From Bradyrhizobium sp. (GTDB lineage: Bacteria; Pseudomonadota; Alphaproteobacteria; Rhizobiales; Beijerinckiaceae): DNA of 51,876 bases. Of this stretch, positions 1 to 51,876 are shown piece by piece. Under the pieces are notes generated by a model that was given only the letters and a program-made list of their open reading frames with translations, made no database searches and was not told where the DNA came from. Each line of letters opens with the position of its first letter. Position 1 is the stretch's first letter. Both the position numbers and the translations under genes were made by a program. The stretch is from contig SSMV01000019.1 in the NCBI GenBank assembly GCA_004799435.1, forward strand, positions 1 to 51,876. The letters are read 5' to 3'.

Positions 1-1
1 T

Positions 2-286
2 GTCGCCACCTTCGGCCTGATCGTCACCATTCTTGCCGTATCGCGTTTCAGAGCGGAGGCAATCCCGGTTGCTGTCGGGCTCTATATCACGGCCGCTTAT
101 TGGTTCACGGCCTCGACCTCCTTCGCCAATCCCGCCGTGACCATCGCCCGCGCTTTGACCGATAGTTTTGCGGGTATAGCGCCTGGCGACGTTCCCATGT
201 TTATTGTCGCGCAGCTCGTGGGCGCATTGACCGGCCTCGGCCTCATGCGGTGGTTTTTCGTCGCTGACGGCGCCTCCGCGCGCTAG
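2..286 (+). CDS. Aquaporin/MIP-family channel, C-terminal part (truncated by window edge)
   Basis: The reading frame is open from base 2 to the TAG at 284-286 and gives the last 94 residues of a membrane channel. The NPA box (SFANPAVTIAR) of the second half of the MIP fold is present, followed by an amphipathic stretch and a final membrane segment (VAQLVGALTGLGLMRWFF). This second half-pore with its Asn-Pro-Ala tip lines the water or glycerol channel in aquaporins. The sequence around the box resembles the aquaporins often found with arsenic-resistance genes in alphaproteobacteria, but no ars gene is visible here, so the substrate is not known. The start and first NPA box lie outside the window. 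The next gene begins 23 bases downstream on the same strand. Confidence 0.85.
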   Translation, partial: VATFGLIVTILAVSRFRAEAIPVAVGLYITAAYWFTASTSFANPAVTIARALTDSFAGIAPGDVPMFIVAQLVGALTGLGLMRWFFVADGASAR

Positions 287-309
287 CTGGCGGCGGAACG
301 CATCTGACG

Positions 310-741
310 ATGACCACGGAAGCAGTCTTGAGTAAGCAAGCGGCAGCGCCGGCCCGACGAAGTGCAGGACGCAGGCTGCTGACGATCGTTGCGGCGCTCG
401 TTCTGCTCGGCGCGGGTTTTGTGGGCGGACGAATGACGGCGGGGGTGAAGACCTTGCCGCCGCTCGCCGCAACGCTGCCGGGCGACGAGACGGACTTCAG
501 CCGGGAATTAGACGACCGAGTCCAGGAGCGCTTTCCGGTCGGCAGCGATGACAAAGCCCTGATCGCCGAACTGGCGGCCGAGCGGTTCGTTCCCGAATTT
601 CGGCACGGAAACGACGCCAACGCCAGCGTCTTCGTCTGGACAGGATTGCTGTGCACGAAGATCGTCCGCGTGACCTGGCGGGCGGATTCGTCTGGCGTCC
701 TGACCCAGGTGAAGGGGTCTTACGAAAGCAAGTGCCAGTGA
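310..741 (+). CDS. Small single-pass membrane protein of unknown function
   Basis: The frame encodes 143 residues. A basic N-terminus is followed by one hydrophobic segment at about residues 22-40 (LLTIVAALVLLGAGFVGG), so the rest should lie in the periplasm. The outer part has two cysteines, near residue 119 and at the penultimate position, which could form a disulfide. I recognise no family. The gene starts 23 bases after the aquaporin stop on the same strand and may be co-transcribed with it. It ends just before a palindromic repeat that could serve as a transcript end. The ATG at 310 is the first start after the preceding stop and no shorter start looks better. Confidence 0.6.
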   Translation: MTTEAVLSKQAAAPARRSAGRRLLTIVAALVLLGAGFVGGRMTAGVKTLPPLAATLPGDETDFSRELDDRVQERFPVGSDDKALIAELAAERFVPEFRHGNDANASVFVWTGLLCTKIVRVTWRADSSGVLTQVKGSYESKCQ

Positions 742-763
742 TGCTTCAGGCCGGTCAATTCGC

Positions 764-850
764 CGTCATTGCGAGTCGCGCAGCGACGAAGCAATCCATG
801 CCGACATGCCTGACGAAAGCTGGATTGCTTCGCTTGCGCTCGCAATGACG
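764..850. repeat. 87-bp palindromic repeat (REP/ERIC-like), full copy
   Basis: The outer arms CGTCATTGCGAG (764-775) and CTCGCAATGACG (839-850) are exact reverse complements. So are the inner arms CGAAGCAATCCA (787-798) and TGGATTGCTTCG (821-832). The element lies between two convergent genes, where it would form a long hairpin in either transcript. The same arm sequence, incomplete, recurs at 51486-51512 on the far side of the window, so this is a dispersed family and not a single terminator. Elements with this arm sequence are, to my knowledge, common in many bacterial genomes, including alphaproteobacteria. Confidence 0.9.
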
Positions 851-869
851 CGCACGGCAGGCCGCCGCT

Positions 870-2726
870 TTACTCACCGAGCGTCTGGCGCATCTTGAGC
901 GCCAGTTGCTCCAGCGTGAAGGGCTTGGCGAGGAAGGCGACGCCGGGATCGACGACGCCATTATGCACCACGGCGTTGCGCGTATAGCCGGTGGTGTAGA
1001 GAACCTTCAGCCCCGGCCGCAGCGCGATGGCCCGCGCCGCAAGTTCGCGCCCGTTCATGTCCGGCATGACGATGTCGGTGAAGAGCAGCGCGATTTCGGG
1101 GCGCACCTCCAGCGCTTTCAGCGCCTCGCCCGGCGTTTCGGTCTCGATGACCCCATAGCCAAGTTCGCGCAGCGCCGCGACCGACATATGCCGCACCGCC
1201 GCCTCGTCCTCGACGACCAGCACGATCGTCTCGGCCGAACCTTTGGGCGTCGGCGTGGCCTTTCCTTCGTCGAGCGCCGGCGGCGCGTCGCCGAAATGGC
1301 GCGGCAGATAGATTTTGACTGTCGTGCCGCGACCGGGTTCCGAATAAAGCTTCACATGGCCGCGCGATTGTTTGACGAAGCCGAACACCTGGCTCAGTCC
1401 GAGCCCGGTGCCGCGTCCGACGCCTTTGGTGGTGTAGAAAGGATCGAAGGCGCGCTCCATCACCTCGCGCGCCATGCCGGCGCCGGTGTCGGTCACCGAA
1501 ATCTGCACATATTGTCCGGGCGTCACTTCGCTATGGGCGGCGGCGTAGCGCTCGTCGAGATCGGCGTTGCCGGTTTCGATCGTCAGCTTGCCGCCATCGG
1601 GCATGGCGTCGCGCGCGTTGACGGCGAGATTGATCATCGCATTCTCAAGCTGCGCCGGATCGGCCCAGACGCGCCAGGCGCCGGCGGCAAGCACGGTCTC
1701 GATCTGGATCGTCTCGCCGAGCGTGCGCTGGAGCAGTTCCGACATGCCGGCGACCAGTCTGTTGGCGTCGAGCGCGCGCGGCTCCAGCGGCTGCTGGCGC
1801 GAGAACGCCAGGAGTCGCGCGGTCAGCGCGGCGGCCCGACGAGCGCCGTCGACGGCGGCGTCGATGAATTTGGCGATGTCGGGATGTTCGCTTCCGGTCA
1901 GCCGGCGTTTTGCCACGCCGAGCGCGCCGAGGATGATCGCCAGCATATTGTTGAAGTCATGCGCGACGCCGCCGGTCAATTGGCCGACAGCCTCCAGCCG
2001 CAGCAATTGCCGCACCCGGTCTTCCGCCGCCTGCCGCTCCGCCATCTCGTGGCGCAGGCCGGAATTGGCCGCTTCGAGTTCCAGCAATCGCCGCCGCGCG
2101 TCGGCGATCGCCAGCGCGCCGAAGACGATCACCAGCAGGATGGCGCCGACAAAACCCGCCTGGCCAACGCCCTCCAGCCATTTCGCCCGCGCCTGGCGGC
2201 GTTCGAGCAGGCCATTTTCCTCGGCCAGCATGACCTCGAGCGCTTGGCGGACCGACGCCATCAGCGCCTTGCCCGTGCCGGCGTTGACGATCGCCAGCGC
2301 ACCCTCCGCGCCGCCCGAGGAGCGCAGATCGACGGTCTTCTGCAACTCGGTCAGTCTCGCCGCCATGGCGGCGCGCAAATCGACTATGGAGGCGACCTGG
2401 ACCGGATTGTCGGCTGTCGCGGCCGCGAGGCCGTCGATCTCGGGGCCGATCTGGGCGCGCGCCGCCTCATAGGGTTCGAGGTAGCTGAACTGGCCGGTCA
2501 GCAGATAGCCGCGCTGGCCGGTCTCGGCGTCGGTCGCCAATAGATCAATGCGATCGAGCCGGGAGGTGACCTCCAACGTGTGGCGGATCCAGAAATCAGC
2601 CTGCTGGCGCTCGATCGACACCAGCGCATTGGCGCCCGCCGCCAGGAGCAGCAGCAGGAAGCCGACGGCCAGCGGCGCCAGCGAGCGAAGCGATTGTCGG
2701 CGAGGAACGAGGCTTAGCCGCGCCAA
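870..2726 (-). CDS. CHASE3-type hybrid sensor histidine kinase with C-terminal receiver
   Basis: The protein has 618 residues. An N-terminal membrane segment (about 17-36) is followed by a periplasmic CHASE3-like region (about 40-185, with the typical ETGQRGYLLTG motif) and a second membrane segment (about 188-207). Next come a short coiled coil, the phosphoacceptor box GGVAHDFNNM with His256, a HATPase domain with the N box NLAVNARDAMP near 367-376 and G boxes DTGAGM and GTGLGLS. A receiver domain occupies about 500-618 with phosphoacceptor Asp551 (FTDIVMPDMNG) and the conserved Lys in AKPF. It is therefore a membrane sensor that can pass phosphate to its own receiver. No separate response regulator or phosphotransfer protein is adjacent. 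It faces away from the flagellar cluster, and a motility role is only a guess. Confidence 0.92.
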   Translation of the reverse strand: MARLSLVPRRQSLRSLAPLAVGFLLLLLAAGANALVSIERQQADFWIRHTLEVTSRLDRIDLLATDAETGQRGYLLTGQFSYLEPYEAARAQIGPEIDGLAAATADNPVQVASIVDLRAAMAARLTELQKTVDLRSSGGAEGALAIVNAGTGKALMASVRQALEVMLAEENGLLERRQARAKWLEGVGQAGFVGAILLVIVFGALAIADARRRLLELEAANSGLRHEMAERQAAEDRVRQLLRLEAVGQLTGGVAHDFNNMLAIILGALGVAKRRLTGSEHPDIAKFIDAAVDGARRAAALTARLLAFSRQQPLEPRALDANRLVAGMSELLQRTLGETIQIETVLAAGAWRVWADPAQLENAMINLAVNARDAMPDGGKLTIETGNADLDERYAAAHSEVTPGQYVQISVTDTGAGMAREVMERAFDPFYTTKGVGRGTGLGLSQVFGFVKQSRGHVKLYSEPGRGTTVKIYLPRHFGDAPPALDEGKATPTPKGSAETIVLVVEDEAAVRHMSVAALRELGYGVIETETPGEALKALEVRPEIALLFTDIVMPDMNGRELAARAIALRPGLKVLYTTGYTRNAVVHNGVVDPGVAFLAKPFTLEQLALKMRQTLGE

Positions 2727-2835
2727 CGGCCATTCCTTTTGAAAGAGTGGGAGTTTCGCCCCTAGCGAATGAGAAACTTTAGGCCAAAAAGCAAGCCGGA
2801 GGCGGGACGTCGCTCAGGGCGGCGGCGGAGGGCGA

Positions 2836-2851
2836 TTAAGGCTTTGGTAAC
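2836..2851 (+). promoter_or_regulatory. CtrA-like site with one mismatch (TTAA-N7-GTAAC)
   Basis: TTAA at 2836-2839, seven bases, then GTAAC at 2847-2851 differ at one base from the alphaproteobacterial CtrA consensus TTAA-N7-TTAAC. The site is about 90 bases before the GTG of the DUF1217 gene and about 110 bases before the start of the divergent kinase. A perfect CtrA site before ftcR and similar near-sites elsewhere in the cluster make it more credible, but one such match is expected by chance over a region this size. Confidence 0.35.
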
Positions 2852-2936
2852 CGCTTTGCCCCCAGCATGCGGGGTGGCGCGGCCCTATGGGCCGGACGCC
2901 AGCAATCGCGCGCGCGGGCGGCGACGAGGTCAAGCG

Positions 2937-3797
2937 GTGTCGACGACCACTTCGACATATCTCTCGATCGAGAACAATCTCTCGAGCTATCAGAGGATGG
3001 TCGAGAGCCAGCCGGCGGTGAAGACGGCGACGGCCTATTACGCCGCCAATATTGGCAACGTGAATTCGATCAGCGACCTGGTGAACAATTACCGCCTGCT
3101 GTCCTATGCGCTCGACGCCTATGGGCTTGGCAACCAGGTTCAGAACAAGGCGCTTGTCACCAAAGTTCTGGAGGGCGGCACGACCAGCCCCAACGCGCTG
3201 GCCAATACGCTCGGCAATCCCAATTGGGCGAAATTCGCCGCCGCCTTCAATTTCGCCGCGGGGGCGAGTTCGATCTCGAGCGCCGGCGCCGTCAGCACGA
3301 CCAAAAGCAATTACGTCGAACAGACGCTTGAGACCGACGAGGGCCAGCAGGATGTCGGCGTTCAGCTCGCGCTCTATTTCCAGCGCGTCGCGCCGACGAT
3401 CACCAGTTCCTATAATGTGCTGGGCGACAAGAATCTGCTGGAGGCGTTCCAGACCATTTTCGGCGTGACGCTTAATTCCAACGGCAATATCGATTCCAAC
3501 GCCGCGATCGTGAACCGGCTGATGCCGGTCTCGGATCTCAGCAATCCGACCAAGCTCAAGCAACTGACCGAGCGTTTCACCGCCGAATACACGCTCGACT
3601 ACGGCCCCGGCGGCGTGGATTCCGGCAGCCCGATCACCGCGGTGTCGGGCACGGGAACGACGACCAACACCAATGCCGCGACATCGATCATGAGTTCGAT
3701 CATCAGCGGCAACTCGACCTTCGGCGGCTCGTCGGCCGGCTCGTCGCTCGACAGCACCTTGCTCTCGGCGATGCAGAACCTGCCGTTCGGCGGCTGA
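2937..3797 (+). CDS. DUF1217 family protein, flagellar-cluster associated
   Basis: I start the protein at GTG 2937 because the family-like sequence begins there (STTTSTYLSIENNLSSYQ). The upstream in-frame stretch is arginine-rich, unlike a protein N-terminus, and overlaps promoter-like sequence. This gives 286 residues. Most of the length matches what I know of DUF1217: a helical start with Ser/Thr-rich repeats, then motifs such as LGNPNWAKFAAAFNF, EQTLETDEGQQDVGVQLALYF and a later LTERFTAEYT. The C-terminus is rich in Gly, Ser and Thr. Proteins of this family occur in flagellar loci of Rhizobiales, but I know of no established role. Neighbours here are a glycosyltransferase-like gene and, further on, ftcR and flagellin. 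A structural or export-substrate role is possible. Confidence 0.7.
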   Translation: MSTTTSTYLSIENNLSSYQRMVESQPAVKTATAYYAANIGNVNSISDLVNNYRLLSYALDAYGLGNQVQNKALVTKVLEGGTTSPNALANTLGNPNWAKFAAAFNFAAGASSISSAGAVSTTKSNYVEQTLETDEGQQDVGVQLALYFQRVAPTITSSYNVLGDKNLLEAFQTIFGVTLNSNGNIDSNAAIVNRLMPVSDLSNPTKLKQLTERFTAEYTLDYGPGGVDSGSPITAVSGTGTTTNTNAATSIMSSIISGNSTFGGSSAGSSLDSTLLSAMQNLPFGG

Positions 3798-3937
3798 CTC
3801 CAGCAAGCTTCATTCATCTGGCAAGTCTGATTTGCCGTCGCAAGTCTCCTTCGCTTGGCAAGTCTCGGGCAAGCATGGCGCGCTTTGTTGCCGCATCGCC
3901 GTCATGGAACAGGCCGTGACGGGGCGGATGTTTCGAC

Positions 3938-5953
3938 TTGACGCTGAGACCATCGGCTGGGCTCCTCTCCCGGTCTTCAACTCCCGCCGCGGCAGCCGAC
4001 GAGCCGATCGGACTCGATTCGCTTTATCAGCGCGGCGTCGCGCTATGGAACAGCGGCCGGCGCCAGGAAGCGATCGCCGCGCTCGATGCGGCGCTGCGTC
4101 TCAATCCGGAATTTCCCGACGCGCTCTGCATGGGCGGCTATATTCTGCAGCAGTCGGGCAAGCGCGAGGCGGCGCTCGAATTCTATCGCCGCGCGCTGAC
4201 GCTCAAGGTCGATCTGACCGAGGGCTGGTCGAATGTCGGCAAGCTGCTCTTCGAACTCGATCGCTTCGACGAGGCGCTCGACGCTTTCGACGCCGCGCTG
4301 GCGCTGCGCCCGGCCTCGGCGGATTTGTGGAACAGCCGCTCGGGCGCGCTGCGCAAACTCGGCCGTCTCGAAGACTCGGCGATCGCCGCGCGCAAAGCCC
4401 TCGATCTGCGGCCGCGTTTCGCCGAAGCCGCGCTCAATCTCGGCACCGCGCTGTTAAAGCGCGACCGCGTCGCCGAGGCGCTGGAGGCCTATCAATCGGC
4501 GAGCGCCGTTCAGCCAGATTACGCCGCGGCGTTCAACGGGCAGGGCCTGGCGCTCCGCGCGCTCGGTCGGCTCGACGAGGCGCGCGCCGCCTTCGTCGAG
4601 GCCGAACGGCTCGGCAATCAGGAGGCGATCGGCGGGCGCGGCTGTCTCGATCTGACGCTCGGCGATTTCGAACGCGGCTGGGAAGGCTACGAAGCGCGCT
4701 GGATCGCCGGCAAGTCGCTCGCCGATGCGCTCGGCGCGCGTTACAAGAATTGGCGTGGTCCAGACGACAAGGCGGCGCGCGTCTTGGTGATGAACGATCA
4801 TGGGCTCGGCGACACGATCCAGTTCGGTCGCTATCTGCCGATGATGATCGAAGCGGGCGTTGAGCCGACATTTCTCTGCCCGCCGCGTCTGCATAGACTG
4901 ATGTCGTCTTTGACCGGCGTGCGCCTGGTCGCCGAACCGCCGGCGGGCGAATCCTTCGACGCGCAGATCGCGATTTCGAGTCTGCCGCGCGCCTTCGCCA
5001 CGCGGCTCGACAGCGTGCCGGCCAAGGTTCCCTATCTGACCGTCGAACCCGAGCGTATCCGCAAATGGGCGGGTCATATCGGCGCCGAAGGTTACAAGAT
5101 CGGCATTGTCTGGCAGGGCAATCCCAATCCGGAAGCTGACATGGCGCGCTCCGCGCCGCTTGCCGCTTTCGCGCCGCTGGCGGCAACGCCCGGCGTGCGG
5201 CTGATCTCGCTGCAATTCGGCTATGGCGTCGAACAACTCGCCAATCTGCCGACCGGCATGACAGTCGAGACTTTGGGCGAAGGATTCGACGCCGGTCCCG
5301 ACGCCTTCCTCGATGCGGCGGCGGCGATGGCGGCGCTCGATCTCATCGTCACCTGCGACACCTCGATCGCTCATCTCGCCGGCGCGCTGGGGCGTCCGGT
5401 CTGGGTGGCGTTGAAGAGCGACGCCGAATGGCGCTGGCTGCGCGAACGCCAGGATTCACCGTGGTATCCGACGATGAGGCTCTTCCGCCAGCGCGAACGC
5501 GGCGACTGGGGTTTCGTCTTCGCCGCAATGGCGGCGGAACTCGCCAATCGCGCGCCGCGCGCCTTCGATCAGCGGGCGATCGCCATTCCCGGCGCAGTCG
5601 GCGAACTCATCGACAAGATCACCATCCTCGAGATCAAGGCGCGCCGAATCGCCGACGCCGGCAAGCTCGCCAATGTGCGCAATGAATTGACCCTGTTGCA
5701 GGCGAATCAGCGCGAGGCGCGGCTCGACGAACACAAGCTGCAGCCGTTGAAGGCCGAGCTCGCCGGCGTCAATGAAATGCTGTGGGACGTCGAGGACGAA
5801 ATTCGTCTTTGCGAGAATGCCGGCGATTTCGGCCCGCGTTTCATCGCGCTGGCGCGGGCGGTCTATGTCACCAATGACCGGCGCGCGGCGATCAAGCGCG
5901 AAATCAATCTCATGTTCAATTCGGCGATCGTCGAGGAAAAACACTACGCCTGA
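3938..5953 (+). CDS. TPR-glycosyltransferase-like protein fused to a DUF6165-type C-terminal domain
   Basis: The protein has about 671 residues and three parts. Residues 25-255 are six or so tetratricopeptide repeats (for example ALWNSGRRQEAIAALDAALR). Residues 280-535 resemble a glycosyltransferase family 9/41-like domain, with NDHGLGDTIQFGRYL, KIGIVWQGNP and the nucleotide-sugar-site-like CDTSIAHLAGALGRPVW. Residues about 549-671 are helical and match what I recall of DUF6165 (VGELIDKITILEIKA, NEMLWDVEDEIRLCE, NDRRAAIKREINL). TPR-type transferases of this kind often glycosylate surface structures, and the nearby flagellin gene makes flagellin a plausible target. The start is uncertain: TTG 3938 has a purine-rich stretch (GGGGCGG) about ten bases upstream, and no in-frame ATG precedes it. 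Confidence 0.8.
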   Translation: MTLRPSAGLLSRSSTPAAAADEPIGLDSLYQRGVALWNSGRRQEAIAALDAALRLNPEFPDALCMGGYILQQSGKREAALEFYRRALTLKVDLTEGWSNVGKLLFELDRFDEALDAFDAALALRPASADLWNSRSGALRKLGRLEDSAIAARKALDLRPRFAEAALNLGTALLKRDRVAEALEAYQSASAVQPDYAAAFNGQGLALRALGRLDEARAAFVEAERLGNQEAIGGRGCLDLTLGDFERGWEGYEARWIAGKSLADALGARYKNWRGPDDKAARVLVMNDHGLGDTIQFGRYLPMMIEAGVEPTFLCPPRLHRLMSSLTGVRLVAEPPAGESFDAQIAISSLPRAFATRLDSVPAKVPYLTVEPERIRKWAGHIGAEGYKIGIVWQGNPNPEADMARSAPLAAFAPLAATPGVRLISLQFGYGVEQLANLPTGMTVETLGEGFDAGPDAFLDAAAAMAALDLIVTCDTSIAHLAGALGRPVWVALKSDAEWRWLRERQDSPWYPTMRLFRQRERGDWGFVFAAMAAELANRAPRAFDQRAIAIPGAVGELIDKITILEIKARRIADAGKLANVRNELTLLQANQREARLDEHKLQPLKAELAGVNEMLWDVEDEIRLCENAGDFGPRFIALARAVYVTNDRRAAIKREINLMFNSAIVEEKHYA

Positions 5954-5971
5954 GTCGGCGTCGCCGGCGCG

Positions 5972-6427
5972 TCAGTCGCGCATGGCGTAATAGCGTGCAG
6001 CGAGCGCCGCCCGCTCGCTCGGTTTGACGGTCGTGTGGCCAAAGCCGGAGAAGCGTGCGCCGAGCGTCGCGCCGCGTCGCCATACGGTCGCCACCGATTC
6101 GATCTGGCCAGTTTCGTCGTCATGGAGACGAAATTGCGCCGGCAGGCCGACCTCTCGCCCAAGCAGCAGACGAACGCCAGTCGCCGAGCGATCGTAGATC
6201 AGGCATTCGCAGAGAAAAGCGTTGGCGCCGTCGAGCACTTTGCCCGAGCGCATGCGGGTGCGCCGACGCCCGGCTGCGCGCGAATCGCGCCGCGATGAAG
6301 GTCGTTTGGGTTCGCGCGCCGGTTCGACGACGCAATAGGCGACGCGACCACGCTGGGCGAGCGCGCGCGCCTGATTCGGATCGCCGCTGCGAAAGGGCTC
6401 GCGCACGCCTTCAAGAATTTCGCCCAT
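5972..6427 (-). CDS. PilZ-domain protein (putative c-di-GMP binding)
   Basis: The protein has 151 residues from ATG 6427, which has GAGGCGGGA just upstream; a GTG at 6445 would add six residues but lacks such a site. The C-terminal part shows the two PilZ signatures in order: an arginine cluster RRRTR at 54-58 and DRSATG at 79-84, followed by beta-strand-like sequence. PilZ domains bind cyclic di-GMP through these residues and often slow or redirect flagellar motors. The preceding 45 residues are not recognisable. The gene ends 18 bases from the converging glycosyltransferase gene. It is divergent from ftcR and shares with it a regulatory region holding a perfect CtrA-type site, so coordinate control is likely. 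Confidence 0.75.
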   Translation of the reverse strand: MGEILEGVREPFRSGDPNQARALAQRGRVAYCVVEPAREPKRPSSRRDSRAAGRRRTRMRSGKVLDGANAFLCECLIYDRSATGVRLLLGREVGLPAQFRLHDDETGQIESVATVWRRGATLGARFSGFGHTTVKPSERAALAARYYAMRD

Positions 6428-6504
6428 TCGTCCCGCCTCGCCCACCTCTTTGGGCCGAGGTTAAGCGCGTCGCGTTGCGATTTGGTTGCCCGCCCATCGC
6501 GAAG

Positions 6505-6521
6505 GCCGGCTTAAAGCCGGC
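6505..6521 (-). other. Small inverted repeat in the presumed pilZ leader
   Basis: GCCGGCTT (6505-6512), one base, and AAGCCGGC (6514-6521) are reverse complements and would form a tight GC-rich hairpin. It lies about 80 bases upstream of the pilZ start, between that gene and the CtrA-type site. It could be part of the 5' leader or simply compositional. Confidence 0.35.
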
Positions 6522-6531
6522 GTAGAGCCGA

Positions 6532-6547
6532 TTAACAGCTTGTTAAC
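6532..6547 (+). promoter_or_regulatory. Perfect CtrA-type binding site between pilZ and ftcR
   Basis: TTAACAGCTTGTTAAC matches the CtrA consensus TTAA-N7-TTAAC at every defined base, and it is also an inverted repeat (TTAACA, three bases, TGTTAA). It sits in the 399-base gap between pilZ (start 6427, leftward) and ftcR (start 6827, rightward). CtrA is the cell-cycle response regulator that heads the flagellar hierarchy in Caulobacter and influences motility in rhizobia. Control of ftcR by CtrA is an inference. The rest of the gap contains two further inverted repeats, listed separately, and no convincing gene. Confidence 0.65.
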
Positions 6548-6729
6548 CATAAGGCCCGTAGCTTTTGCGCATGGGAACTGGGGCGGCGACCGGCGATTCG
6601 CAAAACAAAGCGATCGCCGGGGATGTTGTCCAAGGGAACATCGAGGGGATCTGCGGGGGCGTCGAACTGAGCGACGAAAGCTCAAAACCGGGCGCCCCAA
6701 AACTCCACGTCATGTGCTGCTGAATCGTC

Positions 6730-6748
6730 CGAGCGAATGATTCGCTCG
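6730..6748 (+). promoter_or_regulatory. 8-bp inverted repeat upstream of ftcR
   Basis: CGAGCGAA (6730-6737), TGA, then TTCGCTCG (6741-6748) form a perfect inverted repeat about 80 bases before the ftcR start. It has the size of a dimeric-regulator operator and could equally be a hairpin in the leader RNA. Its position fits autoregulation of ftcR, but there is no direct evidence for the binding protein. Confidence 0.45.
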
Positions 6749-6826
6749 ATAGCCCTCCTGTGCGCGTTCTCGCGTCAGTGTCGAGTCGTCCAGTGCGTAG
6801 ACCCAGAGATCTTGCGGGGCAGACTC

Positions 6827-7498
6827 ATGTATATCATCGTCGATGATCGCAATATTGTTGCCGGCGGCTACGCGTCCGGCTTTGATCGTGAAGGCGTTTC
6901 GACCGCCGGAATCGATCCGACCGAATTCAAGGACTGGATCGGCAAGGTCAGCGACGGCGACATGCGCGCGGTCGAGGCCTTCCTGATCGGCGATTGCAAC
7001 AATCGCGAAGTCCTGCCGAAATTAATCCGCGAGCGTTCGACCGCCCCGGTGCTCTGCCTCAACGATCGCCAGTCGCTCGACGAAACCCTGGGTCTCTTCG
7101 CCGCCGGCGTCGACGACGTGCTGCGCAAGCCCGTCCATGTGCGCGAAATTCTCGCCCGGGTCGGCGCGATCAATCGCCGCGCGCTCGGCGAACAAGGCCA
7201 TGTGACGATTGGCGATCTCTGCGTCTATCTCGACGGGCGCGAGCCGGAAGTGAAGGGCGTGGCGCTGCCGCTTCCCCGGCGCGAATGCCGTATCCTCGAA
7301 TATCTCGTCCGCAATCGCGGCCGGCGGGTCACCAAGACCCAGATCTTCAACGCCGTCTATGGGCTCTTTGACGAGAACGTCGACGAGAACGTGGTCGAGA
7401 GCCACATCAGCAAGCTGCGTAAGAAGCTGAAGCATCGCCTCGGCTACGACCCGATCGATTCGAAGCGCTACCTCGGCTATTGCATCGAGAAGCGCTGA
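6827..7498 (+). CDS. ftcR: FtcR/Rem-type flagellar transcriptional regulator (atypical response regulator)
   Basis: From ATG 6827 the protein has 223 residues. The first 110 form a receiver-like domain beginning MYIIVDDRN. Residues about 125-222 are an OmpR/PhoB winged helix with the recognition-helix pattern [15 protein letters not shown] and the closing [10 protein letters not shown]. The whole matches FtcR of Brucella and Rem of Sinorhizobium, master activators of flagellar genes in Rhizobiales. The usual phosphoacceptor position reads AVEAFLIG with no aspartate, so control by phosphorylation is unlikely. An open extension upstream (30 residues, Cys- and Arg-rich) is not taken as coding. 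The gene is alone in its unit, preceded by a CtrA-type site and an inverted repeat, and followed by a terminator-like hairpin. Confidence 0.9.
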
Positions 7499-7534
7499 GC
7501 GAATCTCGCGCTGCCTTTTTCGCCGTCTTACCGC

Positions 7535-7574
7535 CGCCCGCCGCGATTCCTTCGCCGGCGGGCGTCGCATTTTG
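7535..7574 (+). terminator. Terminator-like hairpin after ftcR
   Basis: CGCCCGCCG (7535-7543) and CGGCGGGCG (7556-7564) form a 9-bp GC stem with a 12-base loop, followed a few bases later by ATTTTG. It starts 36 bases after the ftcR stop. A second GC hairpin (7577-7583 with 7589-7595) follows without a U-run. The U-tract is short and offset, so termination may be weak or Rho-assisted. Confidence 0.5.
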
Positions 7575-7623
7575 AGCGCCCCGTCAGGCGGGGCGACGGC
7601 GGGTGATTCGCGAAGCTTGCGGG

Positions 7624-7660
7624 CAAAAAAATGGCCGGGCGAGGAGCTCCGCCCGGCCTT
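7624..7660 (-). terminator. Rho-independent terminator of the flagellin gene
   Basis: Read leftward, an 8-9 bp GC stem (GGCCGGGC at 7658-7651 with GCCCGGCC at 7640-7633) is followed directly by ATTTTTTTG. This is a classic intrinsic terminator about 75 bases after the fliC stop, as expected for an abundant monocistronic message. Confidence 0.85.
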
Positions 7661-7733
7661 ATAGGAGCGCCGCTTGGGCGCTTCACGTCTTGCGCCGCCG
7701 CCGGAGTCTCGTCCGGCGGCGAGTAGGTTCTTC

Positions 7734-8624
7734 TCAGCCGTTGAACAGCTTGAGGATCAACTGCGAGTTCTGGTTGGCGATCGACAGCGACTGAATGCCG
7801 AGCTGTTCCTGAGTCTGCAGAGCCTGCAGGCGGGTCGAGGCGGTGTTCATGTCGGCGTCGACGAGGGCGCTAACGCCCGTCGCGTAATTGGTGGTCAGCG
7901 CGGTGTTGAAGGTCGAGGCCGCAGTCATGCGGTCCTGGGTGGCGCCGATCGTCGCGGCATAGGTCGTCACGTTGCTGAGCACCGTGGCGACGCCCGCGAG
8001 GGCGGTCTCAGCGGTGGTGGCGTCGGTGACGGTCGTGCCGAGGGTCAGAAGGTCGGTGCCCGAGCCCGTCGCCGAGCCGGTGCCGCCTTCGAGGATGCCT
8101 TCGCCGGCGCTGGTCGCGTCGATCAGCGCGTTGGCGGTGAAGGCGATCGTGTTGACCGTGCCGCCGGTGGTCGAGGCGTTGAAGCCGGCGACGAAGTCGA
8201 GCGCCGAGGTCTGCGAACCGTCAAGGACGTTCAGACCGTTGAAGGAGGCGCCGCTGACCGCGTCCTGGAGCTGCTGGCCCAGCGTGGTGAGCGTCGTCTG
8301 GATGTTGCTGATGCTCGCGCCCGGGTTGGTCGCCTGGGTCAAAGCCGATTCGATCGAGTTGATCGTCGAGATGACCGAGCTGATCGCAGAAGAAGCGGTC
8401 GACATGACCGACTGGCTTTGCGCGAGAGCCTGGTTGGCGGCGGTGACGACGCCGCTGTCCGAAGTCAGCTGCGTGGCGATCGACCAGTAAGAGGCGTTGT
8501 CGGCGGCGGTCGAGACGGCGAGACCGGTCGAAACCTGGTTCTCGGTCGTCTGCAGGGCCGACTGCGTCTGCTGCAGAGACTGCAGGGCGCTGAGGGCCGA
8601 AGCATTGGTGAGAATCGAACTCAT
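7734..8624 (-). CDS. fliC: Flagellin, filament subunit
   Basis: The protein has 296 residues. The N-terminal D0/D1 region (SSILTNASALSALQSLQQ, then the STGLAV...ADNASYWSIA signature) and the C-terminal D0 helix (LGIQSLSIANQNSQLILKLF) are complete. The middle is short and rich in Ser, Thr, Ala and Gly, typical of compact rhizobial flagellins and offering many possible O-glycosylation sites. The start is supported by AGGAG (8637-8633) eight bases ahead of the ATG. It is the only flagellin in the window, transcribed leftward as a single gene with its own strong terminator and divergent from fliF. FlaF and FlbT, encoded further right, are known in relatives to govern flagellin translation. In Rhizobiales the gene is also called fla or flaA. 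Confidence 0.95.
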   Translation of the reverse strand: MSSILTNASALSALQSLQQTQSALQTTENQVSTGLAVSTAADNASYWSIATQLTSDSGVVTAANQALAQSQSVMSTASSAISSVISTINSIESALTQATNPGASISNIQTTLTTLGQQLQDAVSGASFNGLNVLDGSQTSALDFVAGFNASTTGGTVNTIAFTANALIDATSAGEGILEGGTGSATGSGTDLLTLGTTVTDATTAETALAGVATVLSNVTTYAATIGATQDRMTAASTFNTALTTNYATGVSALVDADMNTASTRLQALQTQEQLGIQSLSIANQNSQLILKLFNG

Positions 8625-8632
8625 TATAGGTG

Positions 8633-8651
8633 CTCCTGTCCGTGAATCACG
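8633..8651 (-). promoter_or_regulatory. Flagellin ribosome-binding site with adjacent palindrome
   Basis: The Shine-Dalgarno sequence AGGAG reads leftward at 8637-8633. Just upstream, 8641-8651 is a perfect palindrome (CGTGA, A, TCACG) that can form a small hairpin in the leader. FlbT of related bacteria binds the flagellin 5' leader to control translation or stability, so this is a candidate target, but the hairpin is short. The rest of the 341-base fliC/fliF gap holds the near-CtrA site at 8800 and no gene. Confidence 0.4.
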
Positions 8652-8799
8652 AAAACTGTGACATTTCGGATTTGCACCGAGACGACGAAGCGGCCTTATG
8701 CCTTTAGACCCAAGCGGGCCTAATCGTCGTGTAATGCCGAAACCGGGACCACTGAGTGGCCCGATGCGGATCAGTTACGGCCAAAATGCATCAGACCTC

Positions 8800-8815
8800 T
8801 TAAGATTGGGTAAAG
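8800..8815 (+). promoter_or_regulatory. CtrA-like near-consensus site between fliC and fliF
   Basis: TTAA (8800-8803), seven bases, then TAAAG (8811-8815) resembles TTAA-N7-TTAAC. It also shares TTRGG...GTAA character with the sites at 2836 and 16117. It lies 176 bases from the fliC start and 151 bases from the fliF start, and so could serve either divergent gene. The match is imperfect. Confidence 0.35.
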
Positions 8816-8965
8816 CGCTCACGCCATTGGCGCCTTGCTTCTCGGCGCCTGACACGCAATGCCCGCGCAAGCTCCGTCGCCGAATGTCGCAACTGGCCTC
8901 GCAACGCCGTCCGGCGCACCCGGAACGGTCGGTTGGGGCGACCGGTCGGGGCGTGCGGACGCGAA

Positions 8966-10660
8966 ATGAACGAGGCACTGGCGCAGGCTGAACGTCTTTG
9001 GGGCAACCTCCTGGCGCTGGGCGGAAAACGCCTTGCTGCGCTGGGGTTGATCGGCTTCGCCGTCTTCGCCATGACCGGTTTCGCCGGCTATTACCTCAGC
9101 CGGCCGACGATGGAGGCGCTCTATACGGCGCTCGACCGCGACGACGTCGTCAGCATCGGCTCGTCGTTGACCGAGGTCGGCATACCCTTCGACGTCAGCG
9201 CCGACGGGACGACGGTCATGGTGCCGGTCGGCCAGGCCGCCCAGGCGCGTATGACGCTGGCGGAAAAGGGCTTGCCGCATTCCGGCAGCGTCGGCAACGA
9301 ACTCTACGACAAGCTCGGCTCGCTCGGCCTGACCTCCTTCATGCAGGAAGTGACCCGGGTTCGCGCCATGGAGGGCGAACTCGCCCGCACCATCCAGATG
9401 ATTCACGGCGTCAAGGCGGCCCGCGTCCATATTGTTATGGCCGACGAGGGCTCGTTCCGCCGCGAGCGTCAGGCCCCCTCCGCTTCGGTCATCATTCGCA
9501 CCGACGGGGGCGACGATCGCTCCGTCGGCGAAGCGATTCGCCATCTTGTCGCCGCCGCCGTCCCCAGCATGAAGACCGACGAGGTCACCGTCCTTAATGT
9601 CGACGGCCGTCTGCTGGCCGGCGGCCCCGACAGTCTGGAAAAGTCGCCCGACAATCTGCTTGGCCTCGAAAAGGAAGTCTCGCAGGAGCTGCGCGAGAAG
9701 GTCACCACGACGCTCGCTCCCTATCTCAGCCTGCATAATTTCCAGGTCAGCGTCGCCGCGCGGCTGAACGCCGACAAGACCCAGACCAACGAGACCATCT
9801 ACAACCCCGATCAGCGGGCCGAGCGTTCGGTTCGCGTGGTCAAGGAGAAGCAGAGTTCGCAGAACGCGGCCGGCGAAGCGCCCGCCGGCGTCGACGCCAA
9901 TCTGCCCAAGACCAACAAGAATCCGACCGAAAGCAAACAGTCGAACGACGCCACCGACAAAAAGGAAGAGCTGACCAATTACGAGATCTCTTCCAAGCAG
10001 ATCACCACGACCAGCGCCGGCTTCGTCGTCGAAGGCCTGTCGGTCGCAGTCCTGGTCAATCGCGCCGCGCTCGCCGCCACCCTCGGCGACAAGCCGAGCC
10101 CGGACGCGATGGACAAACAGGTTCAGCAGATCGAGCAATTGGTGACGACCGCCGCGGGCCTGCGCAAGGATCGCGGCGATTCGGTCAAGATCGCCGTCGT
10201 CGACTTCGCCGCCGATTCCGGCCGCGATCTCGCGCCCATCGAGCCGCCCTCGCTGCTCGAGACCCTGGCGCGCCAGGCCGGCTCTTTCGTCAGTTCGGGC
10301 GCGATCGTCATCGTCGCCCTGTTGCTGGTCTGGTTTGGACTGCGGCCGGCGACCCGCGCCCTGCTTGCCCCGCCGAGCGATTCGGCGCCGGCGCTGGCGG
10401 GCTTAAGCGAATTGCCGCCGCCCATGTCGGCGCTCGGCGGTCCGGCGATGGCGCTGGGCGGCATGGGCATCGGCGATATGGGGGGCTCGGAGCAGAATTT
10501 CCTCGTCGACGCCAATGAAGACGGCGACGATTTCCTCAAGGAGCTCGTCGCCCGCAAGGACAAGAGTCCGCAGCGTCACCTGCAAAAACTCGTCGATTTC
10601 GACGAGCAGGTCGCGGCGGCGATTCTCAAGCAATGGATTCGTGAGGGAGCGAAAGCATGA
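8966..10660 (+). CDS. fliF: Flagellar MS-ring protein FliF
   Basis: From ATG 8966 the protein has 564 residues. It has the FliF layout: a first membrane segment at about 23-44 and ring-building motifs in the periplasmic part (YTALDRDDVVSIGSSL, GLPHSGSVGNELYD, RVRAMEGELARTI, the PSASVIIRT strand). A charged Asn/Lys-rich loop follows near 300-340, then a second membrane segment at 443-459 (AIVIVALLLVWFGL), and a cytoplasmic tail ending VAAAILKQWIREGAKA that in the family binds FliG. About 24 multimers of FliF form the inner-membrane ring on which export gate and C ring assemble. The gene opens a rightward unit running to about 17.8 kb; the next gene overlaps its stop by ATGA. Confidence 0.96.
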   Translation: MNEALAQAERLWGNLLALGGKRLAALGLIGFAVFAMTGFAGYYLSRPTMEALYTALDRDDVVSIGSSLTEVGIPFDVSADGTTVMVPVGQAAQARMTLAEKGLPHSGSVGNELYDKLGSLGLTSFMQEVTRVRAMEGELARTIQMIHGVKAARVHIVMADEGSFRRERQAPSASVIIRTDGGDDRSVGEAIRHLVAAAVPSMKTDEVTVLNVDGRLLAGGPDSLEKSPDNLLGLEKEVSQELREKVTTTLAPYLSLHNFQVSVAARLNADKTQTNETIYNPDQRAERSVRVVKEKQSSQNAAGEAPAGVDANLPKTNKNPTESKQSNDATDKKEELTNYEISSKQITTTSAGFVVEGLSVAVLVNRAALAATLGDKPSPDAMDKQVQQIEQLVTTAAGLRKDRGDSVKIAVVDFAADSGRDLAPIEPPSLLETLARQAGSFVSSGAIVIVALLLVWFGLRPATRALLAPPSDSAPALAGLSELPPPMSALGGPAMALGGMGIGDMGGSEQNFLVDANEDGDDFLKELVARKDKSPQRHLQKLVDFDEQVAAAILKQWIREGAKA

Positions 10661-11400
10661 AGCCGGTTCCGATCCTGCAGTATCTCGACCATTTCGGTCG
10701 GGTCGGCTCGGGCGACGCGCAGCCTGCCGCCCGCGCGCCCTCGCCTGCGCCGTTCAAGCCGAGAAACCTGCGCGCCGTGCCCGATCCCGCGCCGCGGCCC
10801 CAACCCGCGATCGCCCGCGTATTGCGCGAGACCAGCGCGCCGCGCACTGAGCGCGCGCCCGCGCCAAGGCCGCGGGCAATCCCCAGCGAAGCCGAGATCG
10901 AAGCCCGTCTGGAGGCTGCCTATGAGCGCGGCCGCCGCGACGGGGCGCAAGCCGCCCGCGCCGAAGAGGCCGAGGCGCTGGCTCAGGCGGTGGAGGCGGA
11001 GCGCGAGCAGGCGATTGAGAGCCAGCTCGATTTCCAGCTCAATGAATATGCCCAGATCGCCGATCAGATCTCGACCGGGCTGCAGGAGATCGAGGAGCGC
11101 GTCGCCGAGGCGACGGCGCGCATCCTTGGGCCGCTGCTCGCCGCCGAGACGACCAAGAAGATCGTCCAGAATCTTTGCGAGAGCCTCGCCAAGCTCAGGG
11201 TCGGCGGCGCGTCGAGCCTGATCCGCATTCGCGGGCCTGAGCGTGTTCTCAAGGCCCTGCGCGAGCGCGTCGCCTTTCTGTCGGTCGAGGTCGAATATGT
11301 CGCCGAGGATGGCGTCGAGGTGACGATCGAAGCGGAGGAAACGACGATTCGTTCGGAGCTGCAGCAATGGTCGGATCTGATCGATTCGCTGACGCAATAG
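10657..11400 (+). CDS. fliH: FliH-like export ATPase regulator
   Basis: The protein has 247 residues. A Pro/Ala/Arg-rich N-terminus is followed by a long charged coiled coil (about 70-150, AEIEARLEAAYERGRRDG) and a C-terminal globular region with strands and helices (VRVRGPERVLKAL-like, EVEYVAEDGVEVTIEA). This is the FliH/YscL pattern. FliH dimers hold the ATPase FliI and link it to the C ring. FliI is encoded further right on the other strand, so the two are not in one operon as they are in enterobacteria. ATGA overlap with fliF implies coupling. FliH sequences are poorly conserved, so the call rests on length, architecture and position. Confidence 0.75.
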   Translation: MKPVPILQYLDHFGRVGSGDAQPAARAPSPAPFKPRNLRAVPDPAPRPQPAIARVLRETSAPRTERAPAPRPRAIPSEAEIEARLEAAYERGRRDGAQAARAEEAEALAQAVEAEREQAIESQLDFQLNEYAQIADQISTGLQEIEERVAEATARILGPLLAAETTKKIVQNLCESLAKLRVGGASSLIRIRGPERVLKALRERVAFLSVEVEYVAEDGVEVTIEAEETTIRSELQQWSDLIDSLTQ

Positions 11401-11409
11401 CCCATCGCC

Positions 11410-12729
11410 ATGGACGAGCAAGCGCATCCTGAAATCATCATCATCAAGCGGCGCGCCGTTCATGAGGAGGAGCATCACGGCGGCGCCTGGAAGATCGCCT
11501 TCGCCGATTTCATGACCGCGATGATGGCGTTCTTTCTCGTGCTGTGGATCATCAGCGCGACCGACAAGAACACCAAGACGATCATCGCCCGCTATTTCAA
11601 TCCGGTGAAAATCGAGGAATCGGCGCGCACGCCCAAGAGCATTCACGGCGATGGCTCGGCGACGCCGTCGCTGACGGCGCCGGGGGTCAAGACCGACGCG
11701 GAACAGACCGAGCCGGGCGACGCCAACACCGAAATGCCGCCGGAAGGCAAGAGCGACGCCGCCAAGGCTGCCAATGGGCTCGAAAAGCCCGATCCGAGCA
11801 AGGCCGGCGCGTCGGCGAATTTCGGCGACCCCGCCAGTCCCAAGCCGACAATGAGCGAAGGCGTGCTCTTCGCCGATCCCTATCGCAGTCTCGACGTCAT
11901 CGCCGGAACAGGTTCGCCAAACGCGCTTGCGGTTTTGCAGCGCGACAAGGCCGAGGGCGGGGCCGCAGACGACGAGGGTCTGGCCGATCCTTTCCGCGTC
12001 GTCACAACCCAGCCAGCCAATACGCCGCCGCCGGAGGGCGTGGCGTCGCCAACCCCAACGCCCGTTTCCGACAAGCCCGCGCCGCAGGCCGCGCAAACGC
12101 CGCAGCCGGAGCAAACACCGCAGACGCAGGCGGCGACCGCCAACGCGCCGCAGGCCGCGCCCGCCACGCCGGTCCCGCAGGCGACCGACGCCAAGCCTGC
12201 TGCGAGCGACGCCAAGCCGCCGGCCGAAGCCAAGCTTTCGACAGCCGAAGTCAAACCCTCGCCGGCCGACGCCGAACGCCTGCAAAAGGCGCTGGAGCTG
12301 CAGACCGGTGCGCTCGGCGGCAAGCAACTGGGGCCGGCGATCGACGTCAAGGCGACCGACGAAGGCCTGCTGATCACGCTCACCGACAAGCTCAATTTCT
12401 CGATGTTCGCGATCGGCTCGGCCGAGCCGCTGCCGCAGGTGATCAAGGCGATGGACGCCGTCGCCAGCATTCTCAAGACGCGTCCCGGCGCGGTCATCGT
12501 GCGCGGCCACACCGACGCGCATCCCTATCGCTCGGCGACCTATGACAATTGGCGCCTGTCCTCGGCCCGCGCGCAGATGGCCTATTACATGTTGACGCGC
12601 GCCGGACTGACGGAGAGCCGCTTCGAGCGTATCGAGGGCTACGCCGACAAGCGGCTGCGCGATCCGGCCCATCCTTTCGCCGCCGAGAATCGTCGTATCG
12701 AGATCCTGCTCAAGGAGGACAAGCCGTGA
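11410..12729 (+). CDS. motB: Motor stator protein MotB
   Basis: The protein has 439 residues. A short basic cytoplasmic start leads into the single membrane helix at about 27-49 (WKIAFADFMTAMMAFFLVLWII). Asp33 in FADFM is the proton-binding residue of the MotA/MotB channel. A very long Pro/Ala/Lys-rich periplasmic linker (about 80-310) precedes the OmpA-like peptidoglycan-binding domain (about 320-437, with VRGHTDAHPYR and RRIEI). MotB is anchored to the cell wall and conducts protons that turn the rotor. The gene is followed by motC with a GTGA overlap, as in rhizobia; its partner motA is 8 kb to the right. The linker is longer than in enterobacteria, which is usual for Rhizobiales. Confidence 0.95.
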   Translation: MDEQAHPEIIIIKRRAVHEEEHHGGAWKIAFADFMTAMMAFFLVLWIISATDKNTKTIIARYFNPVKIEESARTPKSIHGDGSATPSLTAPGVKTDAEQTEPGDANTEMPPEGKSDAAKAANGLEKPDPSKAGASANFGDPASPKPTMSEGVLFADPYRSLDVIAGTGSPNALAVLQRDKAEGGAADDEGLADPFRVVTTQPANTPPPEGVASPTPTPVSDKPAPQAAQTPQPEQTPQTQAATANAPQAAPATPVPQATDAKPAASDAKPPAEAKLSTAEVKPSPADAERLQKALELQTGALGGKQLGPAIDVKATDEGLLITLTDKLNFSMFAIGSAEPLPQVIKAMDAVASILKTRPGAVIVRGHTDAHPYRSATYDNWRLSSARAQMAYYMLTRAGLTESRFERIEGYADKRLRDPAHPFAAENRRIEILLKEDKP

Positions 12730-13964
12730 GGCGCGTCGTCCTTGCCGCCCTGACGCTGACGGGAATCGCGCTTGGCTGCGCCCGGCCTGCCGCGGCGCAG
12801 TCGATCGCCGACATGACGCGCGATTTTCAGACGCTGCAGACGCGTATCGCCGCCGGCGACAAGGCGGCTTATGCGGCCCAGCCGGAGCGGATCGCCGCCA
12901 TCGGCGCGGCGATCGCCGCCGCCAAGCCGGAACTGTGGCAGTCGAAGCGCGAAACCGACGCGGCGGTGATCTATCTGCTGAGCGGCGGCCAGCCGCGCGA
13001 CATCGTGCATCTCCTGGAAACTGGGGCCGTTCCAGAAAGCGAGGCGCCGCTGATGCGCGGCGCGCTCGCCTATACGCTCGGCTCCGAGGATGAGGCGGTC
13101 AAGCGCCTCGGCAGTCTCGATTTGCGCGCGCTCAGCCTGCGGCTCGCCTCGTCGATCGCCTTCGCGCAATCGGTTCTCGAAACCAAGCGCGATCCCGTCA
13201 AGGCGATCGCGCTGCTCGATCAGGCGCGGCTGCTGGCGCCGGGAACGCTGATCGAGGAAGCCTCGCTGCGCCGCGAAGCGATGCTCGCCAGCGATCAGCG
13301 CGACATCGATCGCGTCGCGCTGTTGTCGCGCCAATATGTGCAGCGTTTCGGCGCCTCGGTCTATGCCGACGCCTTCCTTCAGGCCCTGGCCGACGCGCTG
13401 ACCCAGACCGGGACTGTCGACACGCCGGATAATTTCACCAAATTTTCCGCCTTCTTCGCGGCGCTGAGTCCCGAGGCGCGTCGCGGCTTTCTGCTGATGG
13501 TCGCCCGCACCGCGGTGATCGACGGCAAATGCGTGGTCGCCAACACGGCGGCTGGCGGGGCGCTCAAAGTTGCCGCAGCCGACAGCGCCGAGGAAGCGCG
13601 CGGCAAGCTCTATCAGGGCGCGGCCCGCATCCTGACCAATGAATATGACGCCGGCCTCGCCGAGTTGCAGAGCGTCGCTAGCGCCAAGCTCGACCGCCAC
13701 GACCAAGATTTGCTGGCGGGGGCGCGCGCCGTCGCCGCCTTCCTGCGTCAGCCGCCAGCCGAGATTGTCGAGCAGCCGGCGGTCACCGCCGGCGCGCCGG
13801 CGCCTGAAAGTGATTCGGCCTCTCAAACGATTACGCTCGCCGAGGCCGCGCTTGACCGCACCGCCCCGATGGTCGGGCCGCCTGCCGCGAGCGCGCCGCC
13901 AGCGCCTGTCGCGCCCGCCCCAGCCAACGCCCCCGCCGCTCCTGCCGACAAGGGAAGCCCATGA
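12726..13964 (+). CDS. motC: MotC, periplasmic motility protein
   Basis: I start at GTG 12726, which overlaps the motB stop (GTGA) and is followed at once by a signal peptide (MRRVVLAALTLTGIALGCARPAAA, cut before QS); open frame further upstream lies inside motB. The protein has 412 residues, mostly helical and TPR-like, with a Pro/Ala-rich tail. In Sinorhizobium MotC is a periplasmic protein that works with MotB and is stabilised by MotE; a motE gene is present at 29.4 kb. Position between motB and fliK/motD is the same as in that species. MotC is restricted to Rhizobiales and close relatives, so it also helps place the organism. Confidence 0.88.
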   Translation: MRRVVLAALTLTGIALGCARPAAAQSIADMTRDFQTLQTRIAAGDKAAYAAQPERIAAIGAAIAAAKPELWQSKRETDAAVIYLLSGGQPRDIVHLLETGAVPESEAPLMRGALAYTLGSEDEAVKRLGSLDLRALSLRLASSIAFAQSVLETKRDPVKAIALLDQARLLAPGTLIEEASLRREAMLASDQRDIDRVALLSRQYVQRFGASVYADAFLQALADALTQTGTVDTPDNFTKFSAFFAALSPEARRGFLLMVARTAVIDGKCVVANTAAGGALKVAAADSAEEARGKLYQGAARILTNEYDAGLAELQSVASAKLDRHDQDLLAGARAVAAFLRQPPAEIVEQPAVTAGAPAPESDSASQTITLAEAALDRTAPMVGPPAASAPPAPVAPAPANAPAAPADKGSP

Positions 13965-15589
13965 GCCTCGCCACTGTCGCAGCTTCGGCCAATACCGCGC
14001 CGCCGCCGCCGCGCGAACCCGGACGCGAGAGCGCTGGCGACGCGGGCATGGCCAAGAATTTTTCCAAAATGATCGACGCCTTCGGCGGCGCCGCCCAGCA
14101 GAATGACGCGGCGACGGACGGAGCCAGCGAAGCGGCGAGCTCCGCCGTCGTGGCGCCGGCGGCCAGCCCGGAAGCGACGCCGCTTCTGCGCGCCGCCACA
14201 AATCTCGACGACGCGCTGGCAAAAATTGCCCGCGATGTGTCCGGCGGCGCGCCGCCGCGCACGACAAAATCAAGCCCGGCTACGGGCGCTGCGCCGGCCG
14301 CCGCCAGCGCGGCGTCGGCAGCGGCCGCAAATGGCTCGCAGCCGATCGATGCGACGAGCGCCGCGCGGGGAGCAAAGCGCGCCGGAACGAGCGATGATTC
14401 GTCTTCGAGCGGCGCCGACAGCGGCGACGCCGCAACGGGCGACGCGGCGAGCCAGACCGCCGCCTCGACAATTCTTTTGGGCGCGTTGACGCCGGCAAGC
14501 TTTTCCGCGGCGATCGGCGCCGTCGGGCCCGCCGTCAGCGACAGCGTCCTGCGCGCGTTGCAGGAATCGCTCACCGCCGCCGGTTCGGTTGGCGGCTCGT
14601 CCTCTACAGCGGCCGGGCAGGCCGCGCCGGCAAACGCCGCGACGCTCAGGGCGCTCATCGGCGCCGATCCGGGTTTTGTCGTCACCGGGGCGCAGACCCG
14701 CACTCATCTCGGCCTCGACGGCGCTGCGCGCACGGCTTCGGCTGCAGCCCAAACCGCAGCTGCCGCCGCCCCCGCCAATTCCGCCGTCGCGGCGACGAGC
14801 GGCGCTATCGCCACGCCAGCCAGCGGTTCGACCGGCAAGAGCGGGACGAACGCGTCACTTTCGCCCCGGCGTTCCGCCGAGGCGTCGAGCACGCCGCCCT
14901 CTTCATCGAACGACGACGCGCCCGCGCCGGTGAGCGCGGGCCCTCTCGACAAGCGCCCGGTCGCCGCCGCGACGAAAACGGGCGCCTGGCAGGGCGACGC
15001 TTCGTCTTCCGCCGCTTCTGCCAAGGCCGCCGCCGCCGACGCGGCGACAAATGGCCTGACCAACGCCCTCGCCGGTCCGGTCACACTCGCCCAGCTTCCC
15101 GACGTGATCGCCGAGGCGGCCGACGGATTGAGCGCCACGACGGACGCGGTGAATGCGACTCCGACGGCAAGCGCCCAGCCGGTCAAGGAGCTGCAGCTCG
15201 ATCTGCTGCCGGCGGAATTGGGCGCGGTGCAAGTGACGATGCGGCTGGTCGATGGCAAGCTTTCGGTCGTCGTCGGGGTCGCCAAATCCTCGACGCTGTC
15301 GGCGATCCAGGGCGAGCGCGACGCCATCGCGGCGCGGCTGGGGGCCGACGGCTCGCCGCTCGAATCGCTGGTCGTCACGCAACTCGACGCAAAAGCGGTC
15401 GCGACGACCGATTCGCCCGATGGGACAACATCCGGAAACCAAGACAATGCCTCGAATGGAGCCAATGGCCAGGCGTCCTCGAACGGCGACGGCGCGTCTC
15501 GCCGCAACGGCGCCTCGGACACCGGGCGTCGCCAGACCTTCGCGCAATCGCCGCCGGCTCGGCGCGGCGCTGGCAATCTTACTGTCTAG
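13961..15589 (+). CDS. fliK: Flagellar hook-length control protein FliK (formerly MotD in rhizobia)
   Basis: The protein has 542 residues. The first 390 or so are low-complexity Ala/Ser/Thr/Pro/Gly sequence, as expected for the extended ruler part. Residues about 405-480 carry the FliK C-terminal domain (ELQLDLLPAELGAVQVTMRL, then a VVVGVAKSSTLSAIQGERD stretch) that touches FlhB and switches the export apparatus from hook to filament substrates. A Ser/Asn/Gly-rich tail follows. It overlaps motC by ATGA and is itself overlapped at its end by the lytic transglycosylase frame. In Sinorhizobium the gene at this place was first named motD and later shown to be fliK. Confidence 0.9.
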   Translation: MSLATVAASANTAPPPPREPGRESAGDAGMAKNFSKMIDAFGGAAQQNDAATDGASEAASSAVVAPAASPEATPLLRAATNLDDALAKIARDVSGGAPPRTTKSSPATGAAPAAASAASAAAANGSQPIDATSAARGAKRAGTSDDSSSSGADSGDAATGDAASQTAASTILLGALTPASFSAAIGAVGPAVSDSVLRALQESLTAAGSVGGSSSTAAGQAAPANAATLRALIGADPGFVVTGAQTRTHLGLDGAARTASAAAQTAAAAAPANSAVAATSGAIATPASGSTGKSGTNASLSPRRSAEASSTPPSSSNDDAPAPVSAGPLDKRPVAAATKTGAWQGDASSSAASAKAAAADAATNGLTNALAGPVTLAQLPDVIAEAADGLSATTDAVNATPTASAQPVKELQLDLLPAELGAVQVTMRLVDGKLSVVVGVAKSSTLSAIQGERDAIAARLGADGSPLESLVVTQLDAKAVATTDSPDGTTSGNQDNASNGANGQASSNGDGASRRNGASDTGRRQTFAQSPPARRGAGNLTV

Positions 15590-16103
15590 CGCCGGCCTGG
15601 CGCATAGCCAGTCGGATTCGCTCTGCGAGCAGGAGATGGCGCGCGCGGCGCAGGAAAACGACATTCCGCTCAATATTCTCTATTCGGTCGGCCTGACCGA
15701 AACGGGGCATCGCGGCGCGCTGAGCCCGTGGGACATGAATGTCGACGGTCGCGCCGTGCATTCGGCAAGTCTCGACGAGGCGCTGCTGCGTTTCGCCGAC
15801 GAGCGCGCCCATGGCGCCAGGTTTATCGACGTCGGCTGCATGCAGATCAACGCGCATTATCACGCGTCGCATTTCAGATCGTTGGCGGAAATGTTCGATC
15901 CGACCCGCAATGTCGATTACGCCGCCGGCTTCCTCAAGACGCTCAAGGCTCAGGAGGGAAGCTGGACGATGGCGGTGGCGCGCTACAACGCCGGCCCGGA
16001 TAATCCGCAGGCGCAGAGAAATTACGTCTGCGCGGTGATCGGCAACATGGTCAACAGCGGCATGGGCGAGTGGACTCCGCATGCGCGCGAATTCTGCAAA
16101 TAG
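15465..16103 (+). CDS. Lytic transglycosylase, SLT domain (candidate flagellar peptidoglycan hydrolase)
   Basis: The mature part begins after a signal peptide (LGAALAILLSSAGLAHS) and is an SLT domain of about 155 residues. It has catalytic Glu79 in SVGLTETGHRG, the GCMQIN motif near 124-129 and the VARYNAG motif near 171-177. Such enzymes cut the glycan strand and release 1,6-anhydromuropeptides. The start is uncertain: ATGs at 15420, 15447 and 15465 are all in frame inside the end of fliK, and 15465 is taken because GGAG stands close before it. It overlaps fliK by 125 bases in another frame. The FlgJ-like protein at 40.6 kb has no muramidase domain, so this enzyme is the likely one to open the wall for the rod, as SltF does in Rhodobacter. 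Confidence 0.87.
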   Translation: MARRPRTATARLAATAPRTPGVARPSRNRRRLGAALAILLSSAGLAHSQSDSLCEQEMARAAQENDIPLNILYSVGLTETGHRGALSPWDMNVDGRAVHSASLDEALLRFADERAHGARFIDVGCMQINAHYHASHFRSLAEMFDPTRNVDYAAGFLKTLKAQEGSWTMAVARYNAGPDNPQAQRNYVCAVIGNMVNSGMGEWTPHAREFCK

Positions 16104-16116
16104 CGCCGCCTCATGC

Positions 16117-16133
16117 GTAAGAAATTGGTAAAC
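16117..16133 (+). promoter_or_regulatory. GTAA-N7-GTAAAC repeat before the GGDEF gene
   Basis: GTAA (16117-16120), seven bases, then GTAA (16128-16131) followed by AC. The spacing equals that of CtrA sites, and the sequence TTGGTAA is shared with the site at 2836, but two bases differ from the CtrA consensus. It begins 13 bases after the lytic transglycosylase stop and 166 bases before the GGDEF start. It may belong to a promoter for that unit. Confidence 0.25.
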
Positions 16134-16282
16134 AATGTCGGTCAGCTTCGCCTAAAGCCTATTTGAATCGCGCGTCTCGCGCTCGTCGCGGCGGCCAGGG
16201 CGGCGGCGGCTTGCGGCGCGAGGCGGCGAGCGCTGCCCTTCTTTCGCTCGAAGCGTTCGCTCGCCATCACGCCGGGGGAAAC

Positions 16283-17290
16283 ATGAATTTCGGGCCGAAT
16301 GTCAGACGCACGCTGCAGATTGTCGGCGCCGTAATCTTCATTGCGCTGGGCGCTTTGAGCGCGTCGCGGGCGCGCAGCGACCCGCTGACCGAGGCCTATG
16401 TCCTCGGTCTGATCGCCATCGGCGCCATCGCCTTCGCGGCCTTCGCCGCCCATTCCGAATCGGCGGCGGGCGCCGCTCCGGCCGAGGACTTCGAGCGCCG
16501 GGCCGACGCTGCGCTCGCCCACGCCCTGAAACTCATTCGCGATCATGCGGCCGACGGCGCGCGTTTTGGCGAATCGCTTGCCGGCGCCAATCGGAAACTG
16601 TCGCGCGGCGGCTCCTATGACGCGGTCCATGAGATCGTGCTGACCCTGATCAACGACAATCGAGCGATGCAGAACAAGGTCAATGGCCTGTCGGAGAAGC
16701 TCGAACAGTCGCGTTTCCAGATCATGCGCCTGCGCTCCAACCTCAATAAGGCCGAGGAGATCGGCGTTCGCGACGCGCTCACCGGGATCGGCAATCGACG
16801 CTATTTCGACAATGCGCTGGCCGAACAGATCGTCCGTGCGCGCGAGAACGAGGGCGAACTCTGCGTCGGCGTCGCCGACATCGACGCTTTCAAGGCGATT
16901 GTCGACAAATTCGGCCGCATGGCTGGCGACATGGTGCTCAAGCGCTTCGCCGATCTTCTGACCGCCAACGCGAAGGGCGACGACAAGGTCGCGCGTCTCG
17001 AGGGCGAGCAATTCGCCATCCTGCTGCCTGAAGCAAGGCTCAATGAAGCGACCGTAATCGTCGCGCAGATCCAGAAACAGCTCGAGGGCAAGCGTTGGGC
17101 GCTCGCCACCAGCGGCCAGCCGCTTGGCGCCGTCAGCGCCTCCTTCGCGTTGGCCAGCCTGCGCAAGGGCGAATCGGCGGAGGAGCTATTGCGCCGGGTC
17201 GATGAAAAGCTCGTCGAGGCGAAATCCGAAGGCCGCAATCGGATCGCCGTCGACGCCGAGGATCGGTCGCCGGCCAAGGCGCAGACATGA
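16283..17290 (+). CDS. Membrane GGDEF-domain protein with degenerate active site
   Basis: ATG 16283 has GGGGGAA just upstream, and the protein has 335 residues. Two membrane helices (about 10-26 and 37-54) are followed by a linker and a helical stretch. The GGDEF domain (about 165-320) contains RDALTGIGNRRYFD and ADIDAFKAIVDKFGRMAGDMVL, but the signature GG(D/E)EF reads EGEQF. The substitutions of the first Gly and of the last acidic residue suggest weak or no diguanylate cyclase activity, so the domain may bind nucleotide or protein instead. It is coupled by ATGA to the next gene and is placed among motility genes, close to where c-di-GMP effects would matter; a PilZ protein is encoded at 6 kb. 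Confidence 0.85.
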   Translation: MNFGPNVRRTLQIVGAVIFIALGALSASRARSDPLTEAYVLGLIAIGAIAFAAFAAHSESAAGAAPAEDFERRADAALAHALKLIRDHAADGARFGESLAGANRKLSRGGSYDAVHEIVLTLINDNRAMQNKVNGLSEKLEQSRFQIMRLRSNLNKAEEIGVRDALTGIGNRRYFDNALAEQIVRARENEGELCVGVADIDAFKAIVDKFGRMAGDMVLKRFADLLTANAKGDDKVARLEGEQFAILLPEARLNEATVIVAQIQKQLEGKRWALATSGQPLGAVSASFALASLRKGESAEELLRRVDEKLVEAKSEGRNRIAVDAEDRSPAKAQT

Positions 17291-17799
17291 TCGCCGCGCC
17301 CGGCGCGCCGGGCCGGGCGACGACGAATTTCGGGCGCGTGTTGGAAGACGTCGAAAGCGCCGACGACGACGCCGCCGAGCGTTTCACGCGGCCGCTGGAA
17401 GTGCCGTTCGATGCGATCGCGACCGCGAGCGAGGCGCAAAGCGACGATGTCGGCGCGGCCTGGGATCAGGCGCTGGCTTTCGTCGAGGATACGCGCGCGA
17501 CTTCGCCCCTTGATGTCCCGCCGCCGCCCGACATTGACCTTCGCAAGGGGCTGCCCACGCCGGCGGGCTTAAGCGACGATCCGCAGGCGATCGGCGCCGA
17601 GCTTGGCCTGACAAAAGCTGCGACGCTCGCAGACTTGGGCCGCGCTCGTCGCCGCTTCATGTGGACCAATCATCCCGATCGCCGGCCCGATCTGTCGCCC
17701 GATCTGGCCAATCGAAGGGTGGCGATCGCCAATATGCTGATCGACAGTGCCGAGGCGGCGCTTGCCGCCAAGCCGGGGCGAGCGAAGGCTCGCCGCTAA
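17287..17799 (+). CDS. Small acidic protein with a C-terminal J-domain-like segment
   Basis: The protein has 170 residues. The first 95 are acidic and Pro-rich without a recognisable fold. The last 65 read as three helices with HPD at 129-131 between the second and third (RARRRFMWTNHPDRRPD, then NRRVAIANMLIDSAEAALA), which is the arrangement of a J domain. The His-Pro-Asp motif is what J proteins use to stimulate DnaK ATPase. The first helix (DPQAIGAELGL) is short. It starts inside the GGDEF gene stop (ATGA), so the two are translated together. A flagellar or chaperone-recruiting role is inference; I know no named homologue. Confidence 0.6.
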   Translation: MIAAPGAPGRATTNFGRVLEDVESADDDAAERFTRPLEVPFDAIATASEAQSDDVGAAWDQALAFVEDTRATSPLDVPPPPDIDLRKGLPTPAGLSDDPQAIGAELGLTKAATLADLGRARRRFMWTNHPDRRPDLSPDLANRRVAIANMLIDSAEAALAAKPGRAKARR

Positions 17800-17806
17800 C
17801 CCTCGC

Positions 17807-18385
17807 TCACTCGCTGCCGCCGAAAATCATGCGTCGCGAAAACGGATCCTGCGCGACCGCCGCGCTCTGCGGCGGATCGGCGGTCAGCAAGGATGTCCCC
17901 GAATCGTCGATCAGCGTCCAGCGGCCGTCGCGCTTGACGATTGCGGCGACGCGTCCGAGTCCAGGCGCGATGTCGCCCGGCTTGACGACCCGCATTTCGG
18001 CGCTGTTGCGCAGCCACGCCATGCCGGGTTCGACCGCGACCAGATGATAGGGATCGCTTTGCGAAGCGTCGTCGCCCGCGACGCGGAAAATCGAGCCGGT
18101 GGGATCGAAGTCGATCGCCTTGCCGTCCGCGCCTGTCGCGGGCGCGGTCTGACCGCCGGCGACGACGGTCGGCGCCGACGAGGGCAGTGCATGGAGCCGT
18201 GGCTGGCTGAAGATCGCGAGATATTTCATGCCATTGACCAAAGGCGCATGGTCGCCTCGGCTCACCATCGCCGCCGCGAAGACGACCGAGGCCGCGGCGC
18301 TTGCCAGGCCGGCGCTAATCAGCGCAACGTCGATCGCCGACCGCTTGACGGCGCGACTTGCGGCTGACGGGCTCTTTGACGGCAT
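17807..18385 (-). CDS. Membrane-anchored protein of unknown function downstream of fliI
   Basis: The protein has 192 residues. A basic N-terminus is followed by one membrane helix at about 18-40 (DVALISAGLASAAASVVFAAA) and a periplasmic part. The C-terminal half has the pattern PGDIAPGLGRVAAIVKRDGRWTL, a short beta-rich module with some resemblance to the small periplasmic domains of type II secretion or pilus alignment proteins, although I cannot assign a family. It lies 23 bases after fliI on the same strand and ends seven bases from the convergent J-like gene. Its place with fliI and flgF suggests a flagellar accessory role specific to this lineage. Confidence 0.6.
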   Translation of the reverse strand: MPSKSPSAASRAVKRSAIDVALISAGLASAAASVVFAAAMVSRGDHAPLVNGMKYLAIFSQPRLHALPSSAPTVVAGGQTAPATGADGKAIDFDPTGSIFRVAGDDASQSDPYHLVAVEPGMAWLRNSAEMRVVKPGDIAPGLGRVAAIVKRDGRWTLIDDSGTSLLTADPPQSAAVAQDPFSRRMIFGGSE

Positions 18386-18408
18386 GTTTCGCTTTCAGAT
18401 CTTGCCGG

Positions 18409-19800
18409 TCAGCCGGCGGCGGGGTCGGCGCGCTCGTCCCTGGCGTCGTTGCGCAGCGCCGCGGCGAGTTCGATGAAGGGGTCGTCGCAGGGTCGCGACG
18501 ACAGGCTCTGGGTCATCGCTTCATAGAGACGCGGCACCGACTGCACCGCCTGATCGAGCACCGGGTCGGCGCCGGGGGTGAAACCGCCCATCAGCCGCAG
18601 ATCGCGGGTTTCCTCGAAGCGGGCCACCAGCGATCGCAGTTTTGAGACCAGCTTGCGCTGCTCGGGCGACCAGTTGGGGTTGGGGATGCGCGAGACGGAA
18701 GAGAGAATATTGACGGCAGGGAAGCGCCCCTGATCGGCGATCGCCCGGTCGAGGACGATATGGCCGTCGAGTGTGCCGCGGATGCTGTCGGCGACCGGAT
18801 CATTGTGATCGTCGCCGTCGACCAGCACCGAGAAAATGCCGGTGATCGAACCGGAGCCTTCGATTCCCGGTCCGGCCCGCTCGAGCAGGCGCGGCAAATC
18901 GGAAAAGACGCTTGGCGCATAGCCGCGCGCCACCGCCGGTTCGCCGGCGGCCAGCGCCACGTCGCGGGCGGCATGGGCGAAGCGGGTTACCGAATCGATG
19001 ATCAGCAGCACCGAATCGCCGCGGTCGCGGAAATATTCGGCGACCGCCATCGCCGTGCGCGGCGCCAGACGGCGCATCATCGGGCTCTCATCGCCGGTGG
19101 ACACGACGGCGACCGCCGATTGGCGATTGTCGACGAGCGCATCGTCGAGAAATTCCCGCACTTCGCGGCCGCGCTCGCCCACCAGCGCGATCACCACCGT
19201 GTCGAAATCCGGCGCCCGGGCGAGCATCGCCAGCATCGTCGATTTGCCGACGCCGGAGCCGGCGAAGACGCCGACGCGCTGCCCGGCGCACAGTGGGGTG
19301 AAGAAGTCGATGATGCGGATGCCGGATTTGATCGGCTTGCGCACGCGGGAACGCTGCAGGGCGGGCGGCGGCTCGGCGTCGAGCGGCATGACATGGTCGC
19401 CGGCCGGCAGCGGACCGCCCCCGTCGATTGGCCGGCCCAAAGCGTCGATCGCCCGGCCTTTCCAGGCGGGCGAGGGCGCGAGCGATAGCGATTGCGCCCG
19501 ATAGGCGCGCGCCCCGATCGCTGCGTCGCAACGCGCATCGAAAGGTTTGAGGGTCACCGTTGCATCGTCGATGCGCACCACCTCGCCGAGCTGGAAGCGG
19601 TCGCCGGCGTCGACGCTGACGCATTCGCCGAGCCGGAGAAAGCGCGACAATCCGGCGACCCGGTAATGCGACATGGCGATTTCGGTCACGACGCCCGCCA
19701 CGCTGGTGAACGGCTGCGTCTTGATCGCCTGGGTCAGCCCGCTTTCCAGCCGCGCGAGCGCGTTAGGCCGGATCGCGGGCGCCTCAGTGTCGAGGGTCAT
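18409..19800 (-). CDS. fliI: Flagellar export ATPase FliI
   Basis: The protein has 463 residues, close to the family length. The P-loop GSGVGKST is at 181-188, the Walker B strand SVLLIIDSVTRFA near 263-275, and the arginine-finger region with GDDHNDPVADS and GHIVLDR follows. This is the F1-beta-like ATPase that unloads export substrates at the base of the flagellum, working as a hexamer with FliH and FliJ. It is transcribed leftward after flgF with a 45-base gap. The stalk components are encoded elsewhere in the cluster (fliH-like at 10.7 kb, fliJ-like at 40.2 kb). Confidence 0.96.
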   Translation of the reverse strand: MTLDTEAPAIRPNALARLESGLTQAIKTQPFTSVAGVVTEIAMSHYRVAGLSRFLRLGECVSVDAGDRFQLGEVVRIDDATVTLKPFDARCDAAIGARAYRAQSLSLAPSPAWKGRAIDALGRPIDGGGPLPAGDHVMPLDAEPPPALQRSRVRKPIKSGIRIIDFFTPLCAGQRVGVFAGSGVGKSTMLAMLARAPDFDTVVIALVGERGREVREFLDDALVDNRQSAVAVVSTGDESPMMRRLAPRTAMAVAEYFRDRGDSVLLIIDSVTRFAHAARDVALAAGEPAVARGYAPSVFSDLPRLLERAGPGIEGSGSITGIFSVLVDGDDHNDPVADSIRGTLDGHIVLDRAIADQGRFPAVNILSSVSRIPNPNWSPEQRKLVSKLRSLVARFEETRDLRLMGGFTPGADPVLDQAVQSVPRLYEAMTQSLSSRPCDDPFIELAAALRNDARDERADPAAG

Positions 19801-19845
19801 CGAGGCCGATCCTGATCATCGCCGCGCTTGGGCATCTGGGCGTCC

Positions 19846-20565
19846 TCAGGCGCTTAAGGTCTTGATGGCGTCTTGCAGCGAGGATTCGGTCTGCGTGACT
19901 TCCGTATTCACGCCGTCGAAGCCCCGGGTGACGTCGATCAGCTTGCTCATCTCCTCGATCGGATTGACGTTGGAGCCTTCGACGTAACCCTGCACGACCC
20001 CGTTCTTGGTGAAATCGAGGATCGGCTCGGCTTTCTTGTCGGGGATGACGCCCGAGTTTTCGGCCCGGGTGAAGCGCGCGTCGTCGGGGATGCTGAAGAC
20101 GCCGATTGCGCCGACCTGCCGGCCGTTCTGGGTGATCATCCCGTCGCCGGCGATGGTCGGGGCGCCGCCCGCCGCATCGAGAATGATCGGCGCGCCGCCG
20201 GCGTCCAGCACCGCATTGCCGGTCAGCGTCTGCAGCGCGCCGGTCTCCGACAGGCGCATACGGCCGTCGCGGGTATAGGCGACGCCTTCGGGCGTGCTGA
20301 TCGACAGCCAGCCCTGGCCCTGCACCGCGACGTCGAATGGGTTGTCGGTCTTCTCCGATGGGCCGGTCAGGCGGGAAATATAGCCGGCGCCCGGCGAGAC
20401 ATAGGCGATGCTGTTGTCGCCGGCCTTGGCCAGTTCGGTCGAAAAGCTGACCCCGTCGGCGCGAAAGCCGGCCGTGTTCATGTTGGCGACGTTATTGGCG
20501 ATCGTCTCCAGCCGGCGCTCCAGCGAAACCTGAGCCGACAACGAGACATAGAGATTGTTTTGCAT
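19846..20565 (-). CDS. flgF: Flagellar proximal rod protein FlgF
   Basis: From ATG 20565 the protein has 239 residues and begins MQNNLYVSLSAQ, as FlgF does; an open extension of 30 residues upstream is Arg/Gly-rich and not taken as coding. The N-terminal rod motif TIANNVANMNTAGFRAD, the central FVQGQGWLSIS-like strand with GVAYTRDGRM, and the C-terminal helix (GSNVNPIEEMSKLIDVTRGFD) are all present. FlgF sits in the proximal rod between FlgB/FlgC and FlgG. It is the first gene of a leftward unit with fliI and the unknown membrane protein, divergent from motA across a 148-base gap. Confidence 0.93.
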   Translation of the reverse strand: MQNNLYVSLSAQVSLERRLETIANNVANMNTAGFRADGVSFSTELAKAGDNSIAYVSPGAGYISRLTGPSEKTDNPFDVAVQGQGWLSISTPEGVAYTRDGRMRLSETGALQTLTGNAVLDAGGAPIILDAAGGAPTIAGDGMITQNGRQVGAIGVFSIPDDARFTRAENSGVIPDKKAEPILDFTKNGVVQGYVEGSNVNPIEEMSKLIDVTRGFDGVNTEVTQTESSLQDAIKTLSA

Positions 20566-20713
20566 GACCCGATCCGCAGCCGCCGACGGCCGGCCAGGCG
20601 GCCGGCTTCGCACGACGATCGAGCCGCCGCCTTGCATGGGGCTGACCATGGTCAAACAGCCCGGCGCAAGTTTGACGTCGCACGGTCGAGCTTAAGTCGG
20701 AAGGAGCGAAGTT

Positions 20714-21601
20714 TTGAATTTTGTCATCGGCCTCATTGTCGCCTTTGGCAGCGTGCTCGGCGGCTACGCGGCGCTCGGCGGTCACCTCGAAGTGCTGATG
20801 CAGCCTTACGAGTTCGTGATCATCGGCGGGGCGTCGCTTGGCATTTTCATCGTCGCCAATCCGATGGCGACCATCAAGGACAGCGGCAAGGCGGTCATGG
20901 AGGCGATCACCGATCGCGTGCCCAAACCGCGTGATTTTCTCGACGTCTTGAGCGCGCTGCACGCGTTGATGCGCGAATTGCGCGGCAAGTCGCGCGCTGA
21001 GGTCGAGGCGCATTTCGACAATCCCAAGGAATCGCCTGTTTTCATGGGCTTTCCGCGTCTGCTGGCGAATAAGGATCTGCTCACCTTCATCTGCGACTAC
21101 GGCCGGATCATCATCATCGGCAACGCCAAGACGCATGAGATCGAAGCGCTGATGGACGAGGAGATCGAGACGCTCGCCCACGATCGCTACAAGCCGGTTC
21201 ACGCGCTGCAGAACATCGCCGACGCCCTGCCGGCGCTCGGCATCGTCGCCGCCGTGCTCGGCATCGTCCATGCGATGGGTTCGCTCGATTCCTCGCCCGA
21301 AATCCTCGGCGGCCTGATCGGTGCGGCGCTGGTGGGCACTTTTTCCGGCATCGTGCTCTCCTACGCGGTGCTCGGGCCGATAGCGATCAAGATCAAATCG
21401 GTGCGCCAGAAGCAGCTTCGGCTCTTCACCCTCGTCAAGCAGAGCCTGCTGGCCTTCATGAATGGCGCGATGCCGCAGGTGGCGGTGGAATTCGGCCGCA
21501 AGACCATTCCCTCGCGGGAGCGGCCGACAATCGACACGGTCGAAAACGAAACCATCGCCGGCCCCGCGCTGCCAGCCGAATCCGTCAAGGAGGCGGCGTA
21601 G
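20714..21601 (+). CDS. motA: Motor stator protein MotA
   Basis: The protein has 295 residues, starting at TTG 20714 with AAGGAG seven bases upstream; the family's first residues (NFVIGLIVAFGSVLGGYAALGG) begin exactly there. Four membrane segments are visible (about 4-22, 34-52, 170-190 and 200-222). The large cytoplasmic loop between the second and third contains the charged region that contacts FliG. The third and fourth line the proton path with MotB (LGIVAAVLGIVHAMG). The gene heads the long rightward block and is followed by fliM after three bases, so stator and switch genes are probably co-expressed. A non-ATG start may keep MotA level low. Confidence 0.95.
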   Translation: MNFVIGLIVAFGSVLGGYAALGGHLEVLMQPYEFVIIGGASLGIFIVANPMATIKDSGKAVMEAITDRVPKPRDFLDVLSALHALMRELRGKSRAEVEAHFDNPKESPVFMGFPRLLANKDLLTFICDYGRIIIIGNAKTHEIEALMDEEIETLAHDRYKPVHALQNIADALPALGIVAAVLGIVHAMGSLDSSPEILGGLIGAALVGTFSGIVLSYAVLGPIAIKIKSVRQKQLRLFTLVKQSLLAFMNGAMPQVAVEFGRKTIPSRERPTIDTVENETIAGPALPAESVKEAA

Positions 21602-21604
21602 CCC

Positions 21605-22546
21605 ATGCCTCGCGCAGAACACGAAGCCGCGGCGAGCGCGCCCTGGCTGAACGGGGCGCAGCCCGAAGCCGCCGCCGCGCCGATCGAGCGCCTGCCCGGG
21701 CTCGTCTATGCGTTCGAGCAATTCGCGCTCAACATTCCCGAGGCGATCCTCTCGCTGCATCGGCTCGCCGGCGCACCCGCGCTGGAGGAAACCCGCGCGA
21801 CCAGCCTCTTCGAGGCGATCGGGCAGCGCCAGAACCACATCGCGGCGGTGCTGCGCAGCGAGGCGGCCGACGGGCGCATCCTGCTGATCTTCGACGCCAA
21901 GATCGCCGACATTCTCGCCGCGGCGATCTTCGGCGACGAAAGCGCTCTGGTCGCAGAACGGCCGCCGAGGCCCCTAACCAATATCGAGCTGCAAATCGTC
22001 TCCGAACTGGCGAAACGTCTCACCGGCGCGCTGGAGGCCGCTTTCGCGCCTGTCGCGCCGCTCGAACTGCGCTTCGAGCGCCTCACGACGCTGGTCGATC
22101 TGCATGCGCTGGGGCGGCGCGACGGACCGGCGGTCGAGGCCGAGTTGACGCTGGAGACGCCCGCCGGCCCCAGCCTGTTGGCGGTGCTTGCGCCTCACAC
22201 GCTGCTCGTTCCCTTGCGCAAGAAGCTCGCCGTCGATCCCACCGCCGAACCGGGGCCAGGCGATCCGCGCTGGGCGCGTCAGCTCGAGGCCGGCCTCACC
22301 CGCGCCAAGGTCGGCGTATCGGCGGTGCTCGACCAGGTGCCAATGACGCTGGCCGAAATCGCCGGTCTGGCGGTCGGCCAGGTGTTGACGTTGCAAGGGA
22401 CCGGCATGGGCAAAGTTCGCCTCGAATGCGAGGGGCGCGAAATGTTCTGGTGCCGGCTGGGGCAGGCCGACGGGCGCTATTCGCTCGAAGTCGAGGAAGC
22501 GATCGAGCCGGAAGACAACTCCCTAGAATCCGCGCTCTCACATTAA
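21605..22546 (+). CDS. fliM: Flagellar switch protein FliM
   Basis: The protein has 313 residues with the FliM middle domain (about 45-225, CheC-like, LLIFDAKIADILAAAIFG and NIELQIVSELAKRL) and the C-terminal SpoA domain (about 230-300, VPMTLAEIAGLAVGQVL). Together with FliG and FliN it builds the C ring that sets rotation direction or speed. The extreme N-terminus, which in most species carries the CheY-P-binding motif around EIDALL, is Ala/Pro/Glu-rich here and shows no such motif. The family in Rhizobiales is divergent, so this may be lineage-typical. It lies three bases after motA and 52 bases before fliN. Confidence 0.9.
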   Translation: MPRAEHEAAASAPWLNGAQPEAAAAPIERLPGLVYAFEQFALNIPEAILSLHRLAGAPALEETRATSLFEAIGQRQNHIAAVLRSEAADGRILLIFDAKIADILAAAIFGDESALVAERPPRPLTNIELQIVSELAKRLTGALEAAFAPVAPLELRFERLTTLVDLHALGRRDGPAVEAELTLETPAGPSLLAVLAPHTLLVPLRKKLAVDPTAEPGPGDPRWARQLEAGLTRAKVGVSAVLDQVPMTLAEIAGLAVGQVLTLQGTGMGKVRLECEGREMFWCRLGQADGRYSLEVEEAIEPEDNSLESALSH

Positions 22547-22598
22547 CCCACCGCTCTCGGCGGTTGCAGTACGACGAACGAAGAAAGAGTCGCTGGCC

Positions 22599-22991
22599 AT
22601 GGAAGACACGATCGAACCCCTGGGCGAACTTCCCGAATTCGAGCCGGAGCCGGAGGCGGAGGCCGATCCGCTCCCCGCGCCTTCGGCCGCGTCCGCCCCT
22701 GCCCCGGCGGCAGGGACGGCGAGCCCGCCGCGCTACGAGACGATTATGTCGATTCCAGTGACCGTGCAGGTCGTGCTCGGCGGCACCACCATGCCGGTCT
22801 CGAGCCTGATGAAACTGGGACGCGGCGCGGTCGTCGCCCTCGACCAGAAGGTCGGCGATCCGGTCAATATCGTCGTCAACGGCCGCATCATCGCGCGCGG
22901 CGAAGTGGTTGTGGTCGATGAGGAGACGGCGCGTTACGGCGTCTCGCTGACCGAAATCGTCGCCGCGTCGCGCGACGATCGCGCCGCCTGA
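22599..22991 (+). CDS. fliN: Flagellar switch protein FliN
   Basis: The protein has 130 residues. An acidic Pro/Ala-rich first 45 residues precede one SpoA domain (about 48-122) with the typical PVTVQVVLGGTTMPVSSLMK start and VNGRIIARGEVVVVDE core. FliN forms the base of the C ring and docks FliH/FliI. The length and single domain distinguish it from FliM just upstream. GAAAGAG precedes the ATG by about 12 bases. It is 13 bases upstream of fliG. Confidence 0.94.
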   Translation: MEDTIEPLGELPEFEPEPEAEADPLPAPSAASAPAPAAGTASPPRYETIMSIPVTVQVVLGGTTMPVSSLMKLGRGAVVALDQKVGDPVNIVVNGRIIARGEVVVVDEETARYGVSLTEIVAASRDDRAA

Positions 22992-23004
22992 GAAAACAAA
23001 CGCC

Positions 23005-24042
23005 ATGGACCCGCTCAGCGCCGACGAATCCTCCGAAGAGCCGCGCCAGTTCCTTGGCGCGCAAAAAGCCGCCGCCCTTCTCCTGGCGATCGGCAAGGCG
23101 CCAGCGACCCGGCTGCTCAAACATCTCGAGCCGCAGGAATTGCGCGAGGTGACCCGCGCCGCCGCGCGTCTGGGGACCATCTCCGTCCCGACGCTCGAAT
23201 CGCTGGTCGATGAATTCACCAACGCCTTTTCCATTGGCGCGAGCCTGCTCGGCGATGTCGGCCACGCCCGCGAAATGGTCTCCGATTCAATGTCGCCCGA
23301 CGAAGTGGCGGAAATGCTGGCCGACGTTTCGGCGAGCTCCGACGACAGCGTCTGGGACGCGCTCAGCGGCAGCGCGGAGAGCGTGCTGCAGACCTATCTC
23401 GCCAATGAGCACCCGCTGATCGCCACCTATATTCTCTCCAAACTGCCGCCGCCGCAGGCCGCGCAGATCGTCGCGCGCATGGAGCGCGAGACGCGCAATG
23501 AAGTGCTCTGCGCGATGGTCGGTCGACCGACCGTCTCGGAAGACGTTCAGCGGCTTGTCGAAATGGCGATCCGCAAGGATCTGAGCATTCTGACCGCCAG
23601 GGCGGCCGGCCTCGACAACCACACCCGCATCGCCGACATCATCAACAACCTCGAGCCGATGGACGCGCGCGACGTCGTCCAGTCGCTGGTCGCCTCGCGC
23701 CCCAAGGAGGCGCGCATGGTGATGAAGATGCTGTTCTCTTTCGACGATTTGCCGCGCCTCTCGCAACGCGCGCGCGCCACTCTGTTCGACAAACTGCAGA
23801 CAGATGTCGTCGTCATGGCGCTGCGCGGCACCGAGGCCGATTTCCGCGACGTGGTGCTCTCCGCGATGGCGTCGCGGTCGCGCCGCCTGGTCGAAAGCGA
23901 GCTGTCGACGCCGATGGCCGCCGCGCCGCGCGACATCGCGAGGGCGCGTCGCCAGATCGTCGATCTGGTGCTCAAAATGGTCCAGCGCAACGAGATCGAG
24001 ATCCCGCCGCCCGACGGCGCCGAAGCCGAAGTCGCAGCGTAG
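23005..24042 (+). CDS. fliG: Flagellar switch protein FliG
   Basis: The protein has 345 residues with three helical domains. The N-terminal domain (about 10-110, QKAAALLLAIGKAPATRLLKHL) binds FliF. The middle has the EHPLIATYILSKLPPPQAAQIV motif that stacks subunits and contacts FliM. The C-terminal domain (about 240-330, LFSFDDLPRLSQRARATLF) carries the charged ridge facing MotA. All recognisable segments are intact. It lies between fliN and flhB, in an order mirrored in Sinorhizobium. Confidence 0.95.
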   Translation: MDPLSADESSEEPRQFLGAQKAAALLLAIGKAPATRLLKHLEPQELREVTRAAARLGTISVPTLESLVDEFTNAFSIGASLLGDVGHAREMVSDSMSPDEVAEMLADVSASSDDSVWDALSGSAESVLQTYLANEHPLIATYILSKLPPPQAAQIVARMERETRNEVLCAMVGRPTVSEDVQRLVEMAIRKDLSILTARAAGLDNHTRIADIINNLEPMDARDVVQSLVASRPKEARMVMKMLFSFDDLPRLSQRARATLFDKLQTDVVVMALRGTEADFRDVVLSAMASRSRRLVESELSTPMAAAPRDIARARRQIVDLVLKMVQRNEIEIPPPDGAEAEVAA

Positions 24043-24057
24043 TCGAGAAGAGCTGCG

Positions 24058-25146
24058 ATGGCCGAGGATCGGGACCAAGAAAGCAAAACCGAAGAAGCTT
24101 CGGAGAAGAAGATTCACGACGCCGTCGAGCGCGGCGACGTGCCTGTATCGCGCGAAGTGTCGCTGCTGGCCTCGCTGGCGGCGATGCTCGTCGCGATGCT
24201 GTTTGTCGTGCCGCCGCGGGCGGCGGCTTTCGTCGGCGCGCTCATGCACTTCCTCGACGATCCCGCGGGCTGGCGTCTCGAACAGGCGACCGACGTGCTG
24301 GCGCTCGCCGAGGTGGTGGCGATCGCCGCGCTCGAGTTTATCGCGCCGATCGTCATTCTGCTGATGGTCTTTGGCGTCGTCGCCTCGGCGGCGCAAAATC
24401 CGCCGCGCATCGTTCCCGACCGCATCATGCCGGATCTGTCGCGCCTTTCGCCGACAGCGGGCTTCGCGCGCATCTTCGGCCTGCGCGGCTGGACGGACTT
24501 CTTCAAGAATATACTGAAGATCACGGCGGTCGGCGTGTGTGTCGGCATGGTGCTCGGCAGCCAGCGCATGCTGCTCGCCACCTCGATGTTCGACGACGTC
24601 TCCGATCTGCCGCAGCGCGCGATGATGATCTGCGTCCATGTGATCGCCGCCGTGCTGGTCGCGACGCTGGTCGTCGCGGCGGCCGACCTTGCCTGGGCGC
24701 GCATCCATTGGCGGCGCGATCAGCGCATGAGCCGGCAGGAGCTCAAGGAAGAGCTGCGCCAGACCGAGGGCGACCGGCTGATGAAGGCGCGTCTGCGTTC
24801 GCTGCGCCTCGATCGCTCGCGCAAGCGCATGCTGGCGGCGGTGCCGCGCGCCACGATGGTGGTCGCCAATCCGACCCATTACGCCGTGGCGATGCGCTAT
24901 GTGCGCTCCGAAGGCGGCGCGCCGATCGTGCTCGCCAAGGGCGTCGATCTGATCGCGCTCAAGATCCGCGAAATCGCCGAAGAGAATAACATCCCGATTG
25001 TCGAGGATCGGCCCCTGGCGCGCGCGCTCTACGGCGCGGTGTCGGTCGATTCGCCGATCCCGGCGGAGTTCTATCGGGCGGTCGCCGAAATCGTGCATCT
25101 GCTCCAAAGGAAGAAGAGTTCATGGCCTATCGTGAGGAACGGATGA
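24058..25146 (+). CDS. flhB: Flagellar export gate protein FlhB
   Basis: The protein has 362 residues. A charged N-terminus (EDRDQESKTEEASEKK) leads into four membrane segments within about 32-210, followed by the cytoplasmic domain with the self-cleavage motif NPTH at 271-274. Cleavage between Asn and Pro, together with FliK, switches the exporter from rod/hook to filament subunits. The linker EELRQTEGDRLMKARLRSL is typical. It overlaps the next gene by ATGA. Confidence 0.96.
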   Translation: MAEDRDQESKTEEASEKKIHDAVERGDVPVSREVSLLASLAAMLVAMLFVVPPRAAAFVGALMHFLDDPAGWRLEQATDVLALAEVVAIAALEFIAPIVILLMVFGVVASAAQNPPRIVPDRIMPDLSRLSPTAGFARIFGLRGWTDFFKNILKITAVGVCVGMVLGSQRMLLATSMFDDVSDLPQRAMMICVHVIAAVLVATLVVAAADLAWARIHWRRDQRMSRQELKEELRQTEGDRLMKARLRSLRLDRSRKRMLAAVPRATMVVANPTHYAVAMRYVRSEGGAPIVLAKGVDLIALKIREIAEENNIPIVEDRPLARALYGAVSVDSPIPAEFYRAVAEIVHLLQRKKSSWPIVRNG

Positions 25147-25604
25147 CGCAGATGGAAGCTCTGAGCGACGACCGACGACGGCGGCGCGAGGAGACGATCG
25201 GCGCGGCGATGGTCGATGTCGCCACCGAATTGCGCCTGACCGATCCTTCCGAGCTGATCCTGATGATCCGCGGCGAGCAGGCGGCCAATATCGCCGATCT
25301 CGTCAATTCTTCGGGCGAGCTGTTCTTTCGCAGCGGCGCGCTGCGCTACGCTCTTTCAGCCGGCTGCGACGTTCAGTGGGATTCGACGCCGATCGTCCGG
25401 CTCGACATGGAGTTTCACTATGCGGCGGTGTCGGCCTTTTTCCGTCTGATGATCGGGCGCAAGCGCGCCGCGGTCGACGTGATCGACGTCTTGGTCGATG
25501 GCGAGGACGATCTCGACGAGGGCGCGGAGGATGAGCGGCTGCAGCGGGCGATCGCCGCCGCCCGACTGCCCCAGCGCAAGCCTGGAGCAAGGCCGGACGC
25601 GTAG
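25143..25604 (+). CDS. Unknown protein between flhB and flgB
   Basis: Starting at ATG 25143, which overlaps the flhB stop as ATGA, the protein has 153 residues; an upstream ATG at 25122 lies inside flhB and is less likely. The sequence is soluble-looking: a charged helix (DDRRRRREETIGAAMVDVATEL), a mixed middle (ADLVNSSGELFFRSGALRYA), and an acidic segment (LVDGEDDLDEGAEDERLQ) before a basic tail. I recognise no domain. The tight coupling to flhB and the following flgB makes a flagellar assembly or chaperone role reasonable but unproven. Confidence 0.65.
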   Translation: MTQMEALSDDRRRRREETIGAAMVDVATELRLTDPSELILMIRGEQAANIADLVNSSGELFFRSGALRYALSAGCDVQWDSTPIVRLDMEFHYAAVSAFFRLMIGRKRAAVDVIDVLVDGEDDLDEGAEDERLQRAIAAARLPQRKPGARPDA

Positions 25605-25639
25605 CCTCCTGACGTCGGTCATTGGATGGAATTGCGCGC

Positions 25640-26017
25640 GTGTCCCAGCCTTATGTTCTTCAGCTTGCTGCGCAGAGAACGCATTGGCTGTCTGCGCGCG
25701 ACCAGTTGATCGCCACCAATGTCGCCAACGCCAACACGCCGAATTTCAAGGCGACCGATCTTCAGCCCTTCTCGGCGATACTCAATAGTTCTGAAATCTC
25801 AATGATTTCAACCAACCCGGCGCATTTGACACCGGGCGCGGACGATCTTTCCGATGCGCGCGCCGTGGAGAACGACTCCTCGGAGTCGACCCTCTCGGGC
25901 AACACCGTCCATGTCGAAGACGAGATGATGAAACTCAGCGAAGTCAATCGCGACTACGCTCTGACCACCAACATAAAGCGCGTCATTCATCAGATGATGA
26001 TGGCTGTGCTGAAGTGA
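25640..26017 (+). CDS. flgB: Flagellar proximal rod protein FlgB
   Basis: The protein has 125 residues from GTG 25640, which has GGATGGA at good distance; a TTG at 25622 has no ribosome site. It shows the rod signature ATNVANANTPNFKATD near 32-47 and the C-terminal helix DEMMKLSEVNRDYALTTNI. FlgB forms the part of the rod nearest the MS ring. The size is in the family range. The order flgB-flgC-fliE is standard and the gaps are only 6 and 124 bases. Confidence 0.93.
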   Translation: MSQPYVLQLAAQRTHWLSARDQLIATNVANANTPNFKATDLQPFSAILNSSEISMISTNPAHLTPGADDLSDARAVENDSSESTLSGNTVHVEDEMMKLSEVNRDYALTTNIKRVIHQMMMAVLK

Positions 26018-26023
26018 GTCTCG

Positions 26024-26443
26024 ATGATCGATCCGTTGCAATCGTCGCTGCGCATCGCGGGGTCCGGACTGGACGCCCAGTCGGTCCGCATGCGCATCAT
26101 TTCGGAAAACATCGCCAATGCGCAATCGACGGGCGACGCGCCCGGCGCCGATCCCTATACGCGCCAGACGATCTCCTTCGACAATATCGTCGACCGGGCG
26201 ACGGGCGCGACGATGGTGCGTGTGAAAACGATCGGCGTCGACAACAGCCCGTTCAAGATCGAGCACGATCCGGGCAATCCGGCCGCCGATTCGAGTGGCT
26301 TCGTCAAGCTGCCGAACGTCGATGTGCTGACCGAGCTTGCGGATATGCGGGAAGCCAATCGCACCTACGAAGCGAATTTGCAGGTGGCCAAGCAATCGGC
26401 CGAGCTGCTCGGCGAGACGGTCAATCTGCTCAAGGACGCCTGA
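26024..26443 (+). CDS. flgC: Flagellar proximal rod protein FlgC
   Basis: The protein has 139 residues, with the N-terminal rod helix and turn ([19 protein letters not shown], followed by YTRQTISF) and the C-terminal [20 protein letters not shown] helix that packs in the rod core. FlgC follows FlgB in the proximal rod. Six bases separate it from flgB, so they are co-transcribed. Confidence 0.95.
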
Positions 26444-26487
26444 GCGCGCGCCTCGCGCAAGCGACGGCGACTGAGGCGAAATTTTTG

Positions 26488-26504
26488 GGACCCGTCGCGG
26501 GTCC
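26488..26504 (+). other. Intra-operon hairpin between flgC and fliE
   Basis: GGACCCG (26488-26494) and CGGGTCC (26498-26504) form a perfect 7-bp stem with a three-base loop in the 124-base gap. A second small GC inverted repeat (CCCGG, CAAAA, CCGGG) follows near 26535-26550. There is no U-run rightward, so these are more likely mRNA-stabilising or processing hairpins than terminators. Confidence 0.5.
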
Positions 26505-26567
26505 AACACACTAACCAGGGAGGCGCCTTCGCCCCCGGCAAAACCGGGATCGGCAGGCGCGGCGAAC

Positions 26568-26879
26568 ATGGCGATTGACGGAGTTTCGGCTGTCGGGGCG
26601 ATCGGCAGAAGCCTTGAGGCTGGTTCCACCAGCGGCACGACGGCGATGTCCTCGACGCAGGGGCCGAGCTTCACCGATATGCTTGGCCAGATGGTGAGCG
26701 ACGGCATCGGCACGGTGCAGGCCGGCGAATCGGCGGCGATTCAGGGCCTGCAGGGCGCGATGCAGCCCGACAAGGTGGTCGACGCGGTGATGGGCGCGCA
26801 ACGCACGCTCCAGCAGGCGCTGTCGATCCGCGACAAGGCGGTCTCCGCCTTCCAGGAAATCTCGCGTATGGCGATCTGA
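26568..26879 (+). CDS. fliE: Flagellar hook-basal body protein FliE
   Basis: The protein has 103 residues, the usual FliE size, with conserved GPSFTDMLGQMVSDGI and the C-terminal helix VVDAVMGAQRTLQQALSIRDKAVSAFQEI. FliE connects the MS ring and export gate to FlgB of the rod and is one of the first substrates exported. It sits between flgC and flgG, as in other Rhizobiales. Confidence 0.94.
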   Translation: MAIDGVSAVGAIGRSLEAGSTSGTTAMSSTQGPSFTDMLGQMVSDGIGTVQAGESAAIQGLQGAMQPDKVVDAVMGAQRTLQQALSIRDKAVSAFQEISRMAI

Positions 26880-26906
26880 ATTGTCGATTAGAAGGAAAGT
26901 CGGAGC

Positions 26907-27695
26907 ATGAGAGCGCTTTCGATCGCGGCGACGGGCATGAACGCCCAAGAACAAAATCTCGAGGTGATCGCCAACAACGTCGCCAATATCAACACCACGG
27001 GCTTCAAGCGCTCGCGCGCCGAGTTCACCGATCTGATCTATCAGACCGAGCGGGTGATGGGCGTGAGCAGCCGCGGTCGCGACGCCACGATACCGGAAGG
27101 CGCACAGGTGGGCCTTGGCGTGCGCACCGCGGCGATCCGCTCGCTGCAGATCCAGGGCGCGCTGACCAACACCGGCAATACGCTCGATCTGGCGATCAAC
27201 GGACGCGGCTGGTTTCAGGTGACGACGCCCAATGGCGACACAGTCTACACCCGCGACGGCGCGTTCAACACCAACGCGCAGGGACAATTGGTGACGTCCG
27301 ACGGCTATCTGGTGTCGCCGACGATCACCATTCCGCCGACCGCGACCAGCGTGACCGTCAGCCAGACCGGCATCGTCAGCGCGACGATCGCCGGGCAGAC
27401 GACGGCGCAGCAGCTCGGCCAGCTCACCACCTCAAATTTCATCAACGAGGCCGGCCTGCAGGCGCTGGGCAGCAATCTCTTCCAGCAGACCGCCGCTTCC
27501 GGCCAGCCGACCAGCGGCGTGCCCGGCGACACGGCTTTCGGCGTTCTTCAGCAGGGCTATCTCGAAGCTTCGAACGTCGACCCGGTGTCGGAAATCACCA
27601 ATCTGATCTCGGCCCAGCGCGCCTATGAGATGAATTCCAAAGTCATTCAGGCCGCCGACCAGATGTCGGGCACGATTTCCAACATGCGGAGCTGA
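26907..27695 (+). CDS. flgG: Flagellar distal rod protein FlgG
   Basis: The protein has 262 residues. N-terminal [21 protein letters not shown] with [12 protein letters not shown], the middle [20 protein letters not shown], and the C-terminal [20 protein letters not shown] match FlgG throughout. FlgG forms the long distal rod that passes through the wall and outer membrane. GAAGGAAAG precedes the ATG. The length equals the Salmonella protein within a few residues. Confidence 0.97.
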
Positions 27696-27706
27696 GGAGA
27701 AGGACG

Positions 27707-28168
27707 ATGCGCTTCGCCGACGCCGCCGTCGCATTGGCCGCGAGCCTCTGGCTGGCCTCCGGGCTCGCCGCCTTCGCGGACGATATGGCGCCGCCGACGC
27801 CGCGCGTCGTCATCTATCCCGGCGACATCATCAGGGAGGACATGCTGTCCGATCTGTCGCCCGATACGGCGAGGGGAGCCGGCCAAACCGCCGAAACCCG
27901 CGCCGACGTGCTTGGCAAAATGGCGCGGCGCACCCTTCTGCCCGGGCAGGCGATCCCGATGGCGGGAGTCGACAATCCGCGCGTCGTCGTCAACGGCGCC
28001 TCGGTCAAGCTGGTCTTCGTCGACGGCGGATTGACGATCGTCACCTATGGCTCGGCGATGCAGGACGGCGCGACCGGCGACATGGTCAAGGTGCGCAATG
28101 ACGACAGCGGCGTCACGGTGACGGGCGTGGTTCGCTCGGACGGCGCGGTGCAGGTGAGCGGCAGCTGA
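27707..28168 (+). CDS. flgA: Flagellar P-ring assembly chaperone FlgA
   Basis: The protein has 153 residues: a signal peptide (AAVALAASLWLASGLAAFA) and a single SAF-type domain with VVIYPGDIIREDML, RTLLPGQAIPMAGVDNPRVV and the closing GDMVKVRNDDSGVTVTGVV. FlgA chaperones FlgI in the periplasm during P-ring formation. It is shorter than enterobacterial FlgA (about 220) because the N-terminal domain is missing, as is usual in Rhizobiales. Its stop shares one base with the flgI start (TGATG). Confidence 0.9.
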   Translation: MRFADAAVALAASLWLASGLAAFADDMAPPTPRVVIYPGDIIREDMLSDLSPDTARGAGQTAETRADVLGKMARRTLLPGQAIPMAGVDNPRVVVNGASVKLVFVDGGLTIVTYGSAMQDGATGDMVKVRNDDSGVTVTGVVRSDGAVQVSGS

Positions 28169-29262
28169 TGCGTCGTCTCCTTTTCGCCCTGCTTCTCTGC
28201 GTTGCGGTTGGCGACGCCTGCGCCGCGGTGCGCATCAAGGACATCACCTCGCTGCGCGGCGACCGCGACAATCAGCTCATCGGCTATGGCCTGGTGGTCG
28301 GCTTGTCTGGAACCGGCGACACGCTGCGCAATGTGCCTTTCACCGAACAGGCGATCAAGGCGATGCTCGATCGCATGGGCCTGAATGTCCGCGGTGGCGA
28401 CCTGCGCAATCGCAATGTCGCGGCGGTGATCGTCACCGGCGATCTACCGTCGGGCATGGATGTCGGCTCACGGCTCGACGTCACGATCTCTTCGCTGGGC
28501 GACGCGACCTCCTTGATGGGCGGCACGCTGCTGCTCACCCAGCTTTCCGGGACCGACGGCCTCGTCTACGCCGGCGCCCAGGGCGCGGTCTCGGTCACCG
28601 GCTTCGATGTCGCGGGTCAGGCGCAGACGCTTTCGCAGGGCGTGCCGACGGCCGGGCAGATCCCCAATGGGGCGATCATCGAACGCGACGTGCCGGCGCC
28701 GCCGGACCAGATCAGGATGGTTCTCGAGCTGAAGAACCCTGACGACACCACGGCGGTGCGCATTGTCGATGCGATCAACGCCTATTCGCTGGAGCGCTTC
28801 CATCGCCGCTCCGCCTTCGAGATGAGCGGGCGGACGGTCGAACTGATGCGGCCGGTCGAACTCAGCGCCACCCGCTTCATGGCGGAACTTGGCGAATTGC
28901 CGGTCGAGCCCGACACGGTCGCCCGCGTCGTCATCGATTCGCGCACCGGCACTGTCGTCATCGGGCAGGACGTGCAGATTTCCACGGTCGCCGTCACCCA
29001 TGGCACGCTTTCGGTGCGCGTCACCGAGACGCCGACCGCCTCGCAGCCGGGAGCCTTCTCGCAAGGCAAAACCGTCCAGCTCGATCGCACGCAGATCGAC
29101 GCTCAGCAGGATGGCGGCCAGGTGGCGATCGTCGGCGGTTCGAGCCTGCGCGCGCTGGTCAACGGCCTCAACCGAATCGGGGTCAAGCCGAGCGGCATCA
29201 TCGCCATTCTTCAGGCGATCAAGACCGCCGGCGCGCTGCAGGCCGATCTCGTCGTACAGTAG
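28168..29262 (+). CDS. flgI: Flagellar P-ring protein FlgI
   Basis: The protein has 364 residues, near the family length, with a signal peptide cut near ACA/AVRIKD. Signature segments are RDNQLIGYGLVVGLSGTGDT, FTEQAIKAMLDRMG, VSLNVRG-like NVRGGDLRNRN, and the end LVNGLNRIGVKPSGIIAILQ. About 26 copies make the ring around the rod in the peptidoglycan layer. The gene is coupled to flgA by TGATG. Confidence 0.97.
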   Translation: MRRLLFALLLCVAVGDACAAVRIKDITSLRGDRDNQLIGYGLVVGLSGTGDTLRNVPFTEQAIKAMLDRMGLNVRGGDLRNRNVAAVIVTGDLPSGMDVGSRLDVTISSLGDATSLMGGTLLLTQLSGTDGLVYAGAQGAVSVTGFDVAGQAQTLSQGVPTAGQIPNGAIIERDVPAPPDQIRMVLELKNPDDTTAVRIVDAINAYSLERFHRRSAFEMSGRTVELMRPVELSATRFMAELGELPVEPDTVARVVIDSRTGTVVIGQDVQISTVAVTHGTLSVRVTETPTASQPGAFSQGKTVQLDRTQIDAQQDGGQVAIVGGSSLRALVNGLNRIGVKPSGIIAILQAIKTAGALQADLVVQ

Positions 29263-29349
29263 CGGCCGCGAGTCCTTGTCAGCGCTGCCCAATCAGACCT
29301 CCGGCCCAGTCAGCCCGGCGCAAGCCGGGCCGGGCAAGGTCGATCGGAA

Positions 29350-29904
29350 ATGCACCCGTCACGGCGTCGCGCCATGTCATTTTCCGCTCATCGTCTTGCC
29401 CTTCTGGGCGCGATCTTTCTCGTCGGCGTCCTCGTCGACGGGGCCGCAGCCCAGAACGACAAAACGAAGCCGGCTCCGCTTCCCCCGCCCGCGCCGGAAC
29501 GAAGCGCCGACGGCGGCCTGTCGCGCTACTGCGCCAATGTCGCGCCACTGGCGGCCGAGGCGCGCATCGCCTGGGAATCGCACCGCCTCAGCGAGCTCGA
29601 CGCGCAGGTCAAACAGCGCATCGCCGATCTGGAAAAAACCGAAGCGGAGACCCGCGACTGGGTGAGTAAGCGCGATGCGATGCTCAACGCCGCCACCGAC
29701 GACGTGGTGGCGATCTATAGCAAAATGGACGCCGAGGCCGCCGCCGCCCAGCTCTCGACCATGGACGATCCGGCCGCCGTTTCGATCCTGCACAAGCTCA
29801 AGACCAGCGCCGCAAGCGCAATTCTCAACGAAATGGACGCTGGCCGGGCGGCGAAGCTGACCGGCCAGATTCTCGCCCTCCAGGTCCCTGAAAAGAAGTC
29901 GTGA
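29350..29904 (+). CDS. motE: MotE, periplasmic chaperone of MotC
   Basis: The protein has 184 residues from ATG 29350; an internal ATG at 29374 is also possible and lies closer to the signal peptide (LALLGAIFLVGVLVDGAAA). A Pro/Lys-rich stretch is followed by a coiled coil (about 75-115, LSELDAQVKQRIADLEKTEA). The C-terminal helices (VVAIYSKMDAEAAAAQLSTM, LNEMDAGRAAKLTGQI) match the MgtE-N-like region of MotE. In Sinorhizobium MotE dimers keep MotC stable. The order flgI-motE-flgH is identical to that species. Its stop shares a base with the flgH start. Confidence 0.88.
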   Translation: MHPSRRRAMSFSAHRLALLGAIFLVGVLVDGAAAQNDKTKPAPLPPPAPERSADGGLSRYCANVAPLAAEARIAWESHRLSELDAQVKQRIADLEKTEAETRDWVSKRDAMLNAATDDVVAIYSKMDAEAAAAQLSTMDDPAAVSILHKLKTSAASAILNEMDAGRAAKLTGQILALQVPEKKS

Positions 29905-30623
29905 TGCGCTGTTTCGAGCGAAAGGCGTTGGTGATCGTCGCGCTGGCGGCGGGTTTGTCGGGCTGCGGCTCCGGCTCGGACACGTTTATGAAGGAGCCGA
30001 ATCTGTCGCCGATCGGTTCTGGCCTCGCCGGCGGCAAGATCGAGGGCGAGCAAGGCATCGATCGCACGCCGACCGGTCAGATCGCGCGACCGATCGCCAA
30101 TCTCTACACCGACCAGACCGTGACTCGCGTCGGCGACATCGTCACCGTCAACATCGCGATCAACGACAAGGCGCAATTCGACAACGCCACCGACCGCTCC
30201 AAGAGCGCGTCCTCCAGCCTCACCTCGAACTGGCAGTACACGCGGGGCAGCACCGGCAGCGGCGGCGGGACGGGATCGCCCTCGAGCATCGCGCTGAACG
30301 CGGCCTCGACCACCAGCACGCAGGGGGCCGGCAATATCGACCGCCAGGAGCAGATCCAGGTTTCGGTCGCCGCCGTGGTGACCGAGGTGCTGCCCAATGG
30401 CAATCTCGTCATCAGCGGTTCGCAGGAAGTTCGGGTCAACTACGAACTGCGCCAGCTGACCGTCGCCGGCATCGTTCGGCCCTACGATATCGCCCGCAAC
30501 AACACCATCTCCTACGACCGCATCGCCGAGGCGCGCATTTCCTACGGCGGACGCGGGCGCCTCAACGATGTCCAGCAACCCAGCTGGGGTCAGCAGATCT
30601 GGGACAAGATCTCGCCATACTGA
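29904..30623 (+). CDS. flgH: Flagellar L-ring lipoprotein FlgH
   Basis: From ATG 29904 the protein has 239 residues. It has a lipoprotein signal with lipobox LSGC (Cys21), followed by ANLYTDQTVTRVGDIVTVN, INDKAQFDN and the late PNGNLVISGSQEVRVNYE and VRPYDIARNNTISYDRIAEA typical of FlgH. It forms the bushing in the outer membrane. The central Ser/Gly-rich segment is usual. The start shares one base with the motE stop (TGATG). Confidence 0.96.
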   Translation: MRCFERKALVIVALAAGLSGCGSGSDTFMKEPNLSPIGSGLAGGKIEGEQGIDRTPTGQIARPIANLYTDQTVTRVGDIVTVNIAINDKAQFDNATDRSKSASSSLTSNWQYTRGSTGSGGGTGSPSSIALNAASTTSTQGAGNIDRQEQIQVSVAAVVTEVLPNGNLVISGSQEVRVNYELRQLTVAGIVRPYDIARNNTISYDRIAEARISYGGRGRLNDVQQPSWGQQIWDKISPY

Positions 30624-30633
30624 GAGCACCGGC

Positions 30634-31143
30634 ATGGCAGTTGAAATCGAACTTCCCGATCTAACGCAAAGCGAAGAAGCGCCGCCGCCGACGAAGCCGG
30701 CGCGCGCCGGTTCGCTGTCGATCAGGCAGACGATCCTCGCCGTGCTGATCGTCACCGTGATGGCGGCGGCGATGGGCGCGCTATTCGCCGTTCCGCCGCC
30801 GACGCCCGAACATCCCAAGACCGAGGCGGTCGCCGGCGCCGCCCCGCCGCCGACCGACCTTTTCGAAATGCCGCCGATCGTCACCAATCTCGGCGCCCCG
30901 AAGGACACTTGGATTCGCCTCGAGGCCTCGATCGTCTTCGACGCCAAGAGCGTCGCCCATCCGGAAAGCCTTGCCGACGAGATCGCCGCCGACGAGCTCG
31001 CCTATCTGCGCACCGTCTCGCTGTCGCAGATCGAAGGGCCGATCGGCCTGCAGAATATTCGCGAGGATCTCAACGAGCGGGCCGCGATCCGTTCGCAGGG
31101 CAAGGTCAGCGAACTCATCATTCGAACCCTGGTAGTGCAATGA
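30634..31143 (+). CDS. fliL: Flagellar stator-associated protein FliL
   Basis: From ATG 30634 the protein has 169 residues. An acidic cytoplasmic start is followed by one membrane helix at about 31-51 (ILAVLIVTVMAAAMGALFA), a Pro-rich linker and a periplasmic domain (MPPIVTNLGAPKDTWIRLEA, AYLRTVSLSQIEGPIGLQNI, SELIIRTLVVQ) of the FliL fold. FliL rings surround the stator and help recruit or stabilise MotA/MotB. It is coupled to fliP by ATGA. A second, more divergent FliL-like protein is encoded at 41.6 kb. Confidence 0.88.
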   Translation: MAVEIELPDLTQSEEAPPPTKPARAGSLSIRQTILAVLIVTVMAAAMGALFAVPPPTPEHPKTEAVAGAAPPPTDLFEMPPIVTNLGAPKDTWIRLEASIVFDAKSVAHPESLADEIAADELAYLRTVSLSQIEGPIGLQNIREDLNERAAIRSQGKVSELIIRTLVVQ

Positions 31144-31874
31144 AACGTCTCGCCCTCGCGGGATTGGCGCTGGCGCTCAGCATCGGCGCCGCTTCGGCGC
31201 AGACCGTCGATCTGGGCACGCTGATCCCGACCGGCGGCGCTTCGGCGACGGCGCGCATCGTTCAGATGGCGGCGGTGCTCACGGTTCTGTCGCTCGCGCC
31301 CGGCCTGCTCATCATGGTCACCAGCTTCACCCGCTTCACGGTCGCGCTGTCCTTCCTGCGCTCGGGTCTTGGGCTGCAAAGCACGCCGGCCAATATGGTG
31401 CTGATCAGCCTGGCGCTGTTCATGACCTTTTTCGTCATGGCGCCGACTTTCGACAAGGCCTGGCGCAACGGGCTGCAGCCGCTGATGGACAACACCATCA
31501 GCCAGGAACAGGCCTATGTGGCGATCACCGAGCCGTTTCGGGCATTCATGCTCTCGCAGGTCCGCGAAAAGGACATCGCCCTGTTCGAGGATCTGTCGAA
31601 GGGCAGTTTCGAGATCAAGGACCGCTCTCAGGTCGATCTGCGCATCCTCATTCCCGCCTTCATGATCTCGGAGCTCAGGCGCGGCTTCGAGATCGGCTTC
31701 CTGATCGTCCTGCCCTTTCTGGTCATCGACATGATTGTCGCCGCCCTCACCATGTCGATGGGCATGATGATGCTGCCGCCCTCGGTGATCTCGCTGCCGG
31801 TTAAGATTCTGTTCTTCGTCCTGGTCGACGGCTGGAATCTGCTGGTCGGCAGCCTGGTTCGCTCGGTGAGCTAG
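31140..31874 (+). CDS. fliP: Flagellar export gate protein FliP
   Basis: From ATG 31140 the protein has 244 residues. A cleavable signal peptide (LALAGLALALSIGAASA) precedes the conserved core: ATARIVQMAAVLTVLSLAPG, TSFTRFTVALSFLRSGLG, and late FLVIDMIVAALTMSMGMMML. FliP5-FliQ4-FliR1 form the export channel. fliQ and fliR are 5-8 kb downstream. No fliO, the assembly helper in enterobacteria, is seen. The start overlaps the fliL stop (ATGA). Confidence 0.97.
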   Translation: MKRLALAGLALALSIGAASAQTVDLGTLIPTGGASATARIVQMAAVLTVLSLAPGLLIMVTSFTRFTVALSFLRSGLGLQSTPANMVLISLALFMTFFVMAPTFDKAWRNGLQPLMDNTISQEQAYVAITEPFRAFMLSQVREKDIALFEDLSKGSFEIKDRSQVDLRILIPAFMISELRRGFEIGFLIVLPFLVIDMIVAALTMSMGMMMLPPSVISLPVKILFFVLVDGWNLLVGSLVRSVS

Positions 31875-31956
31875 CCCGGCGCCAGCCTCGCGCAAGGGTT
31901 CAATCGTTTACTGGCGGGAAGACGCCGCGCGACGTGCGGTTCGAGGAGAGCGATCC

Positions 31957-33150
31957 ATGAGTCTAATGGGCACGGCCGTATCCGGCATGCTGGGCGACAC
32001 GTCCTGGTTATCGAACATTTCCCAGAACGTCGCCAACGCCAACACCACCGGCTACAAGAACGCCGAGACGGAATTCGCGACCGTCGTCGATCAGGTTGGG
32101 GCGGCAAGCTCGGCGGGCGGCGGCGTCACCGCTTCGCTCAGATCGCTCAATACTTTGCAGGGCTCGGTGGTCGGCACCTCGACCACCACCGATCTCGCCA
32201 TCAAGGGCGACGGCTATTTCGTTGTCTCGGACGCCAACGGCGACCTCTATCTCACCCGCAACGGCTCCTTCGTGCCCGACGCCGACGGCAACCTCATCAA
32301 TTCCGCCGGCTATTATCTGATGGGCTACAACGTCCAGAACGGCCAGTCGGCCGGCACCACCAATTCGCTCGCCGGTCTGGTCAAGGTCAACACGATCACC
32401 TCGGGCGAGGCGGCGACGCCGACGAACGCCGGCACCCTGGCGGTCAACCTGCCCTCGGCTGACGCGACCGGCACGACCGAGGAAACCTCGCTGGTCGTCT
32501 ACGACAATCTCGGCGCGTCGCATACGATCGACCTCACCTTCACCAACAACGGGCCGAATGGTTCGGGGGGCTACACCTGGGGGGTCACGGCCGCCGACGC
32601 CACGGCTCCCGCCACGGATCTCCTGGGGGGGACCGGGTTGATGACCTTCAACGCCAATGGTCAATTGACCGCCGGCACGCCGCTCACCTTCACCGTCCCC
32701 AATGGGGTCAGCATGAACCTGAACGTCGGTCAATCGACGCAGCTCGCGGCGAGTTTCGGCGTCAATGCTTCGACCGCCAATGGCAATGCGCCAAGCTCGT
32801 TGACCGGCGTCACGATCAGCACCGACGGCACGCTCGATTTCGAATATAGCAACGGCGTTTCGAGCCCGGGCTATGACATTCCGTTGGCGACGGTCGCCAG
32901 CGAAGACAATCTGACCGCGATCAACGGCAACGCGTTCCAGGCCAACCAGAATTCGGGCACGGTCCGCGTCGGCGTCGCCGGCACCAGCGGGCTGGGTTCG
33001 ATCGCGTCATCGTCGCTCGAAGATTCGACCGTCGATCTCGCCACCGAACTCACCGACATGATCCAGGCGCAGAGCGCCTATCAGGCCAATTCCAAGGTGT
33101 TCCAGACCGGCGCGGATCTACTGGACATCCTGAACAATCTGAAGTCGTGA
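31957..33150 (+). CDS. flgE: Flagellar hook protein FlgE
   Basis: The protein has 397 residues. The rod/hook start (GTAVSGMLGDTSWLSNISQN, then VANANTTGYKNAETEF), the D2-type region with VYDNLGASHTIDLTFTNNG, and the C-terminal EDSTVDLATELTDMIQAQSA helix are complete. The interior is rich in Gly, Thr, Asn and Ser, as for exported hook proteins. GAGGAGAG precedes the ATG by nine bases, a strong site fitting high expression. The 82 bases after fliP may hold a promoter, but no clear match is visible. A hairpin follows the stop. Confidence 0.94.
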   Translation: MSLMGTAVSGMLGDTSWLSNISQNVANANTTGYKNAETEFATVVDQVGAASSAGGGVTASLRSLNTLQGSVVGTSTTTDLAIKGDGYFVVSDANGDLYLTRNGSFVPDADGNLINSAGYYLMGYNVQNGQSAGTTNSLAGLVKVNTITSGEAATPTNAGTLAVNLPSADATGTTEETSLVVYDNLGASHTIDLTFTNNGPNGSGGYTWGVTAADATAPATDLLGGTGLMTFNANGQLTAGTPLTFTVPNGVSMNLNVGQSTQLAASFGVNASTANGNAPSSLTGVTISTDGTLDFEYSNGVSSPGYDIPLATVASEDNLTAINGNAFQANQNSGTVRVGVAGTSGLGSIASSSLEDSTVDLATELTDMIQAQSAYQANSKVFQTGADLLDILNNLKS

Positions 33151-33151
33151 C

Positions 33152-33166
33152 GGCGCTTTAAGCGCC
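33152..33166 (+). other. Hairpin directly after flgE stop
   Basis: GGCGCTT, one base, AAGCGCC form a perfect inverted repeat (effectively GGCGC stem with a five-base TTTAA loop) starting two bases after the flgE stop and 15 bases before the flgK start. No U-run follows. It could protect the 3' end of flgE message or partly attenuate transcription into flgK. Confidence 0.45.
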
Positions 33167-33180
33167 CGAGGTTTCAATAA

Positions 33181-34683
33181 ATGAGTCTGTCGACCGCACT
33201 CAACACCATCAACTCCGCGTTTGTCACGAACGCGGCGCAGTCGGCGATCATTTCGAGCAACATCTCGAACGCCAGCACGCCGGGATACGCGCGCGAACTC
33301 GCGAATCTGATCACCACCGCCGCTGGCGGCGTGACGGTCGGCTCCTATACGCGCGAAGCCAATGCGGCGCTCAGCGATCAACTCAGCTCATCGACCTCGC
33401 AGGCCGCCTATGAGCAGGCGCTGTCGGATGGATTGTCGACGCTCTCCCAGACGGTGAGCGACAGTTCCTCGGCGACCTCGTCTTCGGGCGCGACCGCCAA
33501 TGGCAATTCGCCCTCGGCGATGTTGGCCAATCTGCAAAGCGCGCTCGCCACCTATGACGCGACGCCGAGCAGCACGTCGGCGGGCCAAGCAGTGGTGACC
33601 GCCGCATCCGATCTCGGCTCCTCGCTCAATGCGGGCGCGAACGCCGTCCAGAGCGTACGCGAAACCGCCGATTCCGACATGGCGTCGTCGGTCAACACGA
33701 TCAACTCGCTGCTCACGCAGTTCTCGGCGGTCAATGCGACGATCGTCTCGGGAATCGCAAGCGGCGCCGATATTTCGGGCGCCGAGGACAGCCGCGACAC
33801 GATCCTCACCCAGCTCTCGCAGCAGATCGGCGTCTCGACCGTCAATAACCCGGACGGGTCGATGTCGATCTACACCGACAGCGGCGTCACCCTGTTTCAG
33901 GGCGGCGTGCCGCGCAGCGTCTCGTTCACGCCGTCGCCGACCCTGACCGACGGGATGAGCGGCAATGCGGTGACGGTCGATGGCGTGCCGATCACCGGCG
34001 CCAATGCGCCGATGGCGATTCAATCGGGCGCGCTCGCCGGCTACGCAAACCTGCGCGACAATGTCGCGCCGCAATATGGCGCGCAGCTTGACCAGCTCGC
34101 CGGCGGGTTGATCGGCGCCTTTGCCGAAAGCGACCAGACCGGCGGCGGCGCGCCGACAATGCCTGGCCTCTTCACCTTCGCCGGCGCGACCGGCGTTCCC
34201 TCGACCGCTGCGACCACCGGGCTCGCCAACGAGATCGAAATCAACGCCAATGTCGATCCCTCGCAGGGCGGCAACGTCAATCTGCTGCGCGACGGCGGCA
34301 TCGCCGATCCGACCAACCCGGCCTACACCTATAATACGACCGGCGCGGCCAGCTACACCGGTCGCATCCAGCAATTGATGAGCGGGCTGACGACCGCCCA
34401 GAGCTTCGGTGGTTCGACCGGATTGCCGACGTCGGCGAGCCTGACCGATTACGCCAATGACTCGGTGAGCTGGCTGCAGGGCGCCAATCAAGCGGCGAGC
34501 AATCAGGTCGATTACCAGAATTCGCTCGTCAGCTCGGCGACGACGGCGCTTTCCAACGCGACGGGGGTCAATCTCGACACCGAAATGACCAATATGCTGA
34601 ACATCGAAAACTCGTATCAGACGACCGCCAAATTGCTGACGACGGTCAATACGATGTTCACAACGCTGCTGAACGCGGTGTGA
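33181..34683 (+). CDS. flgK: Hook-filament junction protein FlgK (HAP1)
   Basis: The protein has 500 residues. The N-terminus (LSTALNTINSAFVTNAAQ, ISSNISNASTPGYARE) and the C-terminal helix (NLDTEMTNMLNIENSYQTTA, followed by LLTTVNTMFTTLLNAV) carry the coiled-coil ends by which axial proteins assemble. The middle is Ser/Thr/Ala/Gly-rich. FlgK is the first junction layer between hook and filament. flgL follows two bases after its stop. Confidence 0.93.
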   Translation: MSLSTALNTINSAFVTNAAQSAIISSNISNASTPGYARELANLITTAAGGVTVGSYTREANAALSDQLSSSTSQAAYEQALSDGLSTLSQTVSDSSSATSSSGATANGNSPSAMLANLQSALATYDATPSSTSAGQAVVTAASDLGSSLNAGANAVQSVRETADSDMASSVNTINSLLTQFSAVNATIVSGIASGADISGAEDSRDTILTQLSQQIGVSTVNNPDGSMSIYTDSGVTLFQGGVPRSVSFTPSPTLTDGMSGNAVTVDGVPITGANAPMAIQSGALAGYANLRDNVAPQYGAQLDQLAGGLIGAFAESDQTGGGAPTMPGLFTFAGATGVPSTAATTGLANEIEINANVDPSQGGNVNLLRDGGIADPTNPAYTYNTTGAASYTGRIQQLMSGLTTAQSFGGSTGLPTSASLTDYANDSVSWLQGANQAASNQVDYQNSLVSSATTALSNATGVNLDTEMTNMLNIENSYQTTAKLLTTVNTMFTTLLNAV

Positions 34684-34685
34684 CG

Positions 34686-35747
34686 ATGGCCACTTCCTCC
34701 GTCTCAACCCTCTCTCTCGGCACGGCGATGCTTTCGAGCATGAACCGCGCGCAGAATCAGCTGACGCAGCTCACCTCCGAGGCGAGCAGCGGCCAATACG
34801 CCGATCTCGGCCTGCAACTCGGCGATCAGTCGGGCTATGAACTGTCGCTGCGCGACCAGACGGAATTTCTCAATTCGCTGACCACCGCCAACAATCTGAC
34901 GGTGACCAATCTCAAGACGGCGCAGAGCGCGCTCGATTCGATCCGCACCACCGCGCAAAGCACGGTGAGTACGCTCACGTCGCTCACCGCCGGCTCGAGC
35001 AGCGCCGCTTCGACGCTCCAGAACACCGGAACCAATTCGCTGCAAGAGCTGATCGGCGACACCAACACGACGGCCAATGGCAATTATGTGTTCGGCGGCG
35101 ACAATTCATCCGTTGCGCCCATGGCGGATTATTTCTCGGCGACGACTTCGGCGGCCAAGAGCGCGATCGACTCGGCTTTCCAAAGCACATTCGGATTCCT
35201 GCCGACCGACCCGCAGGCGTCCACCATCTCCGCTTCCGACATGCAGAGTTTTCTCAGCGGGCCTTTCGCCGCGCTGTTTTCAGGATCGAACTGGACCAGC
35301 AACTGGTCGTCGGCCTCCAGCACCGATGTCGCCAGCCAGATCGCGCCCGGCCAGTTCATCTCGACTTCGACCGACGCCAACCAGCCTGGCTTCCAGCAGC
35401 TCGCGGAAGGCTATGCGATGCTCACCGAACTCGGCGGCGCGTCGCTGAGCACGGGAGCGCAGCAGGCGGTCATCACCGCCGCCAGTTCGGCGATCAACCA
35501 GGGCGTCACCTCGATGACCGCGACCGAGGCCGGTCTTGGCACGGCGCAGTCGAGCGTCACCAACGCCACGGCCGACATGTCGAATCAATTGACGATTCTT
35601 CAGACTCAACTCGGCAGTCTCGACAACGTAAATGCGAATCAGATCGCCACTCAGCTCAATTCGCTGCAGACCCAGCTTGAGACCGCCTATCAGCTCACCG
35701 ATCAGTTGCAAAAACTCAGTCTCGCTCAGTATCTCCCGATCTCCTGA
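34686..35747 (+). CDS. flgL: Hook-filament junction protein FlgL (HAP3)
   Basis: From ATG 34686 (an in-frame GTG at 34680 overlaps the flgK end) the protein has 353 residues. The N-terminal flagellin-like part (LGTAMLSSMNRAQNQLTQLT, EASSGQYADLG) and the C-terminal helix (ILQTQLGSLDNVNANQIATQ) match FlgL. It has the flagellin ends but pairs with FlgK in the gene order, which argues against its being a second filament flagellin. A TGxxxGNYVFGGDNS segment (NGNYVFGGDNSSVAPM) is the usual FlgL hallmark. Confidence 0.92.
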   Translation: MATSSVSTLSLGTAMLSSMNRAQNQLTQLTSEASSGQYADLGLQLGDQSGYELSLRDQTEFLNSLTTANNLTVTNLKTAQSALDSIRTTAQSTVSTLTSLTAGSSSAASTLQNTGTNSLQELIGDTNTTANGNYVFGGDNSSVAPMADYFSATTSAAKSAIDSAFQSTFGFLPTDPQASTISASDMQSFLSGPFAALFSGSNWTSNWSSASSTDVASQIAPGQFISTSTDANQPGFQQLAEGYAMLTELGGASLSTGAQQAVITAASSAINQGVTSMTATEAGLGTAQSSVTNATADMSNQLTILQTQLGSLDNVNANQIATQLNSLQTQLETAYQLTDQLQKLSLAQYLPIS

Positions 35748-35761
35748 CACTGGAAACGCCG

Positions 35762-36109
35762 ATGTTTGAATTTTCTTACAACGAAGTCATCGACGACTCG
35801 CGGCAGGTCATGCGAGCGCGCGAGCGAGGCGCCATGGACCGCGTCATCGACATGTTGCGCACGGCGCGCGACCGCGGCGCCAAGTCGCGCGAAGCGATTG
35901 AAGGTCTCTACTATCTGCGCCGGCTATGGGCGATCTTTCTCGAGGATTTGCGCAATCCCGAGAACGAGCTGCCCGAGCAACTGCGCGCCGGCATCGTCTC
36001 GATCGGCATCTGGATGAATCGGGAAATCGATCGCGTGCTGTCGGGGCAAACCAATGATTTAACACCAATGATCGAGATCAACGAGATCATTCGCGATGGG
36101 CTGAAGTGA
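35762..36109 (+). CDS. flaF: Flagellin-biosynthesis regulator FlaF
   Basis: The protein has 115 residues, all helical, matching FlaF of alphaproteobacteria (MFEFSYNEVIDDSRQVMRAR, EGLYYLRRLWAIFLEDLRNP, ELPEQLRAGIVSIGIWMNRE). FlaF promotes flagellin synthesis or secretion and counteracts FlbT in Caulobacter and relatives. It lies 14 bases after flgL and seven before flbT, the usual pairing. Confidence 0.93.
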   Translation: MFEFSYNEVIDDSRQVMRARERGAMDRVIDMLRTARDRGAKSREAIEGLYYLRRLWAIFLEDLRNPENELPEQLRAGIVSIGIWMNREIDRVLSGQTNDLTPMIEINEIIRDGLK

Positions 36110-36116
36110 GGGCGCA

Positions 36117-36530
36117 ATGAACATCACCCTGCGCGCTGGCGAACGACTCTATCTCAACGGCGCCGTCATTCGCGTCGACCGCAAGGCGACGATCGAACTG
36201 CTCAACGATGTGACCTTCCTGCTCGAAAATCATGTCATGCAGGCCGATCACGCCACCACGCCGCTGCGCCAGATCTATTTCGCGATTCAGGTCATGCTGA
36301 TGGATCCCAACGCCACCGCCGCCGCCTCGGGCCTGTCGCGCCGGTTGATCGAATCGGCGCTCAAGGCCTTCGAAAACCCGACTATCATCGCCGGCCTGAA
36401 GGCCATCTCGGGACAGGTGGAGCGCTCCCGCAATTTCGAGGCGCTGAAGGCGCTGCGCGCGCTGTTCCCGCTCGAAGAGAAAGAAATGTACCCCCACGGC
36501 AGACCGGAAAAAACATCGGCCGCCGCCTGA
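36117..36530 (+). CDS. flbT: Flagellin mRNA regulator FlbT
   Basis: The protein has 137 residues with the FlbT start (MNITLRAGERLYLNGAVIRV), the middle DVTFLLENHVMQADHATTPL and IYFAIQVMLMDP, and a helical end. FlbT binds the 5' leader of flagellin message in Caulobacter, lowering its stability until the hook is complete; in other alphaproteobacteria it can act positively. The small palindrome ahead of fliC in this window is a possible target. Confidence 0.93.
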   Translation: MNITLRAGERLYLNGAVIRVDRKATIELLNDVTFLLENHVMQADHATTPLRQIYFAIQVMLMDPNATAAASGLSRRLIESALKAFENPTIIAGLKAISGQVERSRNFEALKALRALFPLEEKEMYPHGRPEKTSAAA

Positions 36531-36541
36531 AAGGAACGACC

Positions 36542-36952
36542 ATGAGCAGCGTCACCGCAACCAACCCCGTCGGTTCGTCGACGGCCTCGGCCGCCTCCTC
36601 GACCGCCGCCGCGACCAATTCGCTTAGTTACAATGACTTTCTCACCCTGCTGCTGGCGGAGATGAAGAACCAGGATCCGACCCAGCCGATGGACCCGAGC
36701 GCGATGGTCAGCCAATTGGCGACGGTCTCGCAAGTCGGGCAGGCGGTGCAGACCAATACGACCTTGTCCTCGATGCTGACCGAAGCCTCGCTGACCCAGG
36801 CCGAGCTGGCGGTCGGTTCGAACATGACCTCCACGGATGGCACGGTCTCGGGCCAGATTCAGTCGGTCAATGTCGACTCGTCGGGCAATGCGACCGGCAA
36901 CACGGTCGGCGGCGGGACCATCACCTATTCCGACGGCGCGCTCGTTCAATGA
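36542..36952 (+). CDS. flgD: Flagellar hook cap protein FlgD (short form)
   Basis: The protein has 136 residues with the FlgD N-terminal signature LSYNDFLTLLLAEMKNQDPT and MDPSAMVSQLATVSQVGQAV, followed by a short strand-rich end (VNVDSSGNATGNTVGGGTI). The C-terminal Ig/Tudor-like domains of enterobacterial FlgD (about 230 residues) are absent. Short FlgD proteins are usual in Rhizobiales as far as I know. FlgD caps the growing hook. It overlaps fliQ by ATGA. Confidence 0.88.
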   Translation: MSSVTATNPVGSSTASAASSTAAATNSLSYNDFLTLLLAEMKNQDPTQPMDPSAMVSQLATVSQVGQAVQTNTTLSSMLTEASLTQAELAVGSNMTSTDGTVSGQIQSVNVDSSGNATGNTVGGGTITYSDGALVQ

Positions 36953-37221
36953 ACGAGGCGGATGCGCTCGACGTCATTCAGTCGGCGCTATGGATGGTGA
37001 TCGTCGGCGCAGGGCCGGCGATCGGCGTCGCGATGATCGTCGGCGTGGCGATCGCCCTGATGCAGGCGCTCACCCAGGTCCAGGAGATGACCCTGACCTT
37101 CGTACCGAAGATCGTCGCGATCTTCCTCGTCGTGAGCCTGACGGGGTCGTTCATCGGCGCGCAATTCTATCTCTTCACCGAAAACGTCTACGGCCATATC
37201 GAGCACGGCTTCGGGCGCTAG
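36949..37221 (+). CDS. fliQ: Flagellar export gate protein FliQ
   Basis: The protein has 90 residues with two membrane hairpins: SALWMVIVGAGPAIGVAMIV and MTLTFVPKIVAIFLVVSL, joined by the conserved AIALMQALTQVQEMTLTF. This is the FliQ pattern and length. The ATG overlaps the flgD stop. A 106-base gap with a few GC repeats precedes flhA. Confidence 0.95.
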   Translation: MNEADALDVIQSALWMVIVGAGPAIGVAMIVGVAIALMQALTQVQEMTLTFVPKIVAIFLVVSLTGSFIGAQFYLFTENVYGHIEHGFGR

Positions 37222-37327
37222 GCCCCGCCGGGAGGTTGGCGAGGCAGCCTGAGCGGCGAGACCCGCGCAAGCTTCGCCGGTCATTGTCGCCCCGACGGGT
37301 CGCGAGAGGCCCGGCGGAGAGTCCCGA

Positions 37328-39415
37328 ATGTCAGTTACGGCGGTGGGCAGCGAACCGACGGCCGCGCGCGGAGGCAAAGACATCGCCTTCGCCTCGGCGA
37401 TCGTTCTGATCCTGTGCCTCTTCTTCCTCCCCGTTCCGGCGGTGATGATCGATCTCGGCCTCGCGCTGTCGATCGCGCTGTCGGTATTGATCCTGATGGT
37501 GGCTCTGTGGATCAACAAGCCGCTTGAATTCTCCGCCTTTCCGACCGTCCTGCTGGTCGCGACGATCCTGCGCCTGGCGCTTAACATCTCGACGACGCGC
37601 CTCATCCTTTCGCATGGCGCGCAGGGCGTCACCGCCGCCGGCTATGTGATCGCCGGTTTCGCCAGTCTGGTGATGAGCGGCGATTTCGTCATCGGCATCA
37701 TCGTCTTTCTCATCCTCGTCACCATCAATTTTCTCGTCATCACCAAAGGCGCGACGCGTATCGCCGAAGTCGGCGCGCGTTTCACCCTCGACGCCATTCC
37801 CGGCAAGCAGATGGCGATCGACGCCGATCTTTCGGCCGGCCTGATCGACGAGAAGATCGCCCAGCAACGCCGCCGCGAGCTGGAGGAGGAAAGCGCCTTC
37901 TTCGGCTCGATGGACGGCGCCTCGAAATTCGTGCGCGGCGACGCGATCGCCGGCATCATCATCCTGGCGGTCAATATTTTCGGCGGCATCGTCATCGGCG
38001 TGACCCGCCACGGGCTTGGCCTCGGCGCCGCCTCCGATGTCTTCACCCGACTGTCGGTCGGCGATGGTCTCGTCTCGCAGATCCCGGCGCTCATCATTTC
38101 GCTCGCCGCCGGCCTGCTGGTCGCCAAGGGCGGCACGCGCGGCTCGACCGACAAGGCGGTCATCAATCAGCTCAGCGGCTATCCGACCGCGCTCTTGATG
38201 GCGTCTGTGCTGATGTTCGTGCTGGGCGTCGTGCCCGGCCTGCCTTTCCTACCCTTCGCGACGCTTGGCGGCCTGATGGCCTTCGTCGGCATCGCCATTC
38301 CCCGCCGCCAGGGCCGGGAGCGAGCCGCGCTCGCCACCGCCGAAGCGGCGCGCGACGAAAAGGCTCGCGCCGAGGCGCGCGGCTCGATCAAGGAGCAGTT
38401 GAAGTCGGCCGAGATCGAGCTTTGCTTCAGCAAGGAGCTGACGGCGACACTGCTCAACCAATATGACGAAATCGCCTCGCGCGTCGCCAAGATGCGGCGC
38501 AAATTCGCGCGCCAATATGGCTTCGTCGTTCCCGAAATCAAACTCACCGACGACATCAGGGCGCCGGAAAAGACCTATCAGATCCGCATCCACGGCACGG
38601 TGGTCGCCACGCAGGAACTGCGCGTGCACGAGTTTCTGGTGATCGTCGGCGAGGGACGCCGCCCCAACGTGCCGGGCGACGAAATCCGCGAGCCCGCCTT
38701 CGGCATGAAGGCGATGTCGATCTCGCAGGCCTATCTCAAGGACGTCAAACGCGAGGGCTTCAAACCGATCGATCCCGTCTCGGTGCTGCTGACGCATCTG
38801 AGCGAAGTCATTCACAACAACCTGTCGCAACTGCTGTCCTACAAGGACATGCGCGCCCTGCTCGACCGTCTGGAGCCGGAATATAAGCGTCTGGTCGACG
38901 AACTCTGCCCGTCGCAAATCTCCTATTCGAGCCTGCAGGCGGTGCTCAAACTGCTGCTCGCCGAGCGCGTGTCGATCCGCAGCCTCAGCCTGGTGCTCGA
39001 GGCCATCGCCGAGGTTGCGCCGCATATACGCCGCGCCGAGCAGATCGTCGAACATGTCCGGGTGCGCATGGCGCAGCAAATCTGCGGCGAAATCCAGGAA
39101 CAAGGCGTTCTGCGCGTGCTTCGGCTCGGCAATCGCTGGGACATGGTCTTCCATCAAAGTCTGAAGCGCGACACCAAAGGCGACATCGCCGAATTCGACA
39201 TCGACCCGCGCTTGATGGAGCAATTCGCCACCGAGGCCTCCGCCGCGATCCGCAAGCGGATGGAGGATCGCCACCTCTTCGCGCTGGTGACTACCGCCGA
39301 GACGCGCCCCTATGTGCACATGATCATCGAGCGCATGTTCCCGACCTTGCCGGTGCTCTCGCAGCTCGAGGTCGCGCGCGGCTTCGAGGTCAAGTCGCTC
39401 GGATCGATCTCCTAA
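37328..39415 (+). CDS. flhA: Flagellar export gate protein FlhA
   Basis: The protein has 695 residues, the usual size. The membrane half (about 15-330, eight helices) contains [58 protein letters not shown] and the FHIPEP-like region. The cytoplasmic half forms the nonameric ring that receives chaperone-substrate pairs. The tail ends with [10 protein letters not shown]. Reduced conservation would be expected only in the linker. It is followed by fliR after one base. Confidence 0.97.
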
Positions 39416-39416
39416 G

Positions 39417-40193
39417 ATGAACGCGGGCGGCGATCTCGCGCGCCTGCTCGATCCCAATCTCACCGTCGCCGTCTTCGTGCTGTTCTGCCGCATCGGCGCC
39501 TGTCTCATGCTGATGCCGGGCATCGCCAGCGCGCAGATTCCGGTGCAGGTGCGGGCGCTGGTCGCGGTGGCGGTCACGTTGTCGCTGGCGCCGCTGCTGC
39601 TCGACCAGGCGCCGCTGCGCGCGCTCAGCACCGATCCGTTGCCGGCGCTTCGCCTGATCGTGATCGAAACCACGGTCGGGGCGATGATCGGCCTGCTCGG
39701 CCGATTGCTGTTCATGGCGCTTGAGACAATGGCGGTAGGCGCGGCGACCATGCTCGGCCTCGCCAATCCATTCGGCATCGAGGTCGAGACCAACCAGGTG
39801 TTGCCGCCGCTGGCCAATCTGATCGTCTTGTCGGCGACGGCGCTGATCTTCATTACCGACGCCGACTGGGAAGTGCTGCGCGGGCTCGTCGCCTCCTATC
39901 ACGCCATTCCGATGGGCGCAGATTTCGATCCGGGCTATTCGCTGCGCCAGGTGGTGGGGACGCTGGCCGAATCCTTCCGCGTCGCGCTCAGGGTCTGCTC
40001 GCCATTTTTCCTCTATGCGATCACCGTCAATCTGGCGATGGCCCTCATCAATCGGCTGACGCCGCAGGTGGCGATTTTCTATGTCGCGACGCCCTTCATT
40101 GTCGCGGGCGGCCTGGCGCTGTTCTATTTCACCGCCCGCCCGATGCTCACCGAATTCCTGGCGGCTTTCGTCGCCTGGCTGAACGCGGGATAG
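39417..40193 (+). CDS. fliR: Flagellar export gate protein FliR
   Basis: The protein has 258 residues with six membrane segments. FCRIGACLMLMPGIASAQIP, VRALVAVAVTLSLAPLLLDQ, ETTVGAMIGLLGRLLFMALE and NLAMALINRLTPQVAIFYVA are the FliR hallmarks. With FliP and FliQ it makes the helical export channel. One base separates it from flhA and two bases from the following fliJ-like gene. Confidence 0.95.
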   Translation: MNAGGDLARLLDPNLTVAVFVLFCRIGACLMLMPGIASAQIPVQVRALVAVAVTLSLAPLLLDQAPLRALSTDPLPALRLIVIETTVGAMIGLLGRLLFMALETMAVGAATMLGLANPFGIEVETNQVLPPLANLIVLSATALIFITDADWEVLRGLVASYHAIPMGADFDPGYSLRQVVGTLAESFRVALRVCSPFFLYAITVNLAMALINRLTPQVAIFYVATPFIVAGGLALFYFTARPMLTEFLAAFVAWLNAG

Positions 40194-40195
40194 CC

Positions 40196-40594
40196 ATGCG
40201 ACGGCGCCTGGATTCGCTCGAGAAGATCGCGACGCTGCGCAAGCGGCTGCACGACATGGCGGTTTGGCGGCTCGCCGAACTCGAACGCCAACGCGACGCG
40301 CTCGCCCAAGACCATAAGGCGATGTGGAGCGCAATGGGCTCGGGCCTGGCCGCCTATGGCCAGACTTCCGCCGCGGCGCTGCGCCGCATCCTGCGGCTCG
40401 AACAGGAGATCGCCGCCGCCGAGACGGCCTGCGCCGATCAGTCGCGCCAGGCGCTCGATCAAGGCGTGAAGGCCAAGCTCGTCGATCGGGCGCGCGACGA
40501 CCTCGAAGCCAAATATCGCGACCAGCGCGAGCGCCGCGAGCTCGCCGATCTGATCGAACAGACGCTGCACAAGCCGCCCTCAAGCTCGGCGTAA
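40196..40594 (+). CDS. fliJ: FliJ-like coiled-coil export protein
   Basis: The protein has 132 residues and is nearly all charged coiled coil: LDSLEKIATLRKRLHDMAVW at the start, then LAELERQRDALAQDHKAMWS and a C-terminal helix RARDDLEAKYRDQRERRELA. Length, helix layout and charge pattern are those of FliJ, the stalk that couples FliI to FlhA. FliJ is so variable that homology cannot be shown by eye. No other fliJ candidate is visible near fliI. It is two bases after fliR. The lack of membrane or signal sequence fits. Confidence 0.6.
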   Translation: MRRRLDSLEKIATLRKRLHDMAVWRLAELERQRDALAQDHKAMWSAMGSGLAAYGQTSAAALRRILRLEQEIAAAETACADQSRQALDQGVKAKLVDRARDDLEAKYRDQRERRELADLIEQTLHKPPSSSA

Positions 40595-40639
40595 GCCAGC
40601 CGGGCGAAGGTCGGCGCAAGCCGATTCCAGGGGAGCCCC

Positions 40640-41254
40640 ATGGCCGTCGATCCGTCCTCGGATATTGTCCTCGAAGTCGCCAAGGCGGCCGATCCCACCC
40701 GCGCCGCCGCGGTCGCCCAGCGCCTCAATGCGCTTGCCGCCGGGGCCGGCGCGGACAAGGCCGATTTCGCCCAGGCGCTTGCCGACACGGCCAGTGCGAC
40801 CGCAGCCGGCGCGAGCGCCGCGGCGGCCGATCTGGGTCCGAGCGCCGCCAACGCCCGCGCCCGTTTCGCCGCAGCCGCAGCGGCCGATACTGCCGACGCC
40901 AGGGCCGAAAAGGTCAAGACCGGCTTCGAATCGGTGATGCTCAACAGTTTCGTCAGCGAGATGATGCCCAAGGACACCGAATCGGTGTTCGGCCAGGGTC
41001 TCGCCGGCGACATGTGGAAGTCCATGCTGGCCGATCAGGTCTCGCGCCAGATCGCCAAGTCCGACGCGCTCGGCATCGGCAAGCGCCTCTTCGCCACCCA
41101 TCCATTGGGCGCCGGCGCCGCGCTCGAACAGCCGAGCCGCACCGACGCCGCCGCCGCCTCGGTCGCCCAGATGAGCGCCAATTCGCTCGCGCTGCCGATC
41201 AACGCCGACGTTCCCGCCGGCGCCGTGCTCTTCGCCAGAGAGAAGCGTTCGTGA
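40640..41254 (+). CDS. flgJ: FlgJ-like rod-binding protein without muramidase domain
   Basis: The protein has 204 residues. An Ala-rich first 90 residues precede the rod-binding domain (about 93-155, GFESVMLNSFVSEMMP, VFGQGLAGDMWKSMLADQVS) that in FlgJ caps the growing rod. The C-terminal peptidoglycan hydrolase of enterobacterial FlgJ is absent; the tail is short and Ala-rich. The wall-cutting job is probably done by the separate SLT protein at 15.5 kb. GAGCCC is 8 bases before the ATG, with GGGG ahead of it. It is coupled by GTGA to the FlgN-like gene. Confidence 0.85.
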   Translation: MAVDPSSDIVLEVAKAADPTRAAAVAQRLNALAAGAGADKADFAQALADTASATAAGASAAAADLGPSAANARARFAAAAAADTADARAEKVKTGFESVMLNSFVSEMMPKDTESVFGQGLAGDMWKSMLADQVSRQIAKSDALGIGKRLFATHPLGAGAALEQPSRTDAAAASVAQMSANSLALPINADVPAGAVLFAREKRS

Positions 41255-41643
41255 GCGCCGCGTTGCAGCGCGCCGCCCCGGCGCCCCGTGTCCTGACGCC
41301 CGCCAGCGTGATCATGCCGGTCATCGAGCGCCTGTTGCGGACGCTCGACGAAGAGAACCAAACGATCCTCAAGCGCGGACCGGTCGATTACGACGCTTTC
41401 AACCGCCGCAAGAGCCAGGGCCTGCTCGAACTCAATCGCCTGACGCCAAGCCTCAAGGGCATGCGGCTCGGGCCGACCCTGGCGGCCGGACTGGCCAATC
41501 TGCAGGCGCGGCTAGAGACCAATCGCCGGCTGCTGAGCACACAGCTCACCGCAGCGCGCGCGGTGTCCGACATCATTACGAAGGCGATCCGCGACAGCCA
41601 GTCCGACGGCACCTATTCGGATCGCTACTGGATGGATGAATGA
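41251..41643 (+). CDS. flgN: FlgN-like chaperone
   Basis: From GTG 41251, which overlaps the flgJ stop (GTGA), the protein has 130 residues; open frame upstream lies inside other genes. It is helical, with VIERLLRTLDEENQTILKRG and FNRRKSQGLLELNRLTPSLK, resembling FlgN, the export chaperone of FlgK and FlgL, which has the same length and long-helix layout. Sequence identity in the family is low, so the name is tentative, but no other FlgN candidate occurs and the neighbourhood is flagellar. The next gene overlaps its stop (ATGA). Confidence 0.65.
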   Translation: MSAALQRAAPAPRVLTPASVIMPVIERLLRTLDEENQTILKRGPVDYDAFNRRKSQGLLELNRLTPSLKGMRLGPTLAAGLANLQARLETNRRLLSTQLTAARAVSDIITKAIRDSQSDGTYSDRYWMDE

Positions 41644-42098
41644 TCCGCATCGTTATGATCGGCTTCTGGGCCTGCCTGACGACGCTCGCCGCCGGCTATG
41701 CGATGACCCATGTCCGCGCGATGGAGGCGCGCCCTGCGGTCGTCGCCGAAGCCTCGCAGACGCGCGCATTGAAGAAAACCAAGGAAGTCAACGTTCCCAA
41801 GATTCGCGACGGCGTCGTCAAAGGCTATATCGTCGCTCAGTTTTCTTTTGTCGTCGACAATGCGGTGGCCAGTAAATCGCCGCTGCCGCCCGACGACTTC
41901 ATTGTCGACGAGGCGTTTCGCTATCTCTTCGCCGATCCGGACATCGACTTCGATCATCTCGAGACGTTCGATCTGAAGAAACTGACCGACGCCGTGATCA
42001 AGGGCGTCAATGCACGCCTCAACGCCAATGTCGTCACCGACGTCGGCATTCAGGAATTCACCTTCCTCAGCGCCGCCCAAGCGAAGAAGCGGCTCTAG
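41640..42098 (+). CDS. Second, divergent FliL-like membrane protein
   Basis: The protein has 152 residues. One N-terminal membrane segment (MIGFWACLTTLAAGYAMTHV, about 6-24) is followed by a basic linker and a periplasmic region. Its start (GVVKGYIVAQFSFVVDNAV) and end (VIKGVNARLNANVVTDVGIQ, EFTF) recall the FliL fold, in which a conserved helix plus final strand reads as an Arg/Asn-rich helix, turn and VxxVxF. Overall similarity to the FliL at 30.6 kb is low. It overlaps the FlgN-like stop (ATGA) and ends the flagellar block. Thirty-two bases of its 3' end overlap the convergent methyltransferase. A stator accessory role is inference. Confidence 0.6.
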   Translation: MIRIVMIGFWACLTTLAAGYAMTHVRAMEARPAVVAEASQTRALKKTKEVNVPKIRDGVVKGYIVAQFSFVVDNAVASKSPLPPDDFIVDEAFRYLFADPDIDFDHLETFDLKKLTDAVIKGVNARLNANVVTDVGIQEFTFLSAAQAKKRL

Positions 42099-42933
42099 GC
42101 GCCTTCGCGGCGCGGATCAGCCGCGCGCCGGCGCCGCGCCGCGTCGGCTTCGGCCCGTAACGCGCCGCGATTTCCTCGGAGCCACGCTCCTCGATCTCGT
42201 TGAAGCCGAGCGCCGCGAGCGCGGCGCGCAGCGCCGGCGGATCGAATTCGGCGCGCAGCGGCTCGCCGGCGGCGGCGACCTTGGCGGCGAGTTGGCGGCG
42301 CGCCGCGCGCGCGCTGGCGCGCTCGATCGCTTCAAGCGGGACGACATAGTCGAAAACGATCTCAGCCCCGCCTGGCAGCGCGGCGATCGCGGCGAGCGTC
42401 GCCATCACCGCCTCGTGGGTCAGATAGGCGGTGACGCCGAGCCAGATGAAGAAGGCCGGACGCGTCTTGTCGAAGCCCGCTCGCGTCAGCGTGTCGACGA
42501 AACTTTCGCGCTCGAAGTCGCAGCCGACATAGACGGCATGCGCCGGCTCGGCGATATCGGCCGCCGCCAGTCTTCGCCGCTTCTCGGCCTGGGTCGCGGG
42601 ATGGTCGATTTCGAAGACGTGCAGATCGGCCTGCGGCGCGAGCCGATAGGCGAAAGTATCGAGGCCGGCGCCGAGCACGACGATCTGGCGCGTTCCGCGC
42701 GCGATCGCCGCATGGGCCGCGTCTTCGGCAAAACGGCTGCGCAAGGCGATGAAGAGCCTGAGCCCGCGGCGCAGCGGCTCGTTTCTCGCTTTGTCTATCG
42801 CCTCCTGCGCCTCGTCGCCGAGGATCGACAGCGCCAGCGGATCGGCGAAGAAGCGGCCGTCCTCCAGCACCTGATGGGCGGCCCGGTGACCGGCGGCGCC
42901 AAGCGCCGTGCGACTGAATTGACCCTCTTGCAT
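42067..42933 (-). CDS. Class I SAM-dependent methyltransferase, leucine carboxyl methyltransferase-like family
   Basis: From ATG 42933 the protein has 288 residues. The N-terminal [20 protein letters not shown] with DPLALSILG, the SAM-binding [15 protein letters not shown] (84-98), the acidic loop [14 protein letters not shown] and the later [11 protein letters not shown] mark the family known from TIGR00027-type proteins, related to Ppm/LCM methyltransferases. Substrates in bacteria are mostly unknown; in mycobacteria such enzymes are frequent. It reads leftward into the end of the flagellar block. It is probably not a flagellar gene, since it is on the other strand and close to ychF. The start lacks a clear ribosome site. 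Confidence 0.85.
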
Positions 42934-43063
42934 GGGGGCGAGTTTAGCTGGATGGCGCGTCGGCGTCGACCGGCCCGTGCGCCGCGCCGCCCTTGCCTTT
43001 TGCCGCGCGCCCGCGCATAGGGCCGCACGAAATCCCTCTCGCCAAAATCCGAGCGCCTCTCCC

Positions 43064-44161
43064 ATGGGCTTCAAATGCGGCATCGTCGGCCTGCCCAATG
43101 TCGGCAAATCGACGCTTTTCAACGCGCTGACGCAGACGGCGGCCGCCCAGGCGGCCAATTATCCCTTCTGCACAATCGAGCCCAATGTCGGCGACGTCGC
43201 AGTGCCCGATCCGCGACTGACGACGCTCGCGGCGATCGCCAGCTCCAAGGAAATCATCCCGACCCGTCTGACCTTCGTCGATATCGCCGGGCTGGTGCGC
43301 GGCGCCTCGAAGGGCGAGGGTCTCGGCAATCAGTTTCTCGCCAATATTCGCGAATGCGACGCGATCGCCCATGTCGTGCGCTGTTTCGAGGATGGGGATG
43401 TCACCCATGTCGAGGGCCGCATCGACCCGCTCTCCGACATCGCGACGATCGAAACCGAATTGATGCTCGCCGATCTCGACAGCCTCGAGCGGCGCGTCGC
43501 GACGATGGAAAAACGCGCCAAGGGCGGCGACAAGGAAGCGAAGGAATTGCTCGCTCTCGCTGAGCGCAGCCTCGCCGCCTTGCGCGAAGGTCGGCCCGCG
43601 CGCGCCGCCGGCGTCAGCCGCGAGGAGCACAAGGCGTTCCAGTCGCTCGGGCTCCTGTCGTCGAAGCCGGTGCTCTATGTCTGCAATGTCGAGGAGGCCG
43701 CCGCAGACAAGGGCAACGCACGCTCCGAGATGGTGCGCGAACTGGCGGCGAAGGAAGGCGCGGTCGCGGTCGTTGTCTCGGCGAAGATCGAAAGCGAAAT
43801 CGCTGTCCTACCGGTCGACGAGCAGAAGGATTATCTCGAAGCGGTCGGATTGGCGGAGCCGGGGCTGAACCGGGTCATTCGCGCCGGTTACGACCTCCTC
43901 CATCTCGTCACCTTCTTCACCGTCGGCCCCAAGGAAGCGCGCGCCTGGACGGTCGAAAAAGGCGCCAGGGCGCCGCAGGCGGCCGGCGTCATCCATACCG
44001 ATTTCGAAAAGGGCTTCATTCGCGCCGAGACCATCGCTTACGATGACTTTGTCGCCGGCAAGGGCGAAGCGGGCGCGCGCGAAGCGGGCAAGTTCCGTCT
44101 CGAAGGCAAGGACTACGCCGTCCAGGACGGCGACGTGCTGCATTTCCGCTTCGCCACTTAG
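43064..44161 (+). CDS. ychF: Redox-regulated ribosome-associated ATPase YchF/Obg-like
   Basis: From ATG 43064 the protein has 365 residues, the family length. P-loop GLPNVGKS at 9-16, switch motif [20 protein letters not shown], the NxxE-type ATP-preferring site (CNVEE rather than NKxD), a coiled coil at about 130-200 and the C-terminal TGS domain ([20 protein letters not shown], ending DVLHFRF) are all intact. YchF binds ribosomes and hydrolyses ATP, and has roles in oxidative stress. It begins the rightward housekeeping unit with two MaoC genes after it. Confidence 0.96.
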
Positions 44162-44171
44162 GGTCGCGCCG

Positions 44172-44630
44172 ATGATCTATTTCGAGGACTTCTCGCCGGG
44201 AGAAATCGTCGAATATGGCGATCGCGCGGTGACGGCCGAGGAAATCATCGCCTTCGCGCGCGAATTCGATCCGCAACCATTTCATCTGGGTCAGGACGAG
44301 GGAAGCGATTCTCCGGCAGGCGGCCTTACCGCCTCCGGCTGGCACGTCGCCTCGATCATGATGCGGATGAACTGCGACCAGATGCTGCTTGAATCGTCGA
44401 GCCAGGGTTCGCCGGGAATCGAGGAGATCGATTGGCCGACGCCGGTGCGTCCCGGCGACCGGCTACGCATCCGTCGCACGACGCTCGCCGCCCGCGTCTC
44501 GCGCTCGCGCCCAACGGTCGGTCTCGTCGAAGCGCGGTTCGAACTCATGAACCAGGCGGGCGACATCGTCATGACCCAGCGCGGTTCGATTTTCTTCGGC
44601 CTTCGCCCGTCCGCGGAGACGCAGCGATGA
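44172..44630 (+). CDS. MaoC-family hydratase-like protein, first of a pair
   Basis: The protein has 152 residues with one hot-dog fold. YFEDFSPGEIVEYGDRAVT is the usual start, and the hydratase motif EFDPQPFHL (about 31-39) provides the Asp/His pair of MaoC-type (R)-specific hydratases. GGLTASGWHVASIMMRM follows. The substrate is not predictable; acyl-CoA thioesters are usual. It is 10 bases after ychF and coupled to a second, related gene by ATGA, a common arrangement for MaoC pairs that may form a heterodimer. Confidence 0.85.
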   Translation: MIYFEDFSPGEIVEYGDRAVTAEEIIAFAREFDPQPFHLGQDEGSDSPAGGLTASGWHVASIMMRMNCDQMLLESSSQGSPGIEEIDWPTPVRPGDRLRIRRTTLAARVSRSRPTVGLVEARFELMNQAGDIVMTQRGSIFFGLRPSAETQR

Positions 44631-45103
44631 CCGTCCTTTTCTACGAAGATTTCGAGATCGGTCAGAAGGCGGCGCTCGGTTCGCATAAGTTCGTCCGCGA
44701 CGCGACCGTTGGTTTCGCGCGTAAATTCGACCCGCAGCCCTTCCATCTCGACGAAGCCGCTGGCGCCGCGTCGATCTTCAGTTCGCTCGCTGCTTCCGGG
44801 TGGCATACGGCCAGCGCCGCGATGCGCGCGCTGGTCGATTACCGGGAGACATTGCGGACTGAAGCGCTGGCGCGCGGCGAGACCCCGCCGCCGCGCGGTC
44901 TGGAAGCCGGCGTGCGGCAATTGCGCTGGTCGGCGCCGGTGCGGCCGGGCGACGAACTCGCCTTCAGCTTCGAGGTTGTGTCGAAGGCGGAGACGGTCGA
45001 GCCGCAATGGGGCCTGGTCGCCTGCCGCGTGACGGGAATCAACCAGGACGGCCGCGAGGCCTGTTCCTATATTCTGCTATCGCTGGTGGCGCGCCGGCCT
45101 TAA
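44627..45103 (+). CDS. MaoC-family hydratase-like protein, second of a pair
   Basis: The protein has 158 residues with the same hot-dog layout as the preceding gene (FYEDFEIGQKAALGSHKF, KFDPQPFHLDEAAG, ASGWHTASAAMRALVDY). The Asp and His of the catalytic motif are kept, so both proteins of the pair could be active. The start overlaps the first gene's stop (ATGA), implying co-translation. It ends four bases into the convergent YbjQ-like gene. Tandem duplication followed by divergence is the simplest origin. Confidence 0.85.
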   Translation: MTVLFYEDFEIGQKAALGSHKFVRDATVGFARKFDPQPFHLDEAAGAASIFSSLAASGWHTASAAMRALVDYRETLRTEALARGETPPPRGLEAGVRQLRWSAPVRPGDELAFSFEVVSKAETVEPQWGLVACRVTGINQDGREACSYILLSLVARRP

Positions 45104-45378
45104 GCCGCCTGCGCCATCCGGACCGCCGCGCCGGACGCCACGAGACGGCGCAGGCTGACGCCTTCGCTCTCGGCGGTCTCGTCGGCTTCAAAACGGACGT
45201 CGATCAGCGCGTCGGCGCCGAATTCCTCGGCCTCGCGGGCTAGCGCTCGCAGCACGGCGTCGCGATCGGTCTGGGTGATTGTTCCATGAGCGGATCGCCA
45301 AATCCCCACGGCTTTGATGCGCCCGATGGTGGTGGCGGCCCGGCCGCCCTCCAGCGTGCCGGTAAAACTGACTTGCAT
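45100..45378 (-). CDS. YbjQ-like small protein (UPF0145/heavy-metal-binding fold)
   Basis: The protein has 92 residues. A central helix (RDAVLRALAREAEEFGADAL) and strand IDVRFEADE recall the YbjQ family, in which ADAVVGVRF is the hallmark, although the first half (VSFTGTLEGGRAATTIGRIK) is more divergent and may be shortened. Members form pentamers; their function is not established, and metal binding is only suggested by the family name. It is alone in its unit and convergent with the MaoC pair by four bases. Confidence 0.55.
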   Translation of the reverse strand: MQVSFTGTLEGGRAATTIGRIKAVGIWRSAHGTITQTDRDAVLRALAREAEEFGADALIDVRFEADETAESEGVSLRRLVASGAAVRMAQAA

Positions 45379-45523
45379 AAAAAGACTCGTCTCTTGGTTC
45401 GCTTAGGCGCCAGTCTGCTCCGCCGACGTTTCGCTAGGCTTAACTCGGGCCAATCGCTGTGACGGAGTTGAAAACGCGGTTGACGAAAAGTGCTTTACGG
45501 TCTGGCGACAGAAGCGAGAAAGC

Positions 45524-45581
45524 GCGGCGCCGCTGTGGCGCCGCCCTTAAAAATTCAGCCATTTAACTTAATTTTCGTTAA
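45524..45581. other. Hairpin and TTAA-rich stretch between pnp and the YbjQ-like gene
   Basis: The 236-base gap 45379-45614 holds no gene. GCGGCGCC (45524-45531) and GGCGCCGC (45537-45544) form an 8-bp GC stem 70 bases beyond the pnp stop. No U-run follows on the pnp strand, so it is not a standard terminator, though it may mark the 3' end after trimming. Further right, three TTAA units occur at 45563, 45568 and 45578; the last two are six bases apart, one short of a CtrA site. Confidence 0.35.
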
Positions 45582-45614
45582 GAAACGGCCTGTTGATAAA
45601 GCGCCTGGGTCCGC

Positions 45615-47756
45615 TCAATCCTGGGCGGGGGCTTCGGCCGCTTCCTTCTTCTCCAAATCCTCGCCGGTCTGCTGATCGACCACCCGCATCGACAGCTTGA
45701 CCTTGCCGCGATCGTCGAAGCCCATCAGCTTCACCTTGACCTTGTCGCCTTCCTTGACGACGTCGGTGGTCTTGGCGACGCGGCCCTTGCCGAGCTGCGA
45801 AATATGGACGAGGCCGTCGCGCGAGCCGAAGAAATTGACGAAAGCGCCGAATTCCATCGTCTTGACCACGGTGCCGTCATAGACTTGGCCGACTTCAGGC
45901 TCGGCGGCGATGCCCTTGATCCAGTTGATCGCCGCCTTGATCTTGGCGCCGTCGCTGGAGGCGACCTTCACCGTGCCGTCGTCCTCGATGTTGATCTTGG
46001 CGCCGGTCTTCTCGACGATCTCGCGGATCACCTTGCCGCCGGTGCCGATCACTTCGCGAATCTTGTCAGTCGGGATTTTCAAAGTCTCGATGCGCGGCGC
46101 GAATTCGCCGAGCTCGGAGCGGGCGCCGGAGATCGCCTTGCCCATTTCGCCGAGGATGTGGAGACGGCCGTCGCGCGCCTGAGCGAGCGCGACCTTCATG
46201 ATCTCCTCGGTGATGCCGGCGATCTTGATGTCCATCTGCAGCGAGGTGACGCCTTCGGTCGTGCCCGCCACCTTGAAGTCCATGTCGCCCAGATGATCCT
46301 CGTCGCCGAGAATGTCGGAGAGCACGGCGAAGCGGTCGCCTTCGAGGATCAGACCCATGGCGATGCCGGCGGTCGGCCGCTTGAGCGGCACGCCAGCGTC
46401 CATCAGCGCCAGCGACGAGCCGCAGACCGTCGCCATCGACGACGAGCCGTTCGACTCGGTGATCTCCGAGACGATGCGGATCGTGTAGGGGAATTCAGCG
46501 GCGGTCGGCAGCATCGGCCGGATCGCGCGCCAGGCGAGCTTGCCATGGCCGATTTCGCGACGGCCCGGCGCGCCCATGCGCCCGGTTTCGCCGACCGAAT
46601 AGGGAGGAAAATTATAATGGAGCAGGAAGCGCTCCTTATAGGTCCCCTCGAGCGAGTCGACATATTGCTCGTCTTCGCCAGTGCCGAGCGTCGCGACGAC
46701 CAGCGCCTGCGTCTCGCCGCGGGTGAACAGCGATGAGCCGTGGGTGCGCGGCAACACGCCGACCTGGGCGAGGATCGGCCTGACGGTCGTCAGGTCGCGC
46801 CCGTCGATGCGGCGCTTGTGATCGAGAATGTTCCAGCGCACCACCTTGGCCTGGGCGTTGTGGAACGCCTCGGCGACCGCTGCCGGCGCGAATTCCGGCG
46901 TGCCGCCTTCGGGCAGCAGCGCCGCCATCACTTTCGCCTTCACGGCGTCGACCGCCTTGTAGCGATCCTGCTTCTGAGTGATCGAATAGGCGGCGCGCAG
47001 ATCGGCTTCGCCGACCGCCAGCACGGCCTTCTCGACCGCCGACTTGTCGGCGGCGGCGAGGTCGCGCGGCTCCTTGGCGGCCTTCTCGGCGAGGCGGATG
47101 ATTGCCTGGATCACCGGCTGGAACGAGGCGTGGCCGGCCATCACCGCCTTCAGCATCGTCTCCTCGGAGAGCTCCTTGGCTTCCGATTCCACCATCAGCA
47201 CCGCCTCGCCCGTGCCGGCGACGACGAGGTCGAGCGTCGATTCCTTCATCTCTTCGATGGTCGGATTGGCTTTGATTTCGCCGTTGATGACGCCGACGCG
47301 GGCGCCGCCGATCGGGCCCATGAAGGGAACGCCCGAGAGCGTCAGCGCGGCGGAGGCGGCGATCATGCCGAGAATGTCGGGATCGTTCTCCATGTCATGG
47401 CTGAGCACGGTGACGATGACCTGCGTGTCGCAGCGGAAATCGTCGGGGAAGAGCGGCCGGACTGGCCGGTCGATCAGGCGGGAGGTCAGCGTTTCGCGGT
47501 CGGACATGCGTCCTTCGCGCTTGAGATAGCCGCCCGGAATGCGTCCGGCGGCGAAGGTCTTCTCCTGATAGTGGACGGTGAGGGGAAAGAAATCCTGGCC
47601 GGGCTTGGGCGCCTTGGCGGCGACGACGGTGGCGAGCACGGTGGTGTCGCCCCAGCTCGCCCAGACCGCGCCATCGGCCTGGCGGGCGACGCGGCCCGTC
47701 TCAAGGACCAGGGTGCGGCCGCCGAAGTCCAGTTCCTCGTGTTGAATGTCGAACAT
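45615..47756 (-). CDS. pnp: Polyribonucleotide nucleotidyltransferase (PNPase)
   Basis: From ATG 47756 (AAGGATG upstream) the protein has 713 residues. Two RNase PH-type domains (about 1-225 and 320-545, with [10 protein letters not shown] and [16 protein letters not shown]) flank the helical middle. The KH domain (about 555-615, [18 protein letters not shown]) and S1 domain (about 620-690, [20 protein letters not shown]) follow. PNPase degrades RNA 3' to 5' with phosphate and is part of the degradosome. It follows rpsO on the same strand, the classical pair, with two hairpins in the intervening leader. The C-terminal tail is acidic and Ala-rich. Confidence 0.97.
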
Positions 47757-47843
47757 CGTATCATCCTTTTCAAAGTGGAAAGGATGCGCATCCGCTTGAA
47801 CTTCAGGGCGGGTCCGAAAGTCCGTCATCGGCAAGACGGCGAG

Positions 47844-47906
47844 GGGCTGGCCTTACGCGCCAGCCCTTTGCGATCCTGCCGCAGGGCGTTTTTCGTGAAA
47901 ACGCCC
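47844..47906 (-). promoter_or_regulatory. Two strong hairpins in the rpsO-pnp intergenic leader
   Basis: GGGCGTTTT (47884-47892) pairs with AAAACGCCC (47898-47906) around a five-base loop, and GGGCTGGC (47844-47851) pairs with GCCAGCCC (47859-47866) around a seven-base loop. Both lie 90-150 bases upstream of pnp in the 279-base gap after rpsO. In Escherichia coli the pnp leader carries a hairpin cut by RNase III and then by PNPase itself in autoregulation. These two could do the same. No U-run follows on the transcribed strand, so they are not plain terminators. Confidence 0.55.
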
Positions 47907-48035
47907 AACCTGTAACGGGCGACCGGGCATTGCGAGAACGCCCGTCTCGTATCCGACTGTGACGCGCGGCTTACGCGATCCTTTTGCAGTCTCCAGACGG
48001 CGACCCCATGCCGCCGCCCAGAATGTCGGTCGGCC

Positions 48036-48305
48036 TCAGCGGCGAATGCCGAGACGCTCAATCAATGTCTTGTAGCGGGCCTCGTCGGACTTCTTGACGT
48101 AGTCGAGCAGCGTACGGCGCTGCGACACCATCTTGAGAAGTCCGCGGCGGGAATGATTGTCTTTCACATGGGTTTTGAAATGACCCGTCAGGTTGGAGAT
48201 GCGCTCGGTGAGGATCGCAACCTGAACTTCCGGCGAACCCGTGTCGCCAGCATTTAAGGCATATTCGCGAATCAGCGCGGCCTTGCGCGCGGCGTCAATC
48301 GACAT
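48036..48305 (-). CDS. rpsO: 30S ribosomal protein S15
   Basis: From ATG 48305 the protein has 89 residues, exactly the family length ([40 protein letters not shown], then the [20 protein letters not shown] loop and end). S15 binds the three-way junction of 16S rRNA early in assembly. An open extension upstream is not taken as coding, since S15 begins at MSIDAA. It is followed by pnp. Confidence 0.98.
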
Positions 48306-48634
48306 CGATCTGTCCTTATCGCTTGCGGCGGACGTTAGGTCCGCCAGGGGATCTTTCGGCCGAGCCGGGATGTCGTCCAGGTCGGTCGCTTGAGCCGGCG
48401 CGCCTAGGCGTCGGGTGGGCGGCTTATACAGGAAAATCTTGGCCGCGCCAGTCAAATCACCGCCGCGCCGAGGTTCAACCGCCCACCCTGATCTTGAATC
48501 CAACCCGGAAAAGCCGGGGCAAGCATGATTTGCCTTGTCTTGATGGTAAATTGGGTGAGGGGACGTCTACCCCTCGATTGCCTCCCCCGCCATGGGGGGT
48601 TACAGCAGCCGCGCCCGAAATAGGATGACCGATA
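48306..48634. other. Divergent promoter region between rpsO and rph
   Basis: The 329 bases hold no gene. A TATAAG box reads leftward at 48428-48423, about 120 bases before rpsO, with TTGACT 21 bases further upstream, too far for a normal -35 spacing, so the promoter is uncertain. Near 48595-48605 runs of CCCC and GGGG flank the word ATGG before rph. No rRNA, tRNA or repeat is recognised. Confidence 0.3.
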
Positions 48635-49348
48635 ATGCGAGTTTCCAAACGCGCGCCCGACGAATTGCGCCAGGTGCGTTTCGAGCGCGGCGTCGCGCGT
48701 TACGCGGAAGGCTCGTGCCTGGTGCGTTGCGGCGAGACCCACGTGCTCTGCGCCGCCTCGCTCGAGGATAAGCCGCCGCCGTGGCTGCGCGGCCAGGGGC
48801 GCGGCTGGATCACCGCCGAATATTCCATGCTGCCGCGCGCCACCTCGACCCGAACAAAGCGCGAGGCGCAAGCGGGCAAGATTTCCGGACGCACGCACGA
48901 GATCCAGCGGCTGATCGGCCGCAGCCTACGCGCCGTCGTCGATCTGCCGAAGCTCGGCGAACGCCAGATCACGCTCGATTGCGACGTGTTGCAGGCCGAC
49001 GGCGGCACGCGCACCGCGTCGATCACCGGCGCCTGGATCGCCTTGCATGATTGTCTCAAATGGATGGTTCAGCGCTCGATCCTGCGCGACAATCCGCTGA
49101 AAGATCACGTCGCCGCCGTCTCCTGCGGAATCGTCAAAGGCGCGCCGGTGCTCGATCTCGATTACGCCGAGGATTCGACCGCCGAGACCGACGCCAATTT
49201 CGTCATGACCGGCTCGGGCGGCCTCGTCGAAGTGCAGGGCTCGGCCGAAGGCGCGCCCTTCTCCGAGGCCGATCTGACGACGATGTTGGCGCTGGCCCGC
49301 GCCGGCGTCGCCCAGCTCGTCGCGCTGCAGAAGGCGACGATCGCTTGA
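48635..49348 (+). CDS. rph: Ribonuclease PH
   Basis: The protein has 237 residues, the usual length, with [20 protein letters not shown] at the start, [14 protein letters not shown]-like [18 protein letters not shown], the [20 protein letters not shown] loop carrying the phosphate-binding arginines, and [20 protein letters not shown]. RNase PH trims the 3' end of tRNA precursors using phosphate. In many alphaproteobacteria it is followed by rdgB, which is absent here; instead a lower-G+C insert begins 128 bases downstream. Confidence 0.97.
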
Positions 49349-49430
49349 TGAAAAAACAAACGTCGCGTTTCCATGCTGCATCGCCAATGGCGGCGGGACT
49401 CACCCCGTCGAGGATGAAACTAGGGGTCAA

Positions 49431-49480
49431 AGCCTCCGTAGAGGCTCGGCCTATATCCCACGGGACGTTCTGACCCGTGG
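49431..49480 (+). promoter_or_regulatory. Two inverted repeats in the protease leader, one covering its start codon
   Basis: AGCCTC (49431-49436), CGTA, GAGGCT (49441-49446) form a six-base stem with a tetraloop. CCACGGG (49458-49464) and CCCGTGG (49474-49480) form a perfect seven-base inverted repeat with a nine-base spacer whose right arm includes the proposed GTG start at 49477. It could be an operator or a hairpin that hides the start codon, suggesting the insert is tightly controlled. Confidence 0.5.
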
Positions 49481-50286
49481 CTGACGAAATACACCCAACT
49501 GACGCGATGCATAAGATCGGCGCGGCCTGTTGCGATCCCCTGTGGATACAGCACCGGACGCTGGCGGGTGGACACGATAAGACGATCGACAACGCGACCG
49601 CCACCTTCATTAAATTCAGGGATCACAATTTCATTTGCACCTGCGCTCACGTTGTCGAAGCTGCGAAAGGTGATTTGGTACCAGCCTTAATGGTTGGCCA
49701 ACTTGTTTTGAACGTCGCGTCCTATCACGTCGACAACGTTTACCGACACAACTTCCGCTTTCCCGATCGTACGGAATTCGATATCGCGATCGCACCTCTG
49801 GATGCGTCTTATTGGAATCTTCTTCAGACCAAAAAAGCCAAGACCGCAATTGATCTTGACGCTTGGGAGGAGCCAGAATGGCTCACAACCGACACCTTTG
49901 TTGCCGTAGGTTATTTCAACGAACACAAGTATAATCATGAAGGTAAAGTCGCCACACCGTTGGGCCTCGTCGCCGCCGAGGCGGCTTCGTCGATGGGTGC
50001 GGAACTGCCTAAATTCGCGCTTTCATCGCGTCTGAACACCCCTCACGGATACTATTTCAGCGGCATGAGTGGCGGCCCGATATTTCTGCCGGTCTCGGCG
50101 GACAAAATGCTTCCGGTTGGGATTGTCTTTGAGGGCGGCCCAAGTTCGGGCCGACATAAAGCTAGATCGACATTGATCGATCCTACTGACATCCTCATTC
50201 GAGCCTATACTTTAACGCCGCTGATATTCGAAGATTGGCTTTCCAGGACTGGCTTGCTTCCGCCAACCCAGCACGCTCCGACATAA
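49477..50286 (+). CDS. Trypsin-like serine protease of a two-gene insert
   Basis: From GTG 49477 the protein has 269 residues with no signal peptide, so it should act in the cytoplasm. The chymotrypsin-fold triad is readable: His58 in CTCAHVV, Asp102 in EFDIAIAPLD and Ser198 in SGMSGGPIF, with preceding TATFIKF and the later VGIVFEGG strand. An ATG at 49507 is an alternative start. Cytoplasmic trypsin-like proteases are frequent as effectors in bacterial defence loci. The base composition is clearly less G+C-rich than the neighbours, and a DUF3800 gene follows on the same strand. The specific function is unknown. Confidence 0.8.
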   Translation: MADEIHPTDAMHKIGAACCDPLWIQHRTLAGGHDKTIDNATATFIKFRDHNFICTCAHVVEAAKGDLVPALMVGQLVLNVASYHVDNVYRHNFRFPDRTEFDIAIAPLDASYWNLLQTKKAKTAIDLDAWEEPEWLTTDTFVAVGYFNEHKYNHEGKVATPLGLVAAEAASSMGAELPKFALSSRLNTPHGYYFSGMSGGPIFLPVSADKMLPVGIVFEGGPSSGRHKARSTLIDPTDILIRAYTLTPLIFEDWLSRTGLLPPTQHAPT

Positions 50287-50390
50287 GCTGGAGGCCGGTA
50301 AGCGGTGTAGATTTCGTCGACCGATCTGAAGCCTACAAGTTGGCTGTTGCGGTGCCTGCGAAAGGTGTTCGCCGAGACTCGAGAGTCGGT

Positions 50391-51479
50391 ATGAGAACCT
50401 ACTATGTCGATGAGACAGGCTTCACCGGAGAAGATTTGCTCGCAGCCGACCAGCCGATCTTCGCGCAAGCTACGAACGACTTCTCGGATGATGAGGCGCA
50501 TCAACTCATCAAATCGACGTTCGGCGGAGTGCGTAGTGCTGAACTGAAATATAATCGATTAGCGCGCGACGGTCGCCATCACGACAAGATCGTCGAACTT
50601 GTCCGCGCCCTTGCTGCCGATCCGCTTCGCGCCGGGGTCTGGGTCGCTCACAAAGAATACGCCTTGATGACGCTTATTGTCGATTGGTGGATGGAGCCGC
50701 TTGCTCACATCTGCGGCCTAAATCTCTATAAAGATGGGGCAAACCACGGCATGGCGAACATGCTGTTCTGTTGTTTGGAGGGATTTTGGTCTGCGTCTTT
50801 TCGGCGAAAGTTGCTTTCGCATTTCCAACGCATGTTCCGCTCAAGAACGCTGGAGCGGTACAATGAATGCAGGACATTCGTCGAAAAGGAAAACGCGCAG
50901 ATAGACGAAAGTCGAAATGAGATTCTGCGGTACTTCTCGTTGTCATTCACGGTGTTAGGCCATCGCCATGTCGAGAACGTTCCGGCGCGTGTTCTCGACA
51001 TTGCTCTTCCTGGGCTAATTCAGCTCGGTCACCACTGGAACGAGCGACACAGCGGCCCATGGGAGCTTGTCCACGATCAATCGTCGAACATAGCGAAGCA
51101 AAAATGGATGTGGGATGTCTATTCATCCGCCGACATGGCTCCGGCTCGGTTTGAACATCCTGGTGTCGTTGCTCAGTTCCCAATGAACGTAGTCCGTACC
51201 CGTTTCGGTGATTCGGCCCGAGAAGAGCAACTTCAAATCTGTGACATCTTGGCGGGAGCATGCTCATCGTTCTGTCGGCTCGACAGAAGCAGCCCCGGTG
51301 ACCTGCTCTATAGAGAGAGGCTAAGCGAGGCGGGTATTGAGAAACTCACTTTGGGCGGTCTTTGGCCGAGCACGGATGTGACGCCAGAAAGTCTTGGTCG
51401 GAAAGGGTGGGACGGAAACGTCGCCATCGAGTGGATAGCAGAGCAAATGAGAGTTAGGGATCCGCCCCCCAGATCCTGA
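50391..51479 (+). CDS. DUF3800-domain protein paired with the protease
   Basis: From ATG 50391 the protein has 362 residues and begins MRTYYVDETGFTGEDL, the hallmark opening of DUF3800. Starts further upstream (for instance TTG 50235, which would overlap the protease end) cannot be excluded. Asp7 and Glu8 and the later LQICDILAGA (about 281-290) are the acidic residues that give the family a predicted RNase H-like metal site. The middle (about 60-225) is helical and not recognisable. DUF3800 genes are often found in mobile or defence-rich regions, but their activity is unproven. The region sampled near 50.7 kb is about 50% G+C, well below the flagellar cluster. Confidence 0.75.
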   Translation: MRTYYVDETGFTGEDLLAADQPIFAQATNDFSDDEAHQLIKSTFGGVRSAELKYNRLARDGRHHDKIVELVRALAADPLRAGVWVAHKEYALMTLIVDWWMEPLAHICGLNLYKDGANHGMANMLFCCLEGFWSASFRRKLLSHFQRMFRSRTLERYNECRTFVEKENAQIDESRNEILRYFSLSFTVLGHRHVENVPARVLDIALPGLIQLGHHWNERHSGPWELVHDQSSNIAKQKWMWDVYSSADMAPARFEHPGVVAQFPMNVVRTRFGDSAREEQLQICDILAGACSSFCRLDRSSPGDLLYRERLSEAGIEKLTLGGLWPSTDVTPESLGRKGWDGNVAIEWIAEQMRVRDPPPRS

Positions 51480-51485
51480 TTACTG

Positions 51486-51512
51486 AATTGCTTCGCTTCG
51501 CTCGCAATGACG
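51486..51512 (+). repeat. Incomplete copy of the palindromic repeat at the right end of the insert
   Basis: ATTGCTTCG followed by CTCGCAATGACG repeats the right-arm words of the element at 764-850, with the left arm missing. It begins seven bases after the DUF3800 stop and sits between the low-G+C pair and the Nudix gene, as a scar or boundary of the insert would. Confidence 0.8.
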
Positions 51513-51537
51513 CGGTTTGCGGGTGAGCTCTTGACCC

Positions 51538-51876
51538 TTACGGGTTCGTCGCCCAATGGCGCAGAATATGGTGAGCGATCGCCATCGCATTGGGCGCGGT
51601 CAGGCCCTCCGGATGGCGCTTCTCGAGCATCGCAAGCGCTTCCTCGCGCGAAAACCAGCGCGCGTCCTCGAGCTCGACCCCGTCGATCGCGATGTCGCTT
51701 TTGGCGGCGCGGGCGAGACAGCCGATCATCAGCGAGGAGGGGAAGGGCCAGGGTTGCGAGGCGAGATAAGAAACCTCGTCGATGATGACGCCGGCTTCCT
51801 CAAGGATCTCGCGTCGCACCGCCTCTTCGATTGTCTCGCCCGGCTCGACGAAGCCGGCGAGGCAGGAATACATGCC
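51538..51876 (-). CDS. nudC: NudC-type NAD(+)/NADH diphosphatase, C-terminal part (truncated by window edge)
   Basis: The leftward frame runs in from the right edge and ends at 51538, giving at least 112 residues. The Nudix box GFVEPGETIEEAVRREILEE with following AGV is complete, and SQPWPFPSSLMIG is the signature that separates NudC from other Nudix hydrolases. NudC hydrolyses NADH and removes the NAD cap from RNA 5' ends. The N-terminal part, with the zinc-binding region of most NudC proteins, lies beyond the window. It is convergent with the DUF3800 gene. Confidence 0.88.
   Translation of the reverse strand, partial: GMYSCLAGFVEPGETIEEAVRREILEEAGVIIDEVSYLASQPWPFPSSLMIGCLARAAKSDIAIDGVELEDARWFSREEALAMLEKRHPEGLTAPNAMAIAHHILRHWATNP

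What the first reader, a model, noticed from the sequence alone, without database searches (positions are those of the whole stretch)
49477..51479. Protease-DUF3800 gene pair in a low-G+C insert: candidate undescribed two-gene system
A cytoplasmic trypsin-like protease with readable His58/Asp102/Ser198 triad is followed on the same strand by a DUF3800 protein with the acidic YYVDETG start and ICDILAG end. Both differ in base composition from the adjacent genes, and the pair replaces the rph-rdgB order usual in this group. The combination of a protease and a predicted RNase H-like protein recalls effector/sensor pairs in bacterial defence, but neither gene belongs to a defence system I can name.
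Basis: partly seen in the sequence, partly recalled or inferred. Interest (0 to 1): 0.72.

Follow-up and report, generated by a model that had tools for sequence, protein, structure and literature searches.

The report
Inserted protease and RNase-H-like gene pair
A bacterial chromosome carries a small inserted cassette of two genes, a protease related to known anti-virus proteases and a protein shaped like an RNA-cutting enzyme, which looks like a mix-and-match defence or toxin module but was seen in this exact combination only once.

Summary
A cytoplasmic trypsin-like protease (49477-50286) and a DUF3800 protein (50391-51479) lie on one strand in a low-G+C insert (53-54% against 65%). A contig of the same assembly (C110) carries the site without them, rph followed by nudC. 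The insert (about 49347-51476) holds just these two genes, so it interrupts rph-nudC rather than replacing rph-rdgB.

The exact pair does not recur: no protease of this family in 132 DUF3800 loci, no DUF3800 beside 13 other protease-family loci. What recurs is a slot: the gene directly upstream of this DUF3800 subfamily is often a toxin or effector (Fic, RES, AbiEii, HipA, PIN, HEPN, Lit-like protease). Once, a relative of the protease precedes another putative nuclease, whose own relative follows AbiEii.

Best reading: a horizontally acquired conflict (defence/toxin) cassette with an exchangeable effector and a constant RNase H-like partner. Chance co-insertion is not excluded. A new variant, without experimental proof.

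The parts
49347..51476 (.). Inserted segment, about 2.13 kb, holding only the two genes; stands where contig C110 has 70 bp
   Evidence: Junctions against G000:C110; low GC
49477..50286 (+). Stand-alone trypsin-like protease, 269 aa, GTG start, no leader
   Evidence: profile of 4 relatives matches chymotrypsin-fold chains at E 8.6e-6
49648..49650 (+). His58 of the triad
   Evidence: conserved in 4 of 4 aligned relatives incl. window
49780..49782 (+). Asp102 of the triad
50068..50070 (+). Ser198 of the triad (GMSGGP)
50287..50390 (+). Spacer between the genes, 104 bp; no RNA family, no unusual fold
   Evidence: Rfam none at E up to 5 here; fold z 0.79
50391..51479 (+). DUF3800 protein, 362 aa, predicted nuclease with a type 2 RNase H-like fold; D7, E8, E102, D229, D285 kept
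51487..51512 (+). Right arm of a REP-like palindrome at the insert border; the left arm, present in C110, is missing here
   Evidence: 24 copies in the genome with up to 3 mismatches, 0 in the reversed control; arms checked
48635..49348 (+). rph, left flank
   Evidence: RNase_PH
51538..51876 (-). nudC (3' part), right flank, cut by the contig end
   Evidence: NUDIX; full copy on C110 with NADH pyrophosphatase zinc ribbon

Best explanation
A horizontally acquired two-gene conflict cassette (defence or toxin type). The downstream DUF3800 protein is the constant part, a predicted two-metal nuclease with a type 2 RNase H-like fold. The upstream gene is an exchangeable effector slot, filled here by a stand-alone LmuA-like trypsin-like protease where relatives carry AbiEii, Fic, RES, HipA, PIN, HEPN or a Lit-like protease. 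Proposed working: in unstressed cells the protease is kept inactive or scarce; phage infection or another nucleic-acid disturbance, sensed as the DUF3800 protein binds or cuts an RNA or RNA-DNA substrate, releases the protease, which cleaves host or phage proteins and stops growth or phage production. Shown by computation: the insertion, an intact protease triad, an intact set of DUF3800 acidic residues, the RNase H-like model, and the effector-then-DUF3800 order in relatives. Inferred: that the two genes work together, the direction of control, the trigger and the substrates.
For: Both genes arrived in one insert with nothing else, same strand, same odd composition. Protease family resembles the LmuA protease region (window E 1.2e-5, L170 1e-12, L187 7e-9). 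DUF3800 model pLDDT 94.2 and 11 of the 11 top-ranked PDB entries in VIA-align are RNase HII/HIII/H2; D7, E8, E102, D229, D285 in 75 of 75 sequences. Directly upstream of DUF3800 kin, same strand, gap 63 bp or less: Fic in 3 loci, RES 3, AbiEii 3 (one in pieces), HipA 1, PIN 1, HEPN 1, Lit-like protease 1. AbiEii plus DUF3800 occurs in two distant parts of the tree. Slot exchange from both sides: a protease relative is followed at 19 bp by a different putative nuclease in G590, and a 66% identical relative of that nuclease follows AbiEii in Rhizobium sullae.
Against: The exact pair was seen once. The closest protease relative by sequence in the viral set (L186, 33%) stands alone among phage structural genes. 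Gap of 104 bp, no translational coupling. Toxin seeds were picked from upstream genes, so the upstream bias is partly built in, and one HipA lies downstream elsewhere (L101). Most upstream neighbours are not toxins, and DUF3800 lies in gene-rich defence regions anyway. In RES and HipA loci DUF3800 is a third gene behind what looks like a complete toxin-antitoxin pair.
Confidence: 0.45

Rival explanations
1. Chance neighbours. Two independently mobile accessory genes, a protease and a DUF3800 nuclease, each acting alone, ended up in one segment carried into a permissive intergenic site beside a REP-like palindrome.
For: No co-occurrence elsewhere: 0 of 132 DUF3800 loci, 0 of 13 other protease-family loci. 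Protease relatives sit alone or with unrelated genes in plasmids and phages. Spacer of 104 bp.
Against: One insert with exactly these two genes, matching orientation and composition; both families show neighbour patterns of the same kind (effector then nuclease-like gene) elsewhere.
Confidence: 0.3
2. Nuclease-protease pair in the sense of Tuck et al. 2025: the protease cleaves the DUF3800 protein and so switches on a latent nuclease, which then degrades nucleic acid during infection.
For: Protease of the LmuA kind next to a predicted nuclease in the window, and next to a putative nuclease in G590. The mechanism is proven for MBL nucleases with HamA and Avs proteases (PMC12799240, abstract, first part of Results and passages).
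Against: The hallmark insertions that block the nuclease are absent: the window protein has a single residue (G190) in a column filled by under 20% of relatives, and its model has no low-confidence stretch except the last residues. Relatives with no protease neighbour have the same architecture. Protease is not fused to a sensor.
Confidence: 0.15
3. Classical toxin-antitoxin pair: protease as toxin, DUF3800 as a promiscuous antitoxin that binds or blocks it, like the DUF4065 (Panacea) domain.
For: Several unrelated toxin kinds precede DUF3800 directly, the neighbourhood logic used for DUF4065 (PMC8832971, passages only). No second antitoxin-like gene was seen upstream of Fic in L016.
Against: RES loci L071, L084, L097 and HipA locus L099 have a gene overlapping the toxin start that looks like the antitoxin (by eye). 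Complete conservation of an acidic catalytic set suggests an enzyme rather than a mere binder.
Confidence: 0.1

Closest known systems
Nuclease-protease pairs in Hachiman, AVAST, Lamassu and DRT systems (Tuck et al. 2025, PMC12799240)
   Same: A trypsin-like protease encoded next to a predicted nuclease; protease region similar to that of LmuA
   Different: Here the nuclease-like protein is DUF3800 (RNase H-like), not MBL; it is downstream, not upstream; the protease is a free 269-residue protein, not fused to HamA, Avs1a or LmuA; no gate insertions
DUF3800 proteins of type V-A2 and VI-F CRISPR loci (PMC10910872, PMC12669027; passages)
   Same: DUF3800 family, RNase H fold with rearranged catalytic residues
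   Different: No TPR part, and no CRISPR-like repeats in the window (no 23-base word three times)
Panacea / PanAT (DUF4065) combinatorial toxin-antitoxin network (PMC8832971, passages)
   Same: One constant domain beside many unrelated toxins
   Different: Different domain; DUF3800 has a conserved putative catalytic set; neutralisation unknown; far fewer loci examined here
Type 2 RNase H (RNase HII/HIII/H2)
   Different: Long helical insertion (about residues 88-220); DESGxTG in place of RNase HII's DEAGRG (recalled); fourth acidic residue D285 not at the RNase HII place; no sequence-level match
Lit / peptidase U49 abortive-infection protease
   Same: A protease 11 bp upstream of a DUF3800 gene in L095 (PADLOC Lit E 3.2e-13)
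   Different: Unrelated protease family; only one such locus seen

Membership tests
Nuclease-protease pair (Tuck et al. 2025) | Trypsin-like protease with intact triad | tested here: met
   H58, D102, S198, invariant in the 4-row alignment
Nuclease-protease pair (Tuck et al. 2025) | MBL-fold nuclease partner | tested here: not met
   Partner is DUF3800 with RNase H-like model
Nuclease-protease pair (Tuck et al. 2025) | Protease fused to HamA, Avs1a or LmuA | tested here: not met
   269 residues, only the protease domain found; LmuA match covers profile 14-203 of 425
Nuclease-protease pair (Tuck et al. 2025) | Active-site-blocking insertions in the nuclease | tested here: not met
   No window-specific insertion beyond one residue among 75 sequences; no disordered loop in the model
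Lamassu | LmuA together with an SMC-type LmuB | tested here: not met
   Flanks are rph and nudC; no other gene in the insert
DUF3800 (PF12686) | Profile match and conserved acidic motifs | tested here: met
   20.8 bits, 0.2 under the cut-off, but full-length alignment with 74 relatives and all invariant acidic residues
Type 2 RNase H (RNase HII) | RNase HII fold | tested here: met
Type 2 RNase H (RNase HII) | Catalytic tetrad and GRG motif at the RNase HII places (recalled) | tested here: inconclusive
   D7-E8 and D229 fit; D285 stands in for the fourth acid, GRG is not there; hhalign with E. coli RNase HII probability 0.4
CRISPR-linked DUF3800 (V-A2, VI-F) | CRISPR array in the locus | tested here: not met
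   No 23-base word occurs three times in the 51.9 kb window
Two-gene toxin-antitoxin system | The same two genes paired in several species | tested here: not met
   0 of 132 and 0 of 13 loci
Two-gene toxin-antitoxin system | Toxicity of one gene relieved by the other | not testable with these tools
   Needs expression tests

The most novel reading that the evidence does not exclude
This DUF3800 subfamily is a promiscuous module: an RNase H-fold nuclease coupled with a changing set of growth-stopping effectors (Fic, RES, AbiEii, HipA, PIN, HEPN, and proteases of two unrelated kinds, trypsin-like and Lit-like), a combinatorial defence network like the DUF4065 one but built on an enzyme. The window would be its trypsin-protease branch, with a free-living version of the protease domain known from Lamassu.
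Probability: 0.3. Interest if true: 0.78.

Novelty: new variant of a known kind. Interest (0 to 1): 0.5.

Why it matters
DUF3800 is widespread (matches in 197 plasmid records; 257 relatives among 400 candidate stretches in species genomes) and I saw no assay of its activity in the passages I read. If it is a shared nuclease partner of many toxins, a large set of unnamed two- and three-gene loci becomes predictable and testable at once. The window adds a stand-alone protease of the LmuA kind, suggesting that the protease part of fused defence proteins also circulates as a free gene on phages and plasmids.

Tried and rejected
Rejected: a fixed two-gene system (no co-occurrence); replacement of rph-rdgB; an RNA element ahead of DUF3800, prompted by a remark in PMC10910872 (the only Rfam match at E up to 5 in 48000-51876 was a chance-level microRNA match inside rph; fold z 0.79); transposon ends or a target duplication at the insert (no convincing terminal repeats); a CRISPR link.

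Led nowhere: the single protease sequence found nothing in plasmids, phages, genome contigs or viral contigs. The single DUF3800 sequence found nothing in viral contigs. The protease model, made from one sequence, is useless (mean pLDDT 30.4), so its fold rests on profiles and motifs. Foldseek against PDB and BFVD gave no match at E 0.001 or better. PDB sequence searches: phmmer with the window protease and the window DUF3800 gave best E 1.3 and 0.53; the DUF3800 profile's best was a designed chimera at E 0.0056 over the helical part. hhalign with E. coli RNase HII gave probability 0.4. NCBIfam gave nothing for either gene at a useful E. The 194-residue ORF beside the G590 protease had no Pfam, PHROG or PADLOC match and only chance-level PDB matches; 'PD-(D/E)XK-like' is my recalled reading of GVDIEA...GELKTT. 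The upstream gene shared by L018, L040 and L055 had no Pfam match, and L018's none in PADLOC or PDB; 'ADP-ribosyltransferase-like' is likewise a recalled motif reading. Paper searches found no paper; one search added nothing new.

Weak hits: at first I set aside hits in G546, G548, G577, G939, G969. One search shows them matching the 8-member protease profile (E 1.8e-4 to 1.3e-14), so I now count them as distant relatives; none has a DUF3800 hit in its 3.1-3.4 kb locus. Hits in G554, G650 and in frames of about 1500 residues in G994, G1035, G1053, G1081 (E 7e-4 to 0.01) are not counted.

Rows dropped: the upstream Pfam scan used 80 of 90 listed upstream proteins plus the window protease and rph; the downstream scan used 76 of 80. 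Only the first 25 of 61 and of 51 families were shown, so family counts there are lower bounds. A3 used 74 of 113 full-length relatives. One search kept the best 80 of 257 relatives. A motif scan for trypsin-like ORFs in the 132 loci also found none.

Full report
WHAT IS THERE. Window 49477-50286 encodes a 269-residue protease and 50391-51479 a 362-residue DUF3800 protein, both on the + strand. The protease has H58, D102 and S198 in fitting sequence settings and no leader. Pfam gives Trypsin_2 (E 3e-5) and DUF3800 (E 6.6e-4), each just below its curated cut-off. GC is 0.53 and 0.54 and GC3 0.58 and 0.59, against means of 0.65 and 0.77 for 37 other window ORFs.

THE INSERT. One end of contig C110 of the same assembly (12,737 bp) lies inside rph and, 70 bp after the rph stop region, runs into nudC; these ends are 95.4% and 90.8% identical to the window's flanks. 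Homology ends at the rph stop codon and resumes at the DUF3800 stop codon. So about 2.13 kb (49347-51476), holding only these two genes, stands where C110 has 70 bp. C110 may be a strain variant or contamination (estimated contamination 2.07%); either way it shows the uninterrupted arrangement. A REP-like palindrome marks the border: C110 has both arms, the window only the right one. The right-arm word occurs 24 times in the genome with up to 3 mismatches and 0 times in the reversed control. rdgB lies near rph in 14 of 26 loci but in 0 of 10 same-genus ones, so the rph-rdgB argument does not apply to this genus.

RARITY. The protease was found in 1 of 60 relatives, its own genome. As a single sequence it found nothing in plasmids, phages, genome contigs or viral contigs. 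Genome samples gave 4 of 385 (class) and 5 of 398 (phylum) at E 0.01, own genome included; of these only G590 is a clear relative (31% identity). A 4-row profile gave 5 of 337 and 5 of 349 genomes at E 0.001, own included: G590, G994 and G819 are clear, and G546, G548, G577, G939, G969 are distant relatives by a later profile. Three Pseudomonas plasmids and two viral contigs complete the set. DUF3800 relatives are common: 197 plasmid records and 257 of 400 candidate stretches in species genomes, best 80 kept. DUF3800 itself was in 7 of 397 order genomes, own included, and in 0 of 28 nearest relatives. It matches PHROG 12991, function unknown, at E 1.6e-37 over its whole length.

THE PROTEASE FAMILY. 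A profile of four members matches chymotrypsin-fold chains of the PDB at best E 8.6e-6. The window and the five relatives scanned (L170, L174, L182, L186, L187) all match PADLOC's LmuA inside its protease region, E 2.8e-4 to 1e-12, some over short stretches only; L170 and L187 also match RT-Protease_XI weakly (E 0.0018 to 0.0036). Settings are mobile: between a major head protein and an internal virion protein in L186, and after an Xre-type regulator and a metallo-protease gene (ImmA/IrrE-like by my reading) in L187; downstream of recombinase-like genes in L188 (by eye). In G590 the next gene, 19 bp downstream, is a 194-residue ORF with a recalled PD-(D/E)XK-like motif. A 66% identical relative of that ORF, found in two pieces, follows AbiEi-like and AbiEii genes in Rhizobium sullae. 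In the Pseudomonas plasmids the next genes are a 203-residue protein of unknown function or an Arc-type regulator.

NEIGHBOURS. I examined 132 DUF3800 loci (80 species contigs, 36 viral contigs, 12 plasmids, 4 genome-search loci). A protease profile from 8 sequences had 0 hits in their 4451 ORFs. The DUF3800 profile had 0 hits in 13 other protease-family loci, of which L182/L189 ends 123-224 bp downstream of the protease. So the exact pair is not conserved. Of 80 upstream proteins, Pfam showed among the first 25 of 61 families C5 methylases 3, Fic 3, RES 3, SMC/AAA 3, AbiEii 2, HNH 2, and HipA, PemK, Uma2, HEPN and BsuBI/PstI once each. Individual scans of 20 of them named PIN and Peptidase_U49 once each; the latter is PADLOC Lit at E 3.2e-13. 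With these toxins as phmmer seeds, Fic (3 loci), RES (3), AbiEii (3, one in pieces), PIN, Lit-like, HEPN and one HipA lie directly upstream on the same strand, gap 63 bp or less; the one copy elsewhere is a HipA 461 bp downstream in L101. The seeds came from upstream genes, so this count is biased in favour. Of 76 downstream proteins the main signal was 9 AAA/OLD-like ATPases; HigB and TIR appeared once each (first 25 of 51 families). In RES and HipA loci a further gene overlapping the toxin start looks like the antitoxin (by eye), so DUF3800 is an added third gene there.

TREE. In a 92-row quick tree the window protein groups (SH-aLRT 84) with L028 (AbiEii upstream), L029 and L030 (Uma2 upstream), on a long branch of 1.38, so its place is unsure. 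RES, AbiEii, Lit-like and HipA partners lie within one 28-row group, and AbiEii plus DUF3800 appears in two distant places.

MECHANISM. I commit to an exchangeable-effector cassette with DUF3800 as the constant nuclease-like part (0.45). Chance neighbours remain likely (0.3). Proteolytic activation as in Tuck et al. is tempting because the protease is of the LmuA kind, but protease fusion and gate insertions are absent (0.15). DUF3800 as plain antitoxin is least likely (0.1).

LITERATURE. In the held open library 11 papers contain the word DUF3800, 10 listed; I read passages of two. Searches for DUF3800 with defense and phage, with protease, and with RNA motif listed none whose title or shown abstract describes a protease-DUF3800 pair or a toxin-DUF3800 network. 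Of PMC12799240 I read abstract and introduction, the first part of Results and passages; of PMC8832971 passages; PMC10440598 was seen in a listing only. Preprints and most subscription papers were not searched.

Noticed in passing
L171 (G000:C110:12090-12737) against window 49172-51876: The assembly holds a second, 91-95% identical version of the rph-nudC stretch, without the insert: a strain variant or contamination inside the genome bin.
   Followed up: partly
window 51487-51512: One arm of a REP-like palindrome found 24 times in the genome; both arms are present at the empty site, one at the insert border.
   Followed up: partly
L095 3066-5062: A Lit-like protease gene 11 bp upstream of DUF3800: a second, unrelated protease in the same slot.
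   Followed up: partly
L018, L040, L055: A conserved three-gene order (518-524 aa protein, 237-242 aa protein with an ADP-ribosyltransferase-like motif by recall, DUF3800) in Rhizobium-type genomes.
   Followed up: partly
loci such as L056, L085, L088, L092, L099, L106: 9 of 76 downstream neighbours of DUF3800 are AAA/OLD-like ATPases; probably the 530-580 residue ORFs 27-48 bp downstream in these loci, which were not scanned one by one.
   Followed up: no
L170 5373-6768 and L177 1245-4001: An uncharacterised 170-194 residue nuclease-like ORF follows a trypsin-like protease in one genome and AbiEi/AbiEii in another.
   Followed up: partly
L004 68-2439: DUF3800 lies convergent to a gene that reads like a retron-type reverse transcriptase (by eye).
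   Followed up: no
L022 215-4041: The anti-phage gene ppl lies 26 bp upstream of DUF3800 on a Pantoea plasmid, with a caspase-family gene further on.
   Followed up: no
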